This document shows, piece after piece, positions 1-64,000 of a DNA stretch of 64,000 nucleotides. The notes beneath the pieces are model-generated. The model did no database searches. It worked only from the letters and a program-made list of their open reading frames with translations, and was not told the DNA's origin. Numbering within the stretch: position 1 is the stretch's first letter; the number at the start of each line of letters is the position of its first letter. The stretch lies in the NCBI RefSeq assembly GCF_029962835.1, contig NC_080573.1, positions 36,821,001 to 36,885,000 on the forward strand. Reading direction: 5' to 3'. This stretch comes from Magnolia sinica. Taxonomy: Eukaryota > Streptophyta > Magnoliopsida > Magnoliales > Magnoliaceae. A program made the position numbers and the translations under genes.

Positions 1-160
1 CCTGCCGTGTTATATGTATTGTATATCTATGCCGTCAATTCGTGCAATCCGTCGTGTTGAATGTATTGCATATCTATGCCGTCCATTTGTGCAGCCCGCC
101 GTGATATATGTATTGTATATCCATGCCGTCCATTTGTACGGCCCGCAGTGATGTATTTGC
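1..160. repeat. 47-bp tandem repeat, about three degenerate units
   Basis: Units containing TGTATTG.ATATC.ATGCCGTC recur with a period of 47 bases (anchor CGTG at about 6, 53 and 100). The array starts at or before the window edge. No coding potential is seen. It is probably part of a long LTR or a local satellite. Confidence 0.7.
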
Positions 161-550
161 GACCCATACGATGGGGCCCAATGTGGTATATTTATGGCCC
201 ATTAATGAGGTCTAAAGTGATGTATTCATGACCCATGTGGTGAGGCCAAATATGACGTTTATACGACCATGTGTGAGGCTCGATGTGTTGTATATAAGGC
301 CCATTGTGATGTATTTCTAGCCTATTTGGTAAGTCCCAATGAGACGTATTTTTCGACCCATATATTGTGGCCCATTTGACATATATGGGGCGCATGTATT
401 GCGGCCCATTGTGATGTACATGAGGTCCGTGAGCGAGGCCTAATGTGATGCATATGTAGCCCATAAGTGAGGCCCATCATGATGTGTATTAGGCCCTTGA
501 GAGAGGCCCATGGCGATGTACATTGGGCCATTATGTGAGGTCATGGGCCC
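160..550. repeat. Degenerate short-period repeat (GGCCCAT...GATGTAT)
   Basis: The pair of words GGCCCA and GATGTAT alternates about every 30-40 bases across the stretch with many substitutions. Open frames here are by-products of the repeat (runs of His, Gly and Pro) and are not genes. Confidence 0.6.
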
Positions 551-659
551 ACTATATGTTTGGCTCTATGTGGGCCACTCCTTAGGAGCAATGTTAGTTA
601 AATGTCCACATTGATGGGCAATGACGGTTAAATGTCCACATTGTGACCTTCCCTTAGGC

Positions 660-840
660 CTTACTAGGCCCATTCTCACCGATTCCGATTATTGAGGCCG
701 ATTCTAATTATTGAGGCCGATTGTTGAGGTCGAGACGGTTTGTCGAGGCCGAGGCCGATTTCGATTATCGAGGCCGATTCCAATTGTCAAGGCCGATTAT
801 ATAGGCCGATTATCAAGGCCGATTATCGATACCGATTATG
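660..840. repeat. GAGGCCGATTAT minisatellite
   Basis: Short units of the form GAGGCCGATT(A/C/G) repeat roughly a dozen times with length variation of 10-20 bases. It lies directly after the GGCCCAT repeat, so 1-840 is one block of low-complexity DNA. Confidence 0.7.
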
Positions 841-849
841 AGTATGTGA

Positions 850-2360
850 CAGCATAACATCATGATACATGCCCATATGCATTATCTGCATGTTTATTAT
901 GAGATGTGGTCGACCATTGCATATGTCATAGGATGAATTATTATGGGACTCCCTGATAGGAGGAGTTGCCCACATGAGCGCACGATACGCACAGGATTAT
1001 TGCATGACTGGGTGGTATGACTCATGCATTTCATATTTTATGATATAACCACCGTACGCCCTAGTGACATCAGGGTTGTAGCCTCCACGGCATGTCGTGG
1101 ATGGCCAGATGAGACACCGAAAATCTGTTACTAGCATCGGGCCACCATAGATGGCCCTGGGTGAAAATTCTTAAACCTCTGAGGCCAGGAGATGCCCCAA
1201 CGTCGAGACCGAGTGGATACATGAGCGCCCGAGTGCCAAATACCAGTAGGTCGCATCTCCCACTGTGTCGTGATTGGTTCGGAAGGGGTAGTGGCCTTAC
1301 CCACCCGAGGGTAGTGGGCATAGTTAGGCTGAGTTTGATCAGCTCATGATTAGGTCCGCTATCGAAGTGCCGAGTAGATGTTGGCTGACTACTGGCTAAG
1401 CGGATAGTGAGGTCTCTTCCACTTGCATGGTTGCACGTCCAATGGGCGGTGATTGTATGTAGAGTGTACTAGACCTCGGTGATGATCCCAAAGATGTACA
1501 GTACTGATATGTGGACTTATTGAGCAGGAGTTGCATATTCATTCATTCATTCACTATCCACTCAGGCTGGTGGTGCGCAACTATTTGTTACGTGTAAAGC
1601 TAGGATTTTGGTTGGGGCGCGCGACTAACCTGAGATCAGGAGTTTACCACATTGGGTCTGACTATCCAAATTAGGTATGAGACTAGTATGGATAAAAGTC
1701 CCTTATGATGGACCCCATAGCCTGCAATACTACATACTATCATCCCGACTTTGCACTCCTGCATGATCATTCGCACCACATATTGTATTACATCCTTGGT
1801 ATCTGATAATTGGCTCATTATGATCTGTATTCTGTACTTTGATATTGTATGACTTGTGGACTTACCAGTATGTTTCCGCTTACTCTGATATCTTATGATT
1901 CATGATCTTGCCAGTATTTCTGACATTGTATGATTATGGTGTTGTATTTGTGTGCTTGACACTTATCTTGCGCACACACTTTCACCACCCTCTAAGCTTT
2001 CTATAAGTTTATGCATGATAGATACGTGCAGGTGGCGTTAGGTTGTAACAGCGTGGAGCTTGGAGCATGTAGTTGACTTCTGGAGCTTTGATTTCGATAT
2101 ATGTATTTCCCTTTCAGCATTAAATTTAAATGTTTATATTAGTGGATATGTAATGATGATGTTGCCTTTGTGATTTGGGTAAACTTGTGGTGCTTATTAC
2201 GAGATAAAAGTACATTGGAAAATCCTCCTCGTAGGATCCCAGGATGAGAATTTGACGTATGGATGTTACGAGCCAAAAATGGCGTACTACGAAGGCTGTC
2301 GGCACTGGATTCGGCGATCGAGAATTTTATGAGCCCAGTTTCCAAGTTTGGGGCGTGACA
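850..2360 (+). mobile_element. Probable LTR remnant of a Ty3/gypsy (Tekay/Del-like) element
   Basis: No gene is seen. The stretch ends in TTTGGGGCGTGACA at 2347-2360, a word that closes the LTRs of many plant Tekay/Del chromoviruses. The preceding CACCCTCTAAGC and GATACGTGCAGGTGGC words also resemble that class. The primer-binding site expected just after it is not recognisable, and no matching second LTR was found in the window. The assignment rests on motif memory only. Confidence 0.35.
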
Positions 2361-3335
2361 AACATGGTCACCGTCAATCTAAGGGATCATGCTGGATTCC
2401 TCGTCCTCAAGATGATCGGTCGATTGCCATCTGAAAAAGGCATCAAGGTCCTCGAGTTTGCCACTGATGCGCTCGAGAAATGACATTTCAGTCAGGGAAC
2501 GCCCCCAGAAAGGGAAGGGAGGATCACAATAATGGTCTTGACCATTATCAGCTAATACAATCAACCTCCAATCATCGTTCGCGTTGGGGACCACCTAGTC
2601 ATGGATGATCAAACCTCCTACTACACAAGAAGGGATATGGAAACGAGTCATTCATCTAAAGTTTTTTAGCGATATTGGAAGCTTAAAAAAAGACCCAAAG
2701 TGCGAGTTGCAAATATAGAGAACTGCTACAAGAAGGAAAATGGAAGGGGAAGGGACACTCTCTCAACCATAAGCTAAAATGCCCCATCCCTTTCACAAGC
2801 TTCCCATTCTCAATGAGTAGTTGACAGTAAATACGGTCGAAGTTGTCCTACCAGTTGCGACATAGAAAGACCTAGATGTGCTCATTGATACGGCTCGGTT
2901 GGGAGACCTCAAAGAGGAAGATAGTTGCAGTAACTTGTTAGACTATCCCAGTGAAGACTATCTTCCGATAGAGGAATGGCTACCCAACGAATTCATGTCG
3001 ACCACCAACACTCTGAAAAGTTCCTCACCTATTGATCTCTCGGCCGAACCCATGGCTAATGAATACCCTAGTCAGATAGAAGAAATCGAGTTTGAAACAC
3101 TAGGGGGCAAAGATCAGGTAGTAAAATTGTGTTTGGTTCGTTGTCGCCAGTAACGTTTCGTTGTAATATAGTTTTCACATTGTCCTCTATCTTTCATGCA
3201 AGGCCCACTCAACCAAACACAATGTCTGGAGATGTATAAGAATATGCTCCTCTAATAATCATACAATATGCTTCTTTCTCGTTTGAAGAAGGCAAGGAAA
3301 ATGAAGCTAAGGTCAACAAAGCATCACATGTCAAC

Positions 3336-3790
3336 ATGGTTACTGTTCCAGCCAAGGGTGCATCTGAAAGTGTGATTATCGACAAACTCACCAGTGACAT
3401 GACACAACAACTTAAGCCGTTATACATATCAGCTCATCTGGATGGATGTCCTGTTAATAGAATTTTGGTTGATAATGGGGCTGCAGTGAATTTGTTACTG
3501 AGGAGAATGATGGTCAAGTTGGAGAAGACCACGGCTAATTTGATCCCGTTAGAAGTGACTGTTAACAATTTTGTCGGCCACATCACGAACACACATGGTG
3601 TCCTACCGATAAATCTAACCATGGGTACCAAGACAGTTCTAGAGCCGTTTTTCGTAGTAGATACTTCATCTACAATGCGTTATTGAGAAGAGATTGGATC
3701 CATTCTTTTGCATGCATCCCATCTTCTCTCAACCAGTTCGTGATTTTTTGGAACCAGGATAAAGTTGAACTAGTCTTGGCCAAAACAAAC
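3336..3790 (+). pseudogene. Retropepsin-like protease remnant of the Tat element
   Basis: The frame beginning at 3336 has VNRILVDNGAAVNLL near residues 40-54, the aspartic protease active-site region of plant gypsy elements (D-x-G-A-x-x-N). It is followed by the hydrophobic strands expected of the fold. After the stop at 3684-3686 the similarity continues in another frame (LLRRDWIHSF, CIPSSL), matching the conserved GRDWIH and CIPSSLH words that follow the Tat protease. A single indel near 3680 therefore separates the two parts. It is a transposon gene, not a host protease. Confidence 0.75.
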
Positions 3791-4394
3791 CTTTTTGGTC
3801 ACGTTGAATGCCAATGAAGCTTATTACTATGTTAAAGAAGTAGGACCTATCGGGTTCATTAAGAGAAATAAGCTCAACCGCCCTATGGGGATCACGATAA
3901 AAAAAGAACCCATATAACATTGTGCAAGCTATTCCGAAGGTTACCCGAGCCAAATGACGCTTGGATGAAGGACATTGTCTTCTATCGATCGGCCTTTCAC
4001 TGTATCATTGAAGAGGTTCCATGATCAGGATATCAAGGGATGAAGTGAGTGAGGCCGACTTCACGGTCAGAATAAAGAAGCTTGAAGAGAGCCTGAAGGA
4101 AACCAATGAAGGTTATTTTGTGAATCTGACCGAATCAGAAGAATCGCCTGAGGGAGACAGTTTTGAGTTTGAAGAAGCATCAAAAGAAGAAGATGATATT
4201 CGACTGTAGGTCCAAGACCCGTTGGTTGAGATCAACCTGGGGACAGATCATGACCCAAACCCAACATTTAAGTAAAACTTGTTGTGACCGCCTGAGAAGT
4301 AGAAGTTAACAAAGTTAATTTTGGAGTTCATCAACTACTTTACATGAGATTACCATGAAATGTCAGGGCAAAATCAATCCTTAGTTGAGCTTAT

Positions 4395-5050
4395 ATTACT
4401 CACGGAAGAAGGTTATCGGCCGTACAAGTAGCCGCCTTGGTGGATGACTACCAAAGTCACCCTTAAGATCAAGAAGGAGATTGAGTGACTCCTGAAAGCT
4501 AGTTTCATTTGACCAATCAATATATGTGGAATAGATGTCAAATGTGGTTCTGATGATTAAAACAAGGTAAGTTAAGGGTATATATTGATTTTAGAAATCT
4601 AAACCTGGCTACGTTGAAGGACAAATACCTCATGCCAATGGTTGATTCGCTCATCGATCGGGCTGATGAACATGAAATTGTGTCTTTTTTAGACAGGCAT
4701 TCTAGATATAATCAAATCTATAGAGCATTAGACAATGTGCCAAAAACAACATTCAAATGTCTAGGGCCCTTGGGAACATATTGCCAGGTAGTGATATTAT
4801 TCGAATTAAAGAATGCAGGGGCTATATACCAAAGGGCAATGAATACCATTTTCATTATATGATCAGCCGTTTGATGGAGGTCTATGTGGACGATGTGGTT
4901 GTTGAATTGACCGATTTAAATGAGCACTCGGTCCACTTGTGCAAGTCCATTGAATGGATGAAGCTCCATAAATTGAAAATGAACCCTTTAAAATGTGCTT
5001 TTAGGGTCTCAGTTGGTAGTTTCTTAAGATTCTTGGTACATCAAAGATGA
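4395..5050 (+). pseudogene. Reverse transcriptase remnant of the Tat element
   Basis: RT blocks are readable across three frames. The first is a WWMTTKVTLKIKKEIE-like stretch near 4440. Next is a DRHSRYNQI block (normally D-x-x-S-G-Y-N-Q-I) near 4695-4725. An ELKNAGAIYQRAM block follows at 4803-4842. The catalytic YVDD is at 4883-4894. Stops and at least two frameshifts break it. The YVDD is intact although the rest is decayed. Confidence 0.85.
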
Positions 5051-5289
5051 ATCGAAGTCGATCAAAACAATGAACAAGCCGTGATTAACGTGCGGCTGCC
5101 AAGAAACAAGGCTGAACTATAAAAATTCTTAGGCCATGTCAATTTCTTGAGAAAGTTTATATCTAACAATGCAGGAAAAACTAGCATCTTCTCTCCACTA
5201 TTGAAGTTGAAATAGGGAATCGAATTTGTTTGGTAAGCGGAGAACCAACTAACTTTCGATAGAATAAAAGAATATCTAATGAAGCTGCC

Positions 5290-5895
5290 TGTGTTGTTGC
5301 CTCCTATCAAAAGACGACCACTCAAGCTATATGTCGCAGCCTTAGCGGAGTCTATTGAAGCTCTTCTATCACAAGATGATGACATTAAAGGAGCGAACGG
5401 TTTAGTACTTGGGTCAGACACTACTCGATGCCGAAGGACGATATTCGGCCATGGAGAAATTATGCTTGTCATTGTATTTCGCGGCCACTAAGTTGAGGCA
5501 TTACTTATTGGCCGATAGAGTAAATGTAATACCATTTATCAATTTAGTGAAATATATGTTGAATCGGATAATTTTAAGCAGACAAATCGGCAAATGGGTG
5601 TTGGCTTTATCTAATTTTGATCTACATTACATGCCACATGATATGTCTGGGGTCGGAGTCATTTTGATCGCTCCCAATGGGAATCAGCAAGAATTTGCGT
5701 TTCAACTAAAGCTCAAATGTAATAACAATCAGGCCAAGTATGAAGCTATGATAATTGGCCTAGAATTGCTATTGGAACTACGAGTGAAAAATGTAACTGT
5801 TATTGGAGATTCGCAGTTAGTGATAAATCAAATGGCAGGATTGTTTAAGTGCACCAACCCATCTTTATTACCATATTATGCCATAGAGGTCTAGT
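5290..5895 (+). pseudogene. Tandem RNase H domains (gypsy type plus archaeal type)
   Basis: The first domain includes LYVAALAES and, in another frame, LDAEGRYSAMEKLCLSL and KLRHYLLAD, typical of gypsy RNase H. It runs into GVGVILIAPNG, NNNQAKYEAMIIGL and VIGDSQLVINQ at 5650-5845, the signature of the second, archaeal-type RNase H (aRNH). The usual spacer between the domains looks shortened: only about 15 codons separate FDLHYMP from GVGVIL, so an internal deletion is likely. A frameshift lies near 5400. Confidence 0.8.
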
Positions 5896-6117
5896 TACTC
5901 GACAATTTGACGAGGTCGAGTTGATGCATGTCACTAGTGAGCAAAACGGGATGCCAACAAAATGGCACAGTTAGTTGCGGGAGTTAAAGGCTTGAAAGGA
6001 TCAGTCGGTCTGACGATAGTCATCCAAAGGAAATCTTTGTCCTCTATATTTCAGAGGGAGAATGTGATGGATGTGTGGTAAAGAGAAGTAGAGGAGGATG
6101 ATTGGAGGGCTCCTCTC

Positions 6118-7060
6118 ATGGGCTCTTTGCAGAGCCCACGTACCAAGACCAACAAGAGTATACGAAGGTCAGCTATAAATTATGTGATGGTCGATAATGA
6201 ACTGTATCGAAAAGGAGACGACAGAGTTTTACTTCAGTGCTTATCAAAGAAAGAAGTTATGTTAATCATGGAGGGGTCCAAGAAGGGATTTATGGGGTCC
6301 ATCAAGCAGGGAGAAAGATGAAGCTCACACTAAGGTGTTACGACTATTTTTGGCAGAGAATAGTGACTAAGTACATCCAATACGCGAAGGGTTGTGAGGC
6401 ATGCCAAAGAATGAACTGGTCCAATGTATGCTTGCGACTGAGATACCTCCCATAATAAAAACATGGCTGTTTCGAGGATGGGCGATCGACTTGGTTAGCT
6501 AGATTCACCCATCCTTAACTCGCATGGATTCATTCATCATTGTAGCGGTCGATTACTTTATGAAATGGGTAAAGATAAAGCCTATGAGAAAAACTGGCCA
6601 TATAGAAATCATTGGTTTTATTGAAACTAATATTATCCACCGTTTTGGGATACTGGAGTCCATTACCATGAACCGACGTGTAACTTTCTTGGCCAAGAAA
6701 GTGTGAGTGAAGATCGATAGATATGGCATCAACCCCATATTATGTCCAGGCTAACATACAAGCTGAGGCTAGTAATAAGGTAATCAAGAATATCCTGAGG
6801 AAAATGATTTTAGATAGTTCATGAGAATGGCATACCAAATTGTCTGAGGCTCTGTGGGCTTACAAAATGTCGCCTCATACTAATACTGGGGTTAGTCTAT
6901 TTACACTAACTTACAGACATGATGTAGTCTTGCCTTTAAAAATTGTTGTCCCATCACTATGAACTACATATCAAGCTTAGTTAACCCCTCCAGAGTTCAC
7001 AGAGACAATGCTAGCTGAGCTCGAGGAGTTGGACGAGGTCCTTATTAGAGCTCTAAACTC
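6118..7060 (+). pseudogene. Integrase remnant of the Tat element
   Basis: The zinc-binding region ends in CEACQRMN near 6390-6415. The catalytic core is recognisable from FIIVAVDYFMKWVKIKP at 6533-6583, carrying the first catalytic Asp. The second catalytic block, normally DNGTQF, reads MNRRVTFL near 6667, so the second Asp is lost. Later words resembling LWAYK.SPHTNTG and LTYRHD..LPL (6850-6945) are in yet other frames. Non-functional. Confidence 0.8.
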
Positions 7061-7074
7061 GATCATTACCAATA

Positions 7075-7391
7075 AAGCGGACGTGGCACGAGCATATAAC
7101 AGAAGAGTGAAACGAGAGTCTTTTAAGGTAGGTGATATGGTCTAAAAAATGGTGCTGCTTATTGGCCAAAAAGACCAAGTAATAGGTAAGAAAAGGTCGC
7201 CTACTTGGGAAGGGTCATATGTTATCGAACAAATCCACAAAGGAGGAGCCTATGTCTTTAGGGGTATGGATGGGAAGATTGCAAGGGCTATTATAAATGG
7301 CCGCTTCTTGAAACATTGCTTTCCTTCACTGTGGGAATTTATCAGGAATCAGACCAGCCAGATTAGTAAAATAAGTAGTTGGTTTGAATAA
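7075..7391 (+). pseudogene. C-terminal end of the Tat polyprotein
   Basis: Words resembling ARAYNRRVKRESFKVGDMV (7086-7140, stop just after) and GSYVIEQIHKGGAYVFRGMDG (from 7209) match the region after the integrase core. That region carries the G-P-Y/F-V module and ends ...NGRFLKHCFP. The frame is open from 7149 to 7391. No chromodomain is seen, as expected for Tat. Confidence 0.7.
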
Positions 7392-7440
7392 AAGCCCTGA
7401 GACAAGGGCTAGTTGATTATATGATAATCAAAATAAGTAC

Positions 7441-7453
7441 AAAAAGAGGAAAA
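7441..7453 (+). other. Candidate polypurine tract
   Basis: AAAAAGAGGAAAA lies 50 bases after the last polyprotein stop and is followed at once by TG, the usual first dinucleotide of an LTR. If correct, 7454 to about 7790 is what remains of the 3' LTR, cut off by the copia insertion. No second LTR is available for comparison. Confidence 0.35.
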
Positions 7454-8444
7454 TGATTTGGTAAGTTAGATGATCATAAGTGGGCCGACTTGAGCTCTCT
7501 CGCCAACTTTTGCCTCTTGGTCCACGAAGCATATTGGCTCACGAGCTCTGCAGAGGAGCGGTCGATTCATGCGAGACACCGGTCAATGGTCGCGTACTCC
7601 AAATCGGCCGACTTCTTTTTGACTTCACTGGATTTCACACAGTCTGATAAAGTGCTATATGAGACTCAATGAACGTGACCAACTCCTCATTTTCTGGCCA
7701 ATCACAGCCTAGGTAAAGCTGAAAGGGTCTCGGCAAAGTCGACAGACAGATTGTTGCATGCAATCTTCAACGACCGCAACATCTTGAAAGGACGAGCGAT
7801 AGATGTCTTAGAGGGAGGGGGGTTGAATAGGACAGTACAAAATATTTCGATATAATGCGAAATAATAAAAATAAATATTCTCAATTTCTTAGAGTATTAA
7901 AATCTTGATTCCAAATAGTTTGTAGGACAACCTTCACCTAAAAGATTTAGGTAGGACAACCTTATTTCATGACGTCTTTGAGATCAAAATACTAAACTTA
8001 ACAAGAGATGATTAATCACAAAGAAAGCAATAAATAAATAAACATTTACCACCACTACTCAAGGAGTTATAGTGGTTCGGCGCTTAACCCCACACCTAAT
8101 CCACTCTCAAAATTACTACCATCATAATTTTGGCTTTCACTATTTCAAAGTTTCCACAGATTTTCCTTAACAACCTAATACAGTTCTTGTGATTTTCATG
8201 GGCTATCACAACAAAACCCACTTTGTGATTTTCACAAGCTTACCATAAAATCCATTGAGATTTTCGGATTATCTTAGGAAAAACCGGATGTAACAACATA
8301 CATGACACGCATCATGAAGGGAGTAAGGTCAGTCATATTCCCTGCCCTAAGATAGACATTATATGTGAAGATGAGATGAAGACGTGGTATTTTGGAACTA
8401 AATTATATGTGGGGAGAGAGTTACTGGACTGTCATTCGGCATTA

Positions 8445-8904
8445 AAACCACATAACACCTGAGTAAGATAATATCTTTCTAAATTATTCATATCTTCAGA
8501 AAGAGTAGGAATAGGTACCCCAGCATCGGCCATGTCAATGTCCATATCGAACAACATGATGGAGGGTGTTACAGTGATAGTTTCTTCCATAAATTGAATA
8601 TTAAATGTTAAGTTCTCAGAAGAAACTTCATTAATGGATGCATACATCTCTTTGTGTGATGGATTGGTAGGTCGCCCCACTTCAAAATTTTCTCCCATCC
8701 TGCCTCGGAGAGAAGTTCAAAGAGACCATATTGAGTGATGTGATTAAGATTAACCGATCGCTCAATACTAATGCTCCGAGAGCGGAATTACTGAATATTT
8801 TTCAGATCATCCTCGGTGCGCATATGGTCCGCACAATTTGAGTATTAGAGCGGGAAGAGGAACCAGAATGAGGTCTACGTGCAGTGCGTTTGTATCGTTG
8901 TTCC
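8445..8904 (-). pseudogene. Retroelement accessory ORF, 'putative plant transposon protein' type
   Basis: On -, a frame from about 8904 begins MEQRYKRTARRPHSGSSSRS. After an indel it reads ...SALGALVLSDRSVNLNHITQ and GLFELLSEAGWEKILKW. It then passes into the frame from 8698 with YASINEVSSENLTFNIQF, ITVTPSI and GVPIPTL. This pattern (F-Y-A-S-[IL], a beta-rich middle, a proline-rich end) resembles the accessory domain annotated in plants as putative plant transposon protein. Function is unknown. It is broken into at least two frames, and whether it belongs to the copia element or a separate insertion is unclear. Confidence 0.5.
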
Positions 8905-9629
8905 ATGGAGAAAAAAATGCAAGGAATAGAAAAATGGGGGATGGTTTGAGAAGATCAAATTTTAAAGCAAACCCACCAAAAAGGAAGATTTAGATTCAAG
9001 ATAAATGTAAAATACATAAATAAAATGCAACAAAGAATTTAAATTTAGAAGAAAAATGCAAATAAACTACTTACAAGGAAGTTAGGGTGATGGATTTGGT
9101 CGAAGGAAGTACCGACTAGCCAAAAAAGAAGTGGAAATGAGGTGATTTGAGGTTTTTCTCCCTTTTTACCCATTCCACGCATAATTCAGCTAGCCTGAGC
9201 ACGTGCTCGGCTTGCCAAATTGGTCAGTTAGCTATGGGCTGGCTGAATAACCCAAAAATTTTACAATTTTACAATTCTTTTATTATGCAAATATTAATAA
9301 AATTACAATAAATAAAAAATTATTTAAAGACAACATAATTAATTAATGCAACATAATCCAATGTCATGTTTTAAATTAGAGAATCTGACGTTGTCTAGGG
9401 GTTTTGTCAGAATATCTGCAAGATACTTCTCAGTATGAATGTATTCAAGCATAACAATCTTGTCTTCAACTAATTCTCAAATATAATATTATCATATGTT
9501 AATGTGTTTTGTGCGAGAATGTTGAATAGTATTTTTACAAATGTTTATTGCGCTGGTATTATCAAAATATAGATCCATGGTGTTTTGATCAACACCATAG
9601 TCTGTTAATATGCATTTCATCCACATAAA

Positions 9630-9995
9630 TTACCTGCAAGCATTTCCTGCCACAATATATTCAACTTCTGCGGTGAATAACGGCGCTGAATTTTGCTTTT
9701 TTCTCATAAAATAAATAAGACAATTTTCAATATAAAAGTATCCACCACTTGTGGATTTTCTGTCATCAATATTACTTGCCCAGTCAACATCAATGTATCT
9801 AGCTATTTGTAAATATGTATTATGTGGATACCATAAACCTAAGTTAGCAGTACTTGTAACATATCCGATAATTCTTTTGACAGTAGATAAATGAGATTCT
9901 TTAGGGTTAGACTGATCTCTAGCACATATGCCAACACTGAAAGAAATATCAGGTCTACTGGCTGTTAAGTACAATAGATTACTAATCATGCTATA
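9630..9995 (-). pseudogene. Copia RNase H domain
   Basis: The - frame contains LTASRPDISFSVGI, VKRIIGYVTSTANLGLWY, the D-V-D-W-A active-site block, DDRKSTSGGYFY and TAEVEYIVAG, all diagnostic of copia RNase H. The normal Y-L-K-G-T word reads YVTST. About 119 residues are open, so this is the best-kept part of the element. Confidence 0.9.
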
Positions 9996-9999
9996 GTAA

Positions 10000-10480
10000 A
10001 GACGAGAATCAATACTTTTACTTGATTCATCTTTAGATGGTTTGAGTGTTGTAGCCCGTGTTTAAAAATTCTTACCATTCTCAAAACAAAATCTTTTCAC
10101 TAGATTCATAGCATATTTGGTTTGAGAGATAAATATCCTATCTTTAAGTTGTTTCACTTGGAGAGCAAGAAAATAATTTAGCTCACCAACTATACTCATT
10201 TCGAATTATGATTTCATCGAATCTGCAAACTTGGAGGAGAGGTCAGTACAGGTTAATCTATACATAATATCATCTACATATATTTGCACAATTAATATAT
10301 TTTCATTATATTTTTTGATAAATAAAGTTTTATTAACACCCCCCATTTTAAACTTTTGACTAAGTAGAAATTTAGTCAGTTTTTCATACCATACTCTTAG
10401 GGCTTATTTTAAACCATACAAAGCATTTTTAAACGACAAACATTATTAGGAAGTTTAGGATCTTTAAAGCCCTTAGGTTG
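10000..10480 (-). pseudogene. Copia reverse transcriptase remnant
   Basis: On -, ILIVQIYVDDIM encloses the catalytic YVDD at 10269-10280, followed by SKFADSMKS, a variant of the usual F-x-x-x-M-K word. Stops interrupt the rest. The upstream RT words near 10385-10480 (YKARLVAKG-type region) are too decayed to read with confidence. Confidence 0.75.
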
Positions 10481-10500
10481 TTCAATATATACTTGCTCGT

Positions 10501-11340
10501 TTAAGTCACCTTTTGATAAGGCATTTTTAACATACATTTGATATATTTTGAAATTTTAATGCATGTAATAAAAATAAATAATCTGATAGATTCTTGTATC
10601 ACTCCAGCTCTTTTATTTAGGACACGATATGCTCTACTGTTTAAAGCGTATCCTAAAAATATATGCTTGTCGATTTTAGCTTCAAACTTTCTCAAATTTT
10701 CTCGATTTTGTAAAATGAAACATTTACTTCTGAAGATATGAAAATATTTTCACAGAGGGTTTTTTATTAAACCAAAGTTCATAAGCCATTTTATTTTTAC
10801 CTGCTCTTATATACACACCATTAATAATATAACAGGTGGTATTAATAACTTCAGCTCATAAATTTTTAGCTAATTTTTAGCTATTTAGTATAACACTGGC
10901 AATTTCTTGTAGAACTCTATTTTTCCTCTCAGCAACTCCATTTTGCTGAGGGGTTTTAGGAGTAGAAAATTCATGTAATACTCTATGGTCATTACAATTT
11001 TCTTAAAAATTCTATTTTCAAATTCAGTATCATAGTTACTTCTTATTCTGATTACAGACAATTTTTTTTTCTTCTAATGTAGATGTGTTTAATTAACTTT
11101 TTCACTTCGTCAAAAGCATTTGACTTTTCTCTTAAGAAGGCTACTCATGAGTATCTAGTGTAGTCATCTACTACAACTGGAAAATATTTCTTTCTGCCTC
11201 TGTTTTCCATTCGAGTTGGTCTAAGTCCATATGAAGTAGTTCAAGAGGTCTTGTAGTAACTAATGAGTTCACCTTTTTATAACTATTCATAATTTGTTTA
11301 CCTATTTGACAGGCAACACATACTTTATTTTCTACATTTT
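10501..11340 (-). pseudogene. Copia integrase remnant
   Basis: On -, CVACQIGKQ near 11310 is the zinc-binding end. VVDDYTRYS with a stop where Trp is normal (about 11155-11180) begins the core and holds the first Asp. REKSNAFDEV follows. Near 10655-10695 KFEAKIDKHIFLGYALNSRA is the conserved word in the linker to RT (K-x-D-x-K-x-x-x-x-I-F-L-G-Y-S). Several stops and shifts separate them. Confidence 0.8.
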
Positions 11341-11344
11341 TTTA

Positions 11345-12480
11345 GTTTGGGTAGACCATGAATATGAACTTGGCCTGCCACTTCTTGGACCAGTTGAATA
11401 ACTTGATCGCGATTCAAATGTTGAGGTTTGACCATTGGTGGCAGATCTAGACCTATCGGGTATTATCCCCCATTACAAGACGAATTCCTAGGGAAATGGT
11501 GCCCCCAGGCATTCCTTGATTTCTAACTTTAGGAATGGAGTTTCTAGCCTCCTACTCAAGTCATCTGAAGTTGGAAAGCGGAGGTGCATTCCACATACCC
11601 TATGTCAGAGCAGGATGCATATTCAGTTGTGGGGAGGTATTGGTGATACTAATGCCAAGTTTCCAATAGATTTGATCTCAACAATTTGTTGAGGTGTGTT
11701 AAGGGCCCTCTTGATAAGGATAACCACCATCCGATTCGAGTTATCGATCTAGCTGGCCATTCACCTATTAAAGTTGTCTGCTTGAATTCGTGATTGCTTT
11801 GCTTGAGCTTGCGCTTGCTCTACTTAAGCCCTCCCTTACTTCACAATATACTAGATTCCCATTTGTATAATGCACAACCCAACTGATATCATCTTAAGAG
11901 GATTGCTCCGAGATGAGGATGCCCCCTCCTAGCTTGGAGGATTAAGCATTGGGATTGATAATGAACTCATGAGTTTAGATGTCGGCTGCACCTACATTTC
12001 CCTAAGTGGAGGCAGTGTAAAAGGTGTTGCGGGCTCATTACCCTCAAAAGACTATCGGGTAACTCTTCGACTCATATTTCTAAAGTTAGATCAATTAATT
12101 AGAATAAAATCACACCAGTACGTTTACTAACTCAGGTGTTCTGTCGGGCATGCCAAAAATTATTGCCTATTGGTTTCAAATTCAGTCATGTGTGATATGT
12201 GCGGGTGTACCAGAATCGACTATGCTGCTCGATTCCGACCGAACAACTTTGACCCTAAGTGCCAAGATAGGCATAAATGTCAAACTTGACTGTATATGAT
12301 CAAGATATGAGGATATCGGCCTCCTATTCAGCCACTCATAAGTTGTTTAAGATGATGGAGCAATTACCAGAGGTAAGGTTCGTCTTAAAAAATGGGCTAG
12401 GGTTCGTCCTCAGAAACTGGATTGCACCTTGCGTTTCGTACGAAAGGACTTTCAGATACAAAAGCAAACAAAAAGGAAAC
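11345..12480. other. No gene recognised; probable retroelement debris
   Basis: Only short open frames without family words are seen. Composition and position next to the copia element suggest decayed retrotransposon DNA, but no domain could be read. Confidence 0.4.
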
Positions 12481-14960
12481 ACTTATAATCAATCGCTGGG
12501 AGTAACTACAAAGTAACTTTTTAAAAAAACTACTTCTATTATAATGAAAATCGTCTAACACATGAATGTATACTTGAATTACCACTAAGAATTACAACTA
12601 CTAGATTATTGTTACTCTAATATTATGTTACTGGTTACAATAATCAATGTAAAAGATAAATTATGCTAATAAACATAAATGATAATTGATATATTTGATT
12701 TATTTAATTAAATTGGTATAAGATACTTTGTTTTGTTGTATTTATTATTTATAAACTTTCTTGAGATAACCATATGTATGCTTCTTTCCGCGTTAAATTA
12801 GTTACAACAATCATTTCAGCATTACTCTAACTTTTCGCACCCTTTTTCTATACTTGTCCTAATAAAGCTTGGCTCTCACCCGACCACTTCTTTGAGTTAC
12901 ATGCATTATCTACCTATTAGGAATCATTCTTTCCAAACCATCCTATCCAAATATCCTGCAAGTTCTTATGCATTCTATACACTTGTTATGTAACGAGATA
13001 TGTCCTTAAATCTTACATATACCGTACACTTACCGTTTTCTAACTGGCTCAGGTACACCAGTTTCAACGTCGGGTCAAAGGAGGGGTTTCAATTTTCATT
13101 TATCCAAACGCATTTGAGATTCCAATGCACAACGTTTCATTTACTACGCAAGGATCCTAATCTGCATGCAATCCAGATTTTTCTACCAAGCTATCGCGAT
13201 ATTTTCAAAATCTCGGCTGTGGTTGTCACGTGGCTTGGGACATGTCCTGCATGCGGACGGAGGAAAGAGTCTTTCACGCAGGAAGATCAGTAATATGGTA
13301 GAGCCATCTCTCCAGAGAGCGCATGACATGTTCATGTATCGATCAGGTCCACCCATGGACAGACAGATGGACGGATGGCTACCTTTTTAAATGAAGACTC
13401 ATAAGATAATCATATCCGTTAATTTTCCTATAGTTTATCCAACTGCATGTTTGACCGTTGATTATTTTCATTTTCCACTATGACACTAATGGCCAAATAC
13501 CTGATGGATATGATTTTATAATAAGATCGAAGCTTGATACATAAACCATTCTTCCTAGATGCTGAAAATGCACGGACCTGATTTATACATCATTCTTCCA
13601 ACGTGTCCTTCGGAGAGATGGATCTACCACCTCACTGCTCTACCGGCTGTACCGTATCATCTACTAACCTTTTTCTATTTTTGGTAATTCGGCCCACAGG
13701 AAAACCACACGTCTGTGAGCCGGGAGCCGAGTGTTTTCACACGCACTTCTACACGCGACTACACGTGCAAACTTGGACAATTATCATAACATCCGAACCG
13801 TTCATCTAGTGTAATCATGCTTATGAGTGATCTTCTCCAGATATCAATTCGATCCACTCATCAAATGGGGAGAAATTGTACAAAACAATGCACGGCCTTT
13901 AAGAGGCTTGACAAGTTTTCAATCCGTCCATTATTTTAATTATTGGCTGACATGATTCCAGTCTACGTTATCGATCAAGTAGGTCCCACCTATGCTGGGA
14001 TCAGTTGCCCTGCAGGAAACCGGGCATCCATGCGTGTATAATTCGTAAGTGTGGAAAGGGTACATCGGGGCGAATCAGAACTGTTTTACGCACCACGTAC
14101 GATAATCAATGTTATCTGTGGAACATCCACTCCGACTATCAGATTAGCCAATCGATTATATGACAATTTGGAAAATATTATCCAGATCCAAAATTCAGGT
14201 GGGCCACACCACTCGAAACAATGGGTATAGAACGCCAACCATAAAATAGCGTGTGGGGTCACAATGGTCCGTACATTTCATCAAACCCGTTCATCAGATT
14301 TTTCTCACGAGGATGAAGTATAAATATAAGAACAATGCCTGAAATATATCTCATGATGTCCACACTACGTGAAATTATATGTTCTAGAAGTAATTATACA
14401 CTTATCCCAGTGTAACGGTCCATATAAGTTCTTTATCCTTCTTATATTTTGTATGTACGGTTGAAATGATTTTCTTCGTCTGATTAACGGATTAGATTCT
14501 ACAAAAACAGCATGGAGAGATCCACATAGCTCGGATGATGGACACGCTAGCTAAATCAGGTGTTGGAGACGAGCCCGTTCGATGGGCGCTCCCAAACTTA
14601 CAGAAGGAAGAAATAGGGTTGTCACGTAAATTGTAGAAAGATAGAGGGTAAATTTTAAACCCCTTCCCAAGAAAAGTACACCTGCAGAACATACTCTGAC
14701 ATAACATGTTGAACCATACTACACACACCCGCCAATCATACATCTTTCATGTATTTAAATCAATCTCAACCGTACAAAACATTGACCCAACATAGGATAC
14801 GTCATATCATCCAAAATCGTTCATTCAAATTCATTCATTTTCTTTGACAATTGATCCTTGTCATTTTAAACCGTTCATTCATTTTCCACTACTGTGGAAC
14901 TACGATGAGTGGCTATCCAAAGAAGAACGTACGATATTCTATCTCTGAAAGACTAAAACG
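12480..14960. other. Non-coding DNA upstream of the demethylase gene
   Basis: No convincing gene. It contains scattered GTCCACC/GTGGGCC words typical of this genome's MITEs, for example near 13350 and 14205. The last few hundred bases would be the distal promoter of the gene that starts near 15.05 kb. Confidence 0.45.
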
Positions 14961-14965
14961 TTTGC

Positions 14966-14971
14966 CACGTG
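14966..14971 (+). promoter_or_regulatory. G-box (CACGTG)
   Basis: CACGTG in the context TTGCCACGTGTTT lies 50 bases upstream of the TATA box, a normal position for a bZIP/bHLH site in plant promoters. Use in vivo is inferred. Confidence 0.5.
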
Positions 14972-15004
14972 TTTGATACGCTTATGAAAGAGTACGAATC
15001 TGTG

Positions 15005-15030
15005 ATACTCCTTCGGAGTATTATATACTA
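15005..15030 (+). promoter_or_regulatory. TATA box with adjoining perfect inverted repeat
   Basis: TATATA at 15022-15027 is followed within about 30 bases by a CT-rich start region (CTCGATCTCTTTCTC), as in plant core promoters. Immediately before it ATACTCC-TTC-GGAGTAT (15005-15021) is a perfect 7-bp inverted repeat. The predicted transcription start is about 15050-15060. Confidence 0.6.
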
Positions 15031-15054
15031 CCTCGATCTCTTTCTCGTTGGTTG

Positions 15055-15300
15055 GATTCGTCGATTTCAGTTACAAGCAAAACCGCGTGCGTGTGTGTTT
15101 GTTAGTTGACCCTCTCCCTCTCTCGAAACAAAAGAAAAAGCGAAAAGAAAAAGAAAAAAGAAAAAACAAAGAAATTTCAACGCAAAAATCCAACTTCTCC
15201 CATTTAAGACAGAAGCATTTATCGTATTCTCAAAAAAGAAAAAAATAGAAAAAGAAAAAAAAAAGCTGTCATCATTCAATGAGTTTTAGCTGTTTTTAAG
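15055..15300 (+). other. Predicted 5' leader exon of the demethylase gene
   Basis: After the TATA box the sequence is CT-rich then A-rich, lacks a long ORF, and turns abruptly T-rich at 15301. AAG|GTATCA at 15300/15301 is the favoured donor; CAG|GTAAGA at 15467/15468 is a better consensus match and the alternative. The leader would join to the coding exon at 20653 (acceptor TTTATACAG). Additional small leader exons inside the 5.2 kb intron cannot be excluded, for example after TTTTACAAG at about 16610. Confidence 0.5.
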
Positions 15301-15654
15301 GTATCACATCTTTCCTCTTTTTTATTTTATTTTATTTTTTCTAAAATTTACTATTTATTTTTTATTATTAATATGGCACTTAAATCAAGAAAAGGATAAT
15401 TGGTTTTTTTTTTTTTAAATTTGTGAATTTTGAGCTTTGAGAATTTTATGTGTGAATTTTGTGACAGGTAAGATTTGGGTGGTATTCTGTTGATAGATTT
15501 TGATTGAATCTTTTGGTTTTTTTGGTGGGTTTTGTTGGTTTTTTTTTTTTGGCTATCTTGAATTATCTTTACAACCCTAGATTTTGGTTGAAATTTTATT
15601 ATTTTTGGTCCTTTTTTTTTTTCTTGTTGTGAATTCTTCTGGGGTTTTGGTTTC

Positions 15655-16345
15655 GGTTTTTGGTGAATTGGGTTGTGTTTTAATGTCAAAGATTATGTCT
15701 CTGTTCTGATTTTTGGTAAATCAGCTGTTTTTTTTTTTTTTCAAATAGTTTTATTATTTGAAGATTTTGTTTGGGGTGAATTATTAATTTTGGGTGTTGG
15801 ATGGATTTGGGTTCTTTTTTCATGTCTTAAATCATGCCATTATTCTGACTTTGGAAGATCACATGGTAGGTTGTTTGTCATTTTCCATGATTCTATTATT
15901 TATTTTGTGTTTTCTTTTGTAAATCTCTTACATTGGGGGATCTGTATTTTGGTTTAATTTTGTAATGTTTGGTGAATTGGTTTTTTTTTTTTTTTTTCCA
16001 TATCTGAAATCATGCCATTGTTCTGATTTTGGTAGATCACACTGTGGGTTGTTGGTCATTTCGCATGATTTTATTATTTTTTCTTGTGTGTGTGTGTGTG
16101 TTTCTGTGTTTATTATTATTATTTTTTTCTTTTCTTCTTTTTGGTAAATCTCTAATATTGGGGGGATTTTGATTTTGCTTTATTTTGTAATGTTTGGTGA
16201 ATTGGGTTCTTTTTCCATGTCTTAAATCATGTCATTGTTCTGATTTTGGTAGATCACACAGTGGGTTGTTAGTCATTTTCATGATATTATTATTATTTTA
16301 ATATATCTTATATAGGGGGGATTTTGATTTTGGTTTAATTTTCTA
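15655..16345 (+). repeat. Degenerate tandem repeat of about 180-217 bp in the leader intron
   Basis: The words AAATCATG.CATT.TTCTGA, TTGG.AGATCACA, GTTGTT.GTCATTT and TGGTGAATTGG recur in the same order. Anchors lie at 15829, 16007 and 16224, with a partial unit before (about 15660-15720) and after (to 16345). The units are direct repeats inside the T-rich leader intron. Confidence 0.75.
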
Positions 16346-16756
16346 GTGTTTGTTGAATTGGTGTATTCTGATTTGGTATGACTTTTTTCTTTTTTGGGTT
16401 TCTAATAGTCTGATGAGTAATTAGTTTTTTTTTTCTTTTCTTTTCTCTTTCACATAACGGCATGTTTTGATTAGATCTTTGATGTTGAGATGACTTTACT
16501 TTGAAATTTCTGTAGAAACTAAGTTTTCATGTTTCTGATCTTTGAATTTTCATGGTTTGGATAGATCTCGCTGATTGATTCTTTTCTTTTTGGTGTTTTG
16601 TTTTACAAGGAAAAGAGACAGCTGTTTGGATTATGAGATGTGCAAGAGTTCTCATGGCTGGAAGGAATTTGCGATGGGGAGGTTATATTCAAATCATTCC
16701 CCCTGAACTTATATTTGCCTGCATTAAATCTTTGAAAATTTAGATTTAGCTCAGAT

Positions 16757-16911
16757 CCAAAGTTGATTTTGATGGATTGCAGAATCTATGTTTTGAATCT
16801 GTTGCTTTCCAAAGTTGATTTTGATGGATTGCAGAATCTATGTTTTGAATATGTTGCTTTTCAAAGTTGATTTTGATGGATTGCAGAATCTATGTTTTGA
16901 ATTGTTACTTT
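16757..16911 (+). repeat. 52-bp tandem triplication in the leader intron
   Basis: CAAAGTTGATTTTGATGG and GCAGAATCTATGTTTTGAA repeat exactly at a 52-base period starting at 16757, 16809 and 16861. Differences are confined to a few bases at the unit ends, so the expansion is recent. Confidence 0.9.
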
Positions 16912-18059
16912 CTTACTTAGATCTTTCTCCCATATTCCAAATTACGACTGGAAAATTTTCATCGTGTTAGAACATGAGTCCTTTCCAAGAAACGTTGAAT
17001 GTCTGTAGCTGTCTCAGACTTAGGAATTGGTTCATTTTTTGAGAAAATATGAATGCAAATTTCTTGCCAGTTATGTTACAATATAGGACCTCTCTACCAG
17101 GCAAACACACCAATTCATGTGTGGGTCATCTTATCTTTGCAACCATCTTGGCCTCATTGTCAAGATGGCCGGACACAAAAATCAATTGTCTGCTCATCAA
17201 GACAGGCCATGCATGTTATTGTGGACCGTTAGTAAGTTTTTTATGAAGTATCCATATCATGTGGGGTGGGCCCACCTGATGAGAGGACCAACCGTATTTG
17301 TGCACCAGATCATCTGCATGGTGAGGTCCACATCATGCAATGTTCAAATGGCCCACACATGTACCAAACTGGAGTGTGTACCGTGTTTCAAGGTGCACGT
17401 GGGGGCTACTGAACCTTTGGGTATTGAGTAATGTCTATAGTTTGTACTCATTGAATTGTAGAGTTACTGCACTTTGATGTAAGCAATTCATATGCTAGTG
17501 AAAGGCAAGAGGTGTCGAAGGTCCTAATGATGTGGATGTGTTGATAGGAATGATGCATCTTTCCTATCCTTTTTGTGAAAGACATACATAAATGATAGAG
17601 TTTTGTAGTCAATTCGTCAAGGAGAGTATGCGATACTAACCTACTCTTTGGAAAAGGGCGCAAATGGCTATTGTGCACTATGTAAAGTTGTAAACAGCAC
17701 ACTCGTCAAGTTGAGGAGGCCGTTCTATTTGGAAAGTGCAAAAAGCCAGTCTTCATCAAGCGGAATGGAGAACGTCCATCAAACCAGCCCAAAATTTTCA
17801 GTTGAGTTATAGAAGAAATGATACAAGGCCAATCTTGTTTTCTATATGTGCAATGATGCATCTTCTAATTTGCTGAATTTATATGACCCTATGATCTAGA
17901 TCCCCAAATTTCATCAAACCCAGTCATATCACTAAACCTATACATGTATATTTATCTTTTAGTAAAATAGAGGATTTCATTAGAGAGTGGAAATTCCATT
18001 AGGAGAAAATTCTTAATGGGCGTATTCAGTTTAACAACATCAACTTCAGTAGAAGTGGC

Positions 18060-18282
18060 CAAGGTATTCTGTAATGGTAATCATGGCTGTAATGGCCACC
18101 ATTGTTACAGTTACAGTACAGTATTTTTTTATTTTTTATTTATAAAGAAAACCTGTATCGGGCCTGTAACAGGCCGTTATGGGGCTGTTGCGGGTCATTT
18201 TTCCATAATGGCCTTTACAACCTCGTAGTGCATAATGGTTGCCACCGTTACCGTTGCGTAACAGCTGTTACAACACACTATG
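18060..18282 (+). mobile_element. hAT-like MITE, family A, copy 1
   Basis: A 223-bp element begins CAAGGTATTCTGTAATGG and is built of GTTACGG/CCGTAAC-type words. The 8-base flank GAAGTGGC at 18052-18059 is repeated exactly at 18283-18290, the 8-bp target-site duplication of hAT elements. No coding capacity. It sits in the leader intron of the demethylase gene. Confidence 0.85.
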
Positions 18283-18642
18283 GAAGTGGCAAACAACTAA
18301 TATCACACTCATATCCCGAATGATTGGAGTAACAATTTCAAGCTGGTTGGATGGAAAAGCAATAGCCCGCTCTGTTACACTGAAGGAGGACGATGGCAGA
18401 TCACGAAGCAAAGAACAAAATCAAAACAACATGGTATACAAAACTGCATATTTGCATGGTTCATCATGATGTATGATTTTACCCATGGGAAAAAAACGAG
18501 CAATGAGTTTTCGCCATGCAGAAATATGAAAGTACAATTACCTATAGCAAGATTTTATAGCCACTTGAACTATTTCCATTCAAATGCTAGATGAAGGGGG
18601 GAAAAGTATGGTGGTACTGTTTATAAGTACAAAGGAGACATA

Positions 18643-19198
18643 TAGGCTTTTTGGTTTGGTCCTCCTACAGTTTTTTGTGACACTCAGACAGGGATGGTCC
18701 AATGTGTTCATTGCCAACGTGTTGCACTACTGGGCTCCCCCGAAAGTTTCGGCCTTCGGATAGACTCCCTCCAAAGCCAATCAAAGGTGTTGCCAATGTG
18801 TGCGAGATGTGTATGGCAGATGCTGAGACTGCATATCATCTCTTTATCCAATGCTCGTTTGCTAGGCAAATGTGTAGCTTTTTCAGGATCTTTGACATAT
18901 GCTGGGTGATGCCAGAATCAATCGGGGAGTTATTTTTGCTTTGGCATGAGTGGGACTAGGGAGAAATGTAAAAGCTTTGGTAGATTTTTTATGGGCTATT
19001 TGAGGGGAAAGAAATGTGAGGTGCTTCCACAATGAGTCCCTAAAGGTAGAGGAGGTTTTCTTAAAAGCTCATCTTCTTGTTGTGGAATGGGCTTATTGGA
19101 TCAAATCATTAGAAGATTGTAAATTTTCTTTCTTTGTCTGTAGCCTTTGTGTCATCTTGGCACTTCTTTAATAAAATCATTGTTACTCTTATAAGAAA
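18643..19198 (+). mobile_element. 5'-truncated L1-type LINE with target-site duplication
   Basis: AAAGGAGACATA occurs at 18631-18642 and again exactly at 19199-19210. Between them is the 3' end of an L1 ORF2. It includes the zinc-knuckle-like zf-RVT words NVCEMCMADAE and HLFIQCSFARQ at about 18798-18870, the GELFLLWHEWD word near 18925, and an A-rich tail just before the second duplication. The frame is shifted and has stops. A classic 5'-truncated LINE insertion in the leader intron. Confidence 0.9.
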
Positions 19199-19309
19199 AA
19201 AGGAGACATACAAAGTTGCACTATCTTGGGATTAAACTTATGGGCCATACTATGAAATTTTGGGAGAGAGTGATTGAATAATGACCAAGGCATGAGGCGA
19301 ATGTATTGA

Positions 19310-19840
19310 AAAATTAGTTTGGTTTCATGGTCTTTATTGATTTAGAGAAAGCATACAATGGGGTTCCTTGAGAGTTAATCTGGCGGATGTTGGGAAAGGA
19401 AGGAGTCCCAAAAAGGTATATTAACAATGTTAAGAATATATATGAGGGAGTGTTAATAAATGTGAGGACCACTAGTGGAGAGTAAGGTATTCAATAATAG
19501 TAATGATGGCTATAACAGCCAGCCTTATGACTGTTATGGTATGGGCTACAACGGTCATTATGGCTCCCTTAACAACTGTTATGGCCATACAATGGTAAAA
19601 AAAATAAAATTTAAAAGGAAGAAAATGTATTGGCCCCGTATTGGACTGATATGAATCCGTAACGGCTCATTATGGCTGTTATAGGCAAATTTTTAGAAGC
19701 ACCGCTACAACCCCGTATCGTGTAACAGCTCCCACCATTACCGTTACGTAATGGCTGTTACAGCCACAATGTAACCGATTTTTAATATCATGGTGGAGAT
19801 ACAAGTGAGTTCCCAAGTACTATAGGCTTACACTAGCAGT
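19310..19840 (+). mobile_element. RTE-type LINE reverse transcriptase fragment, split by a MITE
   Basis: VFIDLEKAYNGVP, ELIWRMLGKEGVPKRYINN and VLINVRTTSGE (19330-19480) match the RT of plant RTE LINEs. The protein resumes as GDTSEFPSTIGLH at 19794-19833, after the MITE at 19483-19792. The MITE thus entered an already resident LINE fragment. Stops are present. Confidence 0.8.
19483..19792 (+). mobile_element. hAT-like MITE, family A, copy 2
   Basis: This 310-bp relative of the 18060 element begins TAAGGTATTCAATAATAG and ends GTAACCGATTTTTAATATCATG. Flanks GTGGAGAG (19475-19482) and GTGGAGAT (19793-19800) match at 7 of 8 bases. It is inserted in a LINE RT fragment inside the leader intron. 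Confidence 0.85.
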
Positions 19841-20662
19841 CGATATTGAGCCCATGGTCTGTTGCTGCTAGGCCCCTGCAATTAGGGCGTCATGGATAAG
19901 TTGGTTCCTTGATCAGGTAAACACAATACAAAGAGACTTTCATTCGTGTATGCTCAATGCAGAATGCGCCTTCTATGTACTTCCAAACACAATGCTCTCT
20001 TGAATGTATTCCACTCGAATTGTGGCAGTGAGCCTACTTCCAAATGCATGCTCAATGTTCTGAAATGTTATCTCATAGACTGGATGCATCAAAATGATCA
20101 TATTCACGCAAGTTCTATTGTGAAATACGTCGATTTACATCCGGCAATATACTGTGCAAAATTCACTGTTCACTTTCTTGAAATCTTGACTGAGAATTAC
20201 TTGAACTTGTTTGTATAGGTCTCAAATGTTTGGTATGCACAATATTCTGTACCTTTGGTGCCCATGGTCAAGTGATGCAAACTGCGCCACAGATTAGGGA
20301 TGCCTCAAAACTCTTCCAGATAGGAAAATCCTGACCCTTCAGTATGGTGGCCTACAAACAGATGTTCAGAGAAAAGAACACCTATTCTCCACATTCAATG
20401 CAGAAAAGGAGAAATGTTAAAAGGTTTAGAATTTGGTGCTCTGGGAGATTTCTAAGGCACCCCTAATTCAAAATGGGCCCCTCAGATCAACGGTTTGGAA
20501 CACTAAACTATGTGTCCCGCATGTATGGAAACCTGCACATCATATGACCCTTTAACTCTGCTTCTTCTCTTGGCTTTCTTTTTTCTTGCAAATATTTAAC
20601 GAACATGCATTGTGAAATATAAATATGATTTTTATTTTTATTTTTTATACAGGTGAACATTG

Positions 20663-33084
<12,422 letters not shown>

Positions 33085-33085
<1 letters not shown>

Positions 33086-33103
33086 ATAAAGACAGAGAAT
33101 AAA
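33085..33103 (+). terminator. Candidate polyadenylation signals
   Basis: AATAAA occurs at 33085-33090, overlapping the last base of the stop codon, and again at 33098-33103. T-rich DNA follows at 33190-33235, so cleavage probably falls within the next 100-200 bases. The site is not determined. Confidence 0.5.
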
Positions 33104-33640
33104 GCATGCAATTTGATGCCCGGTGGATGCACTCCTGCACTATTGGACTATCTTTCTTCACCAGAGCTATAACATTCTTTCCTCCAAAGGTAACAAATTT
33201 TCTTTTTTTGTTTTTAGTTTTATTTGATCTAAATTCTTTCGAAGCTCCGTAGCAATCATGCGGATGTCTGGCACTCATATTTGTCATTGTGCCCCTGCTC
33301 ATGATCGTACGGTATCTTTTGGTTTAGACCATTGGAATGCTAACATTGGCTTGTTAGTCATCAGGGCATGATCATATATTGGACTGTTGTCACAAGCCGT
33401 TGACTGGCTGCCGTAGTTGGTTTAGTCATTAATGAGATTAACTGTTGAATTCTAGAGGTCGATATATAATAGGATTTATTGAAATGTAGATGAAGGAAAT
33501 TATTCAAAATTTATGAAATATAGCTGCCATTTTTACTTTTTGTTTGATGTGCCTTAAATATTTGTAGCCTGCAAACCCGGCCAACATGAAAGGAAGACCA
33601 CGATGGGGTATGTACATGCAGTAAATGAATACCTGGAGTA

Positions 33641-33985
33641 ATAATCACCTACAACCGGTTGCAGGTTAGCTTAGCGTGCAACCCATCTCATTTGCCAATG
33701 TATCAGGTGTGTAGACATTCGATCCGTGCAGAAGGTGCCTTCCATCCACTGGCCAAAAAATAGGTTAGTCCACTCGTCACATGGGCTTCACCAAGTATGT
33801 TGAATCAGACCATTGATAGGTCTTATTTAAACCTTCTTTTGTTTCCGTATAGGGTGGTCCATATGATGATCGGAGCAGCCTGATTTATGTGGATGGCTTG
33901 GAGATTCTGCACATGTAATGCATTGTCACATGAGATGGGTTTGTGTTAATCTAACCTAGAACTAGCTGTGGGGTACGGTTCCTCA
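33641..33985. mobile_element. MITE related to 29922-30261
   Basis: ATAATCACCTACAACCGG at the left and inverted GGTTAG..TAA and CCCATCTCAT words on both sides show an inverted-repeat element of about 345 bp just downstream of the demethylase gene. Confidence 0.5.
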
Positions 33986-34900
33986 TAGGTATGGCAAAGG
34001 TTCAGGTTCGGCAAGGTCAGTGTCAGCCCAAGCCCAACCCATTTACTAAATGTGCCAAGAATTCTTGCCTAAACATGATCCATGACCCATTACATTCTGA
34101 CCTGACCCGACCCACTTAAAAATTCATCAAGGCCATCCCCAGCCAACCAGACCCATTTAATTGTAACTGGGTCAGGCTCGACTTACCCAACCCAACCCAA
34201 CCCACCGTGACCGTACTCAGGTTTAAGAATGGAATATGACACAGGCTATGCACCACCTATAGCACAGGTAAGGGATGAAAAAAAAAAAACTTTTCTTCTT
34301 TATTTGGTTGTGGATATTGGGTTGGGTCAGGTAGGTCATCTGGCCCAAACCATTGAAAACGTAAATGGATGGGTCGCGTAGGGTTCAACCCATGCCCTTC
34401 TTAAATGGGTAATATTTCTAGCCTGAGCCTGACCCGCTACTGATTTAGATTGGCACAAACCCACCTCGAAAGCAGGTCGGAACAGTCAACCTGCAGGCTG
34501 ACCCAATCCATTGCCACTCGTTCCTCATATAGGTGTATGCGAGTTGCCTTTTTTTTATTTTTATTTTTATTTTTACTTTATCTATTTCGCTCAAAAAGCT
34601 TCAGACATTCAGCAGTTTTGACATCTTCTGTTTGATGTGCTGGTAGAGATAGCGTGTGTGCTTGATCGAGGGTTCAATCCCTGGTGTTGTTACCTTTCTA
34701 AAAAAAAATAAAAAATCAGCAGTTTCAACATCTTCTGTTAAATAGTACAAATTATGAACCAAATTCTATGATTATGTTATATATATATAAGATGGATTAC
34801 AATTGAACTTAAATCTTATTTGACAAAAACATACACGAATTATAGATTCACTGGAAATGATTGCCAACAGTTTTAGGTTCAGTTGAAGGACTGATGAAAC
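33985..34900. other. No gene; GGGTTGGGTCAGG-type dispersed repeat
   Basis: From about 34000 to 34510 the sequence is full of CCCAACCC/GGGTTGGG words in both orientations (inverted around 34270), so it is probably another MITE. The remainder is AT-rich with no coding signal. Confidence 0.4.
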
Positions 34901-34904
34901 TGAA

Positions 34905-35155
34905 GGTTCATTTGGCAGTGGAATTTAAGGGATTTGCAGGATATGCTGCTTCTTTTATTTATTTATTTATTTATTTATTGTTGTTTGGTAGCAAGGAAAT
35001 AGAGGGATTTGGATTTCAGATGAATCAAAATCTCCCAAAGGAGATCTTTCTGAACTCCCCGCCTCAAAGCAATGATTTCAAATCCACTCAATTCGGGATG
35101 GACTAAAATCCGCCGATTCCACAGGATTTCAATTCCATGCTGCCAAAGGAGCCCT
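34905..35155. mobile_element. MITE with TTTGGCAGC termini, copy 2
   Basis: GGTTCATTTGGCAGTGGAAT at 34905 and ATGCTGCCAAAGGAGCCCT ending at 35155 are inverted relatives. A (TTTA)n run lies inside. Same family as 31740-31946. Confidence 0.7.
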
Positions 35156-35454
35156 GAATTGCACTATTCTGTGAAGAAATGCTTTCATACAATCGTAAAA
35201 GCCAGAATGTTATTTATTCACTGAATTTGATATAGAATGTTCTGAGGATGGTGGACTTATTGTGATTCATAATTATTTTTTTTTTTTCTTTTAGTCAGTT
35301 ATTTATTTCACAAGTTTTCTAGGGTTAGTGGTCCACTTTTTTTTTTTTTTCCTATTTGCTTGATTGAATCTAACCAACTTTGTATATGATCTAATTTGAC
35401 CCAGGACATTGACATGGACCATTCTATAGAGAGGAATGTTCACCGACCACTGTG

Positions 35455-35640
35455 GTTCAAAAACCCTGAATTGACTTGATAACCAGTCAAGTCGAGTCAA
35501 CTCGGCCATCTCTTTACTTGACTGACTTGGTATTTAATAATTAATTTTAAAAAATTTGGGGCCTTGTTCAAAAATCAGGAACTCGGACTCAATTCAGTCG
35601 ACCAATGATTCAAACTCGGAGTCAGCCTAAAATAAATAAA
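35455..35640. repeat. Partial copy of the GTTCAAAAACCC element family
   Basis: GGTTCAAAAACCCTGAATTG followed by CAAGTCGAGTCAACTCGG resembles the left end and interior of 30476-30934. The right end is not recognisable. Confidence 0.4.
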
Positions 35641-35710
35641 TAAAGGAAAAAATGAACCATATAAAACAAGGAATCGAGCTTTATTATATCATTTCCAAAT
35701 AAGATAAAGA

Positions 35711-35815
35711 GTGCCTTTGGTTGCACCAAATTTCATGAAATATGATGAAAATTTGCACCAAAATAGACTGATAAATCATGAAATGTCATGATATTTGGTG
35801 CAACCAAATGCAGCC
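35711..35815. mobile_element. Short MITE with 22-bp inverted repeats
   Basis: TTTGGTTGCACCAAATTTCA... at 35716-35737 is repeated in inverted form at 35787-35808 with one mismatch in 22. The whole element is about 100 bp and could fold as one hairpin. Confidence 0.8.
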
Positions 35816-35947
35816 AAAAGCAATTAAATATTTTATTAAATAAAAGACAGATAAGAAATGATAGAGGTTATGGTTCATCAATACAGACTATTAACCTGAT
35901 GGGCCTTGTCATGGATGGGTTTGTCCTTACAGGCCTTTTGAAGTATA

Positions 35948-36149
35948 AGCTCCCATCCATCTAATAGATGGCCTTTTTTTTTTTTCTATATCATTGTTGT
36001 ATTTTCTCCAAAACTGTTTATGGTTAGGCCACTCTTTCTAAGCTCCCAGCCATCTAATAGATGGCCATTTTTTATTTTTATTTTTTTCTTTTTTCTATAT
36101 CATTGTTGTATTTTCTCCAAAACTGTTCATGGTTAGGCCACTCTTTCTA
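35948..36149 (+). repeat. Tandem duplication, about 100 bp
   Basis: 35948-36040 and 36041-36149 are near-identical (CATCTAATAGATGGCC, CTATATCATTGTTG, TCTCCAAAACTG). They differ mainly in the length of a T-rich run. Confidence 0.9.
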
Positions 36150-36455
36150 TATCATTGTTGAAATGGAATAAGATTAATTAATGCAATTGCTAAGATTCAT
36201 TAAGTGGTTCACATATTCAATGGTTGTGATCATCCCAAATGTTAGATACACATTCGGCATAGATGGCCCCACATGATTTCAACAAATTCATTTTTGAAAT
36301 GCCACTTTCAAGTATTTACAAGGCCTGGGTGCATCTTTGGTGATTTTAGATGCGTGGATAGTCGAATCATCCATCTTTGCCGTCTGGTCAAATTTATATA
36401 CTTAAAATTTAAAAAAAAAAAAGAAAAAAAAGAGAAAAAAAGGAGGACATTTTGA

Positions 36456-37024
36456 GGAGTGGATTAGGTGAGACCCTGGATCCACTTAGGTAGGTGGGCC
36501 CACTATGATGTATGTGACTACATCCACTCCGTCCATTCATATTGAAAGCTAATTTTAGTGCATGGTCCAAAAAATGAATCAGCTCCAAATCCCACATCGA
36601 CCATAGTATAGAAAACAGTGGTGATCCAAAAAATGAATCAGTTCCAGATCCCAGATGGACCACATTACAGAAAACAGTGGTGATTGACCATTAAAAACTT
36701 GTGGGCCACAAAAGCTTTAGATCAAGATGATATTTGTGTGGTCTCTTCATGTATTTGTTTGTGACCTTATCAACAGGTTGGATGACAAATAAGCATTCCA
36801 CTGGAATCCATAAAGTTTTTAATGGTGGCAATTCAATCATGACTGTTTTCTGTTTTGTGGTCCACCTAAGATCTCTGAGTCAGCTTCATTCCTGGAATCA
36901 TGCCCTAAAATGAGCTTTGAAAATGGTTGGACGGTGTGGATTTAAGGTACATACATCAACCTGAGCCCTACAGTCAGGGTCCCACCCACCTTGGTCATCC
37001 GGGGTATCACCTAATCCGCTCCCG
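36456..37024. mobile_element. Mutator-like foldback MITE, family M, copy 1
   Basis: Ends GGAGTGGATTAGGTGA and, inverted, GGGAGCGGATTAGGTGA; the element is palindromic along most of its length. The flank ACATTTTGA (36447-36455) recurs as ACACTTTGA (37025-37033), 8 of 9, the 9-bp duplication typical of Mutator-like elements. A short internal direct duplication (AAAAAATGAATCAG, 36568 and 36627) is present. No coding capacity. Confidence 0.75.
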
Positions 37025-37149
37025 ACACTTTGAATCAAAGGTCCAATAACCAATATAAATAGTTCCTTAAAAAAACATTCCACTCTGGATAATCAAACGC
37101 ACGCATGAGATAGTTGCTAAGGCATTACAGACCATTGAAAATCGATGAC

Positions 37150-38215
37150 TTATCTTTGGATAATGGGTCACTTGGTTTCAACCGTGCACTTGAAAACGTT
37201 GTGCAGCAATCCAAACCGTCAAAATTGCTGACTCAATTGTGGATGGGAGCTATATGGTTTCCAATCTAGAGGTGCACGCCAGTTGAGTCGAGCTTGTCGG
37301 CTCGGCCACTAGCTGACCCCAGCTCAAACTTGGCTTGGCTCGGCTCAGTCTTCGAGCCTGACTGGTCAGCTCGGCTCGGTTCGGTTCATAGCTCATGCCA
37401 ATTCAAGCTAAGTTCAAGCTAAGATTGAGCCAAGCTTGCCTGTGCAGCATTTTCACAAACACATGGACTGCACATTCAAATTCTCAATGTATGTATAATA
37501 ACATCGGTGATTTTATAGGTATTTCATCAAACAACTTATAGGCAAGGCCAACATTATAAAATAAAAAAATAAAAATGGTTCTTTCACATACATGCTTTGC
37601 TTGCATCAGCCAATACTTCATTGATTCATTTCATCAAACACTCGGCGAGCAACATTCATATCAAAATAACCGAGTCACCGATCTAATTCGATCCGAGTAG
37701 GTTCGAATCAAGTCAAGTCGAGTTGAGCTCGGGCAAGCTCGAACTCGGCTTGAAATTTTTTTGAACTCTAAAAAACCAGCTCGACTCGTTCTAAATCCAG
37801 TTTTGAGCCGAGGTGAGTGGAGCTTTTTCAAGTCGAATAGAGCGGGCTGACCGAGCTCACTCAACTCGTGTACAGCCCTAGTTTCCACCGTACACTTGTG
37901 GCAGCTGTACTACAATCCAAACCGCCAGTATCGCGTACTAAACTATGGAGGGTGGGCCACTTCAACACATGCATTGCTGTACAGCACGTCAGGCAGTCCA
38001 GATCTCTGAGTGGATTATCGATGGTGGGCTTCTTCGTTTCAGCTATACACATGGCATCGTTGCAAGGCAATCTAGACCATCTAAATCATTGATTCAACCA
38101 TCAACGGTGATCTTTGTTTCTACCGCACACATGCCGTTGTTGTATGGTAATTTGGACTGTTCAAATTGCTGATTTAAACTATGGATGATGGGCCACTTGG
38201 TTTCAACCGTTCACA
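37150..38215 (+). repeat. Degenerate tandem repeat, about 85-110 bp units, split by a MITE
   Basis: Units of the form TTTCAACCGT.CACTTG...GCAATCCAAACCGTC...TGCTGA.T...GGATG(GT)GGGCCACTT recur at 37175-37265 and four times at 37880-38215. The array is interrupted by the element at 37266-37888. Confidence 0.7.
37266..37888. mobile_element. hAT-like element, GGGCTGTACACGAGTTGAG family
   Basis: The left end AGAGGTGCACGCCAGTTGAG and the right end CTCAACTCGTGTACAGCCCTAG are inverted relatives, and the interior is filled with GAGCTCGG/CAAGCTCG words. GTTTCCA lies close to both outer edges, suggesting a target duplication. One end of a related copy is at 46840-46868. The right 170 bases recur at 63708. 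Confidence 0.65.
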
Positions 38216-38222
38216 TGACAAC

Positions 38223-38569
38223 AGGAATGCTCACCTGCGCACCTTCTTACGTGAGAACCCGTGCACACCTTTGCACACATGTCATGGGCACGGAATCTGA
38301 ACGGTAGCGGCACCCTTGAAAACTCACGAGCCTAATTTCCAGTCCAATCCAAAACTCTAGCGAGCCATAGAAAAAGGAAATATTTTCCTCCCTTGATTTG
38401 CATTTCTCTTTTCTATGGCCCACTAAAGTTTTGAATCAGGCTAAAAATTGGGTCTAAAGAGTTTCAAGGGTTGACACATCACATGGACCGTTCAGATTCT
38501 ATGCCCATGACACATGTATAAAGGCGTGCATGTGTGCTCACATAAGAAGGTGCACACGTGAGCATTCCT
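38223..38569. mobile_element. Foldback MITE with about 48-bp terminal inverted repeats
   Basis: AGGAATGCTCACCTGCGCAC at 38223 and GTGCACACGTGAGCATTCCT ending at 38569 are inverted repeats. The pairing runs through CACCTTCTTA.GTGAG and GTGCA..CCTTT on both sides. CCATAGAAAA/TTTTCTATGG words pair in the middle. Confidence 0.85.
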
Positions 38570-39745
38570 CTCGCATAGCAATATATATTAATCAAACACG
38601 CGTTTGACATGCGTGTGATTAATAAATGACACGTTAATTTGTGCCATCCAGACACCAAATAACATTATGCATGGGCTGTCAAAGGTCGAGCCTTGGACCT
38701 ATCTAAGTGTGGGCTTATACTGTTATCAAACGTTAAATATTCATTGTCATCCCGGGTAAAATTAATTAGAAGTGGATTGTGATAGGACAGTATTTGCTTG
38801 GGCCACATGCTGCTGATCAAGATGAAATGGGTCAAGTAAAATCAGCTTTCAAATATGCTTTGCATGGATTTTATGTCTGAAAATGACATGCAGCCCAATT
38901 AAATCCTACCACATTGGGTCTCTAGAATATCTGAGTCCAAAATAATCAAATGCAGACTATATTATTTAAATTGGAATGTTATCATTAGTCAATTAGTGAG
39001 TGGATTTCAAAGTTGGAATGCTGGAAATGTTTTTGCATGTGAGTAGTTAGCTGTAAGCTAAGTCATTGGTATTTGTTAAATAAGTGAGAAATATGTGGTT
39101 CTCATCCTACGGCAGTGGATGATCTGATCTAGAGTTAAGACCATCCGCCAGAGGGCCTAAAACTGGCAAGGTCATGGTTTATGACTCTCGTTATGTTTTG
39201 ACTATTGAGGGTTGACCATCCAACATGTACCTGTAATACAGAAGAAAAAAAAAAAAGTCCAATCTCGAGGTGGACATCACGGGGTCGGGAAGAGGATTGG
39301 CTGGTGTACCACACACCAGCTATATAGCTGCTGTAGGTCCGTGTCGTGCCAAGACGACCACTGACGCTCCCCGAGTTCCGAGTTGTACGTACGGTTCAAA
39401 GGAGATCAAAATTACAAGGCCCTACGGTGATGTATTTATTATATCTACATCATTCATCTATTTTTAGAGATTATCTTAGAGCATTTTCCAAAAAATGAAT
39501 CATATCCAAAGATCAGATGGACCACACTACAAATAGCAGTGGAGATAATGATTTTCACCGTTAAAAAAATTTGTAAGGACCACCCTAACGTTTATATCTC
39601 CTAAAACAATCCGTCCCATGATTTGGATGGTTGGGGTAGCTTTGCAGGTGAGAAAAGAGAAATGTAAGGCTGTGCTGTCTCACCACACTCGTTACATTAG
39701 CATGTGGCCGTGAGATCTGGGCCATCCATCGGGCACGCCACATTG
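38570..39745. other. No gene; partial foldback-MITE piece at the end
   Basis: No coding signal. AATGAATCATATCCAAAG..CAGATGGACCACAC (39495-39530) is an internal piece of the family M foldback MITE without its ends. Confidence 0.4.
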
Positions 39746-40290
39746 GGACGCGGATTAGCTACTGAACCTGAGTAGCGAGACTTGCTACTGAAGTGACGTC
39801 ACCGCATTTTGTGGGCCCTACTACGATGTATGTGTTGTCTCCACACCGTTCATCCATTTGGAGAGATCATTCTAGGGCACGAAACAAAGAGCGAGGCACA
39901 TCCAAAGCTTAAGTGAACCCCACCACAGAAAATAGTGAGGATTGAACGAGTACCCTTAAAAACTTCTTGGGGCTACAAGTTTTCGATCAAGCTGATATTT
40001 GTGTTTTCCCTTATTACATGTCTGTGTTAACTTATAAACAGGTTGGATTTCAAATAAACATCATGGGAAGTTTCAACGGTGGGTGTCACTGTCCTCACTG
40101 TTTTCTGTGCGGGGGTCCACTTGAGCTTTGGATCTGCTGATTCTTTGACTCATGCCCTGAAATGATATCTCCAAATAGATGGACGGCGTGGATACAACAC
40201 ATACATCATGGTGGGGCCCACAGAACGTGGTGACGTCACTTCAGTAGCGAGTTGGCTGCTGTCGGATTCGGTAGTTAATCCGCGTCCGGC
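39746..40290. mobile_element. Mutator-like foldback MITE, family M, copy 2
   Basis: Ends GGACGCGGATTAGCTACTGA and, inverted, CGGACGCGGATTAACTACCGA; further in both arms read GCTACTGAAGTGACGTCAC then GTGGGCCC. Flanks GCCACATTG (39737-39745) and GCCACACTG (40291-40299) match at 8 of 9. The interior pairs as TGATGTATGTGTTGT.TCCAC against its inverse. The arms carry the bZIP-type octamer TGACGTCA. Confidence 0.8.
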
Positions 40291-40299
40291 CACACTGTG

Positions 40300-42040
40300 G
40301 ATGTGGCTGACGTGTGGGCGAGCTAGACCATTAGTCTATGTTGGTACTCATCATGATGGACCATCCCTCGCAATTATACGTGGACCATGTTGCATTTCTC
40401 CTCCTAAATACCTCGCAACAAGGTGACAAAAGAATCAATTAAAGTGGATGTATATCAGATGAGTTAGAACCAACTCTACAGATATGACAGACCTATACTT
40501 TGTACTATCAATAGGATCAATTATAATAATTCACACACTCATATTTTATAAGAAATTATTTATTAAAATCGTTAGGGAACTGGTAAGAAACTCTTTATTA
40601 AAAGATAAGGATGAGAGAAAAATAATATAAAAAAGGGCATTATCATGCTATGGATGCCAAACCATGGGCGGGTCGCACTCATGTGTGTCGTTTTTGAGGT
40701 GTGTGGTTTGATTGAGATATTGGGTGTCTTATATTTGATTGGAGTCTCCACTAGCTAATTACTATGATTCCACAGTTAGCTAGACCCTGTAAAAACGTTA
40801 GGAGAGAGAATCTAAAAGTTCTCTATCCTAAAATGACTTATTGATCTGCGATCGAAAATTCTGGGTAAGAGACTATGGTTACAAAGCGAGAAGATGTTAA
40901 GAACCCTCTTTGCCTATACAATTGCCCAGTCTAAACTTCATAGGATTAGTCAAACTATTGAGGATTAGAGTTAGCTCTTGTATAATAAGGATATGTAAGT
41001 GTGTGGAATGTTGTGTTAATGCACTAGTGTTGCCAAGCAGTAGCTCGGGGTTAGATAAATCTACACTGACTCACCCACTTGCCAAAGTGGAATATTAATC
41101 GGTTAACCCAAGCTTTTGATGGGCAAGATCCGATAAACTCGACAAGCCACGGAGCATACACTCGAGTCAACTGGATAGAAGTGTTATGTATGAGATGCAA
41201 TGCTAATAGATGTGATGAGTAAGGGGATTGGGGAGGGAATGGATGTTGCACAATGTTAATGCAAGAATAAACAAAGTTGATCAAAGTTGGATGGTAGAAT
41301 GAACAAGTTTGTCACAAGGATGGACTTGAGTGGCTGAATTGACCTTTAGTAACTCAGGTGACTGAGGGCTAGTCTTGACTAAGTGGACCTCGGCTAGAAC
41401 TCCTTTCATGTTACTCTTCTTCTCATTAGTGGAGGGATGGAAGGGGAGATGTGGAAGGTGGTGTGTGGAGGATTACCAGAGCAAATGGGATTTGTGGATG
41501 TCCTGGAAATGAAAGGGAGGGGAGCTATTTATAGGGTTTCTAGTCGATTTTTCTATAATTGTTGAAAGATCTAGGGTTGAAAAGGGTTTAAATGCTTGGA
41601 TTGTTGGTTCCCATGTAGTGTAGTTTCAACGGTTAGATCGATGGCATGGATCATAATTTTCGTGAAAGGGAAGGGCAACTAAATCTTTTCCATCTACCAC
41701 ATATTTATGGGTGAACTGGAGCAACCCCACATGCTATGCACTCTCTCCTGCTAAAGTCAGAGAGCTTCCACGTGGTGCCTCCCACAACATGGAAGCGTGC
41801 TAAATTTTGTAGGGGTGATGCTATCACCCCACTTAACTTGTAAAATTTGGAGAGATTCCACATGGTAGGTGGCACCCTAGTCGCTGCTCAGATCAAAGAT
41901 TGACCCCAAATTTTGCAGGGGTGCTCCTGGTGTGGTCTATTACCTATGGTTCACTCAAATTTACTTTATTGTAGTCTTAAATGTTAAGGGGCATAGGTTT
42001 AGGCTTGAACAAGGCTAAATTGGGCTTGGTTTCAAGCTTC
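40300..42040. other. No gene recognised
   Basis: Nothing with coding or repeat structure could be supported on either strand beyond short AT-rich runs. Confidence 0.4.
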
Positions 42041-42044
42041 GTTT

Positions 42045-42232
42045 TGGGCGGATTGGGTTGACTAGATTGACTGGGTTGACTGGGATTGAATGGGTTGACC
42101 CAGTTTGTTGGATTTGACTTAGTTGATTGGGTTGATTGGATTGACTGGGCTGACTGGGTTCGACTGGGTTAACCCAGTTTGCTGGGTTTGATTGAGTTGA
42201 TTGGGTTAACTGGGTTTGACTGGGTTGCTCTG
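42045..42232 (+). repeat. GGGTTGACTGG minisatellite
   Basis: Units of 10-12 bases of the form GGGTTGACTG or GGATTGACTG repeat about 16 times with interspersed GGGTT(A/G)ACCCAGTTTG blocks at 42095 and 42167. Confidence 0.85.
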
Positions 42233-42239
42233 ATCAATT

Positions 42240-44340
42240 TATTGGCCCTGGGTGGGGTGTCTACACATGCATATATTTTGTGTAGAAAGTAAGATGAACT
42301 GTTACACTTTAACAGTTCTACATTCCTTGTAGTTATTATATACTTATAATAGACATACTTATGATAAGATATAGTAAATACAAAATTAAATTGAAGCAAC
42401 TATTCTATGACAAATCTCAATTTATCCACTATTTTCATGCCTTTAGTGGGCATAATATTTCCAGTGACTTCCTTAAAATTTGATCAGAATACATACATCT
42501 TTTAGTGGAATAGGGTTCGGTAAGACATCTAGATCCCTCTGAGCACAAATAAAGTTGTTGTTATGATGTAGATACATGGTATATGGATAAATGCATGCAT
42601 ACTATATGCGGGTATAGCTATTTTTATTTTAAAATAGGTTAGCAAATATTTGAAATTGAAAGCCAACATATCTATATGTATGTAGATATATAGCTAGACG
42701 TATATTTCTACATATAGAAGATAATTCCTTTCTTTATCTTTATAACAAATCCCTAACCTTTATCAAATTGGGCCAAAATTTGTAATTCAATAAAAGTTTC
42801 GTATGTGAATATTTACTCTAGTATTTGCTTTATTCGTAGCTAGGGTCAACCCATGGCCTCTCACACTAAATCGACTGTATCATATATGATGTATTCATCA
42901 TATTACTCCATCGGTCGAGAGTATGAGATCACTCATATGATATAAAGGTATCATTTATGATACAAGTGGTAAACATACATATATTACCAATTTTGTATTA
43001 TTTGAAAGGAGCTTGTATACTTCATTTTACGGGAACTTGTGGGAATGCGTTCATATCCATTGATAGGTGTTTTGTTCACATGATCAATTACATCCAGTGC
43101 TTGTCAAAAAGAATTTGTAATTAATCATGTAAGGAATTTTGATTTATTATTAGGAATATTAGGTTTTATTGGACCATGGGTTATTAGGAATTTTTGGTTT
43201 TATTATATAACAGGCATTTTTAAATTTTGGGGGTTTTTTTTTTTTCCCTTTTTCTTTTTAAAAAAATCTTTTATAACTTGATTTAAGATAATTGGGTGAA
43301 TCATTTATTTACTACTTAGTGTGCCTCATACATCTCAACATCCTCACTTTAGCTACACTCATCATATAAACATGTTGTTCTTTAATTGTGTAACATTCTA
43401 TCTTGTAAAGCATGACCGGGTCTTATAACCATCTTATAAAAATTTCCTTTTAGTTTGTGACACATGAAGATCACATAAAACTCCAGATGCACATCTTTAT
43501 TTCTTCCACCTATCTTGAATTCTATGGGAAATATCCTTTTAAATCTCTCCAATCTATGTATTATTGGCCCAAGGTATCAAATATAATGAGCCAAAATTAA
43601 AAGAAAATGAATTTAAATTTAATATTTAAATTAAGAGGAGAGATTAGAGGGCCATGGTTGCAACCTCTCCCCCATCTCAACCGAACTCCCTTCTTAAGGG
43701 AGGATATTGTGGAAGTTCCATTTTTAAAGAGAAAACCCTTCAAAAAACAACAAGGGGATTTAGAGCCTCCATTCGTAGGAAAAGAGAAATAGAGAGAAGG
43801 AGAACCTTGTTAAGCTCATCTAGGTAGGCGATTCGATTTTTTTTTTTTTTTTTTTTTTTGGGGGGGGGGTTGTTAAATTAGGTTATTTCCATCAGATCTA
43901 TGCAATAAATGGTTCGTATTAGCTGCCTGTTAATCATGTAGATATATACAACTTATACAGTGAAGAAACGATTCTCTCTTCAATTGGCTTTTACATATTG
44001 GTGTAGAAAATTGTGTAGAGCCCCCTTGATGTGTGGGATTAGATCCGCATGGATCATTTGGTTTTCAAGTTCAAAATATGTTGGGATCCCGAATATCAGA
44101 TCGATTTGACCATTAGATAGGTTACACTGATCAAATGGCAAATCTAAATAAATCATGTAATTCTAGATGATGTGGACCATGGAGGTTTCAGATCGAGGTA
44201 ATTAATGGACTCTCTCTTGATCAATCATGAGAGGGTCAATGGTCAGTTTGGATATAACCAAAATTTATAATTGGATTTTAAAATTAAGATGTAGAAAAAT
44301 TTCAAATTTATAATTTGGTTTGTCAAAACTGAATCAAGTC
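42240..44340. other. No gene recognised; AT-rich
   Basis: AT-rich sequence with short open frames only. The stretch 43570-43800 has one 61-codon frame with no family resemblance. Confidence 0.4.
43837..43869 (+). repeat. T23-G10 homopolymer junction
   Basis: Twenty-three T (43837-43859) run directly into ten G (43860-43869). Lengths may be unreliable in sequencing. Confidence 0.9.
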
Positions 44341-44349
44341 CAAATACTG

Positions 44350-44694
44350 TTGATTTGAGTTGATTCGATCGACACATCATTGATTCAAGTTGATTCAATC
44401 AGTAGATCATCTATTCAAGTCGATTTGATCAACAATGCATCAATTCAAGTCAATTCGATCAACATATCATCGATTCAAGTTTATTCGATTGGCATATTGC
44501 CGATTCAAGTCGATTCGATCAGCATATCATCAATTCAAGTCGATTGATCGATAAAGTGTCAATTCGATCAGCAGCGTGGACGATTCGAGTCAATTCGATC
44601 GACACATAATCGATTCGAGTTGATGCGATTGACAGATCATCGATTCAATTGACTGTGTGTCGATTCGATCGACAGTGTGGTCGATTTAATTGAT
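44350..44694 (+). repeat. About 30-bp minisatellite (ATTCAAGTCGATTCGATC)
   Basis: Units of ATTCAAGT.GATTCGATC.(A/G)CA.ATCATCG repeat about eleven times, the later ones shortened. The TCGATCGA-like core gives local dyad symmetry. Confidence 0.85.
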
Positions 44695-45119
44695 AGATGA
44701 TAAACAGATCAATTTGATTCTAAATTTGAAAATCTGGATTAATGAATTAATTATACTTATAAAATTGAACATATTATGTATGTCCAGAAAATTTAATTAT
44801 TGTTGGATGATGGATGGCCACTTTGATTTGATCTAGTGGGTCTCACATTAGGTTGTGGTGATCACAAACCCTATGTTGAGGGTTAGATATAAAGTAATCC
44901 AATCAGATTGCTTGTGGACCCTAATTTGGAAACTGATCAATCAAAGGTGGGCCTCACCATATGAATTAATATAATTAGCAAAATTATTTCACTTATATGT
45001 TGTATTAGAGATTCTTAATTTGTTCTAATTCGGTTAATATAACATAATTGACATCACCGAGTTATAGTTGAGTGATCCCAACATGTTTCTATAAGTGCAT
45101 CAGTTTGTCAATGATGTGA

Positions 45120-46265
45120 ACTAGGGTGTCTTGAGTCGATTGAGTCTTGTTGAGTGTCAAATATTCCATATTTTCCCTATTTATATATTGGTTATATGAA
45201 AATGTTAATGCTTAATGGGTATATTTTATACATGTTTGTATTGCGAGGTGAATTTGAGAGCTTGGATTGAAAAGAATGCTAAAAGCATAGATTTAATGCT
45301 CAAGAATCACCAAAAATGAAGAATTCACATGCCAAATATCTTAGAATATCTAGTGAAGAATGTAGAGAATTGATTTTTTGAAGTGATTTTTTTGTGATCC
45401 TCGACTAGTCTAAGCTTCGACCAATCCTGGCTCCTGCTCAACTAGCCTAGGAATCTTCGACTTGAACTCCAGCAACATTATCTTCTAAATTCGCTTCATC
45501 CTGGACTAGTCGAAGATTGCCATCGACTAGCCTAAGGTTTCGCAAATTCTGCGCGGACCACGTAAATTTGAGGCAATTTCCGGACTTTTCCAACTCGGTG
45601 CAAAAATTGGAGTTCCTCAACTATAAATAGGAGTTCCTAGGATGCTCCAAAGCATCTTCTATAGTTTGAAGAGAGGAGCAAAAGGGTGGAGCCGCCGTCC
45701 GGGAGTTTTTCTTCTTTTTCCTTAGTTATTTTTATATTTTTCTTAATAGTTTTTAGTTCAATCATGTCTATGGTTGGCTGAACCTCTTAACTAGGGTTAA
45801 GAGGTGAAGCTTGTAGCGTGATTGAGATGTTTGTTTTGTTTTGATTCATGTTTTTATTGAACCTTATGGATTATAGTTCTTATTTAAGGAATATTCTTAG
45901 TTTTTAATGGTTTGTTGTGATAAATTACAATTAATCTACAATTGCTTTGAATATCTTCCTTTCCCGATTTGAGATTGTGAAATTAGTAAGTCCCGTTGTT
46001 CACCATCGTCCCTTGGGCATGGTAGGGTGATGGAATCCTTCATAATCTTCACAATTCTCCTATTATTGGTTGTGGGGTTGGTACATCTTATTGTTTGCTA
46101 TTGTCTCTTGGGCATGGTTAGATGATGTAATCACTTTCAATCCTCACAATTCTCATTCGTTGAGATTAGGTTTATGAGAAGTTCGAGATTCGATTATCTT
46201 TCTTTTCCGATTGTGGGCTGATCTATCCGTTGGACCACTTCCCTGTGATCTTGCATTATGGACGA
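45120..46265 (+). mobile_element. LTR-like repeat, direct relative of 57870-59170
   Basis: TTTTATACATGTTTGTATTG, AGAGCTTGGATTGAAAAGA, TTTCCGGA.TTTTCCAACTCG, AGGATGCTCCAAAGCATCTTC and GTTTTTATTGAAC recur in the same order at 57930-58640. The other copy ends near 59150 with TCCCTGTGGATTCGACC, common at plant gypsy LTR ends. Probably fragments of one LTR family; no internal coding part is attached. Confidence 0.6.
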
Positions 46266-46442
46266 TTTTCAGGCTTCTTTAGTGTGGATTGCTTGATTTT
46301 CTCGGATCTCTGGTATGTAAATTCTTCGATCTCAGTCCCTTGGGATCCATCCATTGCCTTGGTGATTCTGGAGTGTCATATCCATGCATTTAACACCCTT
46401 TTCTAGTCCAAGCTCTTAAATTCACATTGCAGGATAAACATG
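46265..46442 (-). mobile_element. Inverted copy of the start of the same LTR-like repeat
   Basis: Read on -, CATGTTTATCCTGCAATGTG, AATTTAAGAGCTTGGACT and AATCACCAAGGCAA correspond to 45227-45320 and 57945-58035 on +. Two members therefore lie head to head here. Confidence 0.6.
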
Positions 46443-46659
46443 ATTAAAATAGAGCGTTAAACATTATCATGTACATAAAATCAGGTAATAACTGGGGTCT
46501 AATATGCAATATTTGACCCTCAACAATAGAGAGAGGCAGAGAGCTCCTCAGGCGGGTGGAGATGGCGACCAATGGGCTGCGGTGGGTTGGGTAAGGGAAA
46601 GAGAGGGAATGAGAGTCGGGTTGGGTTGGGTAGGTTTTTTTTGTTTTAACTTTTTTTAA

Positions 46660-46661
46660 AA

Positions 46662-46695
<34 letters not shown>

Positions 46696-46722
46696 TATAA
46701 TATATATAATATTAATATATAT
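46660..46722. repeat. AT-dinucleotide repeat
   Basis: (AT)n followed by imperfect ATAATATT units; any protein read here is an artefact. Confidence 0.9.
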
Positions 46723-46984
46723 TACTCGAACCGAGTCGAGCTCAAGCTCGAGCTTCGAGTCAAGTTGAAATGCACCATCCTCGAACTCAACTCGAGCTTT
46801 CAAAAATAAGCTTGACTCGAGCCGAGTCGAGCAAGCTTTTCAAGCTAGCTCAACTCATGTACAGCCCTATCAATCAATACTAGCCATTATAGATCCGTTG
46901 GAATTTTTTCTCTATAAATATAGCAATTAGATTTGTGTAAATGATGGTTTTAGGTAATTTAAAAGCCCCAATGCATTCTAAGCT

Positions 46985-47285
46985 TTCCTAACACTCATAG
47001 GCTATCACCTAAAGAGATGCATGCCTTTCCCCCTTGTGATTCATCACTTTAAAGAGCATTCCAAGCTCCACTTCGGGAAGAACATGGTATCTTGCATTTT
47101 TTAGAAAATATATACCAATCCTATGGGTAAATCCTTTTGTCTATTAACCTCTAGAATGCCCATCTAGGTGAATCCCTAATTAAAACCAACTATCCCATAG
47201 TTGTAGGAGATTCAACCTCTCTCCTACTACCTTGGCACTTCATAAGTACATCCTCAAAGTGACAAATCATTTAATGCTAAAAAAC
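46985..47285 (+). repeat. Inverted partner of 59260-59535
   Basis: TTGTGATTCATCACTTTAAA, AGGAAGAACATG-like, AGAATG.CCATC and TAGTTGTAGGAGATTCAACC are found in the same order on - at 59535-59260. This makes an inverted pair about 12 kb apart on either side of the hAT element. Confidence 0.7.
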
Positions 47286-47599
47286 ATCGACGTCAAAGTT
47301 CGGGGGAGTACAAGGGAAGTAAATTCAAGATTGAAGAAGCATCTCTATAAAAGCATAACAACGGGGCTCAATCCAACAAAGTAAGGGTTTAAGTTTAAGT
47401 TCAAATATACTCTTTCCTTGTGTAGGATTAAGTATAGAGTTTGGGAACCAAACTCAAATAGGTCATTATTTAAGACCGCCACCGGACATGGGTGTGTACT
47501 TGTTAGTCTCTGTGGGAGCCTTCAACGGGAGTATATGTAGGTCCTTAGTGAAATTGCATGGAATGAGATACTATGACTACGTGCAGAAGCTTGACGAAT

Positions 47600-49772
47600 C
47601 TAAGGAATGATGGTTAAATCCTATAGTAGGGGGTGATTAGGACCAATTAAAATTTTTGTCTTTAAACCTAAATGTTTACTTAAGCTAATATGCAAATTAA
47701 GCTAAGAAAAATAATTAACTATAAGGCTTCTAAGCCAATAGAGGGTCCAATCACATAGACTTCGCCAATATCATGTTTTTTTCTTGATCCAGCTTTCTCT
47801 ATGAGGAGACGACTCTGGATTCCCCATTTTAAAGAGCTGGAAAGGAAAAACCTAGCACGGCAAAAGCAATCCTAAGAAAAATGAGCGATAGTATTTAGGA
47901 TTTGGAGAAGAGACCAGAAAATACCTGGGATTTGGCCAATTTCGGTCAGGTAGCTCTCTAGCCGAACTTAGGTAAGAAAAGAAGAAGAGATCGTCTAATA
48001 GGAAATAGTGTAGTGAAGGTTTTTAAATAACCAAGCGTGGCTTGATTTCTGTCAGACCGAACATATGTTCGGTCAGATCGAAATCTTCTAGAGCACAAAA
48101 ATTTCAAAAATAAATTCAAATATTCAGCTCAGACTGAAGGTAAGTTCAGTTGGACCAAAATATCCTTGGAACATAGAAAATTATAAGAAACAGATTTACC
48201 TATATATATATATATGTGTGTTCTAAGACTAGATTCCATGATATGTGGAGTGAAAATCTTGAATGGAATTACTAAAATGACTAGAGGCCAAAAATTAACA
48301 TTTAGAGCAAACATAAGGCTTAATCCTTTGATTTAACTATGTGTTCAAGTATGAGGTTGAAAGCATTAAATTCAATAATAAAGCTCATATAGGAGGCATG
48401 GTCCTCTGATATACAAATTCAGCTCAAATGGATCTCTACGATCACCTCCTTGTGGAGTTATGGTCTCCCAAATTCCTTGGGAGGGATGATGTGATGTGAG
48501 CCGATAGGATGCACATTTGGCTTTTATATTTCATATTAGAGGAGTCATCTGAAATGGATTCGGATTCCTCCATATCATCCCATGTTGCCGCCATTACCTT
48601 GTCTTTAGATGTTGTTTTACAAGGGCAATCAGGGGCAATATGTCCATAATCTCCACAGTTGTAACATTGGACCTTTTTAGTGGATTTTTCTTTATGTTTG
48701 TTCACTTTCTAGTAAATTTGAGAAATTTCTTAAGTGTATTAGTTAATTCCTATTCATCCACATCATCACTATCACTTTATAATTTAATTTTTTTTAAGTT
48801 TATGTGAATGCCTATATGATGATTTGAGGATGACCAGTTTCTTACTTTTAGAAGGGATCTTAAAGTGTAGTTCAAATGTTTGTAGAGAACCCACCAGTTC
48901 TTCTACCTTTGTTTTATCAATATTTCTACACTCTTCAATGGTGGTGAATTTATAATTGAAGCATTCCGGTAGGAATCGCAATATTTTCCTATAAATTTTA
49001 GGTACCAGAACTTTTTCTCTAAGTCCCAACGTGGAGTTATATATGTCATTCAATTTTGTATAAAACTCCATAAAAGATTCATGTTCATCCATTTTTATGT
49101 TTTCAAATTGAGTTGTTAAGAGCTGCAGCCTTAACTTCTTTACTGTGCTTGTTCCGTCACGGGTTGTTTTCAATAAATCTCATGCTTCTTTTAAAGTTCT
49201 ACATATACTAATTTGATTAAATACCTCTTGTGAAATTGCACAGTAAATGACATTCATGGCTTGGGCCTCACATGTTTTCATCTTTTTTTCATGGTCATTC
49301 CACATGACTTTTAGTTTGGGTCTAGAGATGGTGGTGCCATTATCAAGTACTACTTGTTCAGTTGGTGGCACATATCCATTTTCAAAAATTTTCCCAACGT
49401 CATGGTCCAAATACTGTAAAAAATAATTCATTCTTGCTTTCCAATATGCATAGTTTAAACCATCTCAAAGATGGGTGATCGAGAGACCAATGTTTCTTCT
49501 CCTTTGGCCATAGTTCCAACTTCAGTTTAGAATCTCCATCTAGGTTGTTAAGCCCTTCAAGAGGAACCCGCTTTAACACCAACTGAAATTGTGGTAGAAC
49601 CGTTGTGTAGAAGTATGGAATTAGTCCAAATGTCGTAGAGGGGGTGAATAGGACTTTTTCAAAAATTATTTTCTTATAACAACAAACAATACCTAACTTC
49701 AATCAAGATCAGTAAGGTAAAGTAACTCTATGGCTTCCAAGCCAATAGAGGGTCCAAACACATATGCTACAC
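47600..49772 (-). mobile_element. Decayed Ty1/copia element with gag and two LTR pieces
   Basis: GTAG.GGGGTGA.TAGGAC and CAAGCCAATAGAGGGTCCAA occur both at 47622-47755 and 49636-49757, so parts of the two LTRs are present. Gag lies between (48442-49431, -), with a degenerate tRNA-Met-type primer site at 49563-49582 (- strand TTGGTGTTAAAGCGGGTTCC). No pol region remains. The higher LTR is cut by the hAT element at 49773. Confidence 0.7.
48442..49431 (-). pseudogene. Copia gag remnant with CCHC zinc knuckle
   Basis: On -, MNYFLQYLDHDVGKIFENGY (49431) is the N-terminal gag domain. LQLLTTQFENIKMDEHESF and FMEFYTKLNDI follow after a stop, and CYNCGDYGHIAPDC (about 48630-48670) is an intact C-x2-C-x4-H-x4-C knuckle. 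Three frames with stops; a short non-coding gap lies between 48705 and 48784. Confidence 0.85.
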
Positions 49773-50431
49773 CGGTGTTCGAGTTGTCGGTATCGCTACA
49801 AGTTTATTTGGTGGAAATAAAGATATAATATCGTTATCGCCGATAATATCGCCGATAACCGGAAATGTAGGGAAAAAGGGGGAAATATGGGGAAAATGAT
49901 GGAATTTTTTAGTGAAACTTCAGGACATGCCTAAATACACATATTTACATATTCAGGAATGAAAATTTTGCAAAAAGAATGCATTAAATTAGAAGTTTCC
50001 ATTTAATGGGGGCCAAAAAGTATGCGTTGTCGTAAGAAATCACTCAAATAGTAACCAAAATTAGTTTATATAATACAAATGCAAGCTTACAACAATTAAG
50101 AAATGCAAAAGTAAGTAAATTGACAAAAATACACATTTCTGGCCATGTTTCATCCCCACATAGAGTGACGAGGTAGCTCGTAATCATTGTCCGGATCCCG
50201 TGGCAGTTGAGAATAGTACTACTGCACAACATATTGGCAGTACTGTTCCCAGGTCATCCTCTGCTCGTACCAATTGAGGAACTCTCTTATGTACCTTTGA
50301 TAGTCATCCTCCCCAAACTGTACGAGTACGCATAGATGTGGGAATTGCGTGACATACATCGACGACATTTCCTGAGCAGGGTACTGAGGGAATAGATCAA
50401 GTCCAACCCCGACTCCTTGATAGTATTACTG

Positions 50432-53400
50432 TCAGTCATATGGGTACCCCGAATATCCTCCTGTCAAAGGGTCATGACTTGAAGAACTATCTTCTAGTTG
50501 CCTGTAGATGGATGACTGAATGTCAGAGCTGTCATAGCCATACCCGTGATATCCCCCATAAGCATAAGGTGGGACAGAGGTGGAGCTCCCCTGATCTGAA
50601 CTTATGTCCATAGATGACATGCTGCGTGTGAGAGCATCAGCCGCGGAGCGTCCGGCTTTCTTCTTTGAACGATGCTCGAACATATATCTGGGCTCTGATG
50701 CTCTCACCCTAGATGGTGGACGAGATCCATGGTCCTCATCCTGAGTAGCATGGTCAAAGCTCTGCTCCTCAGTGAACTGGCCAACGGATCGTTGGCTCTG
50801 AGCTGTCGTGTACCCCCCACCACTGCCACCCCCACCCCCACTAGTACCACCTATACTAGTGTCGGTGCCTCCGTCCCCTCCCTCATCACCGTCGTCATCG
50901 TCGTCGTCATCCCCAGGACCAGTGTCAAGTGGGGGTTGAGTCTCATCATCATCATCATCAATCACTACGACTTGATGATGAGGGGGCCGTGAAGATGCTT
51001 CCTCACCCTGATTGGAACGTGCCGAACTCCTCACCAAAGGATCAAAGGAGTCTGTATCCGCCTTTTGTTCCTCTACTACCTGATCGACATCGATACCCAG
51101 AGCCACTACTCCCTCGGCTACCTGTGGAGCAGGGCCTCTCTCCGCATCATCTAAATCAGCTGATTTGACCCACTCATAAAGTGGGTCCTCATCATCATCA
51201 CCTATCTGTGCCATGTTACCTATAGACAATAGGTCTAACGGGTCTTGATTTTCCTCCATGTCTCGGTCTACCGGCAACTGCCTCTCTCTTAACTTCATTT
51301 TGTAATGGCAGTAAACAAGCTTTTGCAGCTTCTCATATGCTAGTCTGTTCCTCTTGCTGGTGTGTATGAGTGACCATGTGCTCCAATTCCTCTCACATGG
51401 TGAAGAGGACACAGTCTGTGCGAGAACACGGATTGCCAATAACTGCAGTGCGGGCGTGTCAACTCTGTACATCTCCCACCACTCACCTATATATCTATGA
51501 GGAGCTTGTTTTAGTTTGAAGTTTAAACGAAAAATGTAATTACCTAATTATGCTACCATACTCACACGGCATCATCGTTTCAGTCGATGCTTTTGCTAGT
51601 GCGGATGAGAACGTACCCCTAACATCCCTAAATCGCAACAACTGTAAACATGGATTCATAGGTCATTATTTTTAATCACACATATTTCTAGAGGCTATAA
51701 GGAAGAAAATTTATTGCATTACTTGGTTACCGAAATCTGCTTGTGCTGTCAATGCTGGGAACAATCGTTCAAACACCACGTGGACGACCATCGTCAAATC
51801 ATTATTCTCATGGAGCCGACGTTTATAATGAAATTTGGGATTCAGGTAGTATGCTGAAACCCAAATATTAGTTATACGGTTGTATTAACATGAAAATAGA
51901 AGTGATGCTTAAAGTACTCAATTGTATTAACAAACTTACCAGCTTGGTGGAGTGGATGCTCGAGAGTCCCAGTCCATTGACGATCGATGATATCAATCAC
52001 CAACTGATACGAAGTGGGGATTGCAGTCATTATCCTCTGTCTCATAATTCTCATAAGCTCATACATTGACCCCATCGAAGGCCACGTCTCATTATCTACG
52101 GCTCGTAGGACCTTATACATCGGATGCAGGAAGGAAACGACGTTGTGAACTTTATCCCAGAAGGAATCGGAAGCACTATATTCGAACAAGTCCTTGCACC
52201 GTCAGTCTTCCTCTGATTCCACTCCATGTATCTCTCGGATCTGAACAAATTTCTGAGACCCACGCAATGCCTGTATAAGCTGTCAAGTACAATGAAGTTC
52301 GTGGCGAATCGTGTTGCGCCTGGTCTAACGATGTCCCCTCCACAACACTCACGCATTACAGCCAACAACCATGAGTGATTGTATATAAAGTTTGTCACTT
52401 TCCTCGCATCCTGGATAGTTTTCCTGACAGAATCCCTCTGGCCTATCTCCTCGAGCATTAAATCAATGCAGTGTGCCGCACACGGGGTCCAATAGAGATT
52501 AAACTTCTGCATCAATTTCTTCCCTGCCTTAACGAACGCACTGCCATTGTCCGTCACAACTTGGACAACATTCTGGGACTCAACTTCTTTAATCACTTCT
52601 TTCAGGAGAGCATATATGTATTCGTGATCTTTTATTCTGGCCGATGCATCAATAGATTTGAGGAAAACCGGTTGTCCTCTACAGTACACCATGAAATTGA
52701 TAATGGACAATTTTGTGGGTCCTGTCCACCCATCACACATGATTGTTACCCCATACTGCTTCCAGTTTGGCTTGAGTCCACGTACCCAAGCCTGCATCTC
52801 CTCGTGCTCCCGATCAAGGTAGACGCCAAGAATCTTCTGTGGCGTGGGAGGCTTCACACCAGGCCCGGCACGCTGCACCTCCTCAATCATATTTTTGAAG
52901 TAAGGACTGGCTGCTGCATTTGCCGGTACATGGCTCGAGATGAACCACCTAGATATAGCGCCACCCACTTTCTCCCTGAGCCCCTTGCTCCACATTTTTT
53001 AATCTTTTTTGATTAACGCCTGCGATGGGTGCATCTGGGACACGAGCGCTTTGCGTGCGTTATAGGCCATGCCCGCTGCCTCCCTCAAATCGTCTGCTGC
53101 TCCCACCAGCCTCATGTCGGGACGTCCCAAACGGCGGCCTACTTTCATCAATCCGTCTTCTTTGCTCCCCCTCCCACTCTGAAGCCTGAGACTCACGAAT
53201 CACTTGTCTAAAATCACTCCTTTCTCGAGCTGTAACACAGTCATCGGGGTACACGATCCCCTCATCGTCGTCATCATCGTGCTCGTTGATAGCACCTAGG
53301 CTCCATCCAGTGCCTCGTAGCTCCTCCCTCATATCCCTCTCCCAATCTTTTTGCTGCAGCTTGCGTGACTTTGCTTCAGTCAACACTCTTCTCATCTCCC

Positions 53401-53602
53401 CTCTCACTGGCCTTGTTACACTTGGACAGTCTTTCACATTCTTGTATCCCCCTGCCAAATGTTCCTTTAGCCTAGACACTCCCCCACTCCGTATCGCTTG
53501 GCCACAATAGTTGCATATGGCCCCATATTTATTCCCCTCCACTGGCCGTCCGTGTTTCCATCCAATGTCCCTTGCTCCTCCTTTTCCCGATCCAGACGAC
53601 AT
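50432..53602 (-). pseudogene. hAT transposase (BED, DUF659, hAT_C), broken
   Basis: On - from ATG at 53602: a BED finger (CNYCGQ...RLKEHLAGG), an acidic run, then DUF659 and the catalytic core. The core has MCDGWT (first Asp), VVTDNGSAF (second Asp) and TPCAAHCIDLM (C-x-x-H). The hAT_C domain has SSPCERNWSTW with the catalytic Glu. Three introns fit: donor 51939/acceptor 51853, an acceptor at 51641, and donor 51565/acceptor 51486, giving HQA-YYLNPKFHYK and MMPC-EWWEMYRVD in frame. The product ends in a long Asp- and Gly-rich tail. Lesions: a frameshift at 53.1-53.2 kb, an in-frame TAA just before MWSKGLREK (52.99 kb), and a frameshift near 52.2 kb. Hence probably inactive. Confidence 0.88.
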
Positions 53603-53779
53603 TTTGCTCCCTATAGTATACAAATTTGCAATAATCGACAAAAAAAAAAGTGCATCGGCTAGTATTCAGTGTAATAAGCCCAAATCATTTCAAGGGCTAA
53701 GATGTTAGATCAAATCAAAATTTCATATAAATTACAATTGAGAAAAGAGTTTGCAGATTACATACTAAGTAAACTTTAT

Positions 53780-56510
53780 GGGGCCTATTGTGATTTATAC
53801 ATACAACATGATGGGTCCATGTAAATAAAGGGTGGACGTTATCTCCCAACTTGTTCCCTCTGGTGTAGCCCATTTATTTAACTGATCATCCTGATTTTTG
53901 GAAATTTGATGTATTTATTCTATATCTACGCCGTTCATCTATTTTTGTATTTAATTATAGAGTACTTGAAAAAAAAATGAAACAGATATAGTGTCAGGTG
54001 GACAATGCAAAAGGAAATAGTTGTGATTGTACGGTCCACCGTTAAACACTTATTAGGGGCCATAGTAGTTTCCGAAGAAGCTGATATTTTTGTTTTCACT
54101 TCATCTATCTCTATGTTAACTTATGAATAGTATGGATCTCAAAAATACATCACTGTGGGCCCTATAAATGTTTCAGCGGTGGGTGTGACGGCTCCCACGG
54201 TTTTCTGTGGTGGGTCCACTTGAAATTTAGATCTATCTCATTCTCTTTGTAATGCCATAAAACCACGTCTACAGATGGTTGTACGGTATGGATACAACAC
54301 ATGCATCATGGTGGGGTCCACAGAGCTTGGTGACGTCACTTCAGTAGCCATTTGGCAACTAACCTTGTTAGTATCTAATCCGCGCCTGACTCAAAGTTTA
54401 GGCCGTCTGGCAGTCGGTGCTCTGTGGGCCCACCATGATGTATATGTTTCATCCATTCCGTTCATCCATTTTTACAGACCATTTTAGGGCTTTATACCAA
54501 AAATGATAGGAATATAAATCTCAGGTGGACCACACCACAGGAAAATAATAGTGATTGGATATCCACCATTAAAATCCTCCTAAGGACAGCTATACTGTTT
54601 ATTTGACATCCAATCTGTTGATTAAGTAATAAAGATCCAGATGAAGGATAAAACCAAAGATATTTTTGTTCCAAAACTTTTATGGCCCTCAAAAAGTTTT
54701 TAATGGTTGAAGTTTATTCAACACTGTTTTCGATAATGTGGTCCACTTGAGACTGTTATATACCTCAGTTATAGTATTATTTTATAAAATGATGTAGGAA
54801 AATAGATGGACGGTATGGATGAAACACATTCATCATGGTGGGGCCCATAGAGCACCGACCACCAACCATTAGGGGGGTAGGGGCCGTAACCAGTCCGTTT
54901 CTTATGGCTATGGCTCTGGCTACGGCTCTTATCAGCAGCCAATCCACCCCAAATCGCGTTGCGTACCGCGTACGCTCTTATTGTGCTGAGTAAACTCAGT
55001 TGGGCCCACTGTGAATTTATGTGACTTATCCACACCTTCCATACGTTTTTCCATCTCATTTTAGGCGTTAAGCCCAAAAATGAATCTTATACAAATCTCA
55101 AGTGGACCATACCACTGGAAACATTGGAAATAATGATTTCCAACCGTTGAAACCTTTCTATGCCCCAAAGTGTTGTTTATTTTTCATCCAAACTGTTCAT
55201 AAGATCAAAAAAACATGGATGAAAGGAAAAAACAAATATAATCTTGATCCAAAACTTCCGTGGCCCCCAAGAATTTTTCAACGGTATAACTTCAATTCAC
55301 ACTGTTTCCTGTGGTGTGGTCCATTTTAGCATTTTATATCCTTCGGTTTTTATATGAAGCCATAAAATTATCTTGTAAAATGGATGGACAGACTGGATAA
55401 AATACATAAATCACGGTGGACCCCAGAGAGTTTACACAGCACACTTAGCGTCTACTGCATCGCGACGCAATCCGCTTCCAACCACTCCCCTTTCAACGGC
55501 AGCGCTGTTCCTGCGCTGCAAGCTCGGGTGGGGCCCACTTTGTGATGTTTGTGAAAAATCCTCCCCATCCATCTGTTTTGTGAGTTCATTTTAGGACTTG
55601 ATACCAAAACGAAACGTATCTAAAGCTCAAGTGATCCTGAAACGTGATAATTAAATGTCCAAGTTGAAATATTCGTGGGGCCACGAAGTTTTGATTTATG
55701 CCAATATTTTTATTTTCAGTTCATCCCAATAGTAAAAACGTTATTAACCAGTACGGATGACATCTAAACATCACGGTGGAACCAGGGAAGGTTTCAACGG
55801 TAGAATTTGCCTAACCACATTTTCCTATAATACGGCTCACTTGAGCTTTAGAAACGGATTGGCTACTCCCTGCCATTCTCTGTGGGCCCCACCATGATGT
55901 ACGTGTTTCATCCATGCCATCCATCTATTTTTATAGATAATTTTATATTATTATATAAAAAAAAGAGGTATATCCCAATCTCAATTGGACCACATTACAA
56001 GAAACAGTGTTGAATGAACTTTGACCATTAAAAACTTTTTGGGGGCCATAAAGGTTATGGAACAACTTGATCTTTGTTTTTTTCCTTAATCTGGGTTTGT
56101 ATGACCTAATTAACAGATTGGATGTCAAATAAATTGTACAGTGGGCCTTAGGAAGATTAAAATGATGGATATCCAATTACTATTATTTTCCTATGGTGTG
56201 GTCCACCTGAGATTTTTATACATCTCAATTTTGGGATAAAGCCCTACAATGATCTGTAAAAATGGATGAACGGAGTGGATAATATACATACATCATGGTG
56301 GGGCCCACATATATCATGGCTGGACCATACCGCAAGAAACAGTTGAATTGCACGCCTACCGTTGGAAATTTGTTGGGGGCTACAGAAGTTTTGTATATGC
56401 TTCAATTTTGGGCTCATCCCCTTGAATTAGATGGAAAAACGGATGGACGGCTTAGATAGACCACATACAATCAAACTGGGCCCAACTGAGTTTAGTCGGT
56501 ACGATAGGAG
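53780..56510. mobile_element. Cluster of family M Mutator-like foldback MITEs
   Basis: At least five copies or half-copies lie nose to tail: about 53780-54400, 54405-54870, 54940-55470, 55500-55850 (half) and 55852-56320, then a half to 56510. Each shows GGGCCCAC..TGATGTATGTGT...CC.TCCATC.ATTTT at one side and its inverse at the other. GTACGCTC(T/C)TAT and TAAACTCAGTTGGGCCCA near 54965 recur inverted near 56475-56515, so one outer element seems to enclose the later ones. The whole cluster lies within the hAT element. Confidence 0.75.
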
Positions 56511-57414
56511 CGTACTCCTCAGTCGCACCAGTGCATCCGTCCCCTTCTCCTCCCAGGGCGAGAGAAGCTTTCGCATTCACGGGATTTTCGTGAGAGGGAT
56601 TTTCGCTCGGCGAAATCCGATTTCTCAGTGCGACTTGCGAGAGCCATTTTCGTTCAGTGCGAAATCCGATTTCCCAGTGCGAGAGGGATTTTTGCTCGAA
56701 GGAAGAAATTAAAAACCCCTAAAGAGGGGAGATGACGAGATAAGAGGGGTTTCGCGTACCTGTTCCAGCTCCGGTTCCGACTTCCGATTAACCAGATACT
56801 CTGTAATTTTTTTTCCCCGATATTCCCGATATTTATCAGAGAAAAGAGGGAGGGGTAGGTAGCTACAGTTTTCTCGTGGGGTTTGTGGCTACAGTTGAGA
56901 TTCCGAAAATATCGGACGGACGCCGATAATATCTCCCAATATTTCGTCGATAATGCATATTCCGATAATATCGCCCATCTCAAAAAAGTCGCCGATATTT
57001 CGCCGATTTTTTTACAACAACTGGCAGAGAAACGAATTTAGGAGGTATCGGTGTCGCAGCGCTGGTGACACCGATATTATCGTTGATATTATCGACAATT
57101 CGCCGATAACTAGAACACTGCCTCCACCCTCTCTAACCTCCTTGTTGTAACCGGAGCCGTCTTCGGAGGTTTCCCAGCAACGATTGGAGGTAAGTATTAA
57201 ATCACACTTATAATATAGGGTTTCAATAAAGCATAATTAGATCAATGCATAAAGAGCAATCCCAAACACAATCATATATATAGTGGTTCAGCTATGTGCA
57301 TACTCCACTCTCGGTTGACGCACTCAAGCCTAGATTGTGCCGGATTTAACTACCAATGGTTTTAAATCAGGTTGACCATAAACCTTTACAACCTACATAA
57401 GTTTACTTAAGGAG

Positions 57415-57775
57415 TCTACTGCACAAGGCAAATAATTCCTATGCAAGGACATAACCAGGAGCCTACACAAGGCTACCTATGCCTACACAAGGCGAAGCTT
57501 ACACAAGGCTAACAAGTCCTATATAAGGACATAACCAGGAGCCTACACAAGGCTACTTGTGCCTACACAAGGATAACAAGTCCTACACAAGGACATAATC
57601 AGGAGCCTACACAAGACTATTAATGCTTATGCAAGGCAATCACAAGTGCCTACACAAGGCACACTATGCCTACACAAGGCAATAATTTCCTACACGAGGA
57701 CTCCATGTATTCTCCCCCGGAGGCCTATAAAGGTCTTAGTATATTAACCACTGAATACGAGTCCTACACAAGGAA
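57415..57775 (+). repeat. CCTACACAAGG minisatellite
   Basis: GCCTACACAAGGC and TCCTACACAAGGA units alternate about 18 times, joined by ATAACCAGGA and TAACAAG spacers, a higher-order unit of about 60 bases. It follows a stretch (57270-57310) with TATAGTGGTTCAGC, like a copia LTR. Confidence 0.85.
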
Positions 57776-57869
57776 AGATCTTCAGGGTCACTGGACTCTA
57801 ACGATGACAACTTACTTGTCTGATTGAGCCCTGCTTGTTTCACCTTTAGGGTTGTTTGATCTTCGTTAT

Positions 57870-59170
57870 TTGTTGAAATATTGCATATTTCTCCTATTTA
57901 TATCTTGGTTTTATGAACATGATAATGCATAATAAGTATATTTTATACATGTTTGTATTGCAAGGTGAATCTAAGAGCTTGGATTGAAAAGAGTATTAAT
58001 AGCATGGATTTGATGCTTAAAATCACCAAGGCAAATGATAGATATTAGAAGACCAAGATTGAAGAATTCACATGCCAAAGATCCAAGGAAACCAAGTGAG
58101 AAATGAAGAGAATCAAAGATTTAAAGTGAAGAAAAGGAATTTGTGTGAAATTCAACTAGCCCAAGTTCTATTTCGACTAACCCAAGTTCTAGTTCGACTA
58201 GCCCAAGAAACTTCGGCTCGAACTCCAGCAACATTATCTTTCAAATTCGCGTGAAGTTCGACTAGTCAAAGATTCCACTTGACCAATCAAAGATTTCTCT
58301 CGACTAGTCGAAGGTTACATAGATTTTGCGCAGGCTGCGTAAATTTAAGGCGATTTCCGGAGTTTTCCAACTCGGTGCGAAAGTTGGAGTTCCCCAACTA
58401 TGCATATGAGTTCCTAGGATGCTCCAAAGCATCTTCTAAGGTTTAAGGAGAGGAGCAAAAGGGTGATGAGCCGCCACCAAGAGTTTTCTTCTTCTTCCTT
58501 AGTTTGTTTTTATTCTTTCCTTAAGAGATTTCTATTTAATCCTGTCTATAGTTAACTAAACTTCTTAGCTAGGGCTAAGAGGTGAAGCTTGTATCGTGAT
58601 TGGGATGTTTACATTTCTTTGATTCATATTTTTATTGAACTCCATTAATTTTTTAGTTTGATTTTAAGGAATATTTTCAGTTTTATATGGTTTGTTGTAA
58701 ATCAAATTACAATAAACGTTGCGATAGCTTTGAATATCTTCTTTTCTTATTTGAGATTGTGGGATTGGTAAATCCTGTTGTTTACCATCATCTCATGGGC
58801 ATGGTAGGGCGATGAAATCCTTTCCAATCCTCACAATCCTCATCCATTGAGAATTAGGTTAATGAAAGTTCAGATTTGATTTAATTGCTATATTTTCCAA
58901 TTGGATAGGACAGGACTCCAATTCTAATTGTGTTACTTGAATCAAGCAAGATAGCATCTTAATTGCTACAAGTGGATCCTTGGCACCCTAGTTCCCACCT
59001 ATAAATTCACAAGTTTCAATTACATCATTCACAATAACTCTTTCTAATTATTCATATTTAAATTTGCATATTCTAGTTCTAGTTCTAGTTACTTTCAGAA
59101 ACGTACGAGATTAGTCCCTGTGGATTCGACCTTGGTCTCACCGAGATTATTACTACATCGCGACCCTACA
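57870..59170 (+). mobile_element. LTR-like repeat, relative of 45120-46265
   Basis: Same word order as the 45.1 kb copy. It contains repeated TTCGACTAG(C/T)C words (58155-58310). It ends with TCCCTGTGGATTCGACC and TTTGGGGTTGCG, which suits the 3' side of a gypsy LTR. No coding part adjoins, so a solo LTR is likely. Confidence 0.6.
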
Positions 59171-59259
59171 TTTGGGGTTGCGAATACTCTCCCATGCTTC
59201 AATTAGCTCCCGATGCTCCCCCAATCATGTTGTTGCTACTTCGCCAAGGCTTCAACTCT

Positions 59260-59535
59260 ACGATTAATCTCCTTGCATTTGATTCTTCTTCAAGATGACC
59301 AAGGTGGTGGGAGTGGGTTGAATCTCCTACAACTAATGGGAAGTTGTTTATCCTAAGTAATTCAACTGATGGACATTCTAGAGTATCATAGAGATTATAG
59401 ATATGCCTATAAGGTTGGTCTCAATACTCTAGAGAAGGCATGAGATCATGTTCTTCCTTAATAGAAGCATGGAATGTTTATTTGAGTGATGAATCACAAG
59501 GAAGAAGACATGAATTTCAATGGGAAAGAGTTCTA
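59260..59535 (-). repeat. Inverted partner of 46985-47285
   Basis: The sequence is the reverse complement of the 47 kb stretch with moderate divergence. Its identity is unknown, probably LTR or leader of a retroelement. Confidence 0.65.
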
Positions 59536-59639
59536 GGCTATAGATTAGACTTGGAGTGCACTAGAGTCTTTAAACTACCAAAGTCTATGCTCTTCATAAA
59601 GATCAGGATGCTATTTTTATAAGGAAAAAGTTCCAACGG

Positions 59640-59840
59640 ATCTTTAACAGCTATATTTCGGTTGCACCGAGGAGGTCTTCGGTCGCACCGAACTATCTTC
59701 AGTCGGACCAAATTTATGTTCAGTCGGGACCAAAGTTGCCATTCATTTAGACCGAGTCCAACCGAACAGTGGCCAAATTTTCTTGTTTTGTTTTTGCCCT
59801 GCAATGGCCTGATTCAGTCGGACCGAAGGTTGCTGATCTC
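59640..59840. repeat. Degenerate TTCGGTC(G/A)(C/G)ACCGA repeat
   Basis: TTCGGTTGCACCGA, TTCGGTCGCACCGA and CAGTCGGACC-type words recur six or more times. Similar but fewer words are at 48045-48155 in the copia element, supporting a common LTR family. Confidence 0.55.
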
Positions 59841-60484
59841 AACTATTTATTTTAGTAACACAAACCTTTAATGCTAAGCCAAACATGATAGGATATAGGA
59901 TCTTGTGGCTTAAGGGATGATCAAAATGGGTTATCTTATTGGGTCCAAATCATCTAGAGGTTGAGTTATATTGGGTCAAGGGTTGGGATCACCAAGGCCA
60001 ACTGTTTACCTATTCTTGCCATCTTGATGCTTCTGCTCCTCTTATGTCTTCGATCTTCACTTTTCAAAAGCTCAATTGACACAATGATTCACGTGATTGA
60101 AAAAGCAGGGGGCAAGAATGAGTACACTAATAATCCCCCTCTTTGTTAATTACGTAACAAAAATCTAACCAATACCATGTCATGGTGCATACCAATGACA
60201 ATGACATACCAAAACAAGTAAACTAAATTACATGTCAAATATAAATGATTTACAACTCGATATACTAAGACATGTAAATTGCTTCCCCGATTAACCTGCA
60301 ACCCACCAAATAAACCATATACAAGAGAACGATGTTTTGGTGGGATTGATCTTTCTCCCCCTTTTTGTAAGTATTTGACAAAGGGTTAGTCCAAACCAGA
60401 GATACAAAAAAAAAAAAAAAGAAAACTAATGAACCAACTTGTAGAAATCAAAGATTTTCCAGTCAAAACTTATACTAACAAAGG

Positions 60485-60928
60485 TTAGGGATGCATATTG
60501 ACATGAAAACATTCTAATGACAGTGCATGAACTATATTTTGTAAATCATGAATCTGATTTGTGACAAGTTTATCATCTATGATTTCATAGTAAATGAAAT
60601 TATTGATTGAATGTTTCTTAACTCCTGCATCTTTCATAATGTATTTCTTTTTTAAAATAGTCCATGTTTCCTTAGCAAACTTATAAAAAGCATACACATC
60701 ATACAACTCATTGGATAAAGAGTTCATAATATAATTTTTACAATTATTTTCATCTGCTACTTCAGTTTGATTTACTTGATCTATAATAAATGATTCAGAC
60801 GATATGTATGAAACTTTAAGGGTGGTCAATGTGAACATAAGTTTTTGTTTCCACCATTTAAAGTATTGTCTATCGAACGGTATGATTTTGGCTAACTCGG
60901 TAGCAATATTAACTGTTACGGTAGCCAT
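60485..60928 (-). pseudogene. Copia gag N-terminal fragment
   Basis: A 147-codon frame on - starts MATVTVNIATELAKIIPFDR and contains FKWWKQKLMFTLT, SNELYDVY and AKETWTILKKKY, the pattern of copia gag (G-x-N-[FY]-x-x-W ... A-x-x-x-W-x-x-L). It stops before any zinc knuckle. The transposon-framed kinase fragment starts only about 11 bases upstream of its ATG. Confidence 0.75.
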
Positions 60929-60938
60929 ATTCTATTTT

Positions 60939-62222
60939 AGGGGTGCACACGGTTCGGTTCGGTCTGGTTCTAGGGTGAAACCGGAATCGAATCGTTCCTT
61001 ACGATTCTCAAATTTTCAGAACCGGAATCGGACCGTCAGCACCCTAGACTGAACTGGAACCGAACCATGAAAAATGGTTCAGTTTCAGATCGGTTCCAGT
61101 TCTGGGCTTTTTATAATCCTAGTGTTGGTGGAAAGGCACTGATCAAAATGGAAAGACGTAGTTCCACATCTCCACCTCTTCCTTCACCTGGATGGGCAAA
61201 GGAAAGAAAGATAATCGGACCCCAATACTCATCATATCAGCGATTTTGGGCAGCTCTGCGTTTCTCAACTTCTTCCTCCTGTCATTGATTTTGTGGATTA
61301 TTTTCTTCACAAACCATAAAAAATTAGTGAAAATTCAGCTAGATTCCAGCTTGATCGGAGTAAATCTCCGCTCTTTTACATACATGGAGCTGGAGAAAGT
61401 CACAGATGGGTTCAAGGAAGAACTCGGGAGGGGTTCCTGTGGCACTGTTTATAAAGGCCTGCTAGAGTCGGATCGTGCAAATTTTGTGGCAGTGAAGAGG
61501 TTAGATAAAGTGGTGAAAGAAGCTGAGAAGGAATTCAAGACCGAAGTGAGTGCAATAAGCCGAATTCATCATAAGAATCTGGTCGAATTGATAGGATTTT
61601 GCGATGAGGGGCCCCACCGGCTGCTGGTGTATGAATATATGAGCAATGGCTCTTTGGCAAGCTTCCTCTTTGGCAGTTCAAGGCCTAGCTGGAACCAAAG
61701 AACACAGATTGCAAGAGGGCTCACATACTTGCACGAGGAGTGCGGGAACCAGATCATCCATTGCGACATAAAGCCCCAAAATGTATTATTAGATGACAAC
61801 TTCACAGCTAGGATTTCTGACTTTGGGCTAGCAAAGCTTCTCAGGACTAACCAGACTCAAACTACCACATACATCAGAGGGACCAGAGGATACGTCGCAC
61901 CTGAATGGTTCAAGAACATGGCAGTCACTGCAAAGGTGGATGTACATAGTTTCGGTGTTATGTTGCTGGAGATTATCTGCTGCAGGTCGAACGTTCTCCA
62001 TATACAACTAAAACATATTGTAAACTCACGGTTCTAAGTTCGGTTCCACGGTTCAGTTTGGTTCTACATACCCCCAAACCGAAACCGAACCGAACTAAAC
62101 GGTTCTTTAATTTTTGGAACCGGAACCAGTACACTCTAGAACCGGACCAAACCGGACCCTTTGGTCCATTTGGTCGGTTCCGGTCCGGTTCCACAGTTCT
62201 ACCGGTACGATCTGCACTCCTA
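60939..62222. mobile_element. Inverted-repeat element carrying a kinase gene fragment (Pack-type candidate)
   Basis: TAGGGGTGCACACGGTTCGG at 60939 and, inverted, CTAGGAGTGCAGATCGTACC ending near 62222 are related. Roughly 150-190 bases on each side are filled with GGTTCGGTTC/GAACCGGAACC words in opposite senses. The ends fit hAT elements (T-A-G-G-G). Flanking octamers TTCTATTT and GTCTGATT agree at 5 of 8 only, so the target duplication is decayed or the edge is misplaced. The cargo is the receptor-kinase fragment at 61118-62010. Confidence 0.6.
61118..62010 (+). pseudogene. G-type lectin S-receptor-like kinase (LecRK) fragment
   Basis: It starts with the end of the extracellular part ([19 protein letters not shown]). 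After a one-base shift near 61195 come a transmembrane helix ([15 protein letters not shown] to WIIFF) and a kinase domain. Seen are the Gly loop [12 protein letters not shown], Lys in [20 protein letters not shown] (non-RD type, as in LecRKs), [18 protein letters not shown] and [24 protein letters not shown] lacks about four residues usual before ARGL. The lectin, S-locus and PAN domains and the last kinase third are missing. Both breaks fall against the inverted repeats. Such genes are usually intronless, so DNA capture is enough to explain it. In the intact family these are plasma-membrane immune or stress receptors. Confidence 0.85.
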
Positions 62223-62224
62223 GT

Positions 62225-63080
62225 CTGATTTGATAACCCACAATCAGACGGCCTGGTTTATGGATGGAAATTAAACTATTTAAAAATTGAAAACCAAAAA
62301 AAATAAAAATAAAAGAAATGAGATAGAAAACATGTAGAGTTGAGTCAAGGTGTGACGTGAGTCACTCGGCTTGAAATTGAATTTTCTCCCCTTGGACAGC
62401 GTCCCAAGTACAACAGTTTTCTAGAGCAATTGACCTCCTGGATATAACGACTATAACCGGTCCAAGTGGTGCACTTATTATATGCGTTCTCGAACCACTT
62501 GCAGTTTAACTCGAAAGTGCTGAGTTAACTCGGGAACGAACTTAGCAACCAAAACTTGTAAAACAATACAAAAACAAAGAGATTTTTTTGTGTTTTCGAA
62601 AATTGAATGGAAGTCCTTATATAGACTTTGAAGTAGTGCATTAAGCACATTTTTGAAAGGGTTTGGTCGGTTGGATTTAAACTCAATAGGTGTGACAAAC
62701 TGACTGGCCACATCTCTCTAATTCAAACTAAAAGGCGCAAGTGTGAGTCCACTCTCGCAAAAGTAAAGTCTCATGAGTACCCATACACACACCTGCACCC
62801 GCGCCCGGCCCATCTCATCGTGTACACGCACGTGGACTCAAAATCAGACTTGGCTTGGCTTAGCACACCCGTGCATGTGTGGTCAATGATATATATTAAA
62901 GCTAGGGGCTCAAGCCCCCATAAAAAGGTATATCTTACATACATGAAAACTTTTTTTAGAAAAATTCGATGTGGGATTAAACCTACAACTCAAAAGTAAT
63001 AGAAATTTCAACTTTGGAGGGAAACCAAAATATTTGAATTTTTTAAAAAAAAATTATAAATTTTGAAACAAAATACATCA
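62225..63080. other. No gene recognised
   Basis: No family words on either strand. The stretch near 62930-63000 is AT-rich. Confidence 0.4.
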
Positions 63081-63084
63081 TATG

Positions 63085-63707
63085 TGTTAGATGTTGTGGG
63101 GCCCGACGTGTGGTATGTATTTTATATTAATGTTGTCCATCTATTTTTCCCTTTTATTTTAGGACATGAACCAAAAAATGAAGCAGATCTTAAGTTCAAG
63201 TGGACTACACCACGGGAAACAATGGTGAGTGAATGTGAATCATTAAAAATTTCTCAAGGCCACAAAAGTTTTAGATCAAGCTGATATTTGTGTTTTCCTT
63301 TCATCCAAATGAATTTATTGAGAGGTTGGATGACAAATATGCATTACGGTTGGTTGCCATTATATCCACTGTTTCATGTGGTATGATCCACTTATGCTTC
63401 AGATCTGGTTCCTTTTTGGGAAATAAAACACATAAATCAACTTGGCCTACATTCGTATATCCAGGGTGTCAGTCCATTTTCCCAGCTCATTTTAGGGCAT
63501 GAGCCCAAAATTGAAGTAAATCCAAATATCAGGTGGACCATAACACATGAAACAGTGGTGATTGACCATTAAAAGCGTATTGTCAACCACAAAAGTTTTG
63601 GATCAAGCTGATAATTGTTTTTACTCTCCATCTAGATCTATGTAACCTTGCAGGAGGTTGGATGACAAATAAGTACTGGGCATTACCGCGGGCCTTAGGA
63701 AGGTTTT
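63085..63707. mobile_element. Two partial family M foldback MITEs, truncated
   Basis: GTTGGGGCCCGACGTGTGG, GACATGAACCAAAAAATGAA and GTGGACTACACCACGGGAAA open one copy at 63095. A second begins about 63440 (TTGGCCTAC..., GGCATGAGCCCAAAATTGAA). Its later part (GGGCCTTAGGAAGG) is cut at 63707/63708 by the duplicated segment. Confidence 0.6.
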
Positions 63708-64000
63708 TTGAGCTCGGGCAAGCTCGAACTCGGCTTGAAATTTTTTTGAACTCTAAAAAACCAGCTCAACTCGTTCTAAATCCAGTTTTGAGCCGAGGTG
63801 AGTGGAGCTTTTTCAAGTCGAATAGAGCGGGCTGACCGAGCTCACTCAACTCGTGTACAGCCCTAGTTTCCACCGTACACTTGTGGCAGCTGTACTACAA
63901 TCCAAACCGCCAGTATCGCGTACTAAACTATGGAGGGTGGGCCACTTCAACACATGCATTGCTGTACAGCACGTCAGGCAGTCCAGATCTCTGAGTGGAT
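63708..64000 (+). repeat. Near-identical copy of 37723-38015
   Basis: The 293 bases match 37723-38015 without gaps and with a single difference (A for G in CAGCTC(A/G)ACTCG). The copy includes the right part of the hAT-like element and 127 bases of the neighbouring minisatellite, and continues past the window edge. Confidence 0.95.

Follow-up and report, generated by a model that had tools for sequence, protein, structure and literature searches.

Features of the locus

The window analysed here is a stretch of 64,000 nucleotides, C1:36821001–36885000 of the Magnolia sinica genome (1.84 Gb). It contains an element at 60938–62222 that opens with TAGGGGTGCACACGG and closes with GATCTGCACTCCTA, its outermost bases being TAGGGGTGCA (60938–60947) and TGCACTCCTA (62213–62222), both of which had been reported in the first-pass annotation. 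The element is confirmed as a Pack-TYPE element, in which the two arms of one hAT-like MITE surround 887 bp derived from a B-lectin receptor kinase (LecRK). The features of the region are as follows, with positions counted from the first base of the window.

50432..53665, minus strand: hAT-type transposase gene in pieces, with BED finger, DUF659 and Dimer_Tnp_hAT domains
60485..60931, minus strand: Copia-type gag ORF (Retrotran_gag_2, E 6.3e-09); the Pack element is inserted in the leader of this Copia element
60512..60937, unstranded: left part of a duplicated block, 423/426 to a copy 58 kb away on C1
60930..60937, unstranded: left flank TTCTATTT, one of the two halves of the C1 insertion's target duplication; its partner GTCTATTT is kept at L027 and lost in the window
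60938..61119, plus strand: left arm of the hAT-like MITE, its terminal AATCC common to the probable parental gene; 172/173 to L027 (60938–61110)
61115..62001, plus strand: captured LecRK cargo, frameshifted, comprising the end of the ectodomain, the membrane helix and some three quarters of the kinase domain
61192..62037, plus strand: open frame of 281 codons that starts with an ATG at the left switch point, truncated kinase; probably no functional gene
61193..61994 (outer limits), plus strand: parent-closest tract within the cargo, with informative sites 61195–61959; nearer to C13:2720361 than to the other Pack copies
62002..62222, plus strand: right arm of the MITE, 197/214 to the C19 copy, with a 9-bp insertion
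62223..62273, plus strand: 51 bp matching the C19 Pack copy's right flank at every base, starting with the target duplication GTCTGATT of that copy
62274..63709, unstranded: right part of the duplicated block, 98.96% identical from 62269 onward over 1441 bp

Of the limits first proposed (60939–62222) the right one stands, and the left one is moved by one position. Both arms are rich in GGTTC/GAACC, and the GGTTCGGTTCGG-type repeat that had been taken as the inverted-repeat frame is indeed above chance, with 15 matches in the window at two mismatches or fewer against 1.56 expected, nine of them within the two arms; TAGGGGTGCA alone, counted in the window in the same way, is not (51 matches against 41.4 expected). 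The arms are however no simple mirror images, since the long inverted match between them is set in by 13 bp at the left terminus and by 64 bp at the right one, and their alignment score is higher in direct orientation (82) than inverted (50), the maximum among 1000 shuffles being 40. The kinase fragment had also been described as cut exactly where the repeats begin. It does lie between the arms, with cargo limits at 61115 and 62001, but its reading frame runs on to 62037 although the sequence is MITE arm from 62002 onward. This kinase frame is the only long one inside the element, and it matches no transposase family in a profile search, so that the element is without a transposase of its own, as expected for the Pack-TYPE class.

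MITE family and target duplications

A DNA search of the same genome with the element gives 60 matching pieces from the best 40 of 2557 candidates, and among these are many loci at which the left and right arms stand near each other and the kinase is missing. Both arms are carried by 13 of the 15 cargo-less loci that were fetched (L009–L023), and the total length of these MITEs is about 530–650 bp. The interior between the arms is 154 bp in seven of the 13 loci and 152–156 bp in three more; a value of about 154 bp is not obtained at L009, where an anchor was missed, at L016, which has an internal repeat and measures 181 bp, and at L021, where the right anchor could not be located. The right-terminal 21-mer has 189 exact occurrences in the genome and its reversed control none. 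At least five loci in the same search (best 40 of 2557 candidates) bear cargo, namely the window, C1:36.94 Mb (L027), C19, C7 and C12. Copies with and without cargo, both anticipated in the first-pass annotation, are accordingly present.

An 8-bp target duplication, likewise anticipated for better preserved copies, is seen at 6/8 or better in all 17 copies scored (13 cargo-less and four with cargo; L012 and L015 were left out because the left arm was not found). Ten are exact, five match at 7/8 and two at 6/8, the cargo copies at C19 and C12 having 8/8 and those at C7 and L027 7/8. Elements of the hAT superfamily have YARNG termini and prefer nTnnnnAn targets. The left end fits YARNG in 16 of the 17 copies, the exception being L011 (TACAG), and the duplications have T at position 2 in 11/17 and A at position 7 in 8/17. 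The 8-bp duplications fit the hAT superfamily. Around the hAT gene at 50432–53665 of the window no MITE-like end pair with an exact 8-bp duplication was found, and no autonomous partner of the family came to light.

Insertion site and duplicated block on C1

The Pack element is located just upstream of the Copia gag ORF, which reads on the opposite strand. In the L027 copy a later insertion with an LTR-like start interrupts the element; beyond it the right end continues, and next comes GTCTATTT, which pairs with the TTCTATTT on the left. A query of 307 bases representing the empty site, made by joining the left flank from the window to the right flank from L027 with the element removed, aligns at all 40 places scored, from base 1 as far as base 305 of 307 or beyond, with 83–85% identity (best 40 of 1253 candidates), and the Copia leader therefore exists widely without the insert. 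Movement as one unit is thus indicated by the target duplications of the four other cargo copies and by the empty site. It is not indicated by the window copy itself, whose own flanks match as a target duplication at only 5/8 (the chance of 5/8 or better is 0.033).

With the rewritten part and the later insertion left aside, window 60512–63709 is 99% identical to C1:36939930–36948674, 58 kb apart. The limits of this duplicated block are sharp, and in the 158.5 kb compared its surroundings have no match at that identity. From 63708 the sequence to 64000 and onward along C1 repeats positions 37723–41715 of the window, over at least 4 kb at 98.2%, and this repeat starts where the duplicated block ends. 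A chain of template switches giving rise to the whole 60512–63709 block was considered and set aside; nothing is claimed for it because the right limit coincides with the start of this other repeat (98% to 37723–41715).

Cargo, parental gene and capture joins

The cargo piece has an open frame of 291 codons that matches Pkinase with an E value of 1.8e-46 over profile positions 4–195 of 263, and the LecRK piece noticed earlier is therefore real. A LecRK gene at C13:2719077–2721524, intact-looking, with 816 codons from stop to stop and B_lectin and Pkinase domains, is 96.7% identical to the cargo over 896 aligned columns and is its probable parent as judged from sequence, in keeping with the parental gene that the capture reading called for. 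It lies in a cluster of related sequences on C13. Clusters of LecRK relatives with 70–97% identity to the cargo occur at C13:2.40–2.76 Mb and C1:136.72–136.94 Mb, and members of these clusters may have exchanged sequence near 61581–61635 of the alignment.

All five cargo copies have at least one frameshift relative to the parent, and in three (C12, C7 and L027) there are stops in the parental frame. Because every copy is frameshifted, the kinase motifs still readable in the window are no evidence of function. A role of the cargo protein is considered unlikely for these reasons, and also since the 281-codon frame in the window is without the end of the kinase domain; the cargo is most likely a passenger that does nothing as a protein. 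The captives may affect the parent gene through small RNAs. A 12-bp deletion at a GATTGCA direct repeat (61680–61720) is common to the window and the C12 copy, and is absent from the parent and the three other copies; it may have arisen twice by slippage or have been inherited from a common ancestor.

At the left join the parent reads ATG-AATCC-TAGTG and the MITE TAT-AATCC-ATG, and the window and C19 copies both read TAT-AATCC-TAGTG. The bases common to both partners at the capture joins are five (AATCC) on the left and one (T) on the right. The comparison of parent, MITE and Pack copies at the joins indicates that the cargo stands in place of the interior of one MITE, its arms meeting the cargo at the interior boundaries of a single element.

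The first-pass annotation had named one finding that would overturn gene capture, namely two independent MITEs, each with its own target duplication, on either side of an ordinary LecRK pseudogene, which would then have stayed in place. On the window sequence alone this reading would be tenable, and the direct alignment of the arms over most of their length (score 82 against the shuffle maximum of 40, n=1000) is what separate MITEs would give; the copies elsewhere in the genome decide against it. Both pieces recur as arms of one element of about 530–650 bp, the outer duplications are exact in the cargo copies at C19 and C12, and the site is empty in all 40 scored Copia-family places, so that we give this reading practically no chance. 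Capture can also be imagined as a fusion, in which two neighbouring MITEs, brought together by tandem insertion, were later remobilised as one unit with the intervening sequence. Gisby and Catoni (2022, PMC8903248) propose such a fusion of neighbouring elements and favour it for Pack-TYPE elements of the TIR superfamilies examined there, hAT included. Here the left and right arms sum to one MITE minus only its interior, remnants of inner MITE termini beside the cargo are not seen in the five aligned cargo copies, and AATCC is common to both partners at the left join, and for this locus a fusion is in our judgement improbable. Templated gap repair or fork switching would fit better; the single shared base at the right join is a point against this account. 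Gene capture by a Pack-type element is therefore retained, with cargo-less copies having the same arms, several cargo copies, a probable parent on C13, 8-bp duplications and an empty site.

Mosaic structure of the window copy

Compared with L027, the window has 423/426 identical positions (99.3%) in the left flank and 172/173 (99.4%) in the left arm, and 425/427 (99.5%) in the right flank, against 726/774 (93.8%) in the middle of the cargo and 181/203 in the right arm. The left flank and left arm together differ at 4/599 positions and the cargo middle at 48/774 (Fisher p 1.2e-8), and a max-chi breakpoint within the cargo falls between 61171 and 61195, with 58 of 20000 permutations attaining such a value. 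At this left switch, where the frame in the window has its ATG, one base is deleted. The pattern is that of a mosaic, and the window copy would accordingly be a duplicate of the C1 insertion that has since been rewritten, which also accounts for its having no clear target duplication.

In its middle the cargo comes nearest to the parent gene, with 765/776 identical positions (98.6%). Between 61195 and 61959 the window differs from the parent by six transitions and four transversions in 765 columns, and the corresponding numbers in the other copies (763–776 columns) are 32+13 at C19, 25+12 at C12, 43+12 at C7 and 44+10 at L027. At three sites, 61581, 61591 and 61635, the window shares its state with the parent and the relative P2754k, and the four other Pack copies have that of P2743k; in further LecRK relatives the state of the other Pack copies is found in 16/16 at 61635 and 14/16 at 61581, and 61591 is mixed. 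These three sites span at most 55 bp and may represent one event. At seven sites (61291, 61324, 61333, 61572, 61764, 61800 and 61806) the window sides with L027 and not with the parent, and at five of them the parent alone differs from the closest rows. At 61333 and 61764 the window agrees with the Pack copies against all three closest LecRK genes (P2720k, P2754k and P2743k), which means that the parent as it now stands did not serve as the donor, or that the history is more complex.

The left-arm tree groups the window with L027 (support 100/100). In the cargo tree the four other copies stand apart at 94/99, and the window, the parent and the four-copy group meet at one open fork (82/96 and 94/99); by path distance the parent is nearest to the window (0.014), and the C12 copy is next (0.043).

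On the right side, 62223–62273 is identical at 51/51 positions to the right flank of the C19 copy, and the C1 sequence is back at 62269–62274, about 55–60 bp short of that in L027. With 62000–62290 as query, flank of this type is found at C19 and in the window alone (best 40 of 2062 candidates), and among the same candidates no match longer than 60 bp beyond the window exceeds the 89% identity of C19. Some states of the right arm are those of C19 (62000, a short form also present in the cargo-less L009), others are those of L027 (62059 and 62128), and one is common to cargo-less MITEs. With 197/214 positions identical to C19, a 9-bp insertion and seven window-only changes relative to the MITE consensus, the right arm has more differences than a patch of the same recent age as the rest would have; the assembled C19 locus therefore cannot have been the direct donor, and a history with one event is incomplete. 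A transposition unit longer by 51 bp, with a cryptic right end and a duplication TTCTATTT/AACTATTT, was rejected, as L027 has the original right end and the duplication at the same site.

Proposed history

We consider it likely that a non-autonomous hAT-like MITE became a Pack-TYPE element by replacement of its interior, spread, and that the copy in the window was afterwards rewritten by ectopic templated repair. As the comparison of the copies shows, the interior of about 154 bp in one MITE was replaced by a LecRK piece of about 0.9 kb, probably from the gene now at C13:2.72 Mb. The cargo element now stands at C19, C12, C7 and C1, bordered by 8-bp duplications (two exact and two at 7/8), and was presumably moved by a hAT transposase acting in trans. 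Finally, a break in the duplicated C1 copy may have been repaired by synthesis on ectopic templates. Repair would have entered the parental gene by homology near 61193, re-copying the middle of the cargo, changed template near 61960–61994 to a Pack copy related to that at C19, continued through the right end and 51 bp of flank, and rejoined C1 on the right side by end joining with a loss of about 55–60 bp. On a wider reading, the captured fragment was refreshed, about 0.8 kb of the cargo being re-copied from the parent on another chromosome before the repair ran on into another Pack copy and its flank; capture by hAT MITEs would then be one case of an exchange through templated repair that recurs, an old capture favouring renewed use of its parent as template. 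To this we give an even chance.

The cargo in the window could instead descend from an early-branching Pack copy that had kept ancestral states, brought in by one recombination with the C1 copy and with no fresh copying from the parent. A single homologous switch suffices in that case, the states at 61557, 61702 and 61959 can be explained as the window lacking changes of the four other copies, the agreement with the Pack copies at 61333 and 61764 is as expected, and the right arm keeps the state of cargo-less MITEs that is absent from the other four copies. The number of transversions from the parent is however four in the window and 10–13 in the others, and the parent state at 61581 and 61635 looks derived and is shared, among the closest rows, with the window and P2754k only. 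Furthermore the C19 copy, found at the same flank, has the four-copy states, and no such donor is present in the assembly among the best 40 of 2062 candidates. We regard this explanation as somewhat doubtful. An error of assembly, or an uncollapsed second haplotype, seems to us quite improbable. The window and L027 are 58 kb apart on one contig with flanks that are 99% identical, as uncollapsed haplotypes can be; a mis-join would however give C13 and C19 sequence verbatim, and the tract differs from the parent at 10/765 positions and from the C19 right arm at 17/214, and a difference between haplotypes would need the same rewriting in any case. Rewriting by ectopic templated repair is thus the reading that we prefer for the window copy.

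Relation to known Pack-TYPE elements

MULEs typically generate target duplications of 9 bp. The rice Pack-MULEs (PMC4858842) likewise have captured gene fragments between the ends of TIR elements; the elements described here differ from them in their 8-bp duplications and short hAT-like ends. The Pack-hAT elements (PMC8903248) share with ours the non-autonomous TIR ends around a host gene fragment, the target duplications, the occurrence in several copies and the cargo-less relatives. In our case, by contrast, the cargo replaces the interior of a single MITE and does not lie between two fused elements, and one copy looks re-templated from the parent. For Pack-TIRs, PMC8277862 proposes gap filling or FoSTeST, and those elements resemble ours in that the filler comes from a parental gene elsewhere, not linked to the element, in the bases common to both partners at a join and in later multiplication by transposition; they are however from animals, whereas here a plant hAT-like MITE is involved, and one copy has probably undergone ectopic copying a second time. 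A 2026 review (PMC13317346) allows for an undiscovered mechanism beside the fusion of neighbours. In the literature searched we found no account of Pack cargo being re-copied from its parent, which is no proof of absence.

The way in which TIR elements take up gene pieces from unlinked sites is still debated. At this locus the cargo-less MITEs, a probable parent, five cargo loci, an empty site and a rewritten copy are all found in one genome, so that one can read the joins and, in part, the succession of events. If the rewriting used the parent gene, parent and captive can go on exchanging sequence, and such exchange would bias the ages of capture that are estimated from identity to the parent.
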